Source: Alkaliphilus serpentinus
GTDB taxonomy: Bacteria > Bacillota > Clostridia > Peptostreptococcales > Natronincolaceae
Length of the DNA: 64,000 bases
Reading direction: 5' to 3'
Assembly: GCF_009017255.1 (NCBI RefSeq)
Contig: NZ_WBZB01000013.1
Location: 1-64,000, forward strand
The translations under genes were made by a program, and so were the position numbers. Below are positions 1-64,000 of the stretch, in pieces. Under the pieces are notes generated by a model. It was not told where the DNA came from, did not search any database, and saw only the letters and a list, made by a program, of their open reading frames with translations. Position 1 is the first letter of the stretch. Each line of letters begins with the position of its first letter.

Positions 1-192
1 CTTCTTATTAAACTTCATAACCTTTATGTTTGAACAAAAGCATTTCATGAGTTAATTTTGTATGGTTAAAATGCTTTTGTTTTCCAGAGAACCCATGCGT
101 TCTCTAGGACGCTTCCCTGTACTCTCCTTATTTTTATAAGGGGGTTACCCCCTTAAAATCCCCCATTTAATAGGAAAAAAGGCTATTAAATA
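1..192. other. Non-coding tail with clustered inverted repeats
   Basis: No gene is visible here, downstream of ymxH. Three inverted repeats follow one another. The first is an 11-bp perfect repeat (CAAAAGCATTT at 35-45 and AAATGCTTTTG at 69-79), followed on the plus strand by TTTT, so it could end a plus-strand transcript. The second is AGAGAAC/GTTCTCT at 86-92 and 99-105. The third is TAAGGGGG/CCCCCTTA at 137-144 and 148-155, with a loop of only three bases. The string of hairpins looks more like a dispersed structured repeat or small RNA than a simple spacer, but which of these it is cannot be told from one copy. Confidence 0.45.
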
Positions 193-212
193 AAAAAGCC
201 CCGAAGGGCTTT
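192..212 (-). terminator. Rho-independent terminator after ymxH
   Basis: A 7-bp stem (AAAGCCC/GGGCTTT, loop CGAA) lies at 195-212. On the minus strand it is followed by a run of Ts (A192-A197 on the plus strand). It overlaps the ymxH stop codon and closes the mlpA-ymxH transcription unit. Confidence 0.8.
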
Positions 213-474
213 ATAATTGTATCTTTTTCTTTTCTTCATCTTCAACCTCTATGATAATCATATCATTACCGATTTTTTTAATAGACTCCCATGGAATTTC
301 CATTAGGGTTCCACTGGATAAAAAGCTAAAGAAACTCTTTTCATCGGGAATTAATAAAGCAATAATTCTACCGGTTTTCTCATCAATTAGCATATCGGAG
401 TCCCCTATTACACCCAATCGACTACCATCGCAAAGATTAACGATCTCTTTTCCACCTATCATACTAAAGCGCAT
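211..474 (-). CDS. ymxH: YlmC/YmxH-family PRC-barrel protein
   Basis: This is an 87-residue protein made of a single PRC-barrel-like fold. The N-terminal pattern (IGGKEIVNL, then GSRLGVIGDSD) and the later EIPWESIKKIG segment are typical of the YlmC/YmxH family found in spore-formers. The molecular function is unknown; family members are often labelled sporulation proteins. It follows the M16 peptidase gene mlpA, as ymxH does in B. subtilis. The start has a GGAGGG ribosome site about 7 bases upstream, and that site lies inside a hairpin (475-520), so expression may be attenuated. The family call is firm; the role is not. Confidence 0.85.
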   Translation of the reverse strand: MRFSMIGGKEIVNLCDGSRLGVIGDSDMLIDEKTGRIIALLIPDEKSFFSFLSSGTLMEIPWESIKKIGNDMIIIEVEDEEKKKIQL

Positions 475-520
475 AAAAAACCCTCCATTCTTTTGTTTTT
501 ATATTTATATTATGGAGGGT
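475..520 (-). promoter_or_regulatory. Terminator-like hairpin covering the ymxH ribosome site
   Basis: A perfect 9-bp inverted repeat (ACCCTCCAT at 480-488 and ATGGAGGGT at 512-520) encloses an AT-rich loop of 23 bases. On the minus strand the second arm carries the GGAGGG ribosome site of ymxH. It is followed directly by six Ts that touch the ATG. The hairpin would therefore act as an intrinsic terminator between mlpA and ymxH, hide the ymxH ribosome site, or both. Confidence 0.6.
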
Positions 521-547
521 ATTAAAACATGTATGAACTTTTATATG

Positions 548-1804
548 TTATTTGAATATATTACTGATGATTTCGTTTTGATCTTGCTTACTGAGGGTAG
601 CAACAGCCAATTGGTCTAAGTTAATGACCTCATCTATAACATTACGAATTTCTTCCATATTAATTTTATCAATTTTATCAATTACTTCCTTAGGGCTAAA
701 AATTCTACCTAAAAGTAATTCAGATTTCCCTATGGATGTCATTCTACTACTGGTGCTTTCTAATCCCAATATATAATTACCCTTTAGCTGCTCCTTAGCT
801 TTAACCAATTCTTCTTTGGTTAAGCTATTTTGTTTTAAATCCATAAGCTCTTGTTTAATTAGATGGGCAACCTCTTCTATTTGTTGAGGATTCATTCCTC
901 CGTAAATCGTTAACAGTCCTCCCTCTTTATAAATGGAGGGATAAGAATAGATAGAGTATACTAATCCTTTTTCCTCTCTAATGGATTGAAACAATCTAGA
1001 GCTCATACTTCCACCTAAGATATTATTAACCACCAGTAAAGGATAAAGGTTTTTAGCGTCTAAGGCCACCCCTTTAAAGGCCATACAAAGATGGGCTTGC
1101 TCTACATCTTTAACTCGGTGTACCTTTTCATAGTTGTATTCTATCTCATTATTTATATGGTTTATTTTACCAGATGAGCTCCAACTACTAAAGTTTTTTT
1201 CGATAGTTTGCAATAAAGTTTCTTCATGAAAGTTACCAGCTACTGAAATAACAGCATTTTCTGGAATGTAAAAATCCTTCAGATAGTTTCTTAGTGTACG
1301 ATCATCAATATTTGCCAATGTTTCTTTAGTTCCTAATATAGGCATTCCTATATGATTGTCTTTAAATATTGTCTGTGTTAATAAATCATGTACCAGATCC
1401 TCAGGTGAATCCTCATACATGTTGATTTCTTCTAGTATAACACTTCTTTCCTTATCCATTTCAACTGTATCAAGCTTTGAGTTGAAAATCATGTCTGCTA
1501 AAAGGTCGATTGCCAATATAAAGTGAGAATCCAATACCTTTATATAGTAGCAGGTACATTCCTTACCAGTAAAGGCATTGATTTGTCCCCCTACACCATC
1601 GACGATATCAGCTATATCCTTGGCTGTTTTAGTTTCTGTACCTTTAAAAAGCATATGCTCAATGAAATGAGATATGCCGTTATTATTTATATTTTCGTTG
1701 TTTGATCCAGCTGCAAACCAGACTCCTATGGAAATTGATTTGACAAATGGTATATGCTCTGTAACTACCCGTAATCCATTATCTAGTGTATATTTCTTAT
1801 ACAT
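548..1804 (-). CDS. mlpA: M16-family zinc peptidase MlpA/YmxG
   Basis: This 418-residue protein belongs to the M16 (pitrilysin/processing-peptidase-like) family. The inverted zinc motif HFIEH is at residues 46-50, and the downstream acidic helix SVILEEINMYEDSP supplies the third zinc ligand. The C-terminal half contains the second M16 domain, with the conserved GGSMSSRLFQSIREEKGLVYSI segment near residue 265. The length matches the one-subunit bacterial form. It is cytosolic, with no signal peptide. The start follows AGGAGG by 5 bases. It has its own promoter (1851-1879) and sits between ylxY and ymxH as in B. subtilis, where it is known as mlpA/ymxG. The physiological substrate is not evident. 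Confidence 0.92.
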   Translation of the reverse strand: MYKKYTLDNGLRVVTEHIPFVKSISIGVWFAAGSNNENINNNGISHFIEHMLFKGTETKTAKDIADIVDGVGGQINAFTGKECTCYYIKVLDSHFILAIDLLADMIFNSKLDTVEMDKERSVILEEINMYEDSPEDLVHDLLTQTIFKDNHIGMPILGTKETLANIDDRTLRNYLKDFYIPENAVISVAGNFHEETLLQTIEKNFSSWSSSGKINHINNEIEYNYEKVHRVKDVEQAHLCMAFKGVALDAKNLYPLLVVNNILGGSMSSRLFQSIREEKGLVYSIYSYPSIYKEGGLLTIYGGMNPQQIEEVAHLIKQELMDLKQNSLTKEELVKAKEQLKGNYILGLESTSSRMTSIGKSELLLGRIFSPKEVIDKIDKINMEEIRNVIDEVINLDQLAVATLSKQDQNEIISNIFK

Positions 1805-1850
1805 TTTATCCTCCTAAACCGATTCTTCTGCATTAAGACTTACCCTATCA

Positions 1851-1879
1851 ATTATAATGGACTTTATTAATATATGCAA
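1851..1879 (-). promoter_or_regulatory. SigA-type promoter of mlpA-ymxH
   Basis: On the minus strand TTGCAT (-35, plus positions 1874-1879) and TATAAT (-10, 1851-1856) are separated by 17 bases. The site lies between the ylxY stop and the mlpA start and would give a leader of roughly 40 bases. Confidence 0.7.
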
Positions 1880-1888
1880 CAATTAGAA

Positions 1889-2614
1889 TTAATTCAAAAC
1901 ATCCGATACTCTTCCGACGGTTAGGTTCTTCTCTAATAATGCATCAATAAGTTCTGGCAATGCTTTAGCAGTTTCATCCATAGGGTGCATTAAAACGATT
2001 GACCCGCCTAGGCTTTCTTTTTCAATAACCCTCTTTACAATTAAATCCTTTGTACTACCTGATCGCCAATCGATGGTGTCGATTGTCCATAAAATGGTTT
2101 TATAGCCAAGCTTATCTGCTGCTAATAGGGTATTTTCATTATAGGATCCTGAAGGTGGTGCGAAAAGTATGGGCTTTTCCTTTGTATATTTCATGATTAA
2201 ATCCTCAGCCAGCTGTATTTGTTCCTCATTTTGCTTTTGGGTTAAGGTTCCATAGTTTAAATGTTTATATCCATGGCTGCCAATTTCATGACCCTCATTT
2301 ACTATTGTCATGAATAGCTCTGGAAATTCTTTTACCCATCTCCCAGTAACAAAGAAGGTAATTTTTATATTCTTCTCCCTAAGAACCGTTAGCATTTCTG
2401 GTAGAACCTCATTGCCCCAATCAACATTACAGGCAAAGGCAATATAGTTTTGATTATTTCCCTTTTCAATGGGCTTTTCAAGTCTTTCATATGAACTTAC
2501 TGAGGAATCTCTACTGCTTCTGCTATAAATTACAACTCCTGATATAATCAGCAGCAAAATCAGTATAATGGCTACAACGACTACAATTGTTCTCTTATTT
2601 ATTAGTATAATCAT
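1889..2614 (-). CDS. ylxY: YlxY-like polysaccharide deacetylase (NodB fold)
   Basis: This 241-residue protein starts with a membrane segment (about residues 10-30) followed by a NodB-type deacetylase domain, so it probably acts on wall polysaccharide outside the membrane. Motif 2 (SHGYKH, His114 and His118) is intact, as are the APPSGSYNE and VLMHP motifs. Motif 1 reads CNVDWG where typical members have TFDDG or TFDISWG, so the usual catalytic Asp position appears to be Asn. Activity may be altered or lost, as suspected for this subfamily. It lies between pnp and mlpA as ylxY does in B. subtilis. The start has a strong GGGGGG-type ribosome site. Confidence 0.85.
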   Translation of the reverse strand: MIILINKRTIVVVVAIILILLLIISGVVIYSRSSRDSSVSSYERLEKPIEKGNNQNYIAFACNVDWGNEVLPEMLTVLREKNIKITFFVTGRWVKEFPELFMTIVNEGHEIGSHGYKHLNYGTLTQKQNEEQIQLAEDLIMKYTKEKPILFAPPSGSYNENTLLAADKLGYKTILWTIDTIDWRSGSTKDLIVKRVIEKESLGGSIVLMHPMDETAKALPELIDALLEKNLTVGRVSDVLN

Positions 2615-2701
2615 TATCTTCCCCCCTTTTATAAATTTTATCAGGTTGATATAATATTATTCCAAAATCAGCTACTTATTCTAAATGGGATAAATTTTTA
2701 A

Positions 2702-2731
2702 ATAAAAAAACATAAACCATATGGGTTTATG
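2702..2731 (-). terminator. Rho-independent terminator of pnp
   Basis: An 8-bp stem (CATAAACC at 2711-2718 and GGTTTATG at 2724-2731) is followed on the minus strand by seven Ts (A2704-A2710). It overlaps the pnp stop codon. Confidence 0.8.
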
Positions 2732-4844
2732 CTTTCTCATTATTATTGGGTTTTTCTTCTTTTTGAGGCTTTGGTAGTAAGGCCTTTCTTGATAGACTAA
2801 TTTTTCCTTGAGGGTCGATTTCAATTACCTTTACCTCAACCATTTGTCCTACTTCAAAGACATCTTCTACCTTATTCACTCTTTCATGGGCTATGTTAGA
2901 TACATGCACCAAGCCTTCCTTACCAGGTAGAAATTCTACAAAGGCTCCAAAATTCATGATCTTCACGATTTTCCCCATATAAACTTCGCCAACTAAAGGT
3001 TCCTTAACGATGTTTTCGATTATTGCAAGGGCTCTATTTCCAGAGTCTTGATCCGGAGCAGCAATATAAATTGTTCCATCGTTTTCTATGTCAATCTTTA
3101 CTCCGGTGTCTTCAATAATTTTGTTAATGATCTTACCACCTGTACCAATAACATCCCTTATTTTATCAGGATTAATCTTCATTTGAATGATTTTTGGTGC
3201 ATAGGGTGATAATTCTTTCCTTGGCTCTGTGATGGCTTCTCTCATTTTCCCAAGGATATGAAGTCTACCTACCCTTGCTTGCTCTAAGGCCCTTTGTAAG
3301 ATAGGTCTATCAATTCCGGCTATTTTAATATCCATTTGAATAGCAGTAATTCCTTCGTCAGTCCCGGCAACCTTAAAGTCCATGTCTCCTAAGAAATCCT
3401 CCATACCTTGGATATCTGATAGAACAGCTACTTGGTTCTCATCTTTAACAAGACCCATTGCAATACCTGCCACCATTTTCTTAATGGGAACTCCTGCATC
3501 CATTAGGGCAAGGGTACTACCGCATACGCTGGCTTGGGAGGTTGAGCCATTAGAACTTACCACCTCTGAAACCAAACGAATTGCATAGGGGAACTCTTCC
3601 TTACTAGGAATCATTGGCTCTAAAGCCCTCTCTGCCAATGCTCCATGACCAATTTCTCTTCTGCCTGGACCCCTTAAAAATCTAGTTTCACCAACACTAT
3701 AGGGTGGGAAGTTATAATGATGCATATAACGTTTTTCTTCCTCTTCACCTAAACCATCTAAAATTTGCACATCACCAAGAGCTCCAAGGGTAGCTATTGT
3801 CAATACTTGAGTTTGCCCCCTAGTGAATAAACCAGTACCATGGGTTCGGGGAAGGATTCCTACCTCACTCCAAATAGGTCTTATTTCATCTAATTTCCGG
3901 TCATCAGGTCTAATTCCTTCATGAACAATCATTCTTCTAATTTGCTCTTTTACAATCTTAGAAAGAATATCACTAACTTCCTTTAATCGATCCTCATATT
4001 TTTCTGAGAAATATGCTAAGGTTTCCTCCTTAACACTATCGATATTTTCAATTCTCTCTTGCTTTTCGAAGGTTTTTATTGCATTAACCAGCTTTTCAGT
4101 AGCATAGGCCTTAACCTCAGCTTCTAATTCTTCATCCTTTTCTACTACTGAAACCTCTTCTTTAGGTTGTCCAACTTCGGCTACGATATCTTCAATAAAG
4201 GCTACAATCTTTCTAATTTCATCATGACCAAACATGATGGCATTTAAAACTTCCTCTTCTGTAAGCTCATTAGCTCCAGCTTCTATCATCATGATAGCTT
4301 CTTTGGTTCCAGAGACAACAAGGTTTAGAGTGCTCTTTTCCCTTTCCCCACTGGTGGGATTTACAACAAATTCACCATTAATCATTCCAACATTAACGGA
4401 ACCTGTTGGCCCTTGAAAGGGAATATGGGAAATGGATAAAGCTATTGAGGAGCCAATCATAGCTGCTATATCTGAAGGGCAATCTTGATCAACTGATAAT
4501 ACTGTAGCAATTACCTGAACATCATTTCTATAGTTCTTTGGAAATAATGGTCTAATAGGACGGTCTATTAATCTAGAGGTTAGGACTGCCTTTTCTGAGG
4601 GTCTACCTTCCCTTTTAATAAAGCCTCCTGGTATCTTCCCTACAGCATAAGATCTTTCCTCGTAATCACAGCTTAAAGGAAAAAAATCTATCCCTTCCCT
4701 TGGAGCCTTAGAAGCACATGCTGTAACAAGAACAACAGTATCTCCATATCTAACTGTACAAGCTCCGTGGGCTAGCTCTGCCACCTTACCAATTTCCACA
4801 CTAAAGGGTCTACCACCTATTTCTGTTTTAAATGTTTTCACCAT
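2727..4844 (-). CDS. pnp: Polyribonucleotide nucleotidyltransferase (PNPase)
   Basis: This 705-residue enzyme degrades RNA from the 3' end by phosphorolysis. It has two RNase PH-like domains. The first begins [18 protein letters not shown]; the second carries the [14 protein letters not shown] segment. A helical linker lies between them. A KH domain ([15 protein letters not shown]) and an S1 domain ([15 protein letters not shown]) follow. The length is normal. The start was placed at MVKTF because GGAGG lies 9 bases upstream; an in-frame ATG 36 bases further up has no such site. It lies just downstream of rpsO, the usual arrangement, and ends in a terminator that overlaps its stop. Confidence 0.97.
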
Positions 4845-4997
4845 AATTTTTCCTCCTTTCATTATTAAATTATATTTCAAGGAAACCTACCTTTGTTTTT
4901 GGTTAGATTCCCTAGTTGTTAGTATTTCCTTTTAAAAGCTTATCATTCCTAGTAGCTCTATGTATAGAAACATTTACCATTTTTGTGATTAAATAAT

Positions 4998-5017
4998 AGA
5001 GCGGGATAACCCGCTCT
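4998..5017 (-). terminator. Hairpin after rpsO, likely terminator or processing site
   Basis: A perfect 8-bp GC-rich stem (AGAGCGGG/CCCGCTCT, loop ATAA) begins 4 bases after the rpsO stop. The following minus-strand sequence, TATTATTT, is only moderately T-rich. Partial termination or a processing stem before pnp are both possible. Confidence 0.55.
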
Positions 5018-5020
5018 TAA

Positions 5021-5284
5021 TTATTTTCTTAAACCTAATTTTTCGATAATAGCTCTGTAACGCTCTATGTTTTTATCCTTTACATAGTTAAGAAGATTTC
5101 TTCTTTGACCAACCATTTTTAAAAGACCTCTTCTTGAGTGATGATCTTTTTTATGGAGTTTAAGATGCTCATTTAGATGATTAATTCTCTCTGTTAATAG
5201 TGCAATTTGCACTTCTGGAGATCCAGTATCGTTTTCATGAACCTTATGAGTATTGATAATATTACCCTTAACTTCCTTATTCAT
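5021..5284 (-). CDS. rpsO: 30S ribosomal protein S15
   Basis: This 87-residue protein matches the S15 family along its whole length. Visible blocks include [19 protein letters not shown], the [16 protein letters not shown] helix turn that binds 16S rRNA, and [22 protein letters not shown] at the C-terminus. It is a primary assembly protein of the small-subunit platform. GAGGTG precedes the ATG. A SigA-like promoter lies in the end of ribF (5370-5398), and an inverted repeat occupies the leader (5313-5352). This suggests separate transcription and possibly autoregulation, as known for S15 in other bacteria. pnp follows. Confidence 0.97.
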
Positions 5285-5312
5285 TATTTCACCTCCTCTA
5301 ATGATATCCCCA

Positions 5313-5352
5313 TACTCTAAGTAACCGTCGGTGATTCAAATTACCGAGAGTA
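5313..5352 (-). promoter_or_regulatory. Inverted repeat in the rpsO leader
   Basis: TACTCT..GTAA (5313-5324) pairs with TTAC..AGAGTA (5341-5352), leaving a 2-base internal bulge. The element lies between the proposed promoter and the ribosome site of rpsO. S15 represses its own mRNA through leader structures in several bacteria; that this element works the same way is inference. Confidence 0.4.
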
Positions 5353-5367
5353 GGTTCTTGACCTTAA

Positions 5368-6306
5368 TTATTTTAACATAATTTGCTTGCCTTGTAAATA
5401 ATTTTTCGAGTTTTCAACATCCTGCATCATTTGGGTTGTTAACTCCTCTACATTTGAAAACTTTATATTTTCCCTTAATCTATTAACAAACTGAATTTCG
5501 ATAAACTCATCATACAAGCTTCCTTTAAAGTCTATAATGAAGGTTTCTATGGTTCTATCGGTACCATCAAAGGTAGGGTTGGTTCCCACACATGTAGCAC
5601 CCTTATAATATTGACTCTTAATTTTTACAAAGGTGGCATAAACTCCATCCTTCGGGATTACCCAGTTAGCCTGAATTTGAATGTTTGCAGTAGGATAACC
5701 CAAAAATTTACCTCTGCCCATTCCGTGAATTACCTTGCCATATATAGAGTAATATCTTCCAAGCAAAAGATTTGATAGGTTGATTTCACCCTCTTCAATA
5801 GCATTTCTGATTCTTGTACTGCTTATTTTATCGCTATACATCAGCACTGGGGGTATTTCAAATACCACAAAATTGTACTTCTTACCCAAGGTCTTTAATA
5901 GCTTTACATCTCCTTTGGCTTTGAAGCCAAAACGATAGTCGAAACCTACAACAACAAATTTAGAATTCAAACCTTTAACCAAGATATCCTCAATAAAGGC
6001 TTCAGGAGACTTACTCATAATGTCTTTATTAAACTCATCGAAGACAACAGTGTCTATTTTAAAGTTTTGAAAAAGCATAATTTTCATGTCGTGATTGGTT
6101 ATTTCCTGTGGTCCTTCTCCTGTTATATACTCCTGAGGGTGATTTCTAAAGGTATATACACAAGAATCAATATTATATTGTTTGGATTTTTCCACCAAAG
6201 TATGAATCAATTGTTGATGTCCTAAATGAACTCCATCAAAATTACCGAGAGCCACTCCTCTAAATTTACTAGAGTCTAGTGTATTTAGTTCTTCATGTAC
6301 CTTCAT
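5368..6306 (-). CDS. ribF: Bifunctional riboflavin kinase / FAD synthetase
   Basis: This 312-residue enzyme makes FMN from riboflavin and then FAD from FMN. The N-terminal nucleotidyltransferase domain shows GNFDGVHLGHQQLI near residue 22 and the later SSTRIRNAI motif. The C-terminal riboflavin kinase domain shows HGMGRGKFLGYPTANI and GTNPTFDG. The length is normal. It starts 12 bases after truB with a GGGGAG ribosome site and belongs to the translation operon truB-ribF-rpsO, the common order. Its last codons overlap a promoter for rpsO. Confidence 0.96.
   Translation of the reverse strand: MKVHEELNTLDSSKFRGVALGNFDGVHLGHQQLIHTLVEKSKQYNIDSCVYTFRNHPQEYITGEGPQEITNHDMKIMLFQNFKIDTVVFDEFNKDIMSKSPEAFIEDILVKGLNSKFVVVGFDYRFGFKAKGDVKLLKTLGKKYNFVVFEIPPVLMYSDKISSTRIRNAIEEGEINLSNLLLGRYYSIYGKVIHGMGRGKFLGYPTANIQIQANWVIPKDGVYATFVKIKSQYYKGATCVGTNPTFDGTDRTIETFIIDFKGSLYDEFIEIQFVNRLRENIKFSNVEELTTQMMQDVENSKNYLQGKQIMLK
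5370..5398 (-). promoter_or_regulatory. SigA-type promoter of rpsO inside the end of ribF
   Basis: On the minus strand TTTACA (5393-5398) and TAAAAT (5370-5375) are 17 bases apart. The start of transcription would fall near 5363, giving rpsO a leader of about 80 bases that contains an inverted repeat. Confidence 0.55.
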
Positions 6307-6318
6307 AATTTCTCCCCT

Positions 6319-7209
6319 TTAAACAAATAGCCTATTAAATTTGATAAACCCATCTCTATCATTTATTTGATGAACTGTAGCTATGCCAATAAAGACATCC
6401 TCTATATAGGCCCTAACAGTTTGATTGTTTTCTAATTTTATATTTGCTGAAGTATCCTCTAGTCTAATTTTATTTCCATTTAAAGCTGCTTTCTTTTGGA
6501 AAGAATCAATTAAAACCTTGGGAAGATCAACTAAGGGAAAATCAACAGGATAAAGCTGGATATCGTCCTTTTCCAACTCCATTAAATCTTCAATTGTGAT
6601 TGCGGTATTGATATCAAAATTACCTGTAGCGGTTCTTAACAAAAAGGACATGGTGCCGCCACAGCCCAACGCTTCACCGATATCATTACATAAGGTTCTT
6701 ATATAGGTCCCTTTGGAACAGGTGACATCCATCATAATCTTATTTTTATTGATACGCAAAATTTCTAGTTGATGTATAGTGATTTTTCTAGAAGCTCGTT
6801 CTACCTCTTTACCCTCCCTGGCTATTTCATAAAGTTTCTTACCGCCAATTTTTAAAGCAGAATACATTGGAGGTACTTGCTGAAGTTCTCCTTGGAAGGT
6901 GGAAATTACTTTTATGATTTGATCTTCTGAAGCATTTAATTCTCTTTCATCAATTATATCTCCATAGATATCCTGAGTGTCTGTGGTTATACCCAAGGTT
7001 AGCTCTGCCCGATATTTTTTATTGCTGTCCAAAAGAAACTGAGATATTTTTGTGGCTTGTCCAACACAAATGGGTAAAACCCCTGCTGCATTGGGATCAA
7101 GGGTTCCTGTATGTCCCACCTTTTTGATACCCAGCTTCCGCCTAACCACCGAAACCATATCATGGGAGGTCATTCCTGGAGGCTTTAGCATATTTAATAT
7201 ACCATTCAT
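6319..7209 (-). CDS. truB: tRNA pseudouridine(55) synthase TruB
   Basis: This 296-residue enzyme converts U55 of tRNA to pseudouridine. The N-terminal KPPGMTSHDMV block is followed by the catalytic motif GTLDP (Asp38), then the CSKGTYIRTLCNDIGEALGCG motif typical of TruB. The C-terminal region is a PUA-like extension of modest length. The start carries AAAGGA about 9 bases upstream. It follows nrnA after a gap of about 100 bases filled with repeats (heptads, a palindrome and a REP-like hairpin), so expression from the upstream operon would have to pass through them. Confidence 0.95.
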   Translation of the reverse strand: MNGILNMLKPPGMTSHDMVSVVRRKLGIKKVGHTGTLDPNAAGVLPICVGQATKISQFLLDSNKKYRAELTLGITTDTQDIYGDIIDERELNASEDQIIKVISTFQGELQQVPPMYSALKIGGKKLYEIAREGKEVERASRKITIHQLEILRINKNKIMMDVTCSKGTYIRTLCNDIGEALGCGGTMSFLLRTATGNFDINTAITIEDLMELEKDDIQLYPVDFPLVDLPKVLIDSFQKKAALNGNKIRLEDTSANIKLENNQTVRAYIEDVFIGIATVHQINDRDGFIKFNRLFV

Positions 7210-7248
7210 TATATCAAATCCTTTAAAAGAATAGAAAGCTATAAAGTA

Positions 7249-7276
7249 ATGTTAAATGTTAAATGTTGAATGTTGA
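7249..7276 (+). repeat. Tandem 7-base repeat, copy 1
   Basis: Four heptamers read ATGTTAA, ATGTTAA, ATGTTGA, ATGTTGA and are followed by ATTC. A second array of the same heptamer, on the other strand, lies at 26776-26810. Both are in gaps next to translation genes. It looks like a dispersed minisatellite-type repeat. Confidence 0.75.
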
Positions 7277-7285
7277 ATTCCGGAA

Positions 7286-7307
7286 GAAATTTGATTAATC
7301 AAGTTTC
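7286..7307. repeat. Near-perfect palindrome between nrnA and truB
   Basis: The core TTGATTAATCAA (7291-7302) is a perfect 12-base palindrome. Flanking GAAAT and GTTTC extend the match to 20 of 22 bases. It could be an operator or part of a composite repeat with its neighbours; nothing here decides which. Confidence 0.5.
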
Positions 7308-7315
7308 ATGACCCA

Positions 7316-8320
7316 TTACCTATTCCTGATTCCTATTGCACAATGAGAACCGTCCCCGTTGTGCATGAAGGCTTTCCTTACTTCTTCAACAACTCTTTCA
7401 CGCACTTCTTCTATGGTACCTTTTAATGTGGCTCCTGAGGCTTTTTTATGGCCTCCTCCACCAAATGCCTTGGCTATTTCATTAACATCAATATTGGTTT
7501 TAGACCGAAGGCTGATTTTTATTAGGTTTTTATCTACTTCCTTGAGGGTTACTGCGACCTCTACTCCCTTTATATCTCTACCATAATTAATTATACTATC
7601 GGTTTCATCAGGGTCAAGACTATATTTGTTAAGCATTTGCAAGGATATTGTTGCCAATGCCAGCTTACCATCTATTAGAATCTCTAAACTTTTTAGGAAT
7701 TCTCCTAAAAATTTCACTCCCTTATAGGAATTGTTCTGAAAAAGATGGATAGTGATATCCTCTATATCAACTCCTAATTCCAAAAGCTTTGCCACTACTC
7801 TATGGGTTTCAGGAGAAGTGTTGTCGTATTTAAAGCTTCCGGTGTCGGTTACAATCCCAACATATAGACAGGTGGCTACTTCTGGCGTTATGGGCAGCTG
7901 CAGAATCTCATCTATTAGGTGGTATACCATTTGACTTGTTGATGAAGCTTTTACATCTATAATGTTTATATCCCCATAATGATTATTACTAACATGATGG
8001 TCGATATTCACTAAATTCTTGGTTCTGTCAGCCAACGACCGGCTGCTACCAAGACGATCTATGTCCCCACAATCCAACACAAAGGTTATGTCAAATTCTT
8101 CGAGCTCCTCTTCCTTGAACATTATAAAGCGATGTACCTCTGGCAAAAATTCATATTTTGCTGGAAGTACATCATTTATATATAATGTTACATTAGAATT
8201 AATTGTACTTAAGGTAACAGCCAAAGCTAAAGCAGAACCAAGACTGTCTCCGTCTGGATTAATATGGGATATAACGGCAATGTTTTTAGCACTAAAAACC
8301 ATGTCTTTAAGATTGTTCAT
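7316..8320 (-). CDS. nrnA: Bifunctional oligoribonuclease / pAp phosphatase NrnA
   Basis: This DHH/DHHA1 phosphoesterase of 334 residues degrades nanoRNA and dephosphorylates pAp. The motifs SHINPDGDSLGSA (about residues 18-30), VLDCGD (81-86) and IDHH (106-109) bind metals. GGGGHKKASGA near residue 290 is the DHHA1 substrate motif. About 16 C-terminal residues, beginning MHNGDGSHC and ending IRNR, lie beyond the normal end of the family and are encoded by a REP-like hairpin (7338-7364) and its flank. The repeat has therefore replaced or extended the native end. It lies between rbfA and truB, the usual place. AAAGGA precedes the ATG. Confidence 0.93.
   Translation of the reverse strand: MNNLKDMVFSAKNIAVISHINPDGDSLGSALALAVTLSTINSNVTLYINDVLPAKYEFLPEVHRFIMFKEEELEEFDITFVLDCGDIDRLGSSRSLADRTKNLVNIDHHVSNNHYGDINIIDVKASSTSQMVYHLIDEILQLPITPEVATCLYVGIVTDTGSFKYDNTSPETHRVVAKLLELGVDIEDITIHLFQNNSYKGVKFLGEFLKSLEILIDGKLALATISLQMLNKYSLDPDETDSIINYGRDIKGVEVAVTLKEVDKNLIKISLRSKTNIDVNEIAKAFGGGGHKKASGATLKGTIEEVRERVVEEVRKAFMHNGDGSHCAIGIRNR
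7338..7364. repeat. REP-like palindrome read into the end of nrnA
   Basis: GCACAATG and CGTTGTGC pair (one G-T wobble) around a loop containing GAACCGTCCC. The GGGACGGTTC core with a GCACAA stem resembles REP-type hairpins that are scattered in Clostridia and are often associated with RAYT/IS200-like transposases; I recognise this from memory. No transposase is present in the window. Confidence 0.65.
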
Positions 8321-8388
8321 ATTAGAGTTATCCTTTCATTCCTAAAGGAAAAATATAACATTTGTTAAAATACTAAAATGTTCACGGA

Positions 8389-8793
8389 TTAATCTTCAAT
8401 TTTAAATTCTTCCTCTTCAGAATCCCTATTTATAGTCTCCTGCTTATTGACACGATCTATTACCTTTTGTATCTCAAAGCCCTTTTCAATAGATTGATCT
8501 AATTTAAAGATTACTTCAGGAGTATATCTGGCAGATATTTTTTTGCCAATCTCTCGTCTTACGAATCCACTACTGTTCTTTAAGGCTTCAAGGGTTGTTT
8601 CCTTCTCTTCTTCACTACCTAATACACTAATATAAACCATAGCATACCTTAAGTCCCTTGTTACCTCCACCACGGTTACACTGGTCATGGGGGCAATTCT
8701 AGGGTCTCTAAGCTCGTTTCTAATTATATGACTTATCAGTTTTTTGATTTCCTCTGAAAGTCTGCTAACCCTCGGATACGCCAAAGTCCTCAT
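8389..8793 (-). CDS. rbfA: Ribosome-binding factor A
   Basis: This KH-like 30S maturation factor has 134 residues. The pattern [17 protein letters not shown], then ELRDPRI and [12 protein letters not shown], is typical. The C-terminus is acidic. It lies 5 bases after infB, the standard order. The ATG at 8793 has its AGGAAGG ribosome site only 3 bases away. A TTG at 8784, giving MAYPRVSRL, has better spacing (9 bases) and resembles family starts more closely, so the true start may be nine bases downstream. Confidence 0.93.
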
Positions 8794-8798
8794 CCTTC

Positions 8799-10997
8799 CT
8801 ATGATCTTTCTATTTCCTGCATTTTATATGCTTCTATAATGTCTCCATCCTTTACATCATTGTAATGATCTATACCAATACCGCACTCATATCCGGTAGC
8901 TACTTCCTTTACATCATCCTTAAATCTTCTTAAGGAGCTAATGGTACCTTCGTGAATTACGATACCATCACGAACTAGCCGAATACTTGCGCTTCTGATG
9001 ATCTTACCTTCAATTACATAGCAGCCTGCAACAACCCCAGCACCTGGAACCTTAAAGGTGGCACGCACTTGGGCTTTTCCTAGCTCCACCTCTTTAAATT
9101 CAGGGTCAAGCATACCCTTCATTGCGGCTTCAATATCTTCTATGGCATTATAGATAATTCTATAGGTTCTTAAATCTACAGCTTCCTGTTCAGCTAAGGA
9201 GGTAGCTCCAGAGGTTGGCCTCACGTTAAAGCCGATAATAATGGCGTTAGATGCAGATGCCAGCATAACATCGGTTTCAGTAATGGCTCCTACACCCCCA
9301 TGAATAGGTCTAATCATTACCTTATCATTAGAAAGCTTATTTAAGGATTGCTTAACAGCTTCTACTGAACCCTGTACATCAGCCTTTACAATGATATTTA
9401 ACTCCTTAATTTCACCCTGTTGCATTTGACTATATAATGCATCAAGGGAGATCTTCTGACTGGCCTTAAGCTGCTGCTCTTTGATTTTATCAATACGCTT
9501 TTCAGCAATTGTTCTAGCAAGCTTATCATCAGCTACCACCACCATCTGGTCACCGGCAGCTGGAACGTCGTTTAATCCAGTAATCTCAACAGCTGTCGAA
9601 GGAGGTGCAATCTTAACTCGTTTTCCTTTATCGTTAACCATAGCCCTAACTCTACCATAGGTATTACCAATAACAACAGAATCTCCCACCTTTAGAGTAC
9701 CCTTTTGTACAAGGATGGTTGCAACGGAGCCCCTACCTTTATCCAGCTGGGCCTCTATTACTACACCAATTGCATCTCTATTTGGATTGGCCTTAAGCTC
9801 CTCCACTTCTGCTACCAGTAGAATCATTTCCAATAGTTCATCAATATTGATGCCTTGAAGGGCTGAAACTGCTACAGAGATGATATCTCCACCCCATTCT
9901 TCAATTAATACTCCATGCTCTGATAATTCCTGCTTTACTCTGTCGGGGTTGGCCCCTGGTTTATCGATTTTATTAATTGCTACAATAATAGGTACACCTG
10001 CAGCCTTAGCATGGTTAATAGCTTCTACAGTTTGAGGCATAACACCATCATCTGCTGCAACAACCAATATGGCAATGTCCGTTGCCTTTGCACCCCTAGC
10101 CCTCATAGCAGTAAAGGCCTCATGACCAGGAGTATCTAAAAATACGATCTTCTTACCATTTATATGAACCTCAGAAGCACCAATGTGCTGGGTGATTCCT
10201 CCAGCCTCCCGCTCGGTTACCTTGGTCTCTCTTATGGCATCCAACAGTGATGTTTTTCCATGATCAACGTGCCCCATAACCGTTACAACTGGTGGTCTTG
10301 GTTTTAAATCACTCTCTTTATCCTCTGGGATTACGATATCTTTAACCTCATCGGTTGCTTCCTTTTCTTGAGCTTTTACAACCTCAAAGTCAAAGTCCGC
10401 TGCAATCTTTTCAGCCGTCTCAAAATCAATTTCCTGATTCATGGCCGCCATTACTCCGGATTGAATCAGCTTTGTAATAACTTCATTTACAGGTCTTTTT
10501 ATGAGCTCAGCGAAATCCTTAACTATGATTTTTTCATTTATTTCAATTAACTTTTTGTCGTTATTTTCCATGGTTTTCTGTTCTTCCTTTACTGTTTCGC
10601 GACTTAGCTGCTTATTGTTTTTGTTACTATTACTATTATTCTTATGATTTTTATGATTCTTATTCTTCTTTTTACCCTCATGAGGATTTGGATTGTTAGC
10701 ATTAACTACCTTAGTTTCTGCTTTATTTACTTTAGTTTCTACCTTAGCTTCTACCTTGGTTTCTACCTTATTGCCTTTAGTTTCTACCTTCTTTTCAACA
10801 GTTTGCTTTTCTTTTTTACTATTAGCCTTCTCTTTTTTATCCTCAGACAATAAGTCAATGACTAAATTAGCTTCTTCGTCCTCTAATGTACTCATGTGAT
10901 TACTTACTTCAACTGATAAATCCTTTAATTTCTCGATGAGATCTTTACTGCTTATGCCAAGTTCCTTCGCTAGTTGATAAACTCTAAACTTTGACAA
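8799..10997 (-). CDS. infB: Translation initiation factor IF-2
   Basis: IF-2 is the GTPase that places initiator tRNA on the 30S subunit. The 732-residue protein has an N-terminal IF2-N helix domain ([15 protein letters not shown]) and then a charged linker. A second IF2-N-like domain follows (about residues 155-185). The G domain carries GHVDHGKT (near 242-249), DTPGHEAF and NKID. The C-terminal domains bind fMet-tRNA. The linker holds degenerate VETK-type repeats (about residues 71-96) and an Asn/Lys-rich tract. The start is placed at TTG (10997), because AGGGGGTG lies 6 bases upstream and [13 protein letters not shown] matches the family. A GTG 9 bases further up overlaps that site. Confidence 0.95.
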
Positions 10998-11009
10998 GCT
11001 AATCACCCC

Positions 11010-11327
11010 CTATAAGCCTTTACCTTCTTCATCAATAAGCTCCATAAGCTTATTTGCAAAACCTTTATCCTTTATAGCTACTACTGCTCTACTGCCCTTA
11101 CCTATAGCAGCTCCAAGTGTGTTCTTTGTACCAATGATTCTTAATGGTATTTTCCTATAGGTTGTTTTGTCATGAAAGGTCTTTTTCGAATTCACTGAAG
11201 CATCATCGGCCAGAAGAACTAAATTAACACGATTTTTTCTTATTTCTATTCTACAGGTATCTTCACCTGAAGCAATAACTCCTGCCTTCATTGCAAAGCC
11301 CAGAAGATTATATATTTTATCATTCAC
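11010..11327 (-). CDS. ylxQ: L7Ae-family ribosomal protein YlxQ
   Basis: This small protein of 105 residues belongs to the L7Ae/L30e/S12e RNA-binding fold. Key stretches are LLGFAMKAGVIASGEDTC, LVLLADDAS and GAAIGKGSRAVVAIKD. Family members bind kink-turn RNA. It starts at GTG and overlaps the end of rnpM by 8 bases (GTGAATGA). It lies between rnpM and infB, as ylxQ does in B. subtilis. Its exact RNA target is not evident from the sequence. Confidence 0.9.
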   Translation of the reverse strand: MNDKIYNLLGFAMKAGVIASGEDTCRIEIRKNRVNLVLLADDASVNSKKTFHDKTTYRKIPLRIIGTKNTLGAAIGKGSRAVVAIKDKGFANKLMELIDEEGKGL

Positions 11328-11589
11328 CCTTATCTAACTCCTGTATAAGTTTATTATAAACCTCATCGGAAATACTACATTCAAAGGCTCTATTTAATGC
11401 CTTTGTTTTTTTAGCCTTTTCAAAGCAGGGTATATTATAGCAGATATAGGCACCTCTTCCGTTGGCCTTACCTGTTAAGTCAACTTTAACTTCACCCTCC
11501 TGGTTTTTCACTACTCTAATAAGTTCCTTTTTAGGCTTCATCTCGTTGCAGCCTACACACTTTCTCAAAGGAATTTTTTTTGTTTTCAT
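11320..11589 (-). CDS. rnpM: RnpM/YlxR-family RNA-binding protein
   Basis: This 89-residue protein belongs to the YlxR family, which was recently named RnpM in B. subtilis as a modulator of RNase P. The typical RKCVGCNEMKPKKELIRVV start and the GRGAYIC motif are present, with Cys at 11, 14, 50 and 55. The start was set at MKTKKIPLRKC, which has AGGAGTG 4 bases upstream; an upstream ATG inside nusA has no ribosome site. It sits between nusA and ylxQ, the conserved order. Confidence 0.92.
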   Translation of the reverse strand: MKTKKIPLRKCVGCNEMKPKKELIRVVKNQEGEVKVDLTGKANGRGAYICYNIPCFEKAKKTKALNRAFECSISDEVYNKLIQELDKGE

Positions 11590-11593
11590 ACAA

Positions 11594-12640
11594 TCACTCC
11601 TGATTTTCCTTAGCCTGACTTTCACTCTTAATATCGATCTTCCAACCGGTAAGCTTTGCAGCTAAACGAGCATTTTGTCCTTCCTTACCGATGGCCAAGG
11701 ATAATTGATAATCTGGAACAACAACCTTTGCTGTTTTTTCCTCTAAATTAATATCTGCCGTAACCACCTTTGCAGGGCTTAGTGCACTGGATATAAATTC
11801 AGCGGGGTCTTTACTATACTTTATGATATCAATTTTTTCACCCTTTAGCTCATCTACAATTGTCTGTACCCTTGCACCCTTAGGACCAACACAAGCACCC
11901 ACTGGATCAACATTGGGATCCTTTGATTCAACAGCAATTTTGGTTCTAGAGCCGGCTTCCCTTGAAATACTCTTTATTTCCACAACCCCATCATGGATTT
12001 CTGGAACCTCTAATTCAAATAATCGTTTAATTAATCCAGGGTGGGTTCTAGATACAACAATTTGTGGTCCTTTTGTGGTTTTTTTCACTTCTACTATGTA
12101 GGTTTTGATTCTTTCTCCATGATTATATTCTTCATTGGGCATTTGCTCAGTTGGCCCAAGAATAGCTTCGGTTTTACCTAGATTAATATACACCATGCCC
12201 TTTGCAACCCTTGCGACATTCCCAGTTATAATATCAGATTCTCTATTTATAAATTCATTAAATACTACACCTCGTTCGGCTTCCCTAATTCTTTGAACAA
12301 CCACCTGTTTAGCAGTTTGGGCAGCTATTCTTCCAAAATTTCTAGGGGTTACCTCCCGTTCGACTATATCTCCAACCTCATATTTAGGATTTATGGCTCT
12401 TGCATCCTCAAGGGAAATTTCAAGTAGGTCATCCTCAACTTCTTCTACAACGTTTTTTTGGGAGTAAACATGTACATCTCCCTTGTCTTTATCGATTTCT
12501 ACCCGAACATTTTGAGATGTTCCAAAGTTCCTTTTGTAGCTAGAAATCAACGCTGCTTCTAGGGCTTCTATTAGTATATCCTTTGAGATACCCTTATCTT
12601 TTTGAATCTGCTGCAGCGCTTCAATAAACTCAATATTCAT
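11594..12640 (-). CDS. nusA: Transcription termination/antitermination factor NusA
   Basis: NusA binds RNA polymerase and controls pausing and termination. This 348-residue protein has the N-terminal polymerase-binding domain (EALQQIQKDKGISKDILIEALE), an S1 domain (about 135-200), and two KH domains. The first KH contains VDPVGACVGPKGARVQTI and the second LAIGKEGQNARLAAKLTGW. It lacks the acidic C-terminal repeats of enterobacteria, as expected in Firmicutes. GGAGGG precedes the ATG. It lies between rimP and rnpM. Confidence 0.97.
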   Translation of the reverse strand: MNIEFIEALQQIQKDKGISKDILIEALEAALISSYKRNFGTSQNVRVEIDKDKGDVHVYSQKNVVEEVEDDLLEISLEDARAINPKYEVGDIVEREVTPRNFGRIAAQTAKQVVVQRIREAERGVVFNEFINRESDIITGNVARVAKGMVYINLGKTEAILGPTEQMPNEEYNHGERIKTYIVEVKKTTKGPQIVVSRTHPGLIKRLFELEVPEIHDGVVEIKSISREAGSRTKIAVESKDPNVDPVGACVGPKGARVQTIVDELKGEKIDIIKYSKDPAEFISSALSPAKVVTADINLEEKTAKVVVPDYQLSLAIGKEGQNARLAAKLTGWKIDIKSESQAKENQE

Positions 12641-12655
12641 TTTTTTATGCCCTCC

Positions 12656-13120
12656 TTAAAATTTTATTGCTAATCTGGTTATTGCAATCTTATCCCTTGG
12701 TATCTGCAATGTATCGGAATGATTAATCTTTAACATGATATGATTATTCTCAAGACCCATTAATTGGCCTTCTAATAGTTTTTGCCCATTTATTGCTTCG
12801 AAAAGCTTAAGCTCCACCAGTTCACCCTTGAATTTTTGAAAATCCTTATCCTTTTTTAAGGGCCTATCTATCCCCGGGGATGAAACCTCTAAAAAGTAGT
12901 TTTCTGGAATTGGATCCCTTTCATCTAATTTTTCACTTAGGGCTTCACTAATTCCCTGGCAGTCATCTAAGGTAATGCCACCGGGCTTATCAACATAAAC
13001 CCTAAGATAGCGATGGGGACCTTCTTTTTTGAATTCTATATCCACCAGTTCATAGTTCCCTGACTCAATAATGGGTGTAACCAGTTCTTCTGTGATTTTT
13101 TCGACTTTGTTTTGACCCAT
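12656..13120 (-). CDS. rimP: Ribosome maturation factor RimP
   Basis: RimP assists 30S assembly. The 154-residue protein has the typical two-domain form. Near residue 50 the motif RVYVDKPGGITLDDCQ is followed by SEKLDERDPIPENYFLEVSSPGIDRPL, the RimP signature, and a small Sm-like barrel follows. GGGAGG lies 7 bases before the ATG. It is the first gene of the translation operon rimP to ribF and begins after a 171-base gap holding a hairpin and a promoter-like sequence. Confidence 0.96.
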   Translation of the reverse strand: MGQNKVEKITEELVTPIIESGNYELVDIEFKKEGPHRYLRVYVDKPGGITLDDCQGISEALSEKLDERDPIPENYFLEVSSPGIDRPLKKDKDFQKFKGELVELKLFEAINGQKLLEGQLMGLENNHIMLKINHSDTLQIPRDKIAITRLAIKF

Positions 13121-13134
13121 TTTATAACCTCCCT

Positions 13135-13162
13135 ATATTAAGTTTTATATTGTTATTGTCAA
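13135..13162 (-). promoter_or_regulatory. Promoter-like sequence just before rimP
   Basis: TTGACA (13157-13162) is a perfect -35 box. TAATAT (13135-13140) lies 16 bases downstream on the minus strand. Transcription would start inside or beside the rimP ribosome site, leaving almost no leader, so either the true promoter lies a little further up or the transcript is nearly leaderless. Confidence 0.4.
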
Positions 13163-13225
13163 CATTTTAGCCCGAATTATTCCATATGGTTCCTGAATAG
13201 TTTTTATATGTCTAGTATAACAGGA

Positions 13226-13248
13226 AAGAGTGGGGAACTCCCACTCTT
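13226..13248 (-). terminator. Hairpin between polC and rimP
   Basis: A perfect 9-bp stem (AAGAGTGGG/CCCACTCTT, loop of 5) lies 43 bases after the polC stop. The following minus-strand sequence TCCTG is not T-rich, so termination is plausible but not certain. It marks the likely boundary between the polC unit and the translation operon. Confidence 0.5.
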
Positions 13249-13291
13249 CCATAGTAACCTATTGGATTACCTAAAGTATATCATAAGGTTA

Positions 13292-16200
13292 TTAGCCTTG
13301 CAAGCTAAAAAGGGTTAATTGGTTAGTTTTTGGTAAATCACTAATACATCCATGACTTACCAGTGCTTCAATAACGGTTTTGGTTACCTTTGTACGTTCT
13401 CTTAGATCCTCTAGGGAAATGAATTCTCCCTGTTTTCTGGCTTCTACTATATTCCTAGCTGCATTTTGTCCTACTCCCTGTAGGGATTTTAAAGGGGGTA
13501 GAAGCTTTCCATCTACAATTTGAAAGCGATCTGCATCTGATTGATAAATATCTACCGGTAGCAAGGATATACCCCTCAAATACATTTCCATGGCTACCTC
13601 TAAAACCGTTAAAAGATTTTTCTCCTTAGCCATTATTTTATTATCCTGTTCCTTTTCCTGATCATCTAGAGCCTTGATTTTATTGATAACCGCATCCTTT
13701 CCCTTCACAATCAGGTCTGCATCAAAGTCCTCTGCCTTGGTGGTAAAATAGGTGGCATAAAAGGCCTCAGGGTGGTATACCTTAAAATAGGCGATTCTAA
13801 AGGACATCATAACATAGGCAGATGCATGGGCCTTTGGGAACATATATTTTATTTTATTACAGGAATCTATATACCATTGGGGTACATTGTTTTCCTTCAT
13901 CAGCTCTTCATCTTCTGGCTTTAACCCCTTACCCTTTCTAACGTTCTCCATAATCTTAAAGGATGCTTTTTTAGGGAGTCCCCTGTAGATTAAGTAGTTC
14001 ATTATATCATCACGGGTTGAAATAACATCCTTAAGCTCTGCAATATTGCCCCTAACCAGCTCTTGGGCATTGTTCAACCAAACATCCGTCCCGTGGGACA
14101 ATCCACTTATCCGCACCAATTCAGCAAAGGTTGTGGGTTTAGTATCCATCAGCATTTGTCTTACGAATTTCGTACCGAATTCAGGAATGCCTAAGGTTCC
14201 AACCTCAAGGCCCAACTCCTTAGCAGTGATCCCTAAGGCCTCAGTGCTGGTGAATATACTGACGGTTTTTTTGTCATCTAGAGGGATAAGCTGTGCATTT
14301 ACTCCAGTTAAATCCTCCAGCATCTTAATGATGGTAGGTACATCGTGGCCCAGTATGTCAAGCTTAAGCAATCGACCACTTATGGAATGATAATCGAAAT
14401 GGGTGGTAATCACTCCAGAACTAGAATCGTTGGCTGGATATTGTATTGGGGTAAACTCATGGATGTCTCTATCAGCTGGAACAATCATAACTCCACCTGG
14501 ATGTTGACCTGAGGTTCGCTTAACCCCAGTACAGCCAAGGGTAAGTCTGTTTATTTCAGCTGAGGAAGCATGAATTTCCCTTTCATCTAGATATTTTTTG
14601 ACAAATCCATAGGCTGTTTTATCAGCAATTGTACCAATTGTACCTGCACGATATACCTTACCCCTACCGAATAGCTCCTCGGTGTATTTATGGGCTTCAC
14701 TTTGATACTCCCCGGCAAAGTTTAAGTCTATATCAGGCTCTTTATCCCCTTCAAAGCCTAAAAAAACCTCAAAGGGAATATCATGCCCTTCTTTAATCAG
14801 GGTGTTTTGGCATTGAGGACAGGTTTTATCCGGCAAATCTGCCCCTGCCCCATAGGAACCATCGGTGATAAACTCTGAATGTTTACAATAGGAGCAAATA
14901 TAATGGGGTGGCAGAGGATTTACTTCTGTTATATCACTCATGGTGGCGGCAAAGGAGGATCCAACTGAACCCCTTGAACCAACCAAGTATCCATCGGATA
15001 AGGATTTCGTAACCAGTTTTTGTGCAATGATATACATTACAGCATAGCCATTGCTTATAATAGAGTTTAGTTCCCTATCCAATCTAGATTGTACTATCTC
15101 TGGTAGTGGATTTCCATAGATTCTTTCAGCTTTGCTATAGCATAGTCTTCTAAGCTCGTCATCGGAGCCTTCAATTACTGGTGGAAATGTGCCATCGGGA
15201 ATTGGTATGAGTTCTTCAATCTCTTCACTGATTCTTAGGGTATTGGTAATGACCACCTCTTCAGCTTTTTCCCTACCTAGATAGGAGAACTCCTCCATCA
15301 TTTCATTGGTGGTCTTCAAATAAAGGGGTGCTTGGTCATCTGAATCTGAAAAACCCTGACCTGCCATTAAGATTCTTCTAAATACTTCATCTCGCCTATC
15401 TAAAAAATGAACATCTCCTGTTGCTACAACAGGAATTCCCAGTTCCTCACCTATGGATACTATTCGTTTATTGATTCCTCTAATATCCTCAATACTTGCC
15501 AATATTCCTTTATCGATCATGAAATGATTATTAGCCACGGGCTGTATTTCTAAAAAATCATAATAGCTGGCGATCTCCTTTACGAAGTCAGCGGAGGGGT
15601 TGGCTACAGCTGCCTTAAAAAGCTCTCCAGCCTCACAGGCGGATCCTATAATCAGGCCTTCACGATACTTATTTAACAAACTCTTAGGGATTCTAGGCTT
15701 TTTATAGAAATAGTTTATATGGGATTCCGAAACCAATCTATATAGATTTTGTAATCCGGTATAATTTTTTACATGAATCAATACATGGTAGCTTTCAAGC
15801 TTAGTGAAGTCCAGTTGGGTACTTAGCTTCTGATTAATGTCCCCTAGGGTATTTATATTTCTTCCTTTAATCATAGCTACAAACTTTATAAAGATTTCTG
15901 CAGTAGCCTTAGCATCATCCACTGCCCTATGATGATTATCCAGCTTTATATCCAACTCCTTTGCAATGACATCTAGCTTATGTCTTTTTAGGTTTTTTAA
16001 GAGGACCCGTGCCAGCTTTAGAGTATCAATAACTGGATTTTTTAACTGTAGCCCCATTTTAGTGGCATTTTCTCTTATAAAGCCCACATCGAAGGATGCA
16101 TTGTGGGCTACTATTGGTACCTCTCCTATAAACTCTAAAAATCTAGGTAAGACCGTTTCAATGGAGGGGGCATTCTTCACCATTTCATCCGTTATTCCCG

Positions 16201-17638
16201 TTAATTCTGTTATTTTTGCAGGAATAGGAATCCCTGGATTTATTAAAGAAGAAAACTCCTCAATTACCTTACCTTCAGAGATTTTTACTCCACCTATTTC
16301 AGTGATTCTGTCAATTTTGTTGGAGAGTCCTGTGGTTTCGATATCAAATACCACAAAGGTGTCATCAAGACGATAATCATCTGAACCTTCAACAAGCTTA
16401 GCCAGATCATTGACTAAATAACCCTCAAGTCCATAGATGATTTTAATTCCATGCTTTTTTCCTGCCTCCATTGCCTCAGGAAAGGCTTGGACAATACCAT
16501 GATCGGTTATGGCAATTGCCTTATGGCCCCAGCTGGCAGCTCTTTTAATGAGGCTTGTGGTGTTGGATATACCATCCATAGCTGACATCTGTGTATGGAG
16601 GTGGAGCTCTACCCTCTTGTTCTCGCAGGTATCCTTTATTTCATCTTTTTGGAGCTTCATAATATCACTGGCCATGATGATGTACTCCCTTATAAACTTA
16701 TCAAATACTACATCACCCCTCAGCCTAATCCAATTACCCACCTTTAACTCTTCTATGATATCATCAATTTGATTTTTTCTTTCAAATATTTTTACTGTAA
16801 TGGAATTGGTATAGTCCGTCACCTGCAAAATAAATAAAGCCTTTCCGCTATTTAATTCCTTCCTTTCAAATGAGATGATTTCAACCTCCATGATTCCTTT
16901 AGCCAATTCTCCCTTGATTTCTGATAAAAGAGTTACCTCCCCTGTAAAGGTCTTTCCCATGATTGCACCTTTACTGGCTTTAGCCTCAGTTTTTTTCCAT
17001 TGCTTTTTATCCCTATTATCCGTGGAGGAGGGAGCTGGAGAAGAGGAAGGTGCAGAAGCAGCAACCTTAATTAACTCATCAGCTATTAGGCTGCTTTCCT
17101 TCTCCTTTTCCTCCTTATACTCTTCCATACAAAAACTGTTCCTTGTATCTATATCAATTTTACAGATTATATTCAATTTAAAATTATTTAAAAAGTAACC
17201 TTCGATAATTCGATTGATTTGTCTTTCAGCTGCCTTTTGGTATAAGACATCCTCCGCTATTTTAATAGTGAGGTTTTTATCATTAATTTGGTAGCTTATT
17301 TTGTCATAAAAACCCTTAACTGCGGGAATAGCCTTATAAATGAAGTAAAGGATATTTTTCCAATTTTCTTCAATTAGGACTTCAAGAGATTCATGAACAG
17401 AAAGGTACTCAGGAACAAGGATTACTTCCTTCAGCTGTAGATGACCCTTAATTCCCGCTAGGACTTGGTCTACCTGCTGCCATGAAATAATGGAATCAAT
17501 TTGAACCTGTAGTTCTAACTTTTTAGAGTTTTTATAAAATTTAACCTTATTCATTATATAATCATCAAGGCTCTCATCAACAGCATGTCCTAGGTATGAA
17601 CAAAAGCTTCTAAGAGTCATTGGTAAGTCTGTCATCAT
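13292..17638 (-). CDS. polC: DNA polymerase III alpha subunit, Gram-positive type PolC
   Basis: This is the replicative polymerase of low-GC Gram-positives, with built-in proofreading. The 1448 residues show, in order, an N-terminal domain, an Ala/Ser/Pro-rich linker (about 185-215), and an OB fold (about 230-330). A PHP part follows with HLHTQMSAMDG, interrupted by a DEDD exonuclease domain (DIETTG, VAHNASFDVGFIR, HHRAVDDAKA). The polymerase core contains a four-cysteine zinc site (CSYC and CPQC) and EPDIDLNF. The helix-hairpin-helix region near the C-terminus ends with LQGVGQNAARNI. The length is close to the family norm. GAGGTG precedes the paired ATGs. The usual neighbour proS is absent; a glycosyltransferase gene stands in that position. 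Confidence 0.98.
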   Translation of the reverse strand: MMTDLPMTLRSFCSYLGHAVDESLDDYIMNKVKFYKNSKKLELQVQIDSIISWQQVDQVLAGIKGHLQLKEVILVPEYLSVHESLEVLIEENWKNILYFIYKAIPAVKGFYDKISYQINDKNLTIKIAEDVLYQKAAERQINRIIEGYFLNNFKLNIICKIDIDTRNSFCMEEYKEEKEKESSLIADELIKVAASAPSSSPAPSSTDNRDKKQWKKTEAKASKGAIMGKTFTGEVTLLSEIKGELAKGIMEVEIISFERKELNSGKALFILQVTDYTNSITVKIFERKNQIDDIIEELKVGNWIRLRGDVVFDKFIREYIIMASDIMKLQKDEIKDTCENKRVELHLHTQMSAMDGISNTTSLIKRAASWGHKAIAITDHGIVQAFPEAMEAGKKHGIKIIYGLEGYLVNDLAKLVEGSDDYRLDDTFVVFDIETTGLSNKIDRITEIGGVKISEGKVIEEFSSLINPGIPIPAKITELTGITDEMVKNAPSIETVLPRFLEFIGEVPIVAHNASFDVGFIRENATKMGLQLKNPVIDTLKLARVLLKNLKRHKLDVIAKELDIKLDNHHRAVDDAKATAEIFIKFVAMIKGRNINTLGDINQKLSTQLDFTKLESYHVLIHVKNYTGLQNLYRLVSESHINYFYKKPRIPKSLLNKYREGLIIGSACEAGELFKAAVANPSADFVKEIASYYDFLEIQPVANNHFMIDKGILASIEDIRGINKRIVSIGEELGIPVVATGDVHFLDRRDEVFRRILMAGQGFSDSDDQAPLYLKTTNEMMEEFSYLGREKAEEVVITNTLRISEEIEELIPIPDGTFPPVIEGSDDELRRLCYSKAERIYGNPLPEIVQSRLDRELNSIISNGYAVMYIIAQKLVTKSLSDGYLVGSRGSVGSSFAATMSDITEVNPLPPHYICSYCKHSEFITDGSYGAGADLPDKTCPQCQNTLIKEGHDIPFEVFLGFEGDKEPDIDLNFAGEYQSEAHKYTEELFGRGKVYRAGTIGTIADKTAYGFVKKYLDEREIHASSAEINRLTLGCTGVKRTSGQHPGGVMIVPADRDIHEFTPIQYPANDSSSGVITTHFDYHSISGRLLKLDILGHDVPTIIKMLEDLTGVNAQLIPLDDKKTVSIFTSTEALGITAKELGLEVGTLGIPEFGTKFVRQMLMDTKPTTFAELVRISGLSHGTDVWLNNAQELVRGNIAELKDVISTRDDIMNYLIYRGLPKKASFKIMENVRKGKGLKPEDEELMKENNVPQWYIDSCNKIKYMFPKAHASAYVMMSFRIAYFKVYHPEAFYATYFTTKAEDFDADLIVKGKDAVINKIKALDDQEKEQDNKIMAKEKNLLTVLEVAMEMYLRGISLLPVDIYQSDADRFQIVDGKLLPPLKSLQGVGQNAARNIVEARKQGEFISLEDLRERTKVTKTVIEALVSHGCISDLPKTNQLTLFSLQG

Positions 17639-17653
17639 AAGTCTACACCTCTT

Positions 17654-18280
17654 CTAATTAAACCAATACTTTAAGATATCCTTATACATCTTCATTCTCC
17701 ACTTGGTACCTTCATAAAAGCCAAGCTTTTCCTCCTTGGTAACATGACTAATATTCTCTAGTAATACCCGTTGAACCTTTAGTTGTTTATCTTTAATCAG
17801 CCTTGACAAAGCCATTTCTAAGCTATAACCCTCTGTATCTAGCTGAAGAACATCCTGAATTAAGGAGGCCTTCATTGCCCTTTGTCCTGATAGATTTGGG
17901 GCAATTTTTTGAGCTAAATCAGTTATTAGTCTTCCACCTTTAAATATTCCTAAGGTCATATCCATATGATCATCTTCTAATGGCTCCAATAGGGCTGAAA
18001 TATGTTGATGTCTTAAGCCAATTAAATCTGCATCCAGCATGATTATATATTCACCACTACAGTAGCTTAATCCTACTTTAATAGCTTCAGCCTTGCCTTT
18101 ATTTTCTGGTAAATCAACCAGCTTTACCCGATAATTAGAAACTTCCTCAGCAGTATCATCTTGAGAACCATCATTGACTACAATCACTTCAATTATGAAA
18201 GGATGACCTTCAACAGCTTTAAGTACTGTTCCTATTCTATTTTCTTCGTTGTAGGCAGGTATAATAGCAGAAGCCCTCAT
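17654..18280 (-). CDS. Family 2 glycosyltransferase
   Basis: This 208-residue cytosolic GT-A glycosyltransferase has the family 2 start SAIIPAYNEENRIGTVLKAV, the VVNDGSQDDT motif and the metal-binding LDADL (DxD-type) motif. It contains no membrane segment, so it resembles short soluble members that act on small acceptors. It also resembles part of glucosyl-3-phosphoglycerate synthases, but the acceptor cannot be read from sequence. The start is set at ATG (18280), 6 bases after GAGGTG; a GTG three codons earlier overlaps that site. It lies between ispG and polC, where B. subtilis has proS. Confidence 0.85.
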   Translation of the reverse strand: MRASAIIPAYNEENRIGTVLKAVEGHPFIIEVIVVNDGSQDDTAEEVSNYRVKLVDLPENKGKAEAIKVGLSYCSGEYIIMLDADLIGLRHQHISALLEPLEDDHMDMTLGIFKGGRLITDLAQKIAPNLSGQRAMKASLIQDVLQLDTEGYSLEMALSRLIKDKQLKVQRVLLENISHVTKEEKLGFYEGTKWRMKMYKDILKYWFN

Positions 18281-18294
18281 TTTTTTCACCTCAT

Positions 18295-19341
18295 CTACAA
18301 TTCTTCAATTTCCTTAATTAACACTTCTAAAGCCTGATCCTCCGGGATTTTCTTTATGATTTGACCCTTCTTAAATAATAATACGGAATCCTTTCCGCCA
18401 GCTATACCAATATCGGCTTCTTTCGCTTCACCGGGACCATTAACAGCACAACCCATTATTGCCAGCTTAATAGGTTTTTTAATATTCCCTATTCTTTTCT
18501 CTGCTTCATTGGCTAACTTTATTAAATCCACCTGACATCTTCCACAGGTTGGGCAGGATATGATGGTTATTTCATTTTGAACAATCCCTAAGGATTTCAA
18601 GATCTGTCTGCCAACCTTAACCTCTTCTACAGGATCTCCAGTTAGGGAAACTCTAATGGTATCTCCTATACCCTTCAATAGAAGAGAGCCAATTCCTATG
18701 GCAGATTTTATCGTTCCACTCCAAATGGTTCCTGCCTCTGTTATACCAACATGCAATGGATAATTGGTTATTTCAGAAATGAGCTCATAGGCCTTTACTG
18801 TCATTACAACATCACTGGCCTTTAGAGAAATGACAATATCCTGGAAACCTAACTCTTCAAGGATTCTAACGTGTCCCATAGCACTTTCAACCATGGCTTC
18901 AGCCGTAGGGTGGTGGTATTTTTTAAGCAACTCCTTTTCTAGAGATCCAGCATTCACACCAATTCTGATTGGAATTTTCTTTTCTGAGGCTGCTTTAACA
19001 ACCTCCCTAACCCTTTCCTTACTGCCTATATTACCAGGATTTAATCTTAATCCATCAACTCCTTGATGAATGGCTTCAAGGGCTATTCTATAATCAAAAT
19101 GGATGTCAGCAACCAAAGGTATAGAGATTTTATCAATGATTTTATGAAGACTATAGGCTGACTCCATACTGGGTACAGCAACCCTAACAATATCACAGTT
19201 GGCTTCTTGAAGCCTTAAAATTTGGCTAATGGACTCTTCAATTTTAATGGGATCTGTTGTGGTCATGGATTGTACAGATATTGGATGCTGACCTCCAACA
19301 TATAGGTTGCCGCATTTTACTGGCCTTGTTTCTTTTCTCAT
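18295..19341 (-). CDS. ispG: 4-hydroxy-3-methylbut-2-enyl diphosphate synthase IspG
   Basis: IspG is the penultimate enzyme of the MEP isoprenoid pathway and uses a [4Fe-4S] cluster. The 348 residues match the short bacterial form. The barrel domain begins VGGQHPISVQSMTTTDP, and the C-terminal cluster domain has CPTCGRC and later CAVNGPGEA. It follows rseP by 42 bases and belongs to the envelope-precursor group with dxr and uppS, which it supplies with isoprenoid units. Confidence 0.97.
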   Translation of the reverse strand: MRKETRPVKCGNLYVGGQHPISVQSMTTTDPIKIEESISQILRLQEANCDIVRVAVPSMESAYSLHKIIDKISIPLVADIHFDYRIALEAIHQGVDGLRLNPGNIGSKERVREVVKAASEKKIPIRIGVNAGSLEKELLKKYHHPTAEAMVESAMGHVRILEELGFQDIVISLKASDVVMTVKAYELISEITNYPLHVGITEAGTIWSGTIKSAIGIGSLLLKGIGDTIRVSLTGDPVEEVKVGRQILKSLGIVQNEITIISCPTCGRCQVDLIKLANEAEKRIGNIKKPIKLAIMGCAVNGPGEAKEADIGIAGGKDSVLLFKKGQIIKKIPEDQALEVLIKEIEEL

Positions 19342-19383
19342 AGGATCACCCCAACCTAAGTATACATAATATTTTTATGTTAA

Positions 19384-20391
19384 CTAACCCTGAACCAATC
19401 TAAGGATATCCTGCCAAGTTACAAAGAGCATAAGCATAATCAATAACCCAAACCCTACCAGATGAATCATCCCTTCTTTCTCAGGGTCTACAGGCTTACC
19501 CCTTAGCAATTCAACGAATAAGAACATGATTCTACTTCCATCAAGGGCAGGTATTGGTAAAAGGTTCATAATTCCTAAGTTAATGCTTATTAAGCCAGCT
19601 AAGGAAACTACATCCTGCCAGCCTGATTTAGAGGCTTGACCCACTACAGCAATTATTCCCACCGGCCCCGTTAGCTGGTCGGCGTCAGCTTGTCGGGTTA
19701 TAAGCTGTCTAAGAAAACCAACGATTTGCTTCATAACTTCATAGGCGCTTAATACAGCTGTTTTAATAGATTGTCCTATGGATCTTTCTACTTTTGTTTC
19801 TATACCAATGGTGAATCTGTTTGTTTCTTCATTGAGTTTTGGAGTAACAGTTTTTTGAAATATTTCTTCTCCTCTTTTTATCTGAATTTCCAAAGGATCT
19901 CCATTGGATTCCATTATTCTTTCCACCAATTGATTCCATGTATAAATTTTTTCAGAATCTATTTGGGTTATAGTATCACCAGGCTGTAATCCAGCAGATT
20001 CTGCTGGTGAACCAATTACAACGTCTCCAACTGTGTTTGTGGCAGCACCAAGTGAAAAGAAAATGATTGTAAATAGAATAATGGCAAGTACAATATTCAT
20101 AAAGGAGCCTGCAAACAAAACAGCCATTCTCACAGGGATAGATTTTTTTGAAAAGCTTCTAGCATCTTCAGAGGCTTCATCCTCACCTTCCATTTTCACA
20201 TAACCACCAATAGGTAATGCCCTTAAGGAATATTCTGTTTCCTTCCCTTTATGATGAAATATCCTTGGACCCATTCCTATAGCAAATTCATGTACCTTAA
20301 TTCCAGTTGCCTTAGCTACGCAGAAATGTCCTAGTTCATGAAAAATTACCAGTACACCAAAAACAGCTAAAGCTACTATGATTGTTTGCAT
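19384..20391 (-). CDS. rseP: Site-2 protease RseP (RasP), M50 family
   Basis: This membrane metalloprotease of 335 residues cuts substrates such as anti-sigma factors within the membrane. The zinc motif HELGH is at residues 18-22 in the first membrane segment. A PDZ domain (about 115-200) includes GSPAESAGLQPGDTI. The second metal motif NLLPIPALDGSR lies in a later membrane segment, and a last segment follows near the C-terminus. The start is the ATG at 20391, one codon inside a GTG that would sit within the ribosome site. It lies directly after dxr, the order seen in B. subtilis (cdsA-dxr-rasP). Confidence 0.95.
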   Translation of the reverse strand: MQTIIVALAVFGVLVIFHELGHFCVAKATGIKVHEFAIGMGPRIFHHKGKETEYSLRALPIGGYVKMEGEDEASEDARSFSKKSIPVRMAVLFAGSFMNIVLAIILFTIIFFSLGAATNTVGDVVIGSPAESAGLQPGDTITQIDSEKIYTWNQLVERIMESNGDPLEIQIKRGEEIFQKTVTPKLNEETNRFTIGIETKVERSIGQSIKTAVLSAYEVMKQIVGFLRQLITRQADADQLTGPVGIIAVVGQASKSGWQDVVSLAGLISINLGIMNLLPIPALDGSRIMFLFVELLRGKPVDPEKEGMIHLVGFGLLIMLMLFVTWQDILRLVQG

Positions 20392-20403
20392 CACTCATCA
20401 CCC

Positions 20404-21549
20404 CTATATTTGAGATTTTACCCAGTTACGAACCCATTTATCAACTTCAAGTACATCTTCAATAGTTCTATAATCATAAGGCTTATGGACCATCATTGCT
20501 CCTTCGATATAACGAGGTATATCATAAAAGCCTATGCTCTCCTGTAAAAAGGCCTCCACCAGCACCTCATTGGCTCCATTAACAACACAGGGCATAGTTC
20601 CGCCTGCCTCAAGGGCTTTGTAGGCTAAAGATAAGCATGGAAATTTTTCTAGATCTGGCTGTTGAAAGGTTAATTGCCCCACCTCATGAAGCTTCAACTG
20701 TGGTATCCTACCCTCAATTCTATCGGGGTGGGTAAAGGCGTATTGAATTGGTAGCATCATATCTGGGACTCCCAGCTGTGCCATCACTGAATGATCTATA
20801 AACTCCACCATAGAATGTATGATACTTTGTGGGTGTACCAATACTTTTATATTATCCATATCCACATCAAATAACCACTTGGCCTCAATTACTTCTAAGC
20901 CTTTATTCATAAGAGTTGATGAGTCTATAGTAATTTTCTTGCCCATTTCCCAGTTGGGATGCTTTAATGCATCTTTGGGTTTTACATTCTTTAGATTTTC
21001 TTTACTCCAGTCTTTAAAGGGTCCACCAGAGGCTGTTAAAATGATTTTGGCAATCTCCTTCACATTTTCTCCTTTTAAGCATTGAAATATAGCAGAATGC
21101 TCGCTATCCACTGGTATAATATCTACACCATACCTTTTAGCTTCCTCCATAATGATCCTACCAGCCACTACTAAGGTTTCTTTATTGGCAAGGGCAATGG
21201 TTTTTCCTGCTCTAATGGCTGTAAGGGTGGGCTGTAAGCCAATACTACCAACAACAGAGTTTAATAGGATGTTGGCCTCCTCCATGGCAGACAACTCTAA
21301 GAGTCCCTCCATTCCAGATAAAACCTTAATATCTGTTTTGATTCTGTCCTTCAGCTCTTTGGCCTTAGAAGCATCATAGACAGCTACGGCCTTTGGCTTA
21401 TATTTGAGAATTTGTTTTTCTAACTCGTTGATACTAGTCATTACTGCTAAGCCAACAACTTCAAAGGATTCAGAATTGCTTTCCACCACTTTTAATGCCT
21501 GTTTTCCAATTGAACCTGTTGAACCCAAAATTACAACTCGTTTTTTCAT
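20404..21549 (-). CDS. dxr: 1-deoxy-D-xylulose-5-phosphate reductoisomerase
   Basis: Dxr catalyses the first committed step of the MEP pathway. The 381-residue protein begins MKKRVVILGSTGSIGKQAL (NADPH-binding). It contains VDSEHSAIFQCL, with the metal-binding Asp and Glu, and the HPNWEMGKKITIDSSTLMNKG region. The start was set at MKKRVV, which has AAGGTG 6 bases upstream; an in-frame ATG 39 bases further up has no ribosome site. A MITE-like element (21593-21756) lies in front of the gene and separates it from cdsA, so transcription must cross this insertion. Confidence 0.97.
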   Translation of the reverse strand: MKKRVVILGSTGSIGKQALKVVESNSESFEVVGLAVMTSINELEKQILKYKPKAVAVYDASKAKELKDRIKTDIKVLSGMEGLLELSAMEEANILLNSVVGSIGLQPTLTAIRAGKTIALANKETLVVAGRIIMEEAKRYGVDIIPVDSEHSAIFQCLKGENVKEIAKIILTASGGPFKDWSKENLKNVKPKDALKHPNWEMGKKITIDSSTLMNKGLEVIEAKWLFDVDMDNIKVLVHPQSIIHSMVEFIDHSVMAQLGVPDMMLPIQYAFTHPDRIEGRIPQLKLHEVGQLTFQQPDLEKFPCLSLAYKALEAGGTMPCVVNGANEVLVEAFLQESIGFYDIPRYIEGAMMVHKPYDYRTIEDVLEVDKWVRNWVKSQI

Positions 21550-21592
21550 ATAATCACCTTTTATATTCCTATAAATTCTTTTTAACAATGTA

Positions 21593-21756
21593 CAGACTGT
21601 TCAAAAGCTGTTAGAGTCTAGGCGCAAAGAAAGCCAGCGATTGCAGCGTATACACAATACGTAAGGCTGTAATATGGCTTGGTCTGTCTCTCAGGGGTTA
21701 ATGAAAATGCTGGGTTTCTGCAGCAACGAAGAATATGATAGTTTTTCAACAGTCTG
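21593..21756. mobile_element. MITE-like element between cdsA and dxr
   Basis: The element of about 164 bases has imperfect terminal inverted repeats. The left end is CAGACTGTTCAAAA and the reverse complement of the right end is CAGACTGTTGAAAA, 13 of 14 matching. It has no coding capacity. Inside lie further complementary parts (for example CGTAT/ATACG near 21648-21662) and GC-richer sequence than its surroundings. No clear target duplication is visible. CAGACTGTTGAAAA ends are familiar from small non-autonomous elements in Firmicutes. Beside it, at 21758-21776, an 8-bp stem (GCATAGCT/AGCCATGC with a wobble) follows the cdsA stop. Confidence 0.7.
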
Positions 21757-21788
21757 AGCATAGCTAAAAGCCATGCTTACTTTAATGT

Positions 21789-22568
21789 CTATTTTAAAAG
21801 CGTTATAGCGTAATAGACAAAGGGAGCCGTAAATAATATGCTATCAAAACGATCTAAAATTCCACCGTGACCAGGAATCAGATTCCCATAATCTTTAATA
21901 CCGATATGTCTCTTAATAATGGATGCTGTCAAATCTCCTAGCATGGAGAATATACTTCCAATTAGTCCGATGATTATAATAGCTAGTATATTTTCACCAA
22001 TTACAAGATATCCAAAAATCCCACAGGATAACATGCTACCCAATCCACCACCGATGGCTCCTTCAACGGTTTTCTTCGGGCTGATTGTTGGACAAAGCTT
22101 TCTTTTGCCAAAAAAGTTCCCAGCAAAGTATGCGAAGGTATCGGATGCCCAAGCTGTTATAAAGGCAAGCCATATATAAGCTTCTTTGTCACTATTGGAT
22201 ATTAAAATAATATGTCCTAAAAAAATCCCAACATAAATAATTCCATATAGGGTTACGGCACCATCAATGATATTATATTTGTTATTGATTAAAAGTATGA
22301 TACTAATCAATAGTGTAGTGGCTACTAGAAGGAATAGAATCCTTCCTTGGGTACCAGAGAAGTAAAAATCACTTAAGATGATTAAGGTAATAATATATCC
22401 TATCCACCTTATTGGATGAATATTTTTACTTTTAAAGGCTATATAAAACTCATGTATACCAATTAGTGATACAATTAAAAGCGATAAATATAATAGGTAG
22501 CCACCATACCAAACCACAGTTATCAAGATGGGTATACCTAGTACTCCACTAATTATCCTCTTTAGCAT
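21789..22568 (-). CDS. cdsA: Phosphatidate cytidylyltransferase
   Basis: This integral membrane enzyme of 259 residues makes CDP-diacylglycerol for phospholipid synthesis. It has about seven or eight hydrophobic segments. The family signature is present near the C-terminus: IKDYGNLIPGHGGILDRFDS, preceded by SPKKTVEGAIGG. GGGGAG precedes the ATG. It follows uppS by 12 bases, the conserved order. Confidence 0.96.
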   Translation of the reverse strand: MLKRIISGVLGIPILITVVWYGGYLLYLSLLIVSLIGIHEFYIAFKSKNIHPIRWIGYIITLIILSDFYFSGTQGRILFLLVATTLLISIILLINNKYNIIDGAVTLYGIIYVGIFLGHIILISNSDKEAYIWLAFITAWASDTFAYFAGNFFGKRKLCPTISPKKTVEGAIGGGLGSMLSCGIFGYLVIGENILAIIIIGLIGSIFSMLGDLTASIIKRHIGIKDYGNLIPGHGGILDRFDSILFTAPFVYYAITLLK

Positions 22569-22580
22569 TTGTTCTCCCCC

Positions 22581-23333
22581 TTAAACTTTGCCAAACCGTC
22601 TTTCTCTTTTTTGAAAATCTGATATGGCCATCAGTAAATCTTCTCCTCTAAAGTCTGGCCATAAAATATCTGTAAACCAAAGTTCCGTATAGGCAGATTG
22701 CCATATAAGAAAATTGCTAAATCGGTATTCTCCGCTGGTTCTTATCAAAAGGTCAGGATCTGGCATATTGGCAGTTTCAAGGTAGCTACTAAAAACTTCT
22801 TGATTTATATCCTCTATACTAATCTTATCCTCTTTTATGTCCTTAGCAATCCTTTTAATTCCCCTTACAATTTCATCTCTACCGCCATAATTCAAGGCTA
22901 TATTTACCCAAAGACCTGTATTGTTTTTTGTAAGCTCCTTTGCTCTAAGAACCTCTTTTCTTGCAAATTCTGGCAGACCATCAATATCTCCAATTGTGTT
23001 GATCTTAATGTTATTTGAATGGAGCTCCTCTCCCTCTTTTCTAAGGTATTCAACCAATAGCTCCATAAGGGCAGAAACTTCATCATTGGGTCTATTCCAA
23101 TTCTCTGTAGAAAAGGCATAAAGGGTTAGATAGGCTATTTTCGTATTTGATGCAGTCTTGATGATATCTCTAAGGGCTTCAACACCGGCCTTATGCCCCA
23201 GGGTTCTTGGCAAAAATCTCTTTTTAGCCCACCTTCCGTTACCATCCATAATAATGGCTATATGTTGGGGTAATTTTTCATTATCAAGGATTATTTCCTG
23301 TAATGATGAAGGACTGCTTTTGAAGAATTTCAT
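22581..23333 (-). CDS. uppS: Undecaprenyl diphosphate synthase (cis-prenyltransferase)
   Basis: UppS makes the C55 lipid carrier for wall polymers. The 250-residue protein carries IAIIMDGNGRWAKKR, with the catalytic Asp30, then YAFSTENWNRP and PDPDLLIRTSGEYR...SNFLIWQSAYTELWF. These are the substrate-binding blocks of the family. GAGGTG precedes the ATG. It lies between the small PASTA gene and cdsA. Confidence 0.97.
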   Translation of the reverse strand: MKFFKSSPSSLQEIILDNEKLPQHIAIIMDGNGRWAKKRFLPRTLGHKAGVEALRDIIKTASNTKIAYLTLYAFSTENWNRPNDEVSALMELLVEYLRKEGEELHSNNIKINTIGDIDGLPEFARKEVLRAKELTKNNTGLWVNIALNYGGRDEIVRGIKRIAKDIKEDKISIEDINQEVFSSYLETANMPDPDLLIRTSGEYRFSNFLIWQSAYTELWFTDILWPDFRGEDLLMAISDFQKRERRFGKV

Positions 23334-23378
23334 TAGTCTTATTCACCTCTATCAATTTTAAACCCCCAAGAAGGGGGC

Positions 23379-23567
23379 TTAAAAAAAGGATATTATTAAT
23401 TCCATCTCATTTTTTGATACAAGCCTTTGCCTGATTATTCTACTATCATTGGATTTAGTGGTATTTTTTCCATAGCTCTCTTTAATTATAACTTCATAAC
23501 CAAGAATATTTAGTGCATTAATAGCTTCCTCTGTTTTAAATCCAAGGATATCAACTATTGGCTTCAA
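23379..23567 (-). CDS. Single-domain PASTA-like small protein
   Basis: This 62-residue protein consists of what looks like one complete PASTA unit: VDILGFKTEEAINALNILGY, then EVIIKES, then RIIRQRLVSKNEMELIIS. PASTA domains normally occur in tandem outside the membrane on serine/threonine kinases or penicillin-binding proteins and bind muropeptides. Here there is no signal peptide, membrane segment or partner domain, so it should be cytosolic. It starts at TTG with GGAGG 8 bases upstream, immediately after frr and 45 bases before uppS. I infer a link to wall or lipid-carrier synthesis from position only. Confidence 0.75.
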   Translation of the reverse strand: MKPIVDILGFKTEEAINALNILGYEVIIKESYGKNTTKSNDSRIIRQRLVSKNEMELIISFF

Positions 23568-23570
23568 TAA

Positions 23571-24128
23571 TTAAACCTCCATAATCTCTACTTCTTTTTT
23601 AGCTAATAGGTCATCGATTTGCTGAATGAATTTATCTGTCAATTTTTGAACTTCATCCTGAGCCTTTTTTAAATCATCTTCAGTTAATTCTCCATCCTTG
23701 TGAAGTTTCTTAAGGCTATCATTGGCATCTCTACGTTCATTTCTTATGGTAATCTTACCCTCTTCTGCTGTTTTTTTTGCAAGTTTAGATAAATCCCTTC
23801 TTCTTTCCTCTGTAAGCATGGGAATATTCAGTCGAATAATCTTTCCATCATTGGATGGATTGATGCCCAAATCTGAGGTCATGATGGCCTTCTCGATAAG
23901 TTGCATAGCTGATTTATCATAGGGTTGAACAATAATCATTCTTGGTTCAGGTGCAGAAACTGATGCAATTTGTTTCAAAGGAGTAGTGGTACCGTAATAG
24001 TCTACAGTTATTTTATCTAGCATAGCTGGATTAGCCCTTCCGGCCCTAATACTATTGAGGTCGTCTTTAATAACATTAATAGTTTTCTGCATTTTTTCTT
24101 CAAGTTCCATATGAACTTCTAAATACAT
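23571..24128 (-). CDS. frr: Ribosome recycling factor
   Basis: RRF splits post-termination ribosomes together with EF-G. The 185-residue length and blocks such as TINVIKDDLNSIRAGRANPAMLDKI, APEPRMIIVQPYDKSAM and IRLNIPMLTEERRRDLSK are diagnostic. The two-domain L-shaped fold is expected. AAGGAGGAG lies upstream of the ATG. It follows pyrH by 15 bases, the universal pyrH-frr order. Confidence 0.97.
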   Translation of the reverse strand: MYLEVHMELEEKMQKTINVIKDDLNSIRAGRANPAMLDKITVDYYGTTTPLKQIASVSAPEPRMIIVQPYDKSAMQLIEKAIMTSDLGINPSNDGKIIRLNIPMLTEERRRDLSKLAKKTAEEGKITIRNERRDANDSLKKLHKDGELTEDDLKKAQDEVQKLTDKFIQQIDDLLAKKEVEIMEV

Positions 24129-24143
24129 ATAATCTCCTCCTTT

Positions 24144-24869
<726 letters not shown>

Positions 24870-25061
24870 CTATATATTTCTACAGCTATATAAAAAATCC
24901 TCTTTATGTTTAATCTATTTAATAGAATATAATTCAACTTAAATCTACACTACGATATATTTTGCTTCCTGAGATCCTACACTGTTTTCTAAATTTCTCT
25001 GTTTTAAAGTATAGAGAAAGTGCCTTCATAAATAAAGTATTTCTTTATCACATTTTATTAT

Positions 25062-25090
25062 AAAGGAGAACACAAGTAGTGTTCTCCTTT
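25062..25090 (-). terminator. Hairpin after tsf, likely terminator
   Basis: A perfect 12-bp stem (AAAGGAGAACAC/GTGTTCTCCTTT, loop AAGTA) starts 4 bases after the tsf stop. On the minus strand the arm ends in TTT followed by ATAATAAAA, so the T run is short. Partial termination between rpsB-tsf and pyrH is the likely role. Confidence 0.65.
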
Positions 25091-25094
25091 GCTT

Positions 25095-25745
25095 CTATTG
25101 TTGTCCGATTTGCTTTGCTACTTCCTCAGCAAAATTCTCTTCTTTCTTTTCAATACCCTCTCCAACCTCGAATCTAACAAATCTTCTTATACTTAGGTTT
25201 TCACCTATTTTTGCAATTTTTTCAGTGAGTAAGTCATTAATAGTTATATCTGGATTCTTAACAAATGGTTGCTCTAATAAACATACTTCTTTATAATACT
25301 TTTCAATTCTTCCTTCAACCATTTTATCAACGATCTTTTCTGGCTTACCTTCATTAAGAGCTTGTTTTCTAAGGATCTCTTTTTCCTTTTCTATGCTTTC
25401 AGCTGGAACTTCTTCCTTCTTAACATATGTAGGATTAGAAGCTGCTATTTGCATTGCTATATCCTTAACAAAGTCCCTAAATTCTTGATTTTTAGCAACG
25501 AAATCTGTTTCTGAGTTAACCTCAACTAAAACTCCGATTCTTCCACCATGTATGTATGATTCTACTAAGCCTTCTGCTGCAACTCTGCCTGCTTTTTTAG
25601 CAACTGCTGCTAAGCCTTTTTCTCTTAATACTTCAACTGCCTTTTCCATGTTCCCATTGGCATCTGTTAATGCCTTTTTACAATCCATCATTCCAGCTCC
25701 AGTTTTTTCACGAAGCTCCTTTACCATTCCGGCTGTAATATTCAT
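25095..25745 (-). CDS. tsf: Elongation factor Ts
   Basis: EF-Ts exchanges nucleotide on EF-Tu. The 216-residue short form shows the N-terminal UBA-like domain ([19 protein letters not shown]) and then [16 protein letters not shown], the EF-Tu-contacting signature. The dimerisation part is shortened, as in other Firmicutes. The start was set at MNITAGMV, with AGGAGG 9 bases upstream; an ATG 51 bases further up lies in a hairpin and lacks a ribosome site. It follows rpsB, the standard pair. Confidence 0.97.
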
Positions 25746-25774
25746 TTGTATACGCCTCCTTCTTAAAATTAATA

Positions 25775-25815
25775 AAGGTAAGGGAGTAAGGGACAACCCC
25801 TTAAACCCTTACCTT
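25775..25815 (-). terminator. Nested hairpin between rpsB and tsf
   Basis: AAGGTAAGGG (25775-25784) pairs with CCCTTACCTT (25806-25815), and a smaller stem TAAGGG/CCCTTA lies inside. On the minus strand TTATTAATTTT follows. It is probably a partial terminator or attenuator that lowers tsf relative to rpsB; such an element is known between rpsB and tsf in E. coli. Confidence 0.55.
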
Positions 25816-25824
25816 GCTTTATTT

Positions 25825-26523
25825 CTATTCTTCAATTTGTTCTCCCTGCTTACCTTCAATTACGGCATTGGCCATGGTAGCAGTTAGTAATTTTACAGCT
25901 CTGATTGCATCATCATTACCTGGTATTACATAGTCTACTTCATCGGGATCACAATTAGTATCTACAATAGCTATAACAGGTATACCTAACTTATGAGCTT
26001 CTTTGATGGCAATTCTCTCTTTTCTTGGATCAACTACAAACAATGCTTCTGGAAGTACGGTCATATCCTTGATTCCACCTAGGAACTTTTCAAGCCTTTC
26101 CATTTCATGTCTAAGCTTAATAACTTCCTTTTTGGGTAGAACCTCAAAGGTTCCATTCTCTTCCATTTTCTCAAGCTCACGTAGACGATCAATCCTGTTT
26201 TTAATGGTACCGTAATTTGTTAGCATACCACCTAACCATCTTTGGTTAACATAGTACATTCCACATCTCTTAGCCTCTTCTTCAATAGCCTCTTGAGCTT
26301 GCTTCTTTGTACCTACGAAAAGGATGTTCTTTCCTTCAGCTGCGATATCCTTCATTATGCTGTAGGCATCTTCAACCTTCTTAACGGTTTTCTGTAGATC
26401 GATGATATAAATACCATTTCTTTCAGTGAAGATATACTCAGCCATCTTAGGATTCCATCTTCTAGTTTGATGTCCAAAATGAACACCTGCTTCAAGTAAC
26501 TGTTTCATAGAAATTACTGACAT
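25825..26523 (-). CDS. rpsB: 30S ribosomal protein S2
   Basis: S2 has 232 residues here. The start [26 protein letters not shown] is unmistakable, followed by [25 protein letters not shown] and the C-terminal [20 protein letters not shown]. The start was set at MSVISM, with AGGAGGTG upstream; an ATG 57 bases further up is unsupported. A consensus-like promoter lies about 110 bases upstream (26630-26658). The gene opens the rpsB-tsf-pyrH-frr group, separate from the motility cluster. Confidence 0.97.
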
Positions 26524-26629
26524 TTTCACTACACCTCCTTTAGTTTTTCCTCCATCCTGATCATTTCTGCCCAGAACCATTAGGCACTACTGGGAAGATT
26601 ACAGAATGTGTGTTTTTCTCACCTATAGT

Positions 26630-26658
26630 ATTTTAACACACTAGGTAATATGAAGCAA
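26630..26658 (-). promoter_or_regulatory. SigA-type promoter of rpsB
   Basis: TTGCTT (26653-26658) and TAAAAT (26630-26635) are 17 bases apart on the minus strand. Transcription would start near 26623, leaving a leader of about 100 bases. The leader contains a CCCAG/CTGGG stem (around 26567-26592), a possible S2 feedback site. Confidence 0.65.
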
Positions 26659-26740
26659 TATTTATTTTTAAATATTTTAAGAAGTTTTATGCACTAGGAT
26701 AACTTTATTATTATAAATTTTAGATTTTAGAAATACGAAT

Positions 26741-26767
26741 AATTAAAAGCTTCGACCTGTCGAAGCT
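26741..26767 (-). terminator. Rho-independent terminator of the motility cluster
   Basis: A perfect 9-bp inverted repeat (AGCTTCGAC/GTCGAAGCT) at 26748-26767 is followed on the minus strand by TTTTAATTATT. It lies after the last gene of the motility cluster and before the rpsB promoter, so it separates the two operons. Confidence 0.75.
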
Positions 26768-26775
26768 ACAACAAT

Positions 26776-26810
26776 TCAACATTCAACATTCAACATTTAA
26801 CATTTAAGAT
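26776..26810 (-). repeat. Tandem 7-base repeat, copy 2
   Basis: On the minus strand the array reads ATCTTAA, ATGTTAA, ATGTTGA, ATGTTGA, ATGTTGA, then ATTG. The unit and the order of variants match the array at 7249-7276, which lies on the plus strand. It sits between the terminator and the stop of the MltG-like gene. Confidence 0.75.
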
Positions 26811-26822
26811 TATAATTGCTTT

Positions 26823-27365
26823 TTAATAATCTAATAATATTTTAACAATTTCATCATAGCTACTGCCCATAGGAATGATTTTTCTACCGATTTTGATTTT
26901 GGTAGCAGCATTATTTATGATAAGGTAGTTTACGAAATCGGAAGCATCTTCAATTGCCCCCTCTTCCATAAGGAGTTGGGCGATCTCTGTGGATATCATT
27001 CCACCAGTGATATAAATTTCGTGATATTCCGATTCCTCTTCGATGGCTTCTACTTCTGGATTTTCAGTTTCTTCTGGATTCTTAATTTCTTCAGGATTAT
27101 CAGCCTCTTCTGTATTTTCTAAACCAGTATTTTCTTCCACCAATGGTTGAAGATCTTCTTCTTCTTTTTCTGGCTCTTCTTGATTATCAAAGTTTTTCTT
27201 TAAATTTTCTATTGATTTTTCTAAATCATTTGTATTCTCTTCTTCTACAATGGGTGTGACATTTTCCTCAGGCATTCTAGGCTCCATGAAGATATTAAAG
27301 GAGGCTGTAAGAATCATTCCAATGCCAAGACCAACGGCTAAGCTCTTTATACAAAAACCCTTCAA
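26823..27365 (-). CDS. Membrane-anchored protein with MltG/YceG-like N-terminal domain only
   Basis: This 180-residue protein has a membrane anchor (about 5-25), a long Glu/Pro/Asn-rich linker (about 35-115) with repeated NPEE/ENPE units, and a compact C-terminal domain. That domain (ITGGMISTEIAQLLMEEGAIEDASDFVNYL, ending IPMGSSYDEIVKILL) resembles the LysM-like part of the MltG/YceG transglycosylase. The catalytic domain is absent, so it may bind or recruit rather than cut. It starts at TTG 6 bases after GAGGTG. It is the last gene of the motility cluster. The similarity is by pattern recognition and moderate in strength. Confidence 0.7.
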   Translation of the reverse strand: MKGFCIKSLAVGLGIGMILTASFNIFMEPRMPEENVTPIVEEENTNDLEKSIENLKKNFDNQEEPEKEEEDLQPLVEENTGLENTEEADNPEEIKNPEETENPEVEAIEEESEYHEIYITGGMISTEIAQLLMEEGAIEDASDFVNYLIINNAATKIKIGRKIIPMGSSYDEIVKILLDY

Positions 27366-27375
27366 TTACTTCACC

Positions 27376-27831
27376 TCATTTTGTAAGCTTTATGACCATT
27401 TCAATTTCACGAATGCTTTTATTCAATTTCTTTGCTATTTCTTCAGCCCTCAATCCCTGCTGATGAAGCTCTATAATATCATGATTTCTTTGGGTAAATA
27501 GATTATAATTGAACTTTTGATTGAAGCTTGTTGCTTCCTCATCATTTTGCTTCTTAACTGCTAAAGCAGCTTCTTTAGCTTTATTATAAACTTCCATTAA
27601 CTGTCTAGTATCTTTTCTAAGCTGAATGATATCTCCCTCAGCTATATCCATTCTAGTTGCCATTTCTTGAAGACTTTCTTGATCTTTATTTCTAATGGAA
27701 TTTCTATTAATGGATGTAAAATCATTATCTTCCTTACTTATCTCATCAGTATGATTTGTCTTAACAATCACATATATCGCTATTATCGTGACGAGGATTC
27801 CTACTAAAACTATTATTGTGTTATAATCCAT
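27376..27831 (-). CDS. Membrane-anchored coiled-coil/HTH protein (DUF6115-like)
   Basis: This 151-residue protein has an N-terminal membrane segment (about 5-23), a polar region, a probable coiled coil (about 55-95) and a helix-turn-helix-like end (IIELHQQGLRAEEIAKKLNKS and onwards). It resembles proteins labelled DUF6115. In B. subtilis the position after sigD is held by swrB, which also has one N-terminal membrane segment and promotes assembly of the export apparatus. A similar role is an inference from position and layout, not from sequence identity. Confidence 0.65.
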   Translation of the reverse strand: MDYNTIIVLVGILVTIIAIYVIVKTNHTDEISKEDNDFTSINRNSIRNKDQESLQEMATRMDIAEGDIIQLRKDTRQLMEVYNKAKEAALAVKKQNDEEATSFNQKFNYNLFTQRNHDIIELHQQGLRAEEIAKKLNKSIREIEMVIKLTK

Positions 27832-27842
27832 ATTACACCTCT

Positions 27843-28169
27843 TTATATCATAATATCAATTTTATCACCAATTCCACTCTTTGTTTTAGGTTTATTTTCC
27901 TGATTATGACTTGCTGAATTTTGCCCTTCTCTTCTCTTTTTTCCTTGATAAGACCCCTTACCCTTTTTATTCTCTTCTCTACCTATGTTTTTTTTATTGG
28001 ATTTTTCAGTATTTTCAGGTCTATGTAGCTTTTTCTCAGTATCTTGATTAATTTTTTGCTGGAGAAATTGGTTGGTATCCTTAAAGCGATTGACATCATC
28101 CTGTTTTATTTTAGACTCCTTTATTGAATTAGCATAGGTTAAATGATAATCTACTGGTTTAATAGACAT
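27843..28169 (-). CDS. Conserved-position hypothetical protein, Lys/Asn-rich
   Basis: I do not recognise this 108-residue protein. The first 45 residues look helical (YANSIKESKIKQDDVNRF and onwards). The rest is a highly charged, low-complexity Lys/Asn/Glu-rich tail that is probably disordered. No membrane segment or known motif is visible. GGGGGA precedes the ATG, and the gene is tightly spaced between the FapA-like gene and the DUF6115-like gene, so it is probably expressed with the motility cluster. Confidence 0.6.
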   Translation of the reverse strand: MSIKPVDYHLTYANSIKESKIKQDDVNRFKDTNQFLQQKINQDTEKKLHRPENTEKSNKKNIGREENKKGKGSYQGKKRREGQNSASHNQENKPKTKSGIGDKIDIMI

Positions 28170-28180
28170 TATAATTCCCC

Positions 28181-30025
28181 CTAATTTTCATAAGGACCGA
28201 TTCTTACATCTCCATCCTTTCTAAATAAAGTACTGTGGGACAATTCATCATTAATATGCCTTGAAGAATTCAAAATGGTTACCTTAACCCCTGGGTATAT
28301 AGTCCCAGAAATATGAATCTTTCCTCTGTCCATAGCTTGAATTTTTGTTTCAAGAACCAATTCTTCCTCTTTTAGCTTTTGTAGCTTGTCCTTTAGAAAT
28401 TCATAGGTTTTAATAGATTTCACAAAAATTTCTTCTTTAGACTTAGGTAACTGGTTGGATTTTGCTGCTCTACTTAGTAAATCTATAGTCTTTTTTAAAT
28501 GATCCATGTTTCTTTCTGTTTCTTGAATGAGATGTCTTACTTCATCGTATTTTGCCTTTTCCTCAGGATCAATACCAACCTCTAACTTAGTTTGGGTACC
28601 CATGTGGGAGCCTAGGGTTTTTGCCCGTATTTCATCACCAGCTTTAATCTCGCCCCCCACCATCAAACCTTTTTTACCAATAACTAAAATTTTACCTTTA
28701 GCATAGACATTACTATGAAGAATACAATCAGATTCTACATTACCATGAACATTAATATTTGCACTTTCAATATACTTTGCAAATAGGTTTCCCTCACATT
28801 CAAGGTAGCACTGATTACTTCCTTGAACTCCTCTATTTAGGATTATGTCACCCTTAGCATATAAATTGGCTCCTTCAACAACTCCATGGACCTCAATATT
28901 ACCTTCAGCCTTTATAGTAAACCCTGCTTTAACATTACCTCTAACATTAATTGAACCGTTGAAGGTGATGTTTCCTGTTGAGTTATCTACATCATTATGA
29001 ATGGTATAGACTTCATTAACTACGATTTTTCCATCTAGTATTAAGGCTTCCCCTTCAATAGTAGAGTATAGCTTTAAGCCATCGGCACTTGTAACAGTAT
29101 TTTTTCCTCCTCTAAGCTTAAAATCTCTTCCAGCCTTTGGTTTTATTACATTACCAAATACATCATAGCCTTCTACACCAGGGGTAGGGGGAATCGCCTC
29201 AGCCAAAAGCTGCCCTTTGTTTACATTGCTAACAATATCAAGGGTTTTAAAATCTACTGAACCATCTTCTAATAGAATGGGTTTATAATCCTTCGAAGTT
29301 TTAAAATAGTGGGCTATTTTTCCATCTATCCCATTAACAGGCTCTTTTCCTATTGCAATCTTCAAGAAGGTTTCTGTTATTTTTCCATTCACCATATTCT
29401 CCAATTGGTTATATTGAACACCATAGGTTATACCATGTTCATTAATTGCTTCCTTTAAGGTTTCAAGGGTAAAAAACTTACCACCTATAGGTTCAGTAAG
29501 GAGGATTTTTGCTTCCATTTTATTTTTACTAATTTCAAATTTTGCTGTACTATCAATGATCTTTTCATCTTGGGGTGGTGCAATTATAAAGGACTTTTGC
29601 TTCTCGTTGATGGCTGAAGTGATGTTAATTAAATCGAAGCCCTCTATAGCTTTGCTTTTGATGAAATCAAGTATATCGTCAACTTCTTCTCTAGCTTTTT
29701 TGTTACTTCCATGATTAACTGTTAAATAAATTCCATCTTCTTTAAAATCAATGGTAAAATATCGATTTTCTTCATTATTCCTATCAGTGGTCAGTATTTT
29801 ATCCAACTGAAGATTTAAATCATCCTCAGAAACAGTTACAGCTGTTTGATGGTTATCCTTAGGAACTATTTTTAACTTTGTAAACCCCTTTCTAAAGAGG
29901 GATCCCTTTTTTTCTTCTAGAATTTCAACCTCTACTTGATCTTCTTTAAGATTCAAATGCTCTAACGCTTTATTAAGCGTTTCGTGATAGTTTTCTCCTT
30001 CAAAGATTTGATGATCCCTAGCCAT
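28181..30025 (-). CDS. FapA/DUF342 protein with N-terminal Jag-N domain
   Basis: This 614-residue protein begins with a Jag-N-like domain (IFEGENYHETLNKALEHLNL, then EEKKGSLFRKGF). The long DUF342/FapA region follows. Its centre is a beta-helix of repeated hydrophobic-Gly units (GNIEVHGVVEGANLYAKGDI, GNVESDCILHSNVYAKGKI), and a coiled coil lies near the C-terminus (about 500-560). FapA-type proteins are thought to be polymeric scaffolds; in Vibrio, FapA affects polar localisation. The start was set at MARDHQ with GGGAGGGG 6 bases upstream. It lies directly after sigD in the motility cluster. The exact role is unknown. Confidence 0.8.
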   Translation of the reverse strand: MARDHQIFEGENYHETLNKALEHLNLKEDQVEVEILEEKKGSLFRKGFTKLKIVPKDNHQTAVTVSEDDLNLQLDKILTTDRNNEENRYFTIDFKEDGIYLTVNHGSNKKAREEVDDILDFIKSKAIEGFDLINITSAINEKQKSFIIAPPQDEKIIDSTAKFEISKNKMEAKILLTEPIGGKFFTLETLKEAINEHGITYGVQYNQLENMVNGKITETFLKIAIGKEPVNGIDGKIAHYFKTSKDYKPILLEDGSVDFKTLDIVSNVNKGQLLAEAIPPTPGVEGYDVFGNVIKPKAGRDFKLRGGKNTVTSADGLKLYSTIEGEALILDGKIVVNEVYTIHNDVDNSTGNITFNGSINVRGNVKAGFTIKAEGNIEVHGVVEGANLYAKGDIILNRGVQGSNQCYLECEGNLFAKYIESANINVHGNVESDCILHSNVYAKGKILVIGKKGLMVGGEIKAGDEIRAKTLGSHMGTQTKLEVGIDPEEKAKYDEVRHLIQETERNMDHLKKTIDLLSRAAKSNQLPKSKEEIFVKSIKTYEFLKDKLQKLKEEELVLETKIQAMDRGKIHISGTIYPGVKVTILNSSRHINDELSHSTLFRKDGDVRIGPYEN

Positions 30026-30064
30026 CTTGTCCCCTCCCACTGATATCATAATAAATTGCTTTCA

Positions 30065-30787
30065 TTAAGTTAGCTTACTCTTTAATCTAGAAATTGCTTT
30101 GGAATGTAATTGAGAAACTCGAGATTCCGATATTCCTAATATAGCTCCAATTTCTTTATAGGTTAATTCCTCAAAATAATATAAGGATATTACTTGTTTT
30201 TCTCTTTCAGGCAATAGTTCTATGGAGGTCTGTAAAATCTGTTTAGTCTCCTGACCGCATAAAATTTCTTCAGGGGTATTCTCCTTTGATCCTGATAGAT
30301 TTTTAATGCTACCTTCCAATAGATTTTCTTCTAATGATACAATATTCAGATTATTTATTTGCTGAAGTAATGAATGAAACTCATCTACAGAAATTAGGAG
30401 CTCATCTGCAATTTCAGTATCTGTTGCATTTCTTCCATGTTGATTTTCAAGTTTTCGATAGGCAACCTCTACTGTCTTAGCCTTCTGTCTTATAGATCTT
30501 GGTATCCAATCTAAGTTTCTTAGCTGATCTATAATAGCACCTCTAATTCTGATTTGAGCATAGGTTTCGAATTTGACATTTTTATCTATTTCAAATTTTT
30601 CAATGGCATCAATTAAGCCAAAAATACCATAGCTAACTAAATCATCATATTCCACATTGGTGCCATAGTTTGAATATAATCTACCAGCGATGATTTTAAC
30701 CAGTTCAATATAAGCCTCAATAAGGGAATGTTTTGAAATTACGTCATTATTGTTTTTATAGTTTTGCCACAGTTTGATGTGTTCCAT
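30065..30787 (-). CDS. sigD: Flagellar/motility sigma factor SigD (FliA/WhiG family)
   Basis: This sigma-28 family factor of 240 residues directs late flagellar, chemotaxis and autolysin genes. Region 2 (EYDDLVSYGIFGLIDAIEKF and RIRGAIIDQLRNLDWIPRSIR) and region 4 (LPEREKQVISLYYFEELTYK, then GAILGISESRVSQLHSKA) are clear. The start was set at MEHIKLW, with AGGGAGG upstream. It lies near the end of the motility cluster after cheD, as in B. subtilis. Its anti-sigma factor FlgM is not in this window. Confidence 0.95.
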   Translation of the reverse strand: MEHIKLWQNYKNNNDVISKHSLIEAYIELVKIIAGRLYSNYGTNVEYDDLVSYGIFGLIDAIEKFEIDKNVKFETYAQIRIRGAIIDQLRNLDWIPRSIRQKAKTVEVAYRKLENQHGRNATDTEIADELLISVDEFHSLLQQINNLNIVSLEENLLEGSIKNLSGSKENTPEEILCGQETKQILQTSIELLPEREKQVISLYYFEELTYKEIGAILGISESRVSQLHSKAISRLKSKLT

Positions 30788-30822
30788 TGAAAACCTCCCT
30801 ACTTCACCCTTTAACAAATCAC

Positions 30823-31311
30823 CTATATGGTTTTTACTCCATGTCCAATGGTTTTAACCAATAAATCGCCTGTTTCAGAATAAAATTCGATGGTTCTTCC
30901 GTGGTTACCACCGGTGTCTTCTGAAAGAATGGGAATTTTACTAGCCGCTAATATTTCTTTTGTAGCCACAGTATTACGGTATCCTATTTTCATTAAGTCG
31001 CTACCATTATTTCCAAAGGAGAACATTTGCGATCCACCTGCAATTTTTGCTGATATTCTACTTAATACGGCTCCTTGATTAAGCATCTCCTGAATCAGTA
31101 GCTCTATAGCAGTATCAGCAAATTTAGCAGGATTTGAATTGTTTTTTATTTGTTGACTGGAGGGTAGCATAATATGGGCTAATCCAGCAATTTTTTTATA
31201 TTTGTCGTATAATGCTATTCCTACACAAGATCCTAGACCTAATGTGGTTAATACATCCGGTTCTATAACTACTTTTAAATCTGCCATCCCTACCTTTATA
31301 ACCCTTTGCAT
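30823..31311 (-). CDS. cheD: Chemoreceptor glutamine deamidase CheD
   Basis: CheD (162 residues) deamidates receptor glutamines and binds CheC. The catalytic Cys29 in TLGLGSCVGI and His46 in AGLAHIMLP are visible, with the Thr-containing AKIAGGSQMFSF motif further on. The start ATG follows the cheC stop directly (TAGATG). A second ATG at residue 9 (MADLKV) is a possible alternative start. Confidence 0.95.
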   Translation of the reverse strand: MQRVIKVGMADLKVVIEPDVLTTLGLGSCVGIALYDKYKKIAGLAHIMLPSSQQIKNNSNPAKFADTAIELLIQEMLNQGAVLSRISAKIAGGSQMFSFGNNGSDLMKIGYRNTVATKEILAASKIPILSEDTGGNHGRTIEFYSETGDLLVKTIGHGVKTI

Positions 31312-31929
31312 CTACATATACACTCCTAAACTTTCCAGTAATTTATCGAAGGAATTACTATCGGGGATTAAGAAAAAGTTCCCCTTAACCTTATAGCTAC
31401 CTTCAGATAATAACGTTTCAATCAATACAACCTTATCACTGGTTTGAGAAAATTGTATGGCTGGAACACTTAGTATAGCTCCTGCCATATCAATACATAG
31501 TGATGGTACAGATAGCTTTAGATTTAAACCAGTTAAGGCAGATAAGGAGTTAAGGTAAGAGCCACAAAGGATATTGCCTACCTCTTGTAAAGCAGATCTA
31601 TCCATTTCATCAAATTCTTCCGACATATCTTCTCTTCCCATTAACATGTTGGTTAATACCTTTGATGAAGCGATATCTAATAAAAACATAATATTACCAG
31701 AAATATCTCCTTCAACAAGAAAATAAATTCCTGCCACCACCATCTCTTCGCCACCAAGGATGGCAGCGACGCCTTCAAAGGGTAATATTTGCACAATAGG
31801 TACAGCCATATCAATCCGCTTGTTAATCATCTTAGCCAAGGCAGAAGCAGCATTACCTGAGCCAATATTACCAATTTCCCTTAGTACATCCAAATGAAGG
31901 TTATTTAAATCATCAATTGAAAAAGACAT
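31312..31929 (-). CDS. cheC: CheY-P phosphatase CheC
   Basis: CheC (205 residues) dephosphorylates CheY-P and is regulated by CheD. Both active-site motifs are intact: EIGNIGSGNA followed by a Pro about 25 residues later, and EVGNILCGSYLN followed by SVP. Two active sites match CheC rather than the one-site CheX. The gene is packed between cheW and cheD, matching their functional pairing. Confidence 0.95.
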   Translation of the reverse strand: MSFSIDDLNNLHLDVLREIGNIGSGNAASALAKMINKRIDMAVPIVQILPFEGVAAILGGEEMVVAGIYFLVEGDISGNIMFLLDIASSKVLTNMLMGREDMSEEFDEMDRSALQEVGNILCGSYLNSLSALTGLNLKLSVPSLCIDMAGAILSVPAIQFSQTSDKVVLIETLLSEGSYKVKGNFFLIPDSNSFDKLLESLGVYM

Positions 31930-31941
31930 TCATACACCACC

Positions 31942-32388
31942 TTAATTAGCTTCAATTCCAAGTATTTTGTAGATATTAACGATTATAATCATTCTGTCCT
32001 TCACTTTGCCTATTCCACTAATATAATCATCATCAAAGGAATTAACAAAATTAGTGGTTTTATCAATATCATCAGGTTCTATTGTTAGGACCTCTGAGGA
32101 GCCTTCAACTAGGAAACCCACATTGATGTCCTCTAGGGCCAATACGATAATCCTAGACTCCTCCGTCAACTCCTTATCTTGAAATTGAAACCTACGTCTT
32201 AAATCTATAACAGGAACTACTTCCCCCCTTAGGTTAATTACACCCTTAACATAATGGGGAGAATTGGGTACTCTAGTAATTTCAGTAACCTTTTCTATGG
32301 TTTCAACAAAGGTAATAGGCACACCATAAAATTCATCCTCAAGTTTAAAAATGACATATTGCTTATTGTTTTCTACATTTGCATTCAA
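31942..32388 (-). CDS. cheW: Chemotaxis coupling protein CheW
   Basis: CheW (148 residues) links receptors to CheA. It is a single CheW/SH3-like domain with YVIFKLEDEFYGVPI, the ITRVPNSPHYVKGVINLRGEV signature and VIDLRRRF. GAGGT precedes the ATG. It lies 13 bases after cheA. Confidence 0.96.
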   Translation of the reverse strand: MNANVENNKQYVIFKLEDEFYGVPITFVETIEKVTEITRVPNSPHYVKGVINLRGEVVPVIDLRRRFQFQDKELTEESRIIVLALEDINVGFLVEGSSEVLTIEPDDIDKTTNFVNSFDDDYISGIGKVKDRMIIIVNIYKILGIEAN

Positions 32389-32401
32389 GCTACCTCACCC
32401 C

Positions 32402-34423
32402 CTAAAAAAATGAATTCGTGTCAACTATTAGTGCAACAGAACCATTACCTAAGATTGTTGCCCCTGCAATTGCCTTAATGTTAGAGAGGAACTTGCCTAG
32501 GGACTTAATAACGATTTCTTGCTGTCCTATTAGATTGTCAACAACAATTCCTGCAGTCTTATCACCCTTCTTTACAATAACTACTATTAAATCTTCAGTG
32601 GCCTCCGTTGTTCCTTCAACCTTTAGAAGCTGAGATAGACGAAGAATAGGAAGGGTTGAATTGCGATATAGTACCACTTCATTATTTTGTACCCTTCTAA
32701 TTTGGGACTCCTCAATGGTGGTGATTTCTTTTATTGTATTTAATGGTATAGCATATTTTTCTGTGGAGACCTTTACCAATAATGCCTGAATAATTGCAAG
32801 GGTTAATGGTAATCTAATAATAAACTTGGTACCAATATTTTTCCTTGTATCTACCTCAACAACTCCACCTAATGATTCAATCTTTGTTTTTACTACATCC
32901 AATCCTACACCTCTACCAGAAAGATCGGTGATTTTATTGGCTGTACTGAAGCCAGGAGAGAATAAAAGCTGAATGATTTCTGACTCATCCATAATTTCTG
33001 CCTGTTGTTGGGTAATTAGGCCCTTTTCCAGCCCTTTTGCTTTAACCCTTTCAACATCTATGCCTTTTCCATCATCCTCAACTTCTATAACAACACTATT
33101 TCCATCTGGATAAGCAATCAACTTTAAGGAACCATTTGGGTTCTTTCCATATTTAATTCTCTCATCTGGCTCTTCTATACCATGATCAATGGAGTTTCTA
33201 ATTAGATGTATTAGAGGATCGCCGATCTCGTCAATAACTGTTCTGTCTACTTCTGTTTCCTCACCACTCATAAATAGGGTTATTTCTTTACCTAAATCCT
33301 TAGATAAATCTCTAACCATTCGTGGGAATCTGTTAAATACCCTCTCTATAGGTACCATTCGAACCTTCATTACTGCATCATGGAGACTCGTAGTTATTCT
33401 CTCCAAATACTCTATTGCTTCATGCATGTTATGTTGGGTACCTGAGTCATCTATATCTTCTAATCTCGTTTTAATAATAATTAGCTCGCTAACTAAATTC
33501 ATGAGATTATCTAGTCTATCGATATCTACCCTAACGGTTTTACCAGTCTTTGCCTTTTTCCCCTTATTATCCTCTACCTTTTGAGTCATGGCATTTTCAA
33601 TAATCTCATCCTCCATAAAGAGGTTAGCCTCTTCATTTGAGCCTGTATTCTCCATAATTGAAACATTATCAGCAAGGCTTATTATCTCGATGTTTGCAAT
33701 TTCTGGTATGCTGTTTAGTTCTTTAAGCAGAATTTTATCATCTGACTTAGATATTAATACCAATTGAAAACTTAGATCAAATCTTTCATCTTCAATATCT
33801 TCTATTGAAGGTGTAGAGTGGACAATTTCTGTAAGTTTTTCTAAGGTGTTGATTATGATATAAGCTCTAGCAGCCTTTAGCATACACTTTTTATCTAAGG
33901 TAACCTTTAATAAATAGGCATTTAACTCTTGAAGTAAGGCTTTTTTAACAATACTATGTACATATTCATTTAATTGAATATCATTACTTGAAGGGTTAAC
34001 TACAGAAGCTTCCTTAACAGGATCCTTTACTTCTCTACCCTTATAGGATCTAATTTCTTCTAACTCCTTTATGATATCCTTTGAGGTATTAGGACCTTCA
34101 CTTCCATTAGATTCTATTTCATATAGGTACTTTTCCAACTCATCAAAGCATTTGAATAATAAATCTATTATTGAAGAATTCATTTGTAATTCTCCACCTC
34201 TAATCAAATGCAGTGCATTTTCCATTTCATGAGTTAATCCAGCAATATTTTGAAACCCCATGGTGCTAGACATGCCCTTTAGAGTGTGGGCTATTCTGAA
34301 GATTTCATTAAGCATCCCTTCTTCATTTGGTTCCTTTTCCATTTCTAACAATATTGCATTCATACTTTGTAGATGTTCCTTAGATTCTTCAATAAAGACA
34401 TCTAAATATTGGCTCATATCCAT
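32402..34423 (-). CDS. cheA: Chemotaxis histidine kinase CheA
   Basis: CheA (673 residues) phosphorylates CheY and CheB. The HPt domain carries the phosphorylated His46 in RIAHTLKG. A P2 region follows, then the dimerisation helices near 290-330 (RVDIDRLDNLMNLVSELIII), the kinase boxes (HLIRNSIDHGIE, VEDDGKGID, GRGVGLDVV) and a C-terminal CheW-like domain. Length and order are normal. GGAGGTG lies 7 bases before the ATG, and the gene begins one base after cheB ends. Confidence 0.97.
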   Translation of the reverse strand: MDMSQYLDVFIEESKEHLQSMNAILLEMEKEPNEEGMLNEIFRIAHTLKGMSSTMGFQNIAGLTHEMENALHLIRGGELQMNSSIIDLLFKCFDELEKYLYEIESNGSEGPNTSKDIIKELEEIRSYKGREVKDPVKEASVVNPSSNDIQLNEYVHSIVKKALLQELNAYLLKVTLDKKCMLKAARAYIIINTLEKLTEIVHSTPSIEDIEDERFDLSFQLVLISKSDDKILLKELNSIPEIANIEIISLADNVSIMENTGSNEEANLFMEDEIIENAMTQKVEDNKGKKAKTGKTVRVDIDRLDNLMNLVSELIIIKTRLEDIDDSGTQHNMHEAIEYLERITTSLHDAVMKVRMVPIERVFNRFPRMVRDLSKDLGKEITLFMSGEETEVDRTVIDEIGDPLIHLIRNSIDHGIEEPDERIKYGKNPNGSLKLIAYPDGNSVVIEVEDDGKGIDVERVKAKGLEKGLITQQQAEIMDESEIIQLLFSPGFSTANKITDLSGRGVGLDVVKTKIESLGGVVEVDTRKNIGTKFIIRLPLTLAIIQALLVKVSTEKYAIPLNTIKEITTIEESQIRRVQNNEVVLYRNSTLPILRLSQLLKVEGTTEATEDLIVVIVKKGDKTAGIVVDNLIGQQEIVIKSLGKFLSNIKAIAGATILGNGSVALIVDTNSFF

Positions 34424-34424
34424 A

Positions 34425-35507
34425 CTACAGCACCTCCAACCTTTTTATTATTACATTAGCAATTCTATTCAATGGAACTATTTCATCGACAACTCCATGT
34501 TTTACAGCACTTTTGGGCATTCCATAAACTACACAGCTGTATTCATCTTGGGCTATAATTGGCGAATTGGTTTTTTCTTTAAGTTCCTTAAGACCCATTG
34601 CCCCATCTGAGCCCATACCGGTTAATATTACACCTATAACGTTTCTTTTTCTTAGCTGTGCTATTGAGCTAAACATCACATCGGCAGATGGTCTATGGCC
34701 TAATACTGGGTTTTCCTGTGTTAACTTTATAAAGTATTCACCATTATGATCAATTTTCACAGTAAGATGGTAGTTGCCTGGAGCTACATAGGCAGTTCCC
34801 TTAAGAATTTTTTCATTGTCTACGGCTTCTTTTACTTGAATTTTAGACATTGAGTTCAATCGATCTGCTAGAGATTTGGTAAAGCCTGCCGGCATATGTT
34901 GTACAATAAGAATGGCAGCAGAAACATTTTCAGGTATTAATGGGATTATTGATTGTAATGCCCTAGGTCCTCCAGTAGAGGTTCCAATAGCAATAATCTT
35001 TAAGCTTGAAGACTGTTTACTAGTTGCTTCTATAAAGTTAATATCGAGACTCTTTTCCTCGAACTTAACATCTGACTGAAGCTTCTTGATAAGCTTAACA
35101 TTCGCTGCAGCCTTTACCATCGTTGTTAGCTCCTGTTTCATAACCTCAGCATTGATTTTAAAAACACTGGAAGGTTTTGAAATAAAGTCTACTGCCCCCA
35201 ACTCTAGAGCTGTAATAGTTGCTTCTCCCCCCTCAGTGGTTAAACTACTGAGCATTACAACAGGTAAAGGACTGTTTTTCATTATGATCTCCAAAGCTTC
35301 TATACCATTCATTATGGGCATTTCAACATCCATTGTTACAACATCAGGTTTTAGCTCCTTTACCTTATCAATGGCTTCTAATCCATTTCTAGCTGTACCG
35401 ATTACAGTCAAATGTTTATCAGCATTTATGATATCTGACAAGATTTTTCTCATGAAGGCAGAGTCGTCAACGATTAATACCTTTATTTCCTTGTTGTTTT
35501 TAACCAT
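34425..35507 (-). CDS. cheB: Chemotaxis methylesterase/response regulator CheB
   Basis: CheB (360 residues) demethylates and deamidates chemoreceptors when phosphorylated. The receiver domain has DD at 14-15, phospho-Asp60 in VTMDVEMP, and a Lys in ISKPSS. The catalytic domain has GTSTGGPRAL (Ser), VQHMPAGFT (His) and GMGSDGAMG (Asp). CheR, the opposing methyltransferase, is not in this window. Confidence 0.96.
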   Translation of the reverse strand: MVKNNKEIKVLIVDDSAFMRKILSDIINADKHLTVIGTARNGLEAIDKVKELKPDVVTMDVEMPIMNGIEALEIIMKNSPLPVVMLSSLTTEGGEATITALELGAVDFISKPSSVFKINAEVMKQELTTMVKAAANVKLIKKLQSDVKFEEKSLDINFIEATSKQSSSLKIIAIGTSTGGPRALQSIIPLIPENVSAAILIVQHMPAGFTKSLADRLNSMSKIQVKEAVDNEKILKGTAYVAPGNYHLTVKIDHNGEYFIKLTQENPVLGHRPSADVMFSSIAQLRKRNVIGVILTGMGSDGAMGLKELKEKTNSPIIAQDEYSCVVYGMPKSAVKHGVVDEIVPLNRIANVIIKRLEVL

Positions 35508-36152
35508 TTAAATCAGCCCTTTTTTTCTTAGTAGTCTCTGTCTTTCAAAAATAAATGAGATTATCTGGTTTCTGACTCCCTCTCCTATATCTTTGTATCT
35601 TATACCCAGCTCAAACTCATTGGTTTCTGGATTCTTAATGGATCTAATGACTTCTCCTGTAAAGGTTACCTTATCATGATCCCTAAAGAAAAGGGTGCAT
35701 TCCATTATACTACCTTCTGGAAAGGTCTTTTTGCTAATGAGCTTCATCCCACCTCCACTTATATCTTTAGTAAAGGATTCTATCACTTCATCCTCAGATA
35801 AATCTCTTAGAGTTACCTTTAAAATGGCATCTAATCTGAAAAAATATCTTCTTTGAATTTTCTCAGGCTCACATAAAGCTTTAACTGTATAGATGGTTAA
35901 TCGACCTTGTAATTTCTTATATATTTCGGCAAGAAAGCTGAATATTCCTTTTTCTTCTCTGTAAAAAATAATCTTTATCTGTTGACCCTCACGTAAAGGG
36001 TAGGGAATTCCTCTCTTGAGGGGATTATTTATGACTAATAAATCTCCCTTTATGTCGATTAATTGGGAAACAATCATATGCTTACTACGATTTTTTACTT
36101 CTACTAATTCTATTTCTAATGGATCTCCAATTTTTAGCTCCTTAATATTCAT
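35508..36152 (-). CDS. PilZ-domain flagellar brake protein (YcgR-like)
   Basis: This 214-residue protein has an N-terminal YcgR-type domain and a C-terminal PilZ domain. The c-di-GMP-binding signature is intact: RYFFR (about 102-106) and DISGGG (130-135). It probably binds c-di-GMP and slows the motor, as YcgR and DgrA do. Its position between flhG and cheB differs from B. subtilis, where these genes adjoin. The start was set at MNIKEL; a GTG three codons upstream overlaps the GGGGTG ribosome site. The gene abuts cheB with no gap. Confidence 0.9.
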   Translation of the reverse strand: MNIKELKIGDPLEIELVEVKNRSKHMIVSQLIDIKGDLLVINNPLKRGIPYPLREGQQIKIIFYREEKGIFSFLAEIYKKLQGRLTIYTVKALCEPEKIQRRYFFRLDAILKVTLRDLSEDEVIESFTKDISGGGMKLISKKTFPEGSIMECTLFFRDHDKVTFTGEVIRSIKNPETNEFELGIRYKDIGEGVRNQIISFIFERQRLLRKKGLI

Positions 36153-36163
36153 CTTTATCACCC

Positions 36164-37048
36164 CTACCTAAATAAACTTAAGACCTTGTTAAAGAAGCCA
36201 CCTGAAGTATGGAACTCTCCCTCGCCATGAGTCTCATCAATAATTCGCATAGCTATTAGTTCAATATTTTTACTTACAGGACTATTGGGGTACTGAAGTA
36301 AAAAAGGATTTTGTGACTTTACAGCTCTACTGACACTAATATCCTCCGACAAAAAACCTAGTTTTTCTACTTTTATATTAAGAAATTTTTCACTGGCATT
36401 TTTTAGTTTCTCAAAGGCTATTTTACCTTCATTAATATTCTCTACTCTATTAATCAGCAGACTTAGCTTTTTTTTATTTCCTGATTTACCAATGGTTTTG
36501 ATCATAGCATAGGCATCGGTGATGGCAGTTGGCTCTGGTGTAGCTACAATTATTACCTCCTCAGCTGCCAAAACAAATGAAAGAACAGATCTTGATAATC
36601 CTGCTCCAGTATCTACAAGAATAATATCTGCAATATTATTGAGTCTTTCAAATTTTTCTATCACATAGCCTATTCTTTCGCTGGGCATATCAACTAAGTC
36701 TGTGATTCCTGATCCTCCAGCGATAATCTTGATACCATTGGGTCCATTTACTAATATATCTTCTAACTCCTTATCACCATTAATCACATTCATTAAATTA
36801 TACTTAGGCACTACTCCCATAACGATATCTATGTTGGCTAGGCCTAAATCTGCATCTATGATAACCACTTTTTTATTCTCTTTGCTTAAGGCTATTGCAA
36901 GATTTAAGGTAAAATTGGTTTTACCTACTCCTCCCTTACCACTGGTAACACAAATTACTCTAGGTCCACCCTTTGTTTTTCTTTGCTCAATAATATTATT
37001 TCTTCTCTGGTTTATCATTTCTCTTAATCTTGCTGCTTGGTCCTTCAT
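36164..37048 (-). CDS. flhG: MinD-like ATPase FlhG (YlxH)
   Basis: FlhG (294 residues) controls flagellar number and placement and stimulates FlhF. The deviant Walker A motif SGKGGVGKTN (36-45) and IDADLGLANIDIVMG are clear. The N-terminal DQAARLREMI helix is the FlhF-activating motif. The C-terminal end has a hydrophobic, probably membrane-touching helix (GGFFNKVLSLF). AAGGAGG precedes the ATG. It follows flhF, its partner, by 2 bases. Confidence 0.94.
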   Translation of the reverse strand: MKDQAARLREMINQRRNNIIEQRKTKGGPRVICVTSGKGGVGKTNFTLNLAIALSKENKKVVIIDADLGLANIDIVMGVVPKYNLMNVINGDKELEDILVNGPNGIKIIAGGSGITDLVDMPSERIGYVIEKFERLNNIADIILVDTGAGLSRSVLSFVLAAEEVIIVATPEPTAITDAYAMIKTIGKSGNKKKLSLLINRVENINEGKIAFEKLKNASEKFLNIKVEKLGFLSEDISVSRAVKSQNPFLLQYPNSPVSKNIELIAMRIIDETHGEGEFHTSGGFFNKVLSLFR

Positions 37049-37050
37049 GT

Positions 37051-38190
37051 CTATGCCTCCTTCATTAAGAGACTAATTAGTCGATCAACATTGACAACTT
37101 CAATATCATCTGGCACGCACTGGCCAGTTGTAATATACGATATCGGTCTATTGGTTTTATATGCTGTATTTAAGATGGTACCATAAGTGTTGGTCTCATC
37201 AATTTTTGTAAATATAATACGATAATCCTCTATAAAACTGTAGGTATCTACAATATCCTTTACATCCTTATTATTAGATGTGCAGCTGATAACTAGATAA
37301 ATCTCCTTTTCTTGAACTTCATCTAATAACTGACTTAATTCATTGATCTGCTGATTATTCCTATGACTCCTACCAGCTGTATCAATCATGATGATGTCAT
37401 TATGTTTTAGTTTGTCTATGGCTCTATGGATTTCTTGCGTTTCATAAATAACTTCGATAGGAATATTTAAAATATCGCTATAGGTTTTTAATTGCTCTAC
37501 TGCTGCAATACGATAAGTATCAGCACTTATAAAGCTTACTTTTTTACCAAAATTTAAGGTGTAATTTGCAGCAAGCTTTGCAATTGTAGTTGTTTTACCA
37601 ACGCCTGTGGGACCAACAAAAAATACTATTTTTGAGTGGATACTTTGACCTTTGGCAATATATTTATCGATGATTTTCTTAAAGGCCTCTTCTATAGAAA
37701 AATTCAATTTTTCATCATCACTGTTTATTTCCTTTATATCCTGTATAAGGGATTTAATTAGCTCTTCATCAATTTCATGTTCCTTTAAATGATTATAGAG
37801 GTTAATCAAGTCATCATTATTAAGATCTTTAAGTAAGTCATCTCCTCCCTCTATATCAACCTTTTTAATTACATTAGATAGCATACTTTTAATTTCATTA
37901 ATGTCCCTGGAGAGCTTATGATCCTCACTAGAGTTTACTACACTCTTATGAACTCTTGCCTTTAAAATTTCTTCAGGCTTATGAAACTGATTTACAGTTA
38001 ATGGGACTCTTGGTTTTTCAACCTCTTCAACTGCAGCTACAATTTCAATCACAGGCTTTTTAAATAGTCCTAAAAAACCTTTTTGCTTAATCTTTCTCTG
38101 ATGTAAAATAACTGCATTAGGTCCTAAATCTGCTCTAACCTTTTGCATCGCTTCATGATTATCAAGACCACAGAATTTCTTAACCTTCAT
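37051..38190 (-). CDS. flhF: Flagellar SRP-like GTPase FlhF
   Basis: FlhF (379 residues) positions flagella and belongs to the SRP GTPase family. An N-terminal basic part is followed by the NG domains with [26 protein letters not shown] and TKIDETNTYG. It overlaps flhA by one base (TAATG) and is followed by flhG, the usual order. Confidence 0.96.
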   Translation of the reverse strand: MKVKKFCGLDNHEAMQKVRADLGPNAVILHQRKIKQKGFLGLFKKPVIEIVAAVEEVEKPRVPLTVNQFHKPEEILKARVHKSVVNSSEDHKLSRDINEIKSMLSNVIKKVDIEGGDDLLKDLNNDDLINLYNHLKEHEIDEELIKSLIQDIKEINSDDEKLNFSIEEAFKKIIDKYIAKGQSIHSKIVFFVGPTGVGKTTTIAKLAANYTLNFGKKVSFISADTYRIAAVEQLKTYSDILNIPIEVIYETQEIHRAIDKLKHNDIIMIDTAGRSHRNNQQINELSQLLDEVQEKEIYLVISCTSNNKDVKDIVDTYSFIEDYRIIFTKIDETNTYGTILNTAYKTNRPISYITTGQCVPDDIEVVNVDRLISLLMKEA

Positions 38191-40217
38191 TATGCATTCA
38201 CCATCCCTATCGTTTCAATTTCAACCGATGGATCTATTTCATTATAGGATAAAACAATTAAGTCTGAAGCCAATTGTTCCGTTAGTCGTTTAAAGTAAAG
38301 CCTTACTATTGGAGCAGTAATGATGATTGGCTGCTCCCCCAAGGATGTAAGCTTCTGAATGTGATGGGCAAGATTCTTCAGTATTGATTGGACAATATCT
38401 GGATCCATAGAAAGGTAGTTGCCCCTTTCTGTCTGTTGTATTGAATCAATAATTTTTTGTTCTAATACCTGATCTAATGTGATAACCCGTGTAGGGTGAT
38501 TTTGAATAAACTGTTTTGTTATGCTCCTGGACAAAGACTGTCGAACATACTCAGTTAGCATATCAGTATCCCTTGTTACACCCGAATAATCCGCAAGGGT
38601 TTCTAAAATTGTCACCATATTCCTTATTGAAATCCCTTCCTTCAAGAGATTCTTTAATACCTTTTGAATATCCCCAATATTTAATTGATTTGGTATCAAT
38701 TCATCTACAAGGGCTGGTTGATGCTCTTTTACATTGTCTATGAGCTTTTTAACTTCTTGTCTACCAAGTAGCTCATAGGCATGTTTCTTAATAGTCTCAG
38801 TTAAATGGGTAGCTATAATCGATGGGGGATCTACAACTGTATATCCATATACCTCTGCCTTTTCTCTTTCCTGCTCGTTTATCCATTTGGCAGGTAAGCC
38901 AAAGGCTGGTTCAATTGTATCAATTCCTTCAATCTCCTCATCTGCAATGCCTGAATTCATAGCTAGATAATGATCAAATATAATCTCTCCTCCACCAATT
39001 TCAGCACCCTTTATCTTAATAATATATTGATTTGGTTCCAGTTGAATATTATCCCTTAACCGTATCATTGGCACAATAATACCCATTTCTAAAGCGCATT
39101 GTCTTCTGATCATTACTAGTCTGTCAAACAAATCTCCCCCTTGATTTGTATCAGCTAAAGGAATAATCCCATAACCAAATTCCAATTCAATAGGATCTAC
39201 ATTTAATAGAGGCAATACATTCTCTGGTTTTCTTTTTTCTTCAGCTGATTCTTGGTGTTCTACAGGAATATCCTCCAATTCAGCCTTTTTAATGGCTTTT
39301 CTAAGCTGTAGACCGAGAACGAAAAAGACAATTGCCAAAAACATGAAAGGGATAGTAGGTAGAGGCATTAAGCCTAAGAATAATAATACTCCTGAAATAA
39401 TAAACATAACCTTTGGTTGGTTAAATAGCTGCTTAAGCATATCATTACCAAGGTTACCCTCTGAAGCCGCTCTAGTTACGATAATACCTGTTGCGGTAGA
39501 TATTAGAAGTGCTGGAATTTGGCTTGCTAAACCATCTCCTACTGTTAATAATGTATACTTTTGAACTGCTGAAGAAAGGTCTAAGCCACCCCTCATCATT
39601 CCGATAACTAAACCTGCAATGATATTTACTATTGTCACAAGGATACCAACAATAGCGTCTCCTTTAACAAATTTACTGGCACCATCCATAGCACCATAAA
39701 AATCTGCTTCCCTCTGGATCTTTTTTCGTCGATCCCTTGCTTCGCCTTCATCAATTAAGCCTGCATTTAAGTCCGCATCAATAGCCATCTGTTTACCAGG
39801 CATAGCATCTAGGGTAAATCTTGCTGCTACCTCAGCTACACGTTCTGAACCTTTAGTAATAACTAAAAACTGAACTATTATGATAATTAAAAATACAATA
39901 AATCCAACGATTGCATCTCCCTGCATAACAAAATCTCCAAAGGTAGCAATCAAATCTCCTGCATCACCAGTGGATAGAATGTATCTAGTAGTTGTGATAT
40001 TAAGGGCAAGTCTGAATAGGGTAGTTATCAATAGTATAGATGGAAAGATTGAAAATTGTAAGGTCTCTTGAGTGTACATAGAAATAATAAGTATCAATAA
40101 GGCCAGAGAAATATTAAAGCTGAGTAGTACATCAAGGGCCCCTAAAGGTATAGGTATGATTATAATAATTACAAGGGCAATTACTGCCAATACAACAATA
40201 ACATCACCAAATTTCAT
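38190..40217 (-). CDS. flhA: Flagellar export gate protein FlhA
   Basis: FlhA (675 residues) is the large export-gate subunit. Eight membrane segments occupy the first 320 residues. The FHIPEP signature lies in RFTLDAMPGKQMAIDADLNAG, and the cytosolic domain ends with export-chaperone-binding subdomains. Length is normal. It follows flhB by 13 bases. Confidence 0.97.
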   Translation of the reverse strand: MKFGDVIVVLAVIALVIIIIIPIPLGALDVLLSFNISLALLILIISMYTQETLQFSIFPSILLITTLFRLALNITTTRYILSTGDAGDLIATFGDFVMQGDAIVGFIVFLIIIIVQFLVITKGSERVAEVAARFTLDAMPGKQMAIDADLNAGLIDEGEARDRRKKIQREADFYGAMDGASKFVKGDAIVGILVTIVNIIAGLVIGMMRGGLDLSSAVQKYTLLTVGDGLASQIPALLISTATGIIVTRAASEGNLGNDMLKQLFNQPKVMFIISGVLLFLGLMPLPTIPFMFLAIVFFVLGLQLRKAIKKAELEDIPVEHQESAEEKRKPENVLPLLNVDPIELEFGYGIIPLADTNQGGDLFDRLVMIRRQCALEMGIIVPMIRLRDNIQLEPNQYIIKIKGAEIGGGEIIFDHYLAMNSGIADEEIEGIDTIEPAFGLPAKWINEQEREKAEVYGYTVVDPPSIIATHLTETIKKHAYELLGRQEVKKLIDNVKEHQPALVDELIPNQLNIGDIQKVLKNLLKEGISIRNMVTILETLADYSGVTRDTDMLTEYVRQSLSRSITKQFIQNHPTRVITLDQVLEQKIIDSIQQTERGNYLSMDPDIVQSILKNLAHHIQKLTSLGEQPIIITAPIVRLYFKRLTEQLASDLIVLSYNEIDPSVEIETIGMVNA

Positions 40218-40230
40218 TAAATTGTTCCCC

Positions 40231-41322
40231 CTAGCGTCTGTTATTCATCTGGTAAACATATGCTAATACCTCAGCCACAGCTTGATATAAATCTGGTGGT
40301 ATAAAATCCCCTATTTCCACCTCTTTATACAAGGCCTGGGCCAATGGTTTGTTTTCAACAGTTGGAATATTCTTTTCTTGACCAATTTCTTTAATTCTTT
40401 TTGCTATAAGATCCTGACCTTTTGCAATTACCTTTGGTGCAGAATCAGACAAATGCTTGTATTGAACTGCTATTGCATAATGGGTAGGGTTGGTAATAAT
40501 CACATCGGCATTGGGAATTTCCTGCATCATTCTACGCATGGACATTTGACGTTGCTTTTCTCGAATTTTAGATTTGATTTGAGGATTTCCTTCCGTTTGT
40601 TTATATTCTTCCTTGACCTCTTGTTTGGTCATTTTTAAACTCTTCTCATGCTCATACTTTTGATACAAATAGTCAAGGGCTGCAAGAAATAAAAGGACGA
40701 TACCTGACCTTATTCCAATTTGTAACGACATAGTTAAAATTGTACCAATAATGGTTTCTATATCCATTTCTATGCTACTAAATATTGTCGTAAGGTTGCC
40801 TCTTATATAGATAAAAACTACATATCCAATAAAAATAATTTTAATGATGGACTTTAATAATTCTATTAAAGACTTCATTGAAAACATTTTTTTAAAGCCC
40901 TCTATTGGGTTTAACTTGCTAAACTTTATTTCTAGAGTTTTAGTTGTAAATAAATAACCTACCTGCATATATCCTGTTATTACCGAAATTAAAATAGCAA
41001 CAGCCATTATAGGTAGAATACTGATAAATATACTTAATAATACTGTAGTTGCTAATTTGCTTATATTGGTTATGGAGAAGCTATAATCAAGATTTAAGTA
41101 ATTTTGATAGGTATAAATGCTGGTTCTAGCTAAAAATCCACCAATAAATTTTGAAAAAACACTAATAGCAACAAAGGTGCCAATTAGTAAAAATGCTGAG
41201 GTTACTTCTCGGCTTTGTAATACCTGTCCTTTTTCTCTCGATTCCTTAACCTTTTTAGGGGTTGGTTTTTCCGTTTTCTCTTCTGTAAAGAGCTGTAGGT
41301 CTATAATAAACAAGTATTCCAT
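40231..41322 (-). CDS. flhB: Flagellar export switch protein FlhB
   Basis: FlhB (363 residues) switches export from hook to filament substrates. It has an amphipathic start (EEKTEKPTPKKVKESREKGQV), four membrane segments and the self-cleaving NPTH motif in VIITNPTHYAIAV. AGAGG lies before the ATG. fliR ends 4 bases upstream. It is not fused to fliR, unlike in some clostridia. Confidence 0.96.
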   Translation of the reverse strand: MEYLFIIDLQLFTEEKTEKPTPKKVKESREKGQVLQSREVTSAFLLIGTFVAISVFSKFIGGFLARTSIYTYQNYLNLDYSFSITNISKLATTVLLSIFISILPIMAVAILISVITGYMQVGYLFTTKTLEIKFSKLNPIEGFKKMFSMKSLIELLKSIIKIIFIGYVVFIYIRGNLTTIFSSIEMDIETIIGTILTMSLQIGIRSGIVLLFLAALDYLYQKYEHEKSLKMTKQEVKEEYKQTEGNPQIKSKIREKQRQMSMRRMMQEIPNADVIITNPTHYAIAVQYKHLSDSAPKVIAKGQDLIAKRIKEIGQEKNIPTVENKPLAQALYKEVEIGDFIPPDLYQAVAEVLAYVYQMNNRR

Positions 41323-41326
41323 AAAA

Positions 41327-42118
41327 TCAACCTCTTGCCAGTATTTTCATCATCTCTAATATTGCAGAAAACATTCTATCAAATAGTCGATTTGAGAAGG
41401 GTACTATATATTGTAAGGTTATAATAACCGATATGATCCCCACAGCTATTTTTAGGGGTATTCCTACGATAAATACATTCATCTGGGGCATAGTTCTAGC
41501 TAATACCCCAAGAAGTATCGTAGATAGTAGAATAACCACCAAGACAGGTGCTGCAAATTTTATAGCCATAATAAACATCTCAGTCATGATTCTTGTCATT
41601 AAGGTAACACCGTCACTATTAATAGATAAAGAAAAACCTACAGGTAAAAGATTGTAGCTGTAGACTAAAGCCCGTATTAATAAATGGTGTCCATTGACAA
41701 CGATAAAAAGCATAGAAACTACGTTATTGTAAAAGTTACCCATGACAGGAATTTGAGCATTGGTTTGAGGGTCAAAAACATTCACCATACCAAATCCCAT
41801 TTGAGTATCAATTATGGTACCAGCAAGATATAAAACAGAAAAATAAGTAAAAGATATAAATCCAATGATGATACCAATCAAGAATTCATTAATTGAATAG
41901 CCTATCAGTATCAGAAGATTATCTGCTTCTATAATAAAATCCCTTCCAACAATGGGTAGCAAAATGAAAGCAATAGCTACGGAGAGCCCAATCTTTAATA
42001 GGGCTGGAAAGGTACTTCTAGAAAAAACAGGGGCTGCCACAAAAATTCCAGTGGTTCTAACCACTAATAATAAAAACAGTATGAAGTTATTTGAAATAAA
42101 AGTTATTAACTCTGTCAT
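41327..42118 (-). CDS. fliR: Flagellar export gate protein FliR
   Basis: FliR (263 residues) is part of the FliP-FliQ-FliR export channel. It has about six hydrophobic segments. The family pattern includes LLLVVRTTGIFVAAPVFS at the start and DTQMGFGMVNVFDPQTNAQ in the middle. The ribosome site is weak (GAGATGA), as is common within a translationally coupled run. Confidence 0.95.
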   Translation of the reverse strand: MTELITFISNNFILFLLLVVRTTGIFVAAPVFSRSTFPALLKIGLSVAIAFILLPIVGRDFIIEADNLLILIGYSINEFLIGIIIGFISFTYFSVLYLAGTIIDTQMGFGMVNVFDPQTNAQIPVMGNFYNNVVSMLFIVVNGHHLLIRALVYSYNLLPVGFSLSINSDGVTLMTRIMTEMFIMAIKFAAPVLVVILLSTILLGVLARTMPQMNVFIVGIPLKIAVGIISVIITLQYIVPFSNRLFDRMFSAILEMMKILARG

Positions 42119-42130
42119 GTCATCATCTCA

Positions 42131-42400
42131 TTACTGTATATAATTACTCATATTGTTGAAAAGCTTGGTTGTAAAGTTTAAGATTACGGATAATAGCCAT
42201 GGAGAAAAAATTACAACAGCAGCAAATATCGCTATAATCTTAGGTATAAAGGCTAGTGTAGCTTCTTGTATTTGGGTTGTAGCCTGAAATATACTTACAA
42301 TTAGCCCTACCAATAAGCCGATACCCAACATAGGAGCAGATAATATTAAGATTGTATAAAGGGTTTGTTGAGCTAATTCAATAACCACTGCTTCATTCAT
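42131..42400 (-). CDS. fliQ: Flagellar export gate protein FliQ
   Basis: FliQ (89 residues) has two membrane helices and the GLIVSIFQATTQIQEATLAFIPK motif between them. Four copies wrap the FliP5-FliR1 channel. It lies 10 bases after fliP. Confidence 0.95.
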   Translation of the reverse strand: MNEAVVIELAQQTLYTILILSAPMLGIGLLVGLIVSIFQATTQIQEATLAFIPKIIAIFAAVVIFSPWLLSVILNFTTKLFNNMSNYIQ

Positions 42401-42410
42401 ATAATCACCT

Positions 42411-43190
42411 CTATTTAAAGCCTGTTATTAATGAACCAATTATTATATTCCAACCATCCACCATAATGAACAATAATAGCTTAAAGGGTAGAGAAATCAT
42501 TACAGGCGGCAGCATCATCATACCCATAGACATTAGGGTACTGGCTACAACCATGTCAATTACAATAAAGGGTAGAAATAATATAAAACCTAACTGAAAG
42601 GCAGTTTTTAATTCACTAATAATAAAAGCCGGAATTAGTGTGGAAGTTGGTATATCTTCGATTTCCTCCGGTGCTTCATTATTTGCTAATTCCATAAAGA
42701 GGGCCAAGTCCTTTTCTCTTGTTTGTCTGAACATAAATTCCCGTATAGGAACAAGGGCATTATTAATAGCCTCTGTATCCGAAATCTCTTCCGCTAAATA
42801 GGGTTGTATTGCCGTCTGATTAATCTCAGCTGCAATTGGACTCATTAAGAAAAAGGTTAGAAACAGAGCTAATCCTATTAATACCTGAGTTGGAGGTGTT
42901 TGCTGAGTTGCAATGGCATTTCTTACAAAGGATAAAACAATGATAATCCTAGTAAAGCCCGTCATCATAATAAGTATAGATGGGGCTATTGATAATATTG
43001 TTATTAAAAACAGTATTTGAATGGAAGATGCCACCTGCTGCGGATTTTCAGCTTCATCAATGGTTAATCCTAATCTTGGAATAGGAATATTAGGCTCTGC
43101 ATGTACCTGCCAAGAAAAAGACAAAAATAGCATGATAATGATTATATTTAAAATCAGGATTTTGTTTGTTTTTCTACTATTATTAATCAT
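42411..43190 (-). CDS. fliP: Flagellar export gate protein FliP
   Basis: FliP (259 residues) forms the core of the export channel. It starts with a signal-like hydrophobic stretch ending at VHA. The signatures are MMTGFTRIIIVLSFVRNAI and, near the C-terminus, PFIVIDMVVASTLMSMGMMM. The start was set at MINNSRK, which overlaps the end of fliO by 8 bases (ATGATTAA) and has GGGG 8 bases upstream. Confidence 0.96.
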   Translation of the reverse strand: MINNSRKTNKILILNIIIIMLFLSFSWQVHAEPNIPIPRLGLTIDEAENPQQVASSIQILFLITILSIAPSILIMMTGFTRIIIVLSFVRNAIATQQTPPTQVLIGLALFLTFFLMSPIAAEINQTAIQPYLAEEISDTEAINNALVPIREFMFRQTREKDLALFMELANNEAPEEIEDIPTSTLIPAFIISELKTAFQLGFILFLPFIVIDMVVASTLMSMGMMMLPPVMISLPFKLLLFIMVDGWNIIIGSLITGFK

Positions 43191-43599
43191 TTTTGTCCCC
43201 TTCATTTTTACTAGAATACTTTGTTTTATTTAACAGGGTGTTTATAAAACTTCCTTGGAATCTCCCCTTCAGATGACTAAAGGGGCTTTGGTCATTAATC
43301 TTTTCAAGTTGATTCATGAGGATTTCATCCTTTGATTTCTGCCAATCTTCCTTAGGAATAATATCTATTACCTGCAAATTCTTGTTAAAAATCGCAAGAA
43401 TATACACCTTATTATAAATTTCAACTATTGTAATACTTAGCTGATATCCCAAAGTGAACCTTTCTATAATCCTTCCTGAGGGATTTTTAAAATATCCACC
43501 GGTTCTTTTAGCAACATAGATTGTTGTTATGTAGGCTAAGAAGATCACTACTGCCATGACTGCCAGTAAAGACAACATGGTAACCATCTGTTTTAGCAT
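43183..43599 (-). CDS. fliO: Flagellar biosynthesis protein FliO (FliZ)
   Basis: FliO (138 residues) has one membrane helix near the start and a small cytosolic domain with the RIIERFTLGYQLSITIVEIYNK segment typical of the family. It helps to assemble FliP. The C-terminus is charged. Position between cheY and fliP supports the call, which sequence alone makes only moderately strong. Confidence 0.88.
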   Translation of the reverse strand: MLKQMVTMLSLLAVMAVVIFLAYITTIYVAKRTGGYFKNPSGRIIERFTLGYQLSITIVEIYNKVYILAIFNKNLQVIDIIPKEDWQKSKDEILMNQLEKINDQSPFSHLKGRFQGSFINTLLNKTKYSSKNEGDKND

Positions 43600-43609
43600 G
43601 ATCTCACCT

Positions 43610-43972
43610 TTATCCTAAAACCTTCTTGACTGCCTCTATTACTCTATCAGCTTGAAAGGGTTTAACAATAAAATCCTTTGCTCCAGCTTGAATAGCTTCA
43701 ATAACCATAGCTTGCTGTCCCATTGCAGAACACATAATAACTTTAGCATTTGCATCTAATTTTTTGATTTCCTTTACTGCTTGTATACCATCAACCTCTG
43801 GCATTGTGATATCTATAATGGTTAAAGCAGGGGCTAATTCCTTAAATTTTTCTATAGCCTTTGCACCATTTTCTGCCTCACCAACTACCTCAAAGCCATT
43901 CTTAGTTAAAACGTCCTTAATCATCATTCTCATAAAAGCTGCATCGTCAACAATTAATATACCGTTTGCCAT
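43610..43972 (-). CDS. cheY: Chemotaxis response regulator CheY
   Basis: This 120-residue single receiver domain has Asp9/Asp10, phospho-Asp54 in IIDITMPEVDG, the switch SAMGQQ region and the conserved Lys in VKPFQ. Phosphorylated CheY binds the switch proteins FliM/FliY. It lies between fliY and fliO, as in B. subtilis. A promoter-like sequence (44062-44091) in the 168-base gap suggests extra transcription. Confidence 0.95.
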   Translation of the reverse strand: MANGILIVDDAAFMRMMIKDVLTKNGFEVVGEAENGAKAIEKFKELAPALTIIDITMPEVDGIQAVKEIKKLDANAKVIMCSAMGQQAMVIEAIQAGAKDFIVKPFQADRVIEAVKKVLG

Positions 43973-44061
43973 TCTTACTCCTCCTTAAACTTTGCTAATA
44001 AAATCTGTTATTATACCATTCTACCTTTTTATGACTTTTTTCGATATGAATCTATAATGGT

Positions 44062-44091
44062 ATTATATAATTATTAATCTACTTTTTTCAA
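44062..44091 (-). promoter_or_regulatory. Candidate SigA promoter before cheY
   Basis: TTGAAA (44086-44091) and TATAAT (44062-44067) are 18 bases apart on the minus strand in the fliY-cheY gap. A second TATAAT with TGG before it (extended -10 type, 44010-44015) lies closer to cheY. The whole gap is AT-rich, so chance matches are possible. Confidence 0.5.
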
Positions 44092-44140
44092 TGGAATTTA
44101 TTATTTAATAAAAAATGTTATTAATGAACTAGATTATTAA

Positions 44141-45286
44141 CTATATTTTAGAAAACCGCTTTGTAGGACTTACAATATCTGTAATCCTAATACCATAATT
44201 CTCATCAATAACAACCACTTCACCCTTGGCTACATATTGTCCATTAACAAGAATGTCTAATTGTTCCCCCACAAGCTTATCCAATTCTATAATGGTTCCA
44301 GGTCCAAATTCTAGTATTTCACTGATTCTTTTAACGGTTCTTCCTAGCTCAACGGTAACATTTAAAGGTACATCCTGAATCAAGTCAATATTTTCAGGAA
44401 TTCCTCTATTACTGGGTTGATCAAAGGATTGGAACTGTACGGGTTGAACATTTACGGGTTGTTGCTTCTGCGGTTTAGCTTCGATATCTTGTTGCACATG
44501 CCTTTCATTTCTAGCTTCCTGTTGAGGACTTCTATTAGTGGTAAGTGTAGACTGTGGTTCAACCTGTATTTTGGGTTGTGGCTGAGGTTTTGCTACAGTT
44601 TCAGATGGAGTAGGCTCTCCATATGCATTCATCAGTTTATTAACCATTTCCTTAGCAAAGTCCTTTGGAACCAGCTGCATAATTTCACTATCGATCAAAT
44701 CACCGATTTCCATTCTAAAGGATATTCGTACAAATTCTATATTCAATTGGGGAAAAATTTGTGTAAACTCTTCAGTAGATAAATCCATAGGAAATACCCT
44801 AGGAGGATTGATGTCAATCTTTTTTGCAAACATTTCTGATAAAGAGGTGGAGGCTGAGCCCACCATTTGATTCATGGCTTCTGCAATTGCACTTAAATTT
44901 ATATCCGTCAAAGGCTCTTCAGAAGCTACACCACTTCCACCCATCATAAGGTCAGTGATAATCTTAACATCTCTTTCCTTTAGGATTAGTACATTAAGAC
45001 CCTCTAAACCTTCCTTATAAGTAACATCCACTGCAACAAAGGGTAGCGGATATTCATCTGCTAAATTATCTATGGATATTAAAGAAACCTTAGGTGTTGT
45101 GATATTTACTCGATTACCAAGTAAGGTAGAAAGGGTAGTTGCTGCTGTTCCCATACTGATATTACCGATTTCACCAATAGCATCCTTCTCCTCTGGTGTA
45201 AAGTCATACTCCTCATTAGGGCTATCATCACTTGCTGTACCTCTTAGCAAAGCATCTATTTCCTCTTGAGATAACATTTCACTCAT
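44141..45286 (-). CDS. fliY: Flagellar motor switch phosphatase FliY (FliN type)
   Basis: FliY (381 residues) is a switch protein that also dephosphorylates CheY-P. It starts with the CheY-binding peptide MLSQEEIDALL. A CheC-like domain follows with both ExxN motifs (GEIGNISMG and AEAMNQMVG). A Gln/Pro-rich linker (about 225-290) leads to a FliN domain (PLNVTVELGRTVKRISEIL). The start was set at MSEMLSQ, 9 bases after AGGAG; it overlaps the fliM end by 8 bases (ATGAGTGA). There is no separate fliN. Confidence 0.95.
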   Translation of the reverse strand: MSEMLSQEEIDALLRGTASDDSPNEEYDFTPEEKDAIGEIGNISMGTAATTLSTLLGNRVNITTPKVSLISIDNLADEYPLPFVAVDVTYKEGLEGLNVLILKERDVKIITDLMMGGSGVASEEPLTDINLSAIAEAMNQMVGSASTSLSEMFAKKIDINPPRVFPMDLSTEEFTQIFPQLNIEFVRISFRMEIGDLIDSEIMQLVPKDFAKEMVNKLMNAYGEPTPSETVAKPQPQPKIQVEPQSTLTTNRSPQQEARNERHVQQDIEAKPQKQQPVNVQPVQFQSFDQPSNRGIPENIDLIQDVPLNVTVELGRTVKRISEILEFGPGTIIELDKLVGEQLDILVNGQYVAKGEVVVIDENYGIRITDIVSPTKRFSKI

Positions 45287-46274
45287 CTTGTTCATCTCCT
45301 TTCCTGTCGATGCGGGTTACCCGAATTGCTACTTTATTTTTTATTGTTCCTGGCACTCCATAATATCTTTGCTTGTCTCCTACTAAAATCTCTAGCTCTT
45401 GGTTTGAAAGGGTATCCAGCATAATAACATCACCTTTCTGGAGCTCGATAAAATCTTTAACTGTAATACGGGTTTTTCCAAGTACAGCAGTTAAACCAAT
45501 TTTACTTTTTTCAACCCTTTTCTTCAGAGTATTTTTATCATCGGCTGTTACCACTTTACTTATATTAGAAAACCAGAATTTTGTACTGAGCTTTTCTAAA
45601 ATTGGTTCTATAACGATATGGGGTATACAAATATTCATTAATCCTTCCACTTCACCAACCTTAAGACTTAAGGTGATTAACGCAACTGTTTCGTTTGGCG
45701 ACACAATTTGAACAAACTGGGAGTTGTTTTCAATTTTATCCAATTTAGGTTCTAGTTCTATTACGTTCTCCCAAGGATCAATTAATAAGTCCAATACTTG
45801 CCGCATAAGTTTTCTAATTAGGGTCATTTCAATCTCTGTAAATACCCTTTTGTCATCAAAGGCTCTACCATTACCTCCTAATATCCTGTCAATAAAGGTG
45901 AAGGCGATAGAGGGTGAAACATCAATTACAATTTGTCCTGAAAGAGGCTGAAAATTCACCACAGATATTACAGCTGGATTAACAATCGAGTTGCTGTATT
46001 CATAATAGGATAATTCCTCTACATTAAGGACCTCTGTGTGGATAAAGCTTCTAAGGTATCCCGACAAAAAAGTATTGAGAATCCTAGAAAAATTATCATG
46101 AATAATCTGTAAGGTCCTTAACTGATCTTTAGCCAGCTTCTTAGGACTTTTAAAATCATAATTTCTAATTTTCTTCTCTAACTTTTCTTCCTTTATTTCT
46201 TCAACATCTACTTCGCCACTGCTCAGTGCTTTGAGGAGGGCATCAATTTCGTTTTGGGACATTACATCTGACAA
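45279..46274 (-). CDS. fliM: Flagellar motor switch protein FliM
   Basis: FliM (331 residues) forms the C-ring and binds CheY-P with its N-terminal peptide (SQNEIDALLKAL). The CheC-like middle domain and the FliN-like end (LQKGDVIMLDTLSNQELEI) are present. The start is best placed at TTG (46274), because AGGAGGTG lies 6 bases upstream and MSDVMSQNEIDALL fits the family. A GTG 9 bases further up lies within the ribosome site. Confidence 0.95.
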   Translation of the reverse strand: MSDVMSQNEIDALLKALSSGEVDVEEIKEEKLEKKIRNYDFKSPKKLAKDQLRTLQIIHDNFSRILNTFLSGYLRSFIHTEVLNVEELSYYEYSNSIVNPAVISVVNFQPLSGQIVIDVSPSIAFTFIDRILGGNGRAFDDKRVFTEIEMTLIRKLMRQVLDLLIDPWENVIELEPKLDKIENNSQFVQIVSPNETVALITLSLKVGEVEGLMNICIPHIVIEPILEKLSTKFWFSNISKVVTADDKNTLKKRVEKSKIGLTAVLGKTRITVKDFIELQKGDVIMLDTLSNQELEILVGDKQRYYGVPGTIKNKVAIRVTRIDRKGDEQDE

Positions 46275-46286
46275 CGACTTCACCTC

Positions 46287-46697
46287 CTATTGGATTATGT
46301 AGTCGATAAAAAATACGTTGGTTATACTATCGGTATCAAGGATTGAAGATAAATTACTTTTAATTTCTTCTTGAATTTTACTAAGACCCTCAGGACTTAG
46401 CAAATCATCTGTTTTTTTCCCCAACATGATTTTAATGATCTGATCTCTAATTACAGCATTTTTCTTCTTCATTTCTACTATCATATCATCGTTTGTTGTT
46501 TCAACAACGATTGTACTTCTAAAGAAATTTTTTGTAGAGCTGAGATTTGCGGTAAAATCGCCTAAATTGTGCTCATAGGTTTTTATTGGCTTATCAGCAG
46601 TACTTCTAAAAACGGTAAAATAAAGAACACCTGCTATAACTCCACCAGCTAGAATAACTCCTATTAGTGCAAATAAAATAATCTTCTTCATACCCAT
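46287..46697 (-). CDS. fliL: Flagellar basal-body-associated protein FliL
   Basis: FliL (136 residues) has one N-terminal membrane helix and a periplasm-side domain ending in the family pattern (EGLSKIQEEIKSNLSSIL, then NVFFIDYIIQ). It surrounds the stator units and supports torque. GGAGGAT precedes the ATG. It lies between motB and fliM; in B. subtilis motAB lie elsewhere and fliL follows swrD directly. Confidence 0.92.
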   Translation of the reverse strand: MGMKKIILFALIGVILAGGVIAGVLYFTVFRSTADKPIKTYEHNLGDFTANLSSTKNFFRSTIVVETTNDDMIVEMKKKNAVIRDQIIKIMLGKKTDDLLSPEGLSKIQEEIKSNLSSILDTDSITNVFFIDYIIQ

Positions 46698-46721
46698 AAT
46701 AATCCTCCAATATTTAATATC

Positions 46722-47468
46722 TTATGGTGCTGATAATTCTAATTCCTTCTTTAGTATTACAAGATCTACCCTACGGTTTTTTGCTTTGTTTTCTGCAGTA
46801 TCATTCTCAGCAACAGGTTGATATTCACCATAGCCAGAGGCAGAAAATCGTTGGGGTTCTAGACCTACTTCTTCAATCATAAACCTTACTACATTGGCTG
46901 CCCTAGCAACTGATAACTCCCAGTTGGTTTCATACCTTGCATTTGGTAACAGGGGATCTGAGTCTGTATGTCCCTCAACAACGACATTTTTCTCGATTAG
47001 CTCCGGTTCCACCATGAAACCAGATAAATAAGTTAAAAGCTCCTTAGATGATTGCTTCAGCTCAGCCCTACCCGAATCATAAAGAACATTATCTTGAAAG
47101 CGCAGAACCAAACCCCTAGTTTCTAAGGTAACCAGTACATCTCCCGCTAGATTATTTTCTTCAAGAAACTCCTCCAACCTAATTTGAAGCTTTCTAAAGT
47201 CCTCAAGCTCTTCCTTTTGATCTGTGGTAAGTTCTTCTACTAGGGCTTCATCAACATAATCATTTTCTTCAATGGTCTTTCCACCCTCTAGTATCCCTAA
47301 AGAGCCTTGAAAGGATTGAATTATTGCTTGAAACTTCATTGCATCTATTTCTGAAAAGGCAAATAGCAATACGAAAAAGCAAAGAAGTAATGTCACCATG
47401 TCACCATATGTGGTCATCCACTCTGGAGCGCCCTTTTTTTCTTCACTGGCTCTTTTTCTTCTAGCCAT
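46722..47468 (-). CDS. motB: Stator protein MotB
   Basis: MotB (248 residues) forms the proton or sodium channel with MotA and anchors it to the wall. The critical channel Asp23 lies in TTYGDMVTLLLCFF in the single membrane helix. The OmpA-like peptidoglycan-binding domain has VEGHTDSDPL and SVARAANVVRF. The start at MARRKRA overlaps the motA end by 8 bases (ATGGCTAG), 9 bases after AGGAG. The coupling ion cannot be decided with certainty from these residues. Confidence 0.95.
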   Translation of the reverse strand: MARRKRASEEKKGAPEWMTTYGDMVTLLLCFFVLLFAFSEIDAMKFQAIIQSFQGSLGILEGGKTIEENDYVDEALVEELTTDQKEELEDFRKLQIRLEEFLEENNLAGDVLVTLETRGLVLRFQDNVLYDSGRAELKQSSKELLTYLSGFMVEPELIEKNVVVEGHTDSDPLLPNARYETNWELSVARAANVVRFMIEEVGLEPQRFSASGYGEYQPVAENDTAENKAKNRRVDLVILKKELELSAP

Positions 47469-48252
47469 TTTCAACAGCTCCTACTTGTTTTTCATTAAGT
47501 GATTCTCTTACCTTTGGAGGTAAGAAGGCCTTAAGCTTTTCTTCTATAATTCTTGGGTTTTCACCTGCCTGTATAGATAATAAGCCCTCAACCATTATTT
47601 CCTTCCTCATAATTTCCTCTCGGCTTCGAATCTTCAGCTTGTTGGCTATAGGAATAAAAATCAGGTTAGCTAATAGTGAACCATAAAGGGTTGTTATTAG
47701 GGCTACTGCCATACTTGGTCCTATTGCGCTGGGGTCATCTAGCTTTCTTAACATATTAATTAATCCTATTAGAGTACCAATCATACCAAAGGCGGGTGCA
47801 TAGGCACCCATGGATTCAAATATCCCCTGGCCACTTTGATGTCGTTCTTCTACAAAGGACAATTCCGTTTCCAATAGGTTTCTAACCAATTCTGGATCCG
47901 TACCATCTACAATCAGCATGATCCCTTTTTGTAAGAACTTATCTTCAACAGCTTCTGAAGCCTCCTCAAGGGCTAATAAGCCTTCTTTTCTTGCAACATT
48001 GGCAAGAACAATGATTTTATTAATGATTTCTCCTGCGTCTATTACCTTATTGGAAAAAGCCTTAGAAACGATCTTTATAGCCTCTAATACCTTTTGTAGA
48101 GGGTAGGCTACTAGGGTTGCTGCTACTGTACCACCTAGTACGATGAAGACTGATGCAGTATTCCAATAACTACCAAGATCACCGTCTACTAAAATACCCA
48201 TTACGATAAAAACTAATCCAACTATTATCCCAATAATGGTTGCCAAATCCAT
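47461..48252 (-). CDS. motA: Stator protein MotA
   Basis: MotA (263 residues) has four membrane segments and the cytosolic loop that contacts FliG. The family signature is visible around GAYAPAFGMIGTLIGLINML and AVALITTLYGSLLANLIFIPIANKL. GAGGTG precedes the ATG. It forms a coupled pair with motB, and both lie inside the flagellar cluster. Confidence 0.95.
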   Translation of the reverse strand: MDLATIIGIIVGLVFIVMGILVDGDLGSYWNTASVFIVLGGTVAATLVAYPLQKVLEAIKIVSKAFSNKVIDAGEIINKIIVLANVARKEGLLALEEASEAVEDKFLQKGIMLIVDGTDPELVRNLLETELSFVEERHQSGQGIFESMGAYAPAFGMIGTLIGLINMLRKLDDPSAIGPSMAVALITTLYGSLLANLIFIPIANKLKIRSREEIMRKEIMVEGLLSIQAGENPRIIEEKLKAFLPPKVRESLNEKQVGAVENG

Positions 48253-48273
48253 GCTAACACCTCATTTCTATAC

Positions 48274-48474
48274 CTATTCTTTGTAGCTAATACCTGAATA
48301 GATTCTTTGCTTATAGGCTACTACCAGGTCTATTACCTCGTCTGCAGTATTGCTTACAATCATTTTGTGACCATTCAATAAGGTTATAACAGTATCAGGG
48401 GTTTCCTCAATCATTTCAATTAAATCTGCATTCAAAACAAAGTGGGTGTTATTAATTCTTATCAATTTAATCAT
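48274..48474 (-). CDS. swrD: SwrD/FlbD-family small motility protein
   Basis: This 66-residue protein belongs to the FlbD/YlzI (SwrD) family. MIKLIRINNTHFVLNADLIE and then ETPDTVITLLNGHKMIV is the recognisable pattern. In B. subtilis SwrD raises motor torque for swarming. The start was set at MIKLIR with AAGGAAG upstream; an ATG 27 bases further up is not supported. It lies between flgE and motA, the family's usual place, and the adjacent stator genes fit a role in torque. Confidence 0.9.
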   Translation of the reverse strand: MIKLIRINNTHFVLNADLIEMIEETPDTVITLLNGHKMIVSNTADEVIDLVVAYKQRIYSGISYKE

Positions 48475-48498
48475 ACACATCTTCCTTTGTTTTCCTGA

Positions 48499-48549
48499 CA
48501 CCTAGTATTAATTAAACTAAAGCCTTAAGGTATTTTAGAATACTAGGTG
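48499..48549 (-). repeat. Long inverted repeat between flgE and swrD
   Basis: A perfect 11-bp repeat (CACCTAGTATT/AATACTAGGTG at 48499-48509 and 48539-48549) encloses 29 bases. A second short stem (CTAAA/TTTAG) and the palindrome CCTTAAGG lie inside. It has no T run, so it is more likely an mRNA-stabilising or processing hairpin, or a repeat copy, than a terminator. Confidence 0.55.
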
Positions 48550-48574
48550 CCTAGGATTATTTATTTTTTATAAA

Positions 48575-49951
48575 TTAACGCTTCATGTTTACTACTTCTT
48601 GAAGCATTTCATCACTGGTGGTGATGATACGTGAGTTGGCTTGGAAGCCCCTTTGAGTAGTGATCATATTGGTAAATTCCCTTGACAGGTCTACATTGGA
48701 CATCTCTAATGCACCTGGATTTAAATTTCCAAATCCACCTGAGCCTGGTACACCGGTTATGGCTTGTCCAGAGTTGGAGGTGGTTCTATACATGTTGGAG
48801 GCTGTCTTTTCTAAACCCGCAGGATTCTTAAAGTTGGCTAATGCAATTTGACCTAACACCCTTCTTTGACCATTATTGAAGATTCCCATAATTTCACCAG
48901 TTGAGGCTATGGTAAAATCATCTAGGGTTCCCTGCTTATAGCCATCTATTTTGGTGGCTGAAGCAGTTGATGTATTGGCGAACATGGTCAGCTTTGAAAA
49001 GTCCACATCGAAGGTAAAGGCACCAGCACCATTTGTTAATCCTTCTCCCACAGTGAAGACAGCATTAGTACCTCCTACTAATTTACCATTGTTGTCAAAT
49101 TGTATAGTATGTCCAGGTGTTCCTACTAAATTTCCGGTGGCTGCTGCTCGAATCATGGAACCATCCTCATTTACATAGAAGGTTTCTACAGCATATTGAC
49201 TTACTGCTGGCGGTCCCGCTGCACCTGGAACCTTTATGTAAGCCTGTTTAATTTGATGTATTCCACCTAAATTGTCATATACCTGAAAGCTAGTTTCTCT
49301 GGCAACTGTTTCTTCAAACAATGGATTAATTTCATATTTAGCCCCATTTAGTCTATAAACGAAGGTATCATCATTACCTACAGTTTTAGCTGGATCAGCT
49401 AGAATGTCCGTTTCACTATTTAGGTTGCCCTCAAAATTAACATTTGCAGTTACTTGAGCATCAAAGGTAACGGCCTTTGAAATTTGAAGCCCCTCTAAAT
49501 TGGATTTTAAAACGCCATTTTCATCCGCCATGTAACCTAATACTCGATAACCATCGGCAGTAACAAGGTTTCCTGCCTCATCAAGGGCAAAGTTTCCGCC
49601 TCTGGTATAGCTTCTATTTAAGAAGTTGGGGTCATCGGCAACGATAAAGAAGCCGTCTCCATTTACCATTAAATCTGTATTGTAATCGGTTCTTTCTACT
49701 GCACCCCTAATGTGGAAGGTATCCATTGAAGCTACGTTAATACCTAAACCCACCTGTTGGGGATTGGTTCCGCCTCTACCGTCTTGGGGAGAGCCAGCAC
49801 CCCTTAAGGTTTGGCTAAACACCTCTTGAAAGGTAACCCTTGAGCCCTTAAAGCCAACGGTATTTACATTGGCAATGTTGTTACCAATAACATCCATACG
49901 GGTTTGGTGTGCCCTTAAACCCGATACGGCTGAAAACATAGATCTCATCAT
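48575..49951 (-). CDS. flgE: Flagellar hook protein FlgE
   Basis: FlgE (458 residues) builds the hook. It has the N-terminal rod-type motif (MFSAVSGLRAHQTRMDVIGN, then IANVNTVGFK) and the matching C-terminal helix (NVDLSREFTNMITTQRGFQA). The large middle part is the D1/D2 surface domain. The start was set at the first ATG of MMRSMF, 10 bases after AGGAGG. Two hairpins (49984-50035) lie upstream. Confidence 0.95.
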   Translation of the reverse strand: MMRSMFSAVSGLRAHQTRMDVIGNNIANVNTVGFKGSRVTFQEVFSQTLRGAGSPQDGRGGTNPQQVGLGINVASMDTFHIRGAVERTDYNTDLMVNGDGFFIVADDPNFLNRSYTRGGNFALDEAGNLVTADGYRVLGYMADENGVLKSNLEGLQISKAVTFDAQVTANVNFEGNLNSETDILADPAKTVGNDDTFVYRLNGAKYEINPLFEETVARETSFQVYDNLGGIHQIKQAYIKVPGAAGPPAVSQYAVETFYVNEDGSMIRAAATGNLVGTPGHTIQFDNNGKLVGGTNAVFTVGEGLTNGAGAFTFDVDFSKLTMFANTSTASATKIDGYKQGTLDDFTIASTGEIMGIFNNGQRRVLGQIALANFKNPAGLEKTASNMYRTTSNSGQAITGVPGSGGFGNLNPGALEMSNVDLSREFTNMITTQRGFQANSRIITTSDEMLQEVVNMKR

Positions 49952-49983
49952 AATCTTTCGACCTCCTATTAAATTGTGGTACT

Positions 49984-50035
49984 CCATTTCATCAATCGGT
50001 CAGAAATGGTAAGCCTCCATAGTTGGTCCGGCTTA
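49984..50035 (-). other. Two tandem hairpins before flgE
   Basis: TAAGCC/GGCTTA (50010-50015, 50030-50035) overlaps the stop codon of the upstream gene. CCATTTC/GAAATGG (49984-49990, 50003-50009) follows at once on the minus strand. Neither has a T run. They may protect or set the level of the flgE mRNA, which codes for an abundant hook protein. Confidence 0.4.
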
Positions 50036-50410
50036 GATAATTACAGCACCATCGATGTTTGTAAATACATTATCCTTTAGTTGATCACCTACAGCTGCGG
50101 TTATCACTGTGTTATTCCTTACGCTTGCAACAAAGACTCTATTGTCCATCATAATTAAGGTTTCTCTGATTCCTTTTTTTGAGGCCATTTCCATAGCTTG
50201 ATTCAATTTTGATAGATCATCGGGAGTTAAAGTAATATTTCTTTCCTCTAAACGATCCATGGCGTGTTTAGAAATCTTCACCTCTTGAGACTCTTGGAGC
50301 TTTTTATGGAAAATAGATTGGAAATCATGATTTTTTTGTATAGTCTTATCTAATTGTTGAAGTTTGTTTTGTTGTAAGGCGGTGGATTTAATTTTTATGT
50401 TATCATACAT
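50033..50410 (-). CDS. TIGR02530-type flagellar operon protein
   Basis: This 125-residue protein matches the TIGR02530 flagellar operon family: KISKHAMDRLEERNITLTPDDL, then TLIMMDNRVFVASVRNNTVITA. The family always lies near flgD and flgE, and its function is not established. The first 45 residues are Gln/Lys-rich and probably flexible. GGAGGTG lies 7 bases before the ATG. Confidence 0.88.
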   Translation of the reverse strand: MYDNIKIKSTALQQNKLQQLDKTIQKNHDFQSIFHKKLQESQEVKISKHAMDRLEERNITLTPDDLSKLNQAMEMASKKGIRETLIMMDNRVFVASVRNNTVITAAVGDQLKDNVFTNIDGAVII

Positions 50411-50451
50411 CCTTGAACACCTCCTGTTACTGATCCAATCTAGGTTAAATA

Positions 50452-50874
50452 TTATTCTTCTGTTTCTGTTTCTTCAGTACCTTCAGTTCCCTCCGTACCT
50501 TCTGAATTCTCAGTCTCATCTGCTTCCCCTATCGGAGTGCCTCCTAATAGCTTTGTAATGTTCTCGAGTTCATCTATAATGGAGGTTTGGCTTTTTACCA
50601 AATTATTGTTCATTTGTCTAATATGCTCCATGATGTTTTCTTGAGAAGCGGTCATGGTTTGATTCAAGTTTTGCATTTGCTCTAGGGATGAAAATTGGGC
50701 CATTTGTGCAATGAATTCCTTATCCTGCATAGGATTTAACGGATCTTGATTACTCATCTGTGCAACAAGTAACTGAAGGAAGGTGTCCTTGTTTAAATGA
50801 TCAGTCTTTTTCTTCCCTGCATTTTCATCGTAGAGTCTAGGTCCTCTCCAGTTTATTTCATTTATTTCACTCAT
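50452..50874 (-). CDS. flgD: Hook-capping protein FlgD, short form
   Basis: FlgD guides hook assembly. This 140-residue protein has only the conserved N-terminal part ([20 protein letters not shown], then [16 protein letters not shown]). It lacks the Ig/Tudor-like domain found in proteobacterial FlgD, so it matches the short Firmicute form. It ends in an acidic tail made of EGT repeats (about 124-136), probably disordered. AGGAGG precedes the ATG. Confidence 0.93.
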
Positions 50875-50886
50875 TTAAATACCTCC

Positions 50887-52242
50887 TTATACAGTTCCAT
50901 CAAAGCTAGATGTCATCAAATAGGGATTTGAGGCTGGCGCAGTAGCTTGTAAATAACCTGAATCTTCTAGTCCAGCAATATTACTAACTCTTTTAAGACT
51001 TTGCTTTTGTTTTAAATAGCCTCTTTCTCCAAACCTTTGATTGTTTTGATCTACAGAAACCTCTAGGCTGCTTACATTAATCCCCTTATCACCTAAGTTA
51101 ATTTTTAGCTGATTTAGGTTGTTTTCTAGTAGCTCCTTGACTTGAGGATTAGCGGTAAAGACCTTACCTGTTAATACTCCATCCTCAATGGTAATCTTGA
51201 TGGTCAAGGTGCCTAGATTTTCAGGAGATAACTGTAGCTTCATTTCACTTTTTTGATTTAGCACCAATAATTCAATCTTATCCACCACTTGGTTCATAAC
51301 ATTTTGAGGATCAATTTGTTGCTGATTCAATGCCTTTGCTGCACCAATTACTTTTTCATTAATAAGATCTTTTGTTAGATTTATTGGATTAAATTCTATT
51401 ACACTTGCATCCTTTTGTTGAGGAGTATTTGATTCCTTTAAGGTGCCTTTATCCTCCCCTTTGCCTTCTAAGGTTACCTTAACTGTTTTTTCTTTAGTCA
51501 GCTCAGTTAATGATTCCTCAGTCACCTTTACTTCCTTTGCCTCTACATTTGAAGTTGCAGCCTTTTTATGAGCGCTTTCCATTAGGATAGGGTCCATATT
51601 TTTCTGAGACACTGATTGAGGATCTACCTTAATATCCTTATGAAGCTTTTGAATGTGCTCCTTTATGTTCAACAATAGGGCTTTTTCTTCTGACATTTTT
51701 TGTAGCACTTCAGTTTCATTACTGTCTAGCTTAGAAAGATTAAGAATACCCTCTTCAATGGTTGTAATTTTCTCCTCCAATAGCTTAAGCAAGCCTTCAA
51801 GTTTTGGGAGCTCTTTTCCACTGCTATTCAGTACCGCTAATATCTCTTTAATCTCTTCTTTATTCAAGATATCCTGATTCTGAAGCTGTTGTAGTAGATT
51901 TAAAATAGAAGGTATATCAATGATGATTTCATTCTCTTCTTCTATTAACTCCACAGAAGAATATTCTTCAAATACTAGCATTTCTTTGTAATCCTCAGAA
52001 ATTTTGGTATCAGGTTCTTGAGTGCCCACTGCTTCTTTATTCTCTAGAGGCTTCTTTGCTTGATCTAACACAAGGGCTTTGTTATTTGTAGATTCGTCTA
52101 CAGCCTCTTTAGCAACCTCATTCTTATCCTTTAAGGTTTTAAAGATTTCGCCAAAGGATTTCTGACCCTGGGGCTTTTTTAGTGGCATGGAGGATTTTGA
52201 GTTTACCTCATTGGCAAAGATTAATTTTTCCATCTGTATCAT
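50887..52242 (-). CDS. fliK: Flagellar hook-length control protein FliK
   Basis: FliK (451 residues) measures hook length and triggers the export switch through FlhB. The long first part is low in conservation and rich in Glu/Lys/Leu. The C-terminal Flg_hook domain is recognisable: ELLVLNQKSEMKLQLSPENLG, TIKITIEDGVLTGKV and then ELLENNLNQLKINL. The start was set at MIQMEKL, with GGGAGGTG upstream. It lies between the MotE/YlxF-like gene and flgD. Confidence 0.9.
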   Translation of the reverse strand: MIQMEKLIFANEVNSKSSMPLKKPQGQKSFGEIFKTLKDKNEVAKEAVDESTNNKALVLDQAKKPLENKEAVGTQEPDTKISEDYKEMLVFEEYSSVELIEEENEIIIDIPSILNLLQQLQNQDILNKEEIKEILAVLNSSGKELPKLEGLLKLLEEKITTIEEGILNLSKLDSNETEVLQKMSEEKALLLNIKEHIQKLHKDIKVDPQSVSQKNMDPILMESAHKKAATSNVEAKEVKVTEESLTELTKEKTVKVTLEGKGEDKGTLKESNTPQQKDASVIEFNPINLTKDLINEKVIGAAKALNQQQIDPQNVMNQVVDKIELLVLNQKSEMKLQLSPENLGTLTIKITIEDGVLTGKVFTANPQVKELLENNLNQLKINLGDKGINVSSLEVSVDQNNQRFGERGYLKQKQSLKRVSNIAGLEDSGYLQATAPASNPYLMTSSFDGTV

Positions 52243-52274
52243 TCTTTCACCTCCCTTCATTTTTAATAAATATG

Positions 52275-53504
52275 TTAATTTCCAACATATTTCTGAGTTA
52301 ATTCAATTGCCCTTTGAGTTCTTAATTGTTCTATTAAATCTGCAATAAGGGTTGGCTTAAGCTGTCTTAGTACATCAATGATTAATTGCTCCTGTGTAAA
52401 TACGATGTCATCTTCATCAATCAACTGATTTATTTGGTAGGTACTATTTGTTGAGAGCATTTGATCTACCAGAGTTGCTAAATTTTCAATTGGTAGCTTT
52501 TGATAGATTTCCACCAGCTCTTGGATTTTTAGGTCATAGTTTTTATAAACCTGTATGGCTGTTGATAGATTTTTTGACTTACCCTTTGGAGTTTGTCCTA
52601 ACTTTTCAAGCTCTACTAGACCCTCTATTATGGTTAAAGTTAACTCTTCATCACTAACCTTAGATAAAACCTGTCCTCCCTTTTGCGAAGGAAGATAACC
52701 ATAAATATTCACTAACTCTTGGATTTTATGTTTATCGGTATTCCCTATTAAGGTCAATAATTCTTCTGTAGTCTTAATGCCATAGATTTCTGCCATCTCT
52801 CTCGATTGCTGTAGACTTTGCATAATTCTCTCAATTTCTATTTCTATTTCCTGTTTATTAGGAGCAGGTAAATTAAACAATATCTTATTAGATAATTCTT
52901 CTTCAGAATACATAATGTACTTTGCTGCAGTATCTACAGAGAATTTACTAAACAATTGAGGTAAGGTTTCCAGGGTTAATTCGCCATTATTAAGATCTGC
53001 AGATATTTCCATAACTGTATCACTAACCTTCATAGCTGTATAATAATCTACTAATTGGATGATTTCCTTTTCTTTATCTAAGTCAATTTCTTCAAGTACT
53101 CTATCTAGACTACTACCCTTTAAATCGGATCTTCTTATACCCTCACTTACCTTTGTCATCTTTCTTGAATTAAGATCATTTAAAATGATGATTAGATCAT
53201 TAAACAATTTATTATCTTCACTTCTTATTAGTAATAGCTTATCTATCAGTCTATCTTCCTCTAGGGTGATGTAGTTTTCAGCAATCTGACGTTTCAATAG
53301 CTCCTGCTCTTCTTTAGTGGGGATTCTTTCAAAATAGTTACCTATTACCCCTGGTGCGCCGGATAAAAATCTATTAACTGTATACTGAAAATTGACATTT
53401 GAATAATATACTATTACTAATGTTAAAGCAGGAACCAGTAGGAAAGATGCTAATATAATGGCTATCGCTTTGAAGGCCCCACCTTTTTTCTCATTTTTAG
53501 CCAT
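52275..53504 (-). CDS. Long MotE/YlxF-like membrane protein with three repeats
   Basis: This 409-residue protein occupies the position of ylxF in B. subtilis (between fliJ and fliK). It has a cytosolic basic start, one membrane segment (about 12-35), then a helical extracytosolic part. Three similar units resemble the MotE/MgtE-N helix pair: around 150-170 (LVDYYTAMKVSDTVMEIS), 264-284 (LVNIYGYLPSQKGGQVLSKV) and 330-350 (LVEIYQKLPIENLATLVDQM). MotE and YlxF proteins are usually about 200 residues with one unit, so it is about twice the usual length. MotE stabilises the stator in some bacteria; the role here is inferred. Confidence 0.75.
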   Translation of the reverse strand: MAKNEKKGGAFKAIAIILASFLLVPALTLVIVYYSNVNFQYTVNRFLSGAPGVIGNYFERIPTKEEQELLKRQIAENYITLEEDRLIDKLLLIRSEDNKLFNDLIIILNDLNSRKMTKVSEGIRRSDLKGSSLDRVLEEIDLDKEKEIIQLVDYYTAMKVSDTVMEISADLNNGELTLETLPQLFSKFSVDTAAKYIMYSEEELSNKILFNLPAPNKQEIEIEIERIMQSLQQSREMAEIYGIKTTEELLTLIGNTDKHKIQELVNIYGYLPSQKGGQVLSKVSDEELTLTIIEGLVELEKLGQTPKGKSKNLSTAIQVYKNYDLKIQELVEIYQKLPIENLATLVDQMLSTNSTYQINQLIDEDDIVFTQEQLIIDVLRQLKPTLIADLIEQLRTQRAIELTQKYVGN

Positions 53505-53505
53505 A

Positions 53506-53958
53506 TTATCCTCCTTGTTTTTTAACAGTATTGTATGAGATTAGTTCATCTACTAAGACTTCTTCATCCTTTGCCAACTTATACTGATAAAGACTCCTAT
53601 CTTTTTCTTTAATTTTTGAGTAAATTTTCGTTTGTTTTCTGGCATCCACCAACTGTAACCTGCAACCATTTACCTTTGCTTCACAATTCTTAACGGTATT
53701 ACTTTGACTCTTAATTAAATCTTCAAAATACTTAATGGTATTTGAGAAGGTTTTAATGTCCTTAATGGTAGTTCTAATCTCACCCAGTGATCTCCATTGC
53801 TGCTGAAGACTGGTCTTTTTTTCTAACAAAAGCTGCAAATGCTCTCTTTCCTTATTAAGGGCTTTGGTTGCATTTCCCAGCAATATTTTCTTGTTTTCTT
53901 CATCCTTTTCCTTTATATTAAGGATGGTTTCAAATCTATAGGAGAATTCTTTAGCCAT
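53506..53958 (-). CDS. fliJ: Flagellar export protein FliJ
   Basis: FliJ (150 residues) is the coiled-coil stalk inserted in the FliI ring. The typical start FSYRFETILNIKEKDEENKK is followed by an almost wholly helical protein. It lies 12 bases after fliI. The family is weakly conserved, so position supports the call. Confidence 0.9.
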   Translation of the reverse strand: MAKEFSYRFETILNIKEKDEENKKILLGNATKALNKEREHLQLLLEKKTSLQQQWRSLGEIRTTIKDIKTFSNTIKYFEDLIKSQSNTVKNCEAKVNGCRLQLVDARKQTKIYSKIKEKDRSLYQYKLAKDEEVLVDELISYNTVKKQGG

Positions 53959-53970
53959 GATGATCCCTCA

Positions 53971-55299
53971 CTAATCCTTAATAATATTTTTCATAAGCAT
54001 ATGGGTTTCAGAAAAATCTGTTTCTTCATGGGTTCCCTGAACCAAAAATTCATTTATGCTATCAATTTTCTTAATTGCATAATCTATTTTTTTATTGGTA
54101 CCTTTAGCATAAGCTCCTATATTAATTAAATCCTCTGCCTCATTATAGGTGGCCATAATTTCCTTAAGTCTATTGGCTGTAGATAAATGATCTTCATCTA
54201 TAATGCTGGGCATTACCCTGCTAATACTTGATAAGATATCTATGGCAGGATAATGGTTGCGATTGGCAAGCTTCCTTGCCAACACGATATGTCCATCAAG
54301 GATACCTCTAACTGCATCGGCAATTGGTTCGTTCATATCATCTCCATCTACCAGAACAGTGTATAACCCTGTTATAGAGCCCTTCTCGGAGGTGCCTGAT
54401 CTTTCAAGCAACCTTGGTAAAATAGCAAATACTGAAGGGGTATATCCTTTTGTAACAGGTGGTTCGCCAATTGCTAAACCCACCTCTCTTTGGGCCATAG
54501 AAAACCTTGTTAAGGAGTCCATCATAAGCATTACATTTTTATTATGATCTCTAAAAAATTCTGCGATGGATGTTGCCAGGAGGGCACCCTTCATTCTAAT
54601 TAATGGAGGTTGATCAGAGGTTGCTACAATAACCACAGATCTCTTTAGACCTTCCTCCCCTAAATCATTTTCAATAAACTCTTTTACCTCACGGCCCCTC
54701 TCACCAATTAGTGCGATTACATTCACATCTGCTTCGGTATTTCTTGCTATCATCCCTAAAAGAGTACTCTTACCAACACCACTACCGGCAAATATTCCTA
54801 TCCTTTGGCCATTACCAATTGTCAGCATTCCGTCTATTGCCCTTACTCCTATTGATAATGGTTCTGTTATTCTTTTTCGTTCTAAGGGGTTAGGGGGTGT
54901 TCCCATAACGGGATAAGACTTTATCTTTGCAATAGGTCCCTTTCCATCAATGGGATTACCGAGACCATCCAGTACCCTTCCTAATAAATCGTAACCTACC
55001 TTTACTTCTAAGGATGTTCCTGTGGCTTCAACCTTACTTCCTGGACCAATTCCCTCCATATCACCTAGAGGCATTAGCAAAACCTTTTTTTCTTTAAATC
55101 CAACCACCTCAGCTAAAACTGGAGCCCTACCCTTTAGGGTGTATATTACACAAACCTCTCCAATTTTTACTGCTGGTCCTATGGCTTCAATGGTTAGTCC
55201 TATTACTTGGGAGACCCTACCAGAGTATTTAATTAAATCTGCTGATTGTAAGGCTTCACTATACTTGTTTAACTTTAATTGGCCCATATTATCACTCAT
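53971..55299 (-). CDS. fliI: Flagellar export ATPase FliI
   Basis: FliI (about 442 residues) energises export together with FliH and FliJ. It is related to the F1 beta subunit: Walker A GIFAGSGVGKSTLLG, then ALIGERGREVKEFIE, Walker B VMLMMDSLTRF and the PSVFAILPRLLERSG block. The start is either ATG at 55299 (MSDNMGQ), overlapping fliH by 8 bases, or ATG at 55287. The first fits the overlap pattern of neighbouring genes. Confidence 0.95.
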   Translation of the reverse strand: MSDNMGQLKLNKYSEALQSADLIKYSGRVSQVIGLTIEAIGPAVKIGEVCVIYTLKGRAPVLAEVVGFKEKKVLLMPLGDMEGIGPGSKVEATGTSLEVKVGYDLLGRVLDGLGNPIDGKGPIAKIKSYPVMGTPPNPLERKRITEPLSIGVRAIDGMLTIGNGQRIGIFAGSGVGKSTLLGMIARNTEADVNVIALIGERGREVKEFIENDLGEEGLKRSVVIVATSDQPPLIRMKGALLATSIAEFFRDHNKNVMLMMDSLTRFSMAQREVGLAIGEPPVTKGYTPSVFAILPRLLERSGTSEKGSITGLYTVLVDGDDMNEPIADAVRGILDGHIVLARKLANRNHYPAIDILSSISRVMPSIIDEDHLSTANRLKEIMATYNEAEDLINIGAYAKGTNKKIDYAIKKIDSINEFLVQGTHEETDFSETHMLMKNIIKD

Positions 55300-56065
55300 C
55301 CTGTAGAAGTTCTTCAAATAGTTTTTCAATAAATTGCAGTTGAGTTTCTAAGCCTGCATCTATGGTTCCTGATAGTGTCTCAATAATTACACTTCCTGCT
55401 TCAAGGGAGGAATCGCATTTAACCTCCATCTTCTCAATTCCTTCTGTCATCATTAGAATTTTGTTTTTGGATGTATTTACTAAATCGAAGTCTTTATCTG
55501 AAACTCTAATAATGATGGACTCAGTAAAGGTGGATTTCTCTAATCCCTCTTCTATTAAGTTTAATAGAAGACTATGATCCTCTTCTAGTTGATGTTTTAT
55601 CACTTTCTTTGCGATATCTCTCACAAGATATATTAATTGTTTTTCAAGGGATTTAGCCATTCTCTTCTTTTCTTCCATAGTATGTAGCTTTATTTCCATG
55701 GCTTCTTTAATCTCTTCATCTACCTCACTATAGCCCTTGTTTAAACCTTCGTTGAAGCCCTCCTCATAGCCTTCCCGCTTTGCTTTATCATAGATATTTT
55801 TACAATCTTGATAGGCTTCTTCAATAATCATTGCTGCTTCTCTTTTGGCTTCTTCAATAATCCTATTGGCCTCCTCCATAGCATCATTTAATACTTCCTC
55901 TGGAGTAGGTTCTGCTTCTTGAAGGATGTCATCATCAAATTTATCAGCAAGATTGATTCCTGCATCATCTCTTAGCTTAATGACGTTATCTAATTTATGA
56001 TCTGTATACTCTAATTCCTTTTTAGAACCCCAAACGACATTCGTAGACTTAAACACCTTAGACAA
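55292..56065 (-). CDS. fliH: Flagellar assembly protein FliH
   Basis: FliH (257 residues) regulates FliI and docks it to the C-ring. It has a long helical middle with Gly-spaced repeats (YEEGFNEGLNKGYSEVDEEI, about 110-130), the GxxxG type typical of FliH. The C-terminal VNTSKNKILMM to GSVIIETLSGTIDAGLETQL part is the V-ATPase E-like domain. It starts at TTG, 9 bases after GGAGGAG, and overlaps the fliG end by 8 bases (TTGTCTAA). Confidence 0.92.
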   Translation of the reverse strand: MSKVFKSTNVVWGSKKELEYTDHKLDNVIKLRDDAGINLADKFDDDILQEAEPTPEEVLNDAMEEANRIIEEAKREAAMIIEEAYQDCKNIYDKAKREGYEEGFNEGLNKGYSEVDEEIKEAMEIKLHTMEEKKRMAKSLEKQLIYLVRDIAKKVIKHQLEEDHSLLLNLIEEGLEKSTFTESIIIRVSDKDFDLVNTSKNKILMMTEGIEKMEVKCDSSLEAGSVIIETLSGTIDAGLETQLQFIEKLFEELLQDE

Positions 56066-57074
56066 TTATTTCATCTCCTCCGCCTCGGGCTATAATAATT
56101 TCGCCAGCTTCTTCAAGCTTTCTGATAATATTCACAATTTTCTGTTGAGATTCTTCTACATCTCTTAATCTAACAGGGCCCATAAATTCCATGTCCTCTT
56201 TAATCATTTCTGCCATACGCTTAGACATATTTGCATAAATAACATTGGCAACCTCTTCTGTTGCTCCCTTTAATGCAATAGCCAACTCCTTGTTATCAAT
56301 TTCTCTAATAAATCTTTGGATAGAGGAGCTATCAAGGCTAATAATGTCTTCGAATACAAACATTCTCTTGCGAATTTCATCTGCTAACTCAGCATCTTGG
56401 ATATCTAGGGTATCCATAATATTCTTTTCTGTTCCCCTATCAACAAAGTTGAGTATATCAACAATGGATTGGAGTCCTCCAGCTGAAGTATAATCTTGAC
56501 TTACCAATGAAGATAGCTTTCTTTCTAAAACCGACTCCACCTCTTTAATAATTTCAGGAGAAGTTCTATCCATTACTGCAATCCGTTGAGCAACCTCCGC
56601 TTGCTTAACAGGAGGTAGCGCAGAAAGAATTTGTGCAGATTGATTGGATGGTAAGTAGGCTAATATTAAGGAAATTGTTTGAGGATGCTCATTTTGGATA
56701 AAATTAAGGAGTTGACTGGGATCAGCCTTGCGGGCAAAATCAAAGGGTTTCACCTGAAGGGATGCCGTTAGCTTATTAATGATATCCATGGCCTTTTGAG
56801 AGCCTAAAGCCTTCTCCAATACGTCCTTTGCGTAATTTATACCACCTTCTGAGATATATTCCTGAGCTACACATATCTCATAGAATTCAGAAAGAATCCT
56901 TTCCTTTTCCTCTGGGGATACCTTCCTCATATTGGCGATTTCTAAAGTCAGTTCTTCTATCTCATCATCATTTAAATGTTTAAATATTTGGGCAGAATAT
57001 TCTGGACCTAAGCTTATAAGCAGTATTGCAGCCTTTTCTCTTCCAGACAATTCTCCCTTGGCAGACTTTCTCAC
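56058..57074 (-). CDS. fliG: Flagellar motor switch protein FliG
   Basis: FliG (338 residues) links the MS ring to the C-ring and contacts MotA. Domains N (SGREKAAILLISLG), M (FIQNEHPQTISLILAYLP with the EHPQ motif) and C (FEDIISLDSSSIQRFIREID) are complete. The start is best at GTG (57074), 6 bases after GAGGTG. This gives 338 residues, the same length as the B. subtilis protein. An upstream GTG lies inside the ribosome site. Confidence 0.96.
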   Translation of the reverse strand: MRKSAKGELSGREKAAILLISLGPEYSAQIFKHLNDDEIEELTLEIANMRKVSPEEKERILSEFYEICVAQEYISEGGINYAKDVLEKALGSQKAMDIINKLTASLQVKPFDFARKADPSQLLNFIQNEHPQTISLILAYLPSNQSAQILSALPPVKQAEVAQRIAVMDRTSPEIIKEVESVLERKLSSLVSQDYTSAGGLQSIVDILNFVDRGTEKNIMDTLDIQDAELADEIRKRMFVFEDIISLDSSSIQRFIREIDNKELAIALKGATEEVANVIYANMSKRMAEMIKEDMEFMGPVRLRDVEESQQKIVNIIRKLEEAGEIIIARGGGDEIIV

Positions 57075-57085
57075 GATCTTCACCT

Positions 57086-58633
57086 CTACTCTTCACTAAG
57101 CCAGTTTTTTAATAGCTGTGCCACTGCTTCGGGCTTTTTGGCTACCATTTTTTCGATTTGCTGCTTAACTTGTGATCCAGATAATTCTAGGTCTATTTCT
57201 TCTAGCTCTTCCTTTGGAATAATTTCCTTTGCACTTTCTAAAGGTTGAGCCTTTGATTTCTTTTTAATTATGGTGGCTGTAACAAATATACCAGCTAATA
57301 ATAATGCTCCTAACATTCCCAATACCCAGAAGGGCATCCCCATAAATCCAGAGGTAGCAGAAGCATCAATAGCTGCCCTCATCTGATCCTGTATAGCATT
57401 ATTAAACTCCTTAACGCCAACCTGAACCACTCTAGTATCTAAGCCTGCCGCAGCAGAGATAATACTTTGTAATTCCTGTATTTCCTCATCACTTAGACTT
57501 CCAGTGTTAATTGCTTGGCTATTTATGTAGACAGCTACTGTTATATCCTTCACCTGTCCTTGGGCTGTAACAATTTTTCTTCTTAATTCATTAATTTCAT
57601 AGTTTATTGTTTGACTGGCTTCACTATATCTTGAAGCGCTGGGATCATTTTCTACATACTGGGTAGGATCCTCTGTATTTGTATCTGTTCCTGGAGCACC
57701 CCCTACCCCTTCATTGGTTGCATTTTGCTGAAGCTCCTGCATGCTTCTAATAATTCCTGTTGTCTCTCCCTCTATCGGAGGAGAAAACTCTTTAATTTCA
57801 GTAACTTGACTATCAAAATCTAATTTAACATTGGCCATCACGACAACATTGCCATATCCATAAACAGTTGATAGAAATTCCGTAATACTATTTTCTAAAT
57901 CCGTCTTCACAACATGCTGTAAGTTCATCTGATCATTTACAGTAAAGCTTCCCGTCCCATCAGATCTTTGATTTAAAACCCGTCCATCACTTCCATGTAT
58001 GGTAACATTTTCAGGATCTAAACCTTCTACTGCATTTGATACAAGAAGAACGATGCCGTTTATACTATTAGAATCGAGATTTGCATGGGTTCCTAATTCT
58101 AGGAATACTGACGCCTTTGAGAGATGGTTATTGTCTGAGAAAACAAAATTACCTTTGTCGGGTACAGTTAAATTTACTACTGCCTTCTTAACCCCTGGTA
58201 TATATTCTATCGTGCTGGCAAGATAATTTTGCTGAGCTATTAAGAATTTTTGTGTTCTTTCTTCGCTGGTCATCATAAAGGAATTTGAAAAGGCATCCTC
58301 AAAGGAAAACCTTGAAGCTGGTAAACCATTGGTGGCTACTACTACCTGTGCCCTCTGTTCATCTTCCTTTGCCACCAAAATTTCGCTACTGGTGGCACCA
58401 AGTTTGGCTTTAATGTTATTTGAACCTAGGGTATCAAGAATTTCACCCGCCTGCTTTGCTTCAAGATTATTATAAAGAACTACGTACTCTGTTCTTGTAA
58501 AAAACCATATAATTGCAGTAATGGTTATTAGTAATAGAATTGCAGAAATGGCTATTTTAATTTTTTGTTTTTTCTCCATTCCTTGAAAAAACTCATTTAG
58601 TTGATTTCGTACTGTTTCTATTGCTTCAGACAT
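57086..58633 (-). CDS. fliF: Flagellar MS-ring protein FliF
   Basis: FliF (515 residues) forms the MS ring in the membrane. It has two membrane helices (about 25-45 and 430-455). The YscJ-like domain holds LYNNLEAKQAGEILDTLGSN and YLASTIEYIPGVKKAVVNLT. The C-terminal FliG-binding helix is IEKMVAKKPEAVAQLLKNWL. Length is normal. Confidence 0.97.
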   Translation of the reverse strand: MSEAIETVRNQLNEFFQGMEKKQKIKIAISAILLLITITAIIWFFTRTEYVVLYNNLEAKQAGEILDTLGSNNIKAKLGATSSEILVAKEDEQRAQVVVATNGLPASRFSFEDAFSNSFMMTSEERTQKFLIAQQNYLASTIEYIPGVKKAVVNLTVPDKGNFVFSDNNHLSKASVFLELGTHANLDSNSINGIVLLVSNAVEGLDPENVTIHGSDGRVLNQRSDGTGSFTVNDQMNLQHVVKTDLENSITEFLSTVYGYGNVVVMANVKLDFDSQVTEIKEFSPPIEGETTGIIRSMQELQQNATNEGVGGAPGTDTNTEDPTQYVENDPSASRYSEASQTINYEINELRRKIVTAQGQVKDITVAVYINSQAINTGSLSDEEIQELQSIISAAAGLDTRVVQVGVKEFNNAIQDQMRAAIDASATSGFMGMPFWVLGMLGALLLAGIFVTATIIKKKSKAQPLESAKEIIPKEELEEIDLELSGSQVKQQIEKMVAKKPEAVAQLLKNWLSEE

Positions 58634-58657
58634 TGAATCACCCCATTTCAGCTATAA

Positions 58658-58954
58658 TTAAATCTGCATCCTTGTTATTTCTCGATAAGCATCTAGCACC
58701 TTATTTCGTACTTGTAATATTAACTGCATAGAAATATCAGCCTTTTGTGCCGCTATCATAGCTTCATGTATATTGTCCACTTGTCCAGAGGCAATTTTTT
58801 CTGAAAAATTTTGGCTTTCTTTTTCAAGGCGATCAGCATTCTTCAAAGATTCGGCAAACATATCGCTGAAGGAAACAGCACCCTTTTCCTTTGTCTCAGC
58901 AAACAAACCTAAAGAATTACTTAGGATTTGGCTAGGATTATTGATAATCTTCAT
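58658..58954 (-). CDS. fliE: Flagellar hook-basal body protein FliE
   Basis: FliE (98 residues) joins the MS ring to the rod. The pattern SFSDMFAESLKNADRLEKES, then IHEAMIAAQKADISMQLILQVRNKVLDAYREI is typical. The start was set at MKIINNP, with AAGGAATG upstream; it gives the normal length. An ATG 54 bases further up is not supported. A 120-base gap with no evident gene separates it from flgC. Confidence 0.95.
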   Translation of the reverse strand: MKIINNPSQILSNSLGLFAETKEKGAVSFSDMFAESLKNADRLEKESQNFSEKIASGQVDNIHEAMIAAQKADISMQLILQVRNKVLDAYREITRMQI

Positions 58955-59074
58955 TTCTGTTACCATTCCTTTCCTTAAAGTGAAGGGATAATCGTAATTA
59001 TTTGTCAATCAAGTTTAGTAGGTTTATGTAATTTGCATACTTCTTAAAAAAAATAGTATTAGTCCATACAGATT

Positions 59075-59515
59075 TTATCGAATTTCTAGGGCCTTCATTG
59101 CCATAGATTTGGTTGCATTCATTGCTGTAACATTGGCCTCATAACCTCTAGTTGCTGATATCATATTGGCCATTTCTGTTACTATGTCTACATTAGGCAT
59201 TGATACGTATCCTTCAGCATCAGCATCGGGATGTCCTGGGTCATATAACTTTTTGAATGGAGATTGATCTTCTTTTATGCCAACTACTTCCACACCCTTT
59301 AATCCCGCCTGTCTTTTAGATTCATTATTTAAGTACTGTGTAAAGGGCACTCCATGATCTTTGGTTTTAAAGACCACTATTTGTCTTCTAAAAGGACTTC
59401 CATTTGCAGCTCTAGTGGTATTGGCATTGGCTATATTCTTAGATATGGTATCCATTCGGAGTCTCTCAGCAGTTAAGCCAGTTGCACTTATATTTATAGC
59501 ATTAAATATACTCAT
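59075..59515 (-). CDS. flgC: Flagellar basal-body rod protein FlgC
   Basis: FlgC (146 residues) is a proximal rod component. It has the N-terminal ATGLTAERLRMDTISKNIANANT motif (in two parts) and the C-terminal VTEMANMISATRGYEANVTA helix. It follows flgB by 6 bases. Confidence 0.96.
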   Translation of the reverse strand: MSIFNAINISATGLTAERLRMDTISKNIANANTTRAANGSPFRRQIVVFKTKDHGVPFTQYLNNESKRQAGLKGVEVVGIKEDQSPFKKLYDPGHPDADAEGYVSMPNVDIVTEMANMISATRGYEANVTAMNATKSMAMKALEIR

Positions 59516-59521
59516 CTATCA

Positions 59522-59917
59522 TCACTTCCCTTCATTTATTACAGATTTAATTCTTTGTAACTGTAGATTTAGTTGACTTGTTAGTGTATTGTATAAAATA
59601 CTATTTTTAGCTAAGTCTGCCATTTCTACATCTATATCAACATTATTGCCATCACGTCTAGTACTGTAATGGGATTCTTCCTTCACCTTATGCTGTATAC
59701 CACCATCAAGGCTCTGGCCTATCTTAAAGTGCTTTTCATGGGTGGTATTACCAATAATGTTTTTCTTATTTAATGCTGCAGCCAAAGCTTCTTCAAATTC
59801 AACGCTGGATTTCTTAAAATTTGGCGTATTGGCATTGGCAATATTGTTGGAGATTACTTCGTTTCTTTTCCAAGAAGCGTTTAAAGCACTTTCCAATAAA
59901 TTGATATTCTTAAACAT
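59522..59917 (-). CDS. flgB: Flagellar basal-body rod protein FlgB
   Basis: FlgB (131 residues) is a proximal rod component. The motif SWKRNEVISNNIANANTPNF near the start and the end helix VDIDVEMADLAKNSILYNTL identify it. AAGGAGA precedes the ATG. It is the first gene of the motility cluster, after an AT-rich gap that should contain the main promoter. Confidence 0.96.
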   Translation of the reverse strand: MFKNINLLESALNASWKRNEVISNNIANANTPNFKKSSVEFEEALAAALNKKNIIGNTTHEKHFKIGQSLDGGIQHKVKEESHYSTRRDGNNVDIDVEMADLAKNSILYNTLTSQLNLQLQRIKSVINEGK

Positions 59918-60324
59918 TTTATTTCTCCTTTCATAGGTTTATTTAGGAGCTTATCGTTTTAGATGGGGTAACCTAATTTTTGATTGCTTTTCGTAGTAAT
60001 ATATTTTTAATGAAATGCATAAAAATCTTATTTAATAATTAGCCAAAAAAATACTATTTCCTTCTTTTTTTTTTATATTTCTACATACAATACTATGGTC
60101 CTATTATGTATATAATCTTTATTTTATTACATTTACAGACTTATAGGAATAATTAATTTGTCTAATGCATATTCTACATTTTATTACAAAAAATTACATA
60201 GACTATTATAATATATTCTAGCAGAAACTTCTATAGAAATTCCAAACATAATTGTTAAATTATTAATTATGGTATTATTTTACTATATAATATACAATAA
60301 TCTTTTTATGTTAATATTTCCATA
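59918..60324. other. AT-rich gap before the motility cluster
   Basis: No gene or convincing ncRNA is visible. The stretch is extremely AT-rich. On the minus strand the best SigA-like site is TTAACA (60253-60258), then 17 bases, then TATAGA (60230-60235). A sequence AACGATAA (59951-59958) resembles a SigD -10 box, but no matching -35 is well placed. No clear CodY box was seen. The flgB ribosome site GGAGA is at the lower end. Confidence 0.5.
60230..60258 (-). promoter_or_regulatory. Candidate promoter of the flagellar cluster
   Basis: TTAACA and TATAGA are spaced 17 bases apart on the minus strand. The leader to flgB would be about 300 bases. Because the region is so AT-rich, this is only the best of several weak candidates. 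Confidence 0.3.
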
Positions 60325-60354
60325 CAAAAAAAGACCTCATTATATGAGGTCTTT
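60325..60354 (-). terminator. Rho-independent terminator of codY
   Basis: A perfect 10-bp stem (AAAGACCTCA/TGAGGTCTTT, loop of 5) at 60330-60354 is followed on the minus strand by seven Ts. It lies 41 bases after the codY stop and separates hslVU-codY from the flagellar genes. Confidence 0.88.
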
Positions 60355-60395
60355 ATTAATGGTTTATCGCCAGCTGTCATCTACTGACTTTATTA

Positions 60396-61175
60396 TTATC
60401 TTTTGGCTTTTCTTAATTCTTCTAATAATCTATCGTTTAAGATTTTAATATGGGTACCCTTCATTCCTAAGGATCTTGATTCGATAACCCCTGCACTTTC
60501 AAACTTCCTTAGGGCATTTACTATTACAGAACGAGTAATTCCTACTCTATCTGCTATTTTACTAGCTACTAATAACCCTTCAGTTCCATTTAGTTCATTA
60601 AATATGTGCTCTACTGCCTCAAGTTCAGAATAGGATAAGGTTCCAATTGCCATCTGAACCACTGCCTTCTTTCTAGCTTCTTCTTCAATCTCTTCATGTC
60701 TTGATCTAAGAATCTCTAATCCTACTACAGTTGAGCTATACTCAGCCATTACTAGATCTTCATCAAGAAATTCATTTTCAAATCTCGCTAGAACAAGGGT
60801 ACCGATTCTTTTTCCACTACCATTGATTGGTACAATGGTTACTAGCTTATTGTAACTTTGAACATCGTACTTAAAAATCTTCAATAACTCATCCTGTGTA
60901 ATATTGGATTTCGTTTCGGTAATACTTAAAAGCTGATCATTATACTCATCAGGGAATTTCTTTTCTGCTGTCCTTTCATCGACAATTATTGGACAATCTG
61001 ATGCATCTGTTAAGCTAACCCCTAAAACCTTCCCCTTCCAACTGGCTATATAAACATTGGCATCTAATATTTCGCTTAGTATTCTGCATAGCTCATTGAA
61101 GGATACTGGATGATCTCCTGTTTGTTGTAATATTTTGTTTATTCTTCTGGTTTTTTCTAATAATGCACTGGCCAT
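60396..61175 (-). CDS. codY: Global nutrient repressor CodY
   Basis: CodY (259 residues) senses branched-chain amino acids and GTP and controls stationary-phase genes. The N-terminal GAF domain (about 1-155) and the C-terminal winged helix ([20 protein letters not shown] and [12 protein letters not shown]) are intact. AAAGGAGG precedes the ATG. It follows hslU, the Bacillus order clpQ-clpY-codY, and is cut off from flgB by a strong terminator. Confidence 0.97.
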
Positions 61176-61228
61176 TGATACTCCTCCTTTGTCTTGTTAA
61201 AACAATTATTATTATTTAGATTTACTAT

Positions 61229-62617
61229 TTAGATGATATATTTTTCTTCACTAAAGGTTTTAATTGTTTCCATAAGCTTTTTGTTAACAAAGCTTTTATC
61301 TATGGTTATTTCCTTCTGCTCTAACTCTGGAGCATCAAAGGATATATCCTCCAGTAGTTTTTCTACAACATTATGTAATCTTCTGGCACCAATATTGTCT
61401 CGTTGTTCATTCAACTTATAGGATATTTTGGCCAATTCTTCAATAGCATCCTCTTCGAAATTCAATTTTATATCTTCAGTTTCTAATAACATTTTATACT
61501 GGGTAAGTAAAGCATTTTTAGGTTGAGTTAAAATCGCTTTGAAGTCCTCAATGGTCAAATTATTAAGGTTCACTCTTATAGGAAATCTACCCTGTAATTC
61601 TGGTATCAAATCAGAAATTTTCGAAATATGAAAGGCTCCTGCTGCAATGAAAAGAACATGATCGGTTTTTACAGGTCCATACTTTGTCATGACCGTACTG
61701 CCCTCGACTATCGGCAAAATGTCTCTTTGTACACCTTCCCTAGAAACATCTGGTCCACCGCCACCTTCTCTACCAGCTATTTTATCTATTTCATCAATAA
61801 AGATAATACCATTCTCTTCAGCATTGCACACTGCTTGACTAATAACTTCATCCATATCAACTAGCTTTTGTGCCTCTTGTTCAGTGATGATTTTTCTAGC
61901 CTCTGCAACTGTTACTTTTTTTCTTTTGGTCTTTTTAGGAAGGATATCTCCAAGTATGTTCTGCATATTGATATTCATTTCTTCGTTTCCCATACCAGAA
62001 AAAAATCCAACTGAAGAGGGCTTGTGATCCTCTACTTCAACTTCAACCAGTTCCTTCTCTAACAAACCAGTCTCCAATTGCTTTTTAATTTGCTCCCTCT
62101 TTAATTTTTTATCAGTATCCTTTACATCAGAATTTGATGGATTGTCATCTTCTTTACCTCTAAAAAACATATCTAAAGGATTATAGGAGGTGTCCTTTCG
62201 GGGAGATGGATCCAATAGATTAATAAGCCTTTCATTAGATAAAAGTTTTGCCTTTTCATAGTTCTTTTCAATATAGATGCTTTTAGTCATTCTTATTGAG
62301 GCTTCCACTAAATCCCTTATCATAGATTCAACATCTCTTCCCACATAACCTACTTCTGTAAATTTGGTAGCTTCTACCTTTACGAAGGGTACCATAACCA
62401 ACTTAGCCAATCTTCGGGCAATTTCTGTTTTCCCAACTCCAGTAGGGCCAATCATCAGAATATTTTTGGGCTTTACCTCCTCTTTAAATTCTGATGGAAT
62501 GAGACTTCGCCTGTACCTGTTTCTTAAGGCCACTGCAACAGCTTTTTTAGCCGAATGTTGACCTATAATATATTTATCCAACTCCTCAACAATTTGCTTC
62601 GGTGTAAAATTACTCAT
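61229..62617 (-). CDS. hslU: ATP-dependent protease ATPase HslU (ClpY)
   Basis: HslU (462 residues) unfolds substrates for HslV. It has the AAA+ motifs [18 protein letters not shown], then [17 protein letters not shown] with the pore motif GYVG, Walker [11 protein letters not shown], and sensor motifs near the C-terminus ([14 protein letters not shown]). The middle I-domain (about 110-240) is present. GAGGTG precedes the ATG. Confidence 0.97.
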
Positions 62618-62639
62618 TAAATCACCTCACATACAATTA

Positions 62640-63173
62640 CTATAACACTTCAACACTAATATTACTATTGGTGTAAACACATATATTTGCAGCAATCTCT
62701 AAAGATTTTGTAACGATATCCTTTGCATTAAGGTTGGTATTTTGACTTAAGGCGATGGCAGCAGACAAAGCATATGCACCTCCTGAACCAATGGCAATAA
62801 CATCTTCATCGGGTTCAATTACTTCACCTGTACCACTTATTATCAACATACCATCTTTATTTAATGCAATTAGCATAGCTTCCAATTTAGTAAGGATCTT
62901 ATCTCTCCTCCAGCTTTGGGCAAGCTCTACAGCTGCACGTTTAAGATTTCCTCCATGTTTTTCGAGATAGTTTTCGAACTTCTCAGCCAGAGTAAAGGCA
63001 TCTGCCACAGAACCTGCAAAGCCTATAAGTACTTCATCATTGTAGATCTTTCGTATCTTTTTCGCATGATTCTTAATCACAATTTTTTCTCCAAGGGTAA
63101 CCTGCCCATCACCTGCTATAGCGCAGTCAATGCCATTTATTCTAGCAGCAACTATTGTTGTCCCTTTAATCAT
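62640..63173 (-). CDS. hslV: ATP-dependent protease subunit HslV (ClpQ)
   Basis: HslV (177 residues) is the proteasome-like peptidase. The start [20 protein letters not shown] places the catalytic Thr at position 5 or 6 after a four-residue propeptide. A Thr nucleophile contrasts with the Ser reported for B. subtilis Clp[15 protein letters not shown] and [14 protein letters not shown] are family blocks. GGGGGTG precedes the ATG. A strong promoter lies upstream. Confidence 0.96.
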
Positions 63174-63208
63174 TCCCTCACCCCCGGTTATTTAGTAGGT
63201 CCAACTGA

Positions 63209-63237
63209 ATATTACCACAATATGTTGATTTCTTCAA
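63209..63237 (-). promoter_or_regulatory. SigA-type promoter of hslV-hslU-codY
   Basis: TTGAAG (63232-63237) and TAATAT (63209-63214) are 17 bases apart on the minus strand, with TGG before the -10 (extended type). It lies between topA and hslV and would give a leader of about 30 bases. Confidence 0.65.
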
Positions 63238-63265
63238 CTATATTTAGCAAAATTTCTAAATTTTT

Positions 63266-64000
63266 TTAATTTTCTATGATTTCTTCATATCCACAATCTT
63301 TGTTTAAACAAGTTAAGCTTTCTTTTTTCTTTGTTTTCTTATAAACCAGTATTTCATTGCATTTAGGACAACGTTTATCTACGGGCTTATTCCAAGAAAC
63401 AAATCTACATTTTGGAAAATTACTACAACCATAGAAGAGTCTACCCTTTTTAGATCTTCTCTCTATGATATCACCATCTTCACAATGGGGACATTTTACC
63501 CCGATTTTATTTAGGATTGCTTCTGTATGGGTGCACTCTGGATAGTTACTGCAGGCTAAAAACTTTCCATACCTACCATGCTTAATTAACATTCTTTCTC
63601 CACATTCCTTACAGAGTTCATCACTCTCTTCAACCAGGTCTATTTCCTCCATATCCTTATCGGCGATTTTAAGCATTTCCTCAAAGGAATCATAGAAGGT
63701 TTTTATGATGCTCTTCCAATCCTGATTTCCATCCTCTATTTCATCTAATCTCTTTTCTAAGTCTGCCGTAAAATGAGTATCTAAAATTTCAGAAAAGTAG
63801 TTTTCCAATATTTCTGTTACGATAAATCCTAGTTCCGTCGGCTTTAAGTATCTGCTTTCCTTTTCAACGTATCCTCGGGCTAAGATGGTAGAGATTGTAG
63901 GTGAATAGGTACTTGGTCTTCCTATTCCCAGTTCCTCCATTGCCTTTACTAAAGAAGCCTCTGTATATCTAGCAGGGGGTTGTGTAAAGTGCTGTTTGGG
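63266..64000 (-). CDS. topA: DNA topoisomerase I, C-terminal part (cut by window edge)
   Basis: The reading frame runs off the window at 64000; 244 codons of the 3' part are present. The first residues (HFTQPPARYTEASLVKAMEE) and GRPSTYSPTIS are conserved core segments of type IA topoisomerases, which relax negative supercoils. Three four-cysteine zinc ribbons follow (CKEC..CSNYPEC, CPHC..CSNFPKC, CPKC..CLNKDC). The catalytic Tyr lies upstream, outside the window. The trmFO and xerC genes that follow topA in B. subtilis are absent here; hslV comes next. Confidence 0.96.
   Translation of the reverse strand, partial: PKQHFTQPPARYTEASLVKAMEELGIGRPSTYSPTISTILARGYVEKESRYLKPTELGFIVTEILENYFSEILDTHFTADLEKRLDEIEDGNQDWKSIIKTFYDSFEEMLKIADKDMEEIDLVEESDELCKECGERMLIKHGRYGKFLACSNYPECTHTEAILNKIGVKCPHCEDGDIIERRSKKGRLFYGCSNFPKCRFVSWNKPVDKRCPKCNEILVYKKTKKKESLTCLNKDCGYEEIIEN

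Follow-up and report, generated by a model that had tools for sequence, protein, structure and literature searches.

A candidate cytosolic, stand-alone PASTA-fold protein encoded between frr and uppS in Alkaliphilus serpentinus and widespread in its phylum

The 64,000-nt stretch of Alkaliphilus serpentinus DNA analyzed in this study (the window) encodes, directly after the ribosome recycling factor (RRF) gene frr, a small protein, here called X, for which sequence profiles and a predicted model strongly indicate a PASTA fold (a helix and three strands). X appears to be a cytosolic, stand-alone PASTA protein that is widespread in the phylum, and no description of it was found in the literature searched. 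PASTA domains have been studied as sensors outside the cell, of the wall and of beta-lactams. Among the titles and abstract openings searched (subscription papers were mostly outside this set), none dealt with a PASTA protein that stands alone next to frr or uppS; the ‘single PASTA domain’ of PMC3145798 belongs to the penicillin-binding protein PBP2.

Gene Organization

X is coded on the minus strand, and frame 1 of the plus strand holds three stops over the same positions. The neighbors recognized above the NCBIfam cut-offs are tsf, pyrH and frr upstream and uppS, dxr, rseP and ispG downstream (Table 1). From stop to stop, the frame of X counts 63 codons, in which the TTG start (positions 23565–23567, 3 nt past the frr stop) is the sole ATG, GTG or TTG before codon 55. 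Beyond the domain, such a frame therefore leaves no space for a signal or a membrane anchor, in line with the first-pass annotation, which had described the protein as lacking a signal. Judged from its sequence, the product should stay in the cytosol. X is a real gene: of the 17 close pairs, 14 have a dN/dS below 0.4 (and one more is saturated), and its Shine-Dalgarno sequence is built into the end of frr.

Table 1. Features around X in the window.
Feature	Position	Strand	Evidence or remark
X, 62-aa protein with an indicated single PASTA fold, TTG start, TAA stop	23379..23567	-	ORF and homology
frr, ribosome recycling factor; last codons ATG GAG GTT TAA hold the Shine-Dalgarno sequence of X	23571..24128	-	TIGR00496, E 9e-70 (NCBIfam)
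Shine-Dalgarno sequence GGAGGT of X, inside the frr end, 7 nt before TTG	23575..23580	-	
Hairpin core CCCCC-ttctt-GGGGG, then TTTAAAA, from 1 nt past the X stop	23363..23377	-	
uppS, undecaprenyl pyrophosphate synthase, 45 nt past X	22581..23333	-	TIGR00055, E 2e-92 (NCBIfam)
pyrH, UMP kinase, upstream of frr	24144..24854	-	NCBIfam, above cut-off
cdsA-like phosphatidate cytidylyltransferase, downstream of uppS	21789..22568	-	NCBIfam match below the model's cut-off

No Rfam family matched the window at the gathering threshold, and a promoter scan was uninformative (29 promoter-like sites versus 25 expected). Two further features were observed in the window: a strong hairpin of 13 pairs between tsf and pyrH (25061–25091) and a small ORF, named by eye as glycosyltransferase-2-like (17654–18289), which lies directly past ispG in the same direction.

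Relationship to PASTA Domains

The first-pass annotation had described X as a single PASTA unit and proposed a profile search with PF03793 as well as structure prediction to check it. The profile search fails on the window protein taken alone, which matched no Pfam or NCBIfam model at E ≤ 10, a result that by itself would count as the refutation named in that annotation. It succeeds on the relatives, 24 of 33 of which matched PF03793 at E ≤ 1 (best E 1.5e-6). The protein of Alkaliphilus peptidifermentans scored 23.3 bits against a PF03793 cut-off of 23.2, and in the family search relative G008 was also above this cut-off. When 10 members were scanned (one of them also among the 33), three exceeded 23.2 bits (24.9, 26.2, and the 23.3 of A. 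peptidifermentans), five fell below and two had no PASTA match. There was no Pfam or NCBIfam model specific to the X family among the matches, PASTA being the only family that many members match.

Comparison of profiles extends this picture. Searched against solved structures, a profile of the 33 relatives hit PASTA kinases at E 5.5e-7 and, at E 4.4e-4, the designed repeat protein 4yxx. With hhalign, a 45-member profile aligned to 12 PrkC-type PASTA repeats of the same order with a probability of 96.7 (E 4.2e-10), compared to at most 0.6 for 30 column-shuffled controls and 0.1 for the reversed control. The AlphaFold2 model, built from four sequences (pLDDT 86.3, pTM 0.70), shows a predicted helix (residues 12–21) on a three-stranded sheet (25–31, 42–51, and 54–61). 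VIA-align returned PASTA in 24 of 25 rows at Z ≥ 5.5, with a best Z of 7.3 (PrkC of S. aureus), values below 8 being middling according to the tool's own note. The sole non-PASTA chain among the high rows was chain J of 8s7v (Z 6.3), and the next group reached 4.2. Foldseek ranks 1 to 21 were all PASTA-bearing chains, at E-values (0.10–1.2) that by themselves are not significant. A viral fold library gave no match at E ≤ 0.001, with two PASTA-named phage proteins among its rows, and X matched none of the viral contigs searched. The single PASTA-fold unit described in the first-pass annotation is supported.

X shares the fold, the N-terminal P-[DN]-[VL]-x-G and the helix pattern with the PASTA domains of PrkC, PknB, and Stk1 (PF03793). 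Unlike these, it is single, without a kinase and without an export signal, has a shorter stretch between the last two strands, and carries a basic strand (R-V-I-R-Q) and, in order-level members, an aromatic C-terminal end. The PASTA domains of PBP2x, PBP1, and SpoVD have the fold in common with X (PBP2x takes seven of the first eight Foldseek rows), whereas X has no transpeptidase, no membrane anchor and no tandem arrangement. Chymotrypsin inhibitor 2 and eglin c resemble X in their helix-strand arrangement (VIA-align Z up to 4.2) but rank below all 24 PASTA rows of that table, and one weak potato-inhibitor match in one of the 33 relatives is the sole sequence support for such a kinship. The extracytoplasmic, tandem arrangement on a kinase or penicillin-binding protein is not found in X, which is a single unit from its first residues; the 146 relatives listed are between 58 and 89 aa long. 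We conclude that X shares homology and fold with PASTA, which does not imply the same location or ligand. To our knowledge, binding of muropeptide, lipid II or beta-lactam is not a trait of every PASTA domain.

The basic strand, R-V-[IV]-R-Q-[RK] with R43, R46, and R48 in the window protein, is specific to the X family. In the alignment of 210 members, 83% of 208 sequences have R at position 43 and 85% have a basic residue there, while positions 46 and 48 are basic in 91 and 63%, respectively. The places of R43 and R46 hold K or R in two and three of the 12 PrkC repeats, and Q47 is common to PASTA. All 33 relatives in the alignment carry R43 and the C-terminal F62, two residues that strand pairing would place face to face. 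The strand does not render X basic overall, as the median pI is 6.2.

Distribution and Synteny

Conservation of the gene beside uppS, which the first-pass annotation had proposed to check, is confirmed across relatives: at E ≤ 1, the family's 20 genomes, that of A. serpentinus among them, all gave a match, as did 36 of the 60 relatives overall. Of these 36, 34 hold X after frr, and the other two matches are long frames elsewhere. Alkaliphilus pronyensis, A. peptidifermentans, and A. transvaalensis are among the relatives with X. In wider samples, the X profile was matched at E ≤ 0.001 by 80 of 391 genomes of the class and 180 of 398 genomes of the phylum, tallies that include long frames which by length are PASTA kinases and penicillin-binding proteins. 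The DNA was read at the short-frame matches listed, which in the phylum sample extend to about E 7e-5, and at further loci retrieved by their position.

The resulting set comprises 234 loci, of which 205 were chosen by their X match and 29 by frr, the latter from genomes with no match in at least one earlier search for X. X was present at E ≤ 0.01 in 210 loci (205 of 205 and five of 29, respectively). Three more of the 29 (L171, L184, and L185) hold an X-like ORF recognized by eye; the profile therefore misses diverged members and the counts are lower bounds. Two additional short-frame matches outside this set (G497 and G666) are likewise flanked by frr and uppS. In several families that retain frr, no X was found.

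In all 205 loci chosen by X, the gene immediately upstream is frr (at 60 nt or less in 201 and at 67–200 nt in four), and the same is true for all 210 loci with X (206 within 60 nt). Downstream, 201 of the 205 loci have uppS as the next gene, no more than 600 nt away; three others stop at the contig end and one is split. For the full set the corresponding number is 205 of 210, with five exceptions: L013, L222, and L259 stop at a contig end, and two genomes show real splits. In both, uppS is located on another contig, and frr and X are followed by an aspartokinase-like ORF (G478) or an SmpB-like ORF (G049), both named by eye. G049 was fetched via its frr and is biased, so that G478 alone is unbiased. 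In two further genomes with frr and uppS apart (G064 and G065), X was found beside neither gene. X lies a median of 2 nt from frr (n = 146) and 134 nt from the UppS match (range 8–524, n = 143). The genes frr and uppS adjoin in loci without X as well. In G766 (L165, L204, and L205), the uppS gene next to X is fragmented, with its pieces in different frames. A fusion of X and frr was considered for L144 and L169 and rejected, the long open frames there being in another frame than frr.

Coupling to frr

The sequence GGAGG lies in the last codons of frr in 119 of the 210 loci with X, and in 34 of 34 at the order level, versus two of 21 loci without X. RRF ends with Met-Glu-Val in 120 of the 210 loci with X. 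The Glu codon of this ending is GAG, which creates GGAGGT, in 98 of these 120 loci versus two of eight loci without X (Fisher p 0.0014, the sequences not being independent). The two latter loci are L191, with uppS immediately downstream, and L198, truncated by a contig end. At the order level, GAG is used in 17 of 17 Met-Glu-Val endings, versus 149 of 612 Glu codons (24%) inside frr genes. We interpret this excess at the frr end as a sign that selection on the DNA favors translation of X; X is probably made by translation coupled to frr.

The TTG start is kept in 26 of 34 order-level genes, across genera. With start codons called by one heuristic for all genes, TTG was found in none of 34 frr, none of 33 pyrH, two of 33 uppS (four undetermined) and one of 32 cdsA genes of the order.

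Most evidence ties X more closely to frr than to uppS, since the Shine-Dalgarno sequence lies in the last codons of frr, a hairpin often separates X from uppS and X stays with frr in the two splits. The tree similarity of X leans weakly to UppS and is not decisive. In a sample of 138 loci, where X is saturated (mean distance 2.0), the partial similarity of its tree, given pyrH, was 0.174 with UppS and 0.102 with Frr, and Frr was above UppS in only 5% of half-samples.

The Gap Between X and uppS

The 12-bp folded stem of the window hairpin reaches back into the stop and the last Phe codon of X (z -3.15). Its T run is short, with three T before A, and the hairpin was not listed by the terminator scan. 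Across loci, 70 of 138 gaps between X and uppS hold a terminator-like hairpin, versus 7.1 expected. A hairpin of a C run and a G run occurs in 136 of 199 gaps versus 3.0 expected, and in none of 198 pyrH stretches of the same length. The hairpin is conserved in sequence, often as CCCCCTC-loop-GAGGGGG and T. The pattern CCCCCN{3,10}GGGGGTT has between 0 and 23 sites per genome on both strands in 20 genomes, counts that in some genomes are similar to those of the reversed control pattern. According to the coordinates, the junction site is present in 14 of the 20. The hairpin is therefore not a common repeat. It is also present in four of 15 X-less gaps that measure 17 nt or more; L170, L174, L180, and L181 are X-less loci that keep it. 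In the two genomes with frr-X and uppS apart, it is absent at both places. The hairpin thus seems to go with the frr-uppS junction. A search of 17 loci against Rfam gave one match far below the cut-off, which we took as chance.

In 51 of 143 gaps (e.g., L087, L126, and L167), an ORF resembling a two-cluster 4Fe-4S ferredoxin (CxxCxxC) is located between X and uppS, and in many distant lineages it sits between X and the hairpin. The ORF of L126, the one tested, is an FdxA-type ferredoxin (E 3e-21). The window gap and 91 others of the 143 are without such an ORF.

Possible Roles of X

We tentatively propose, from sequence features, that X may be a cytosolic binding or adaptor domain with RRF or the ribosome as its partner. 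X would be made together with RRF through its coupling to frr and would remain in the cytosol, where the basic strand (R43, R46, and R48) would bind an acidic partner; the likeliest candidates are RRF and the post-termination ribosome or its RNA. X would then act in ribosome recycling or its regulation and not in wall sensing. Several observations speak against this proposal. Coupling of genes in operons is common and need not mean a physical partnership, the tree similarity leans to UppS, the split in G049 is biased, and in G064 and G065 X was found beside neither gene. In addition, the median pI of X is 6.2, a ferredoxin-like ORF follows in part of the gaps (51 of 143), X was not found in several families with frr, and the window hairpin, with its short T run, escaped the terminator scan. 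The first-pass annotation had proposed wall-precursor sensing or modulation of UppS, because uppS adjoins and because of the functions of extracellular PASTA domains. This idea is not supported: the Shine-Dalgarno sequence of X lies in frr, a hairpin often precedes uppS and X persists with frr in the two splits. A role at the inner face of the membrane, where X would bind UppS or its product, undecaprenyl pyrophosphate, and so adjust the supply of lipid carrier, is weighed here as doubtful. It agrees with uppS being next in 201 of 205 loci (three of the other four ended by the contig end), with the higher partial tree similarity to UppS (0.174 versus 0.102) and with the binding of muropeptides by the extracellular PASTA domains of PknB (PMC3145798), but X and the UppS match are separated by the hairpin and a gap of 8–524 nt, uppS is parted from X in two genomes and frr and uppS adjoin without X too.

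It is unlikely that X is a cytosolic carrier or sensor of another small anionic ligand (a wall nucleotide, polyprenyl phosphate or RNA), with its place after frr just setting the expression level. The conserved basic strand would suit such a ligand, as would the weak TTG start, kept in 26 of 34 genes (frr 0 of 34) as if a low fixed dose mattered; however, no ligand site can be named, and only PASTA is a family matched by many members. Cooperation with the two-cluster ferredoxin encoded after X, for example to bring electrons to IspG, is improbable: the CxxCxxC ORF in 51 of 143 gaps, the FdxA-type protein of L126 and the presence of ispG in the downstream cluster of the window are consistent with it, but X occurs without such an ORF in the window and in 91 other gaps. 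Binding of X to the hairpin 3' of its own gene, with control of read-through into uppS, is disfavored as extremely improbable. The hairpin is conserved and commoner with X (136 of 199) than without (four of 15), and X carries a basic strand, but X-less L170, L174, L180, and L181 retain the hairpin, and the two split genomes lack it both at X and at uppS.

Returning to RRF or the ribosome as partner, we also consider, with considerable doubt, that an intracellular version of the PASTA fold, widely conserved beside frr in the phylum, may have become a partner dedicated to either, possibly tying translation to the downstream wall-lipid genes. If true, a conserved intracellular PASTA member made together with RRF would represent a different use of the fold, and an unnamed small protein that many families of the phylum possess would enter the ribosome-recycling or the wall-lipid pathway.
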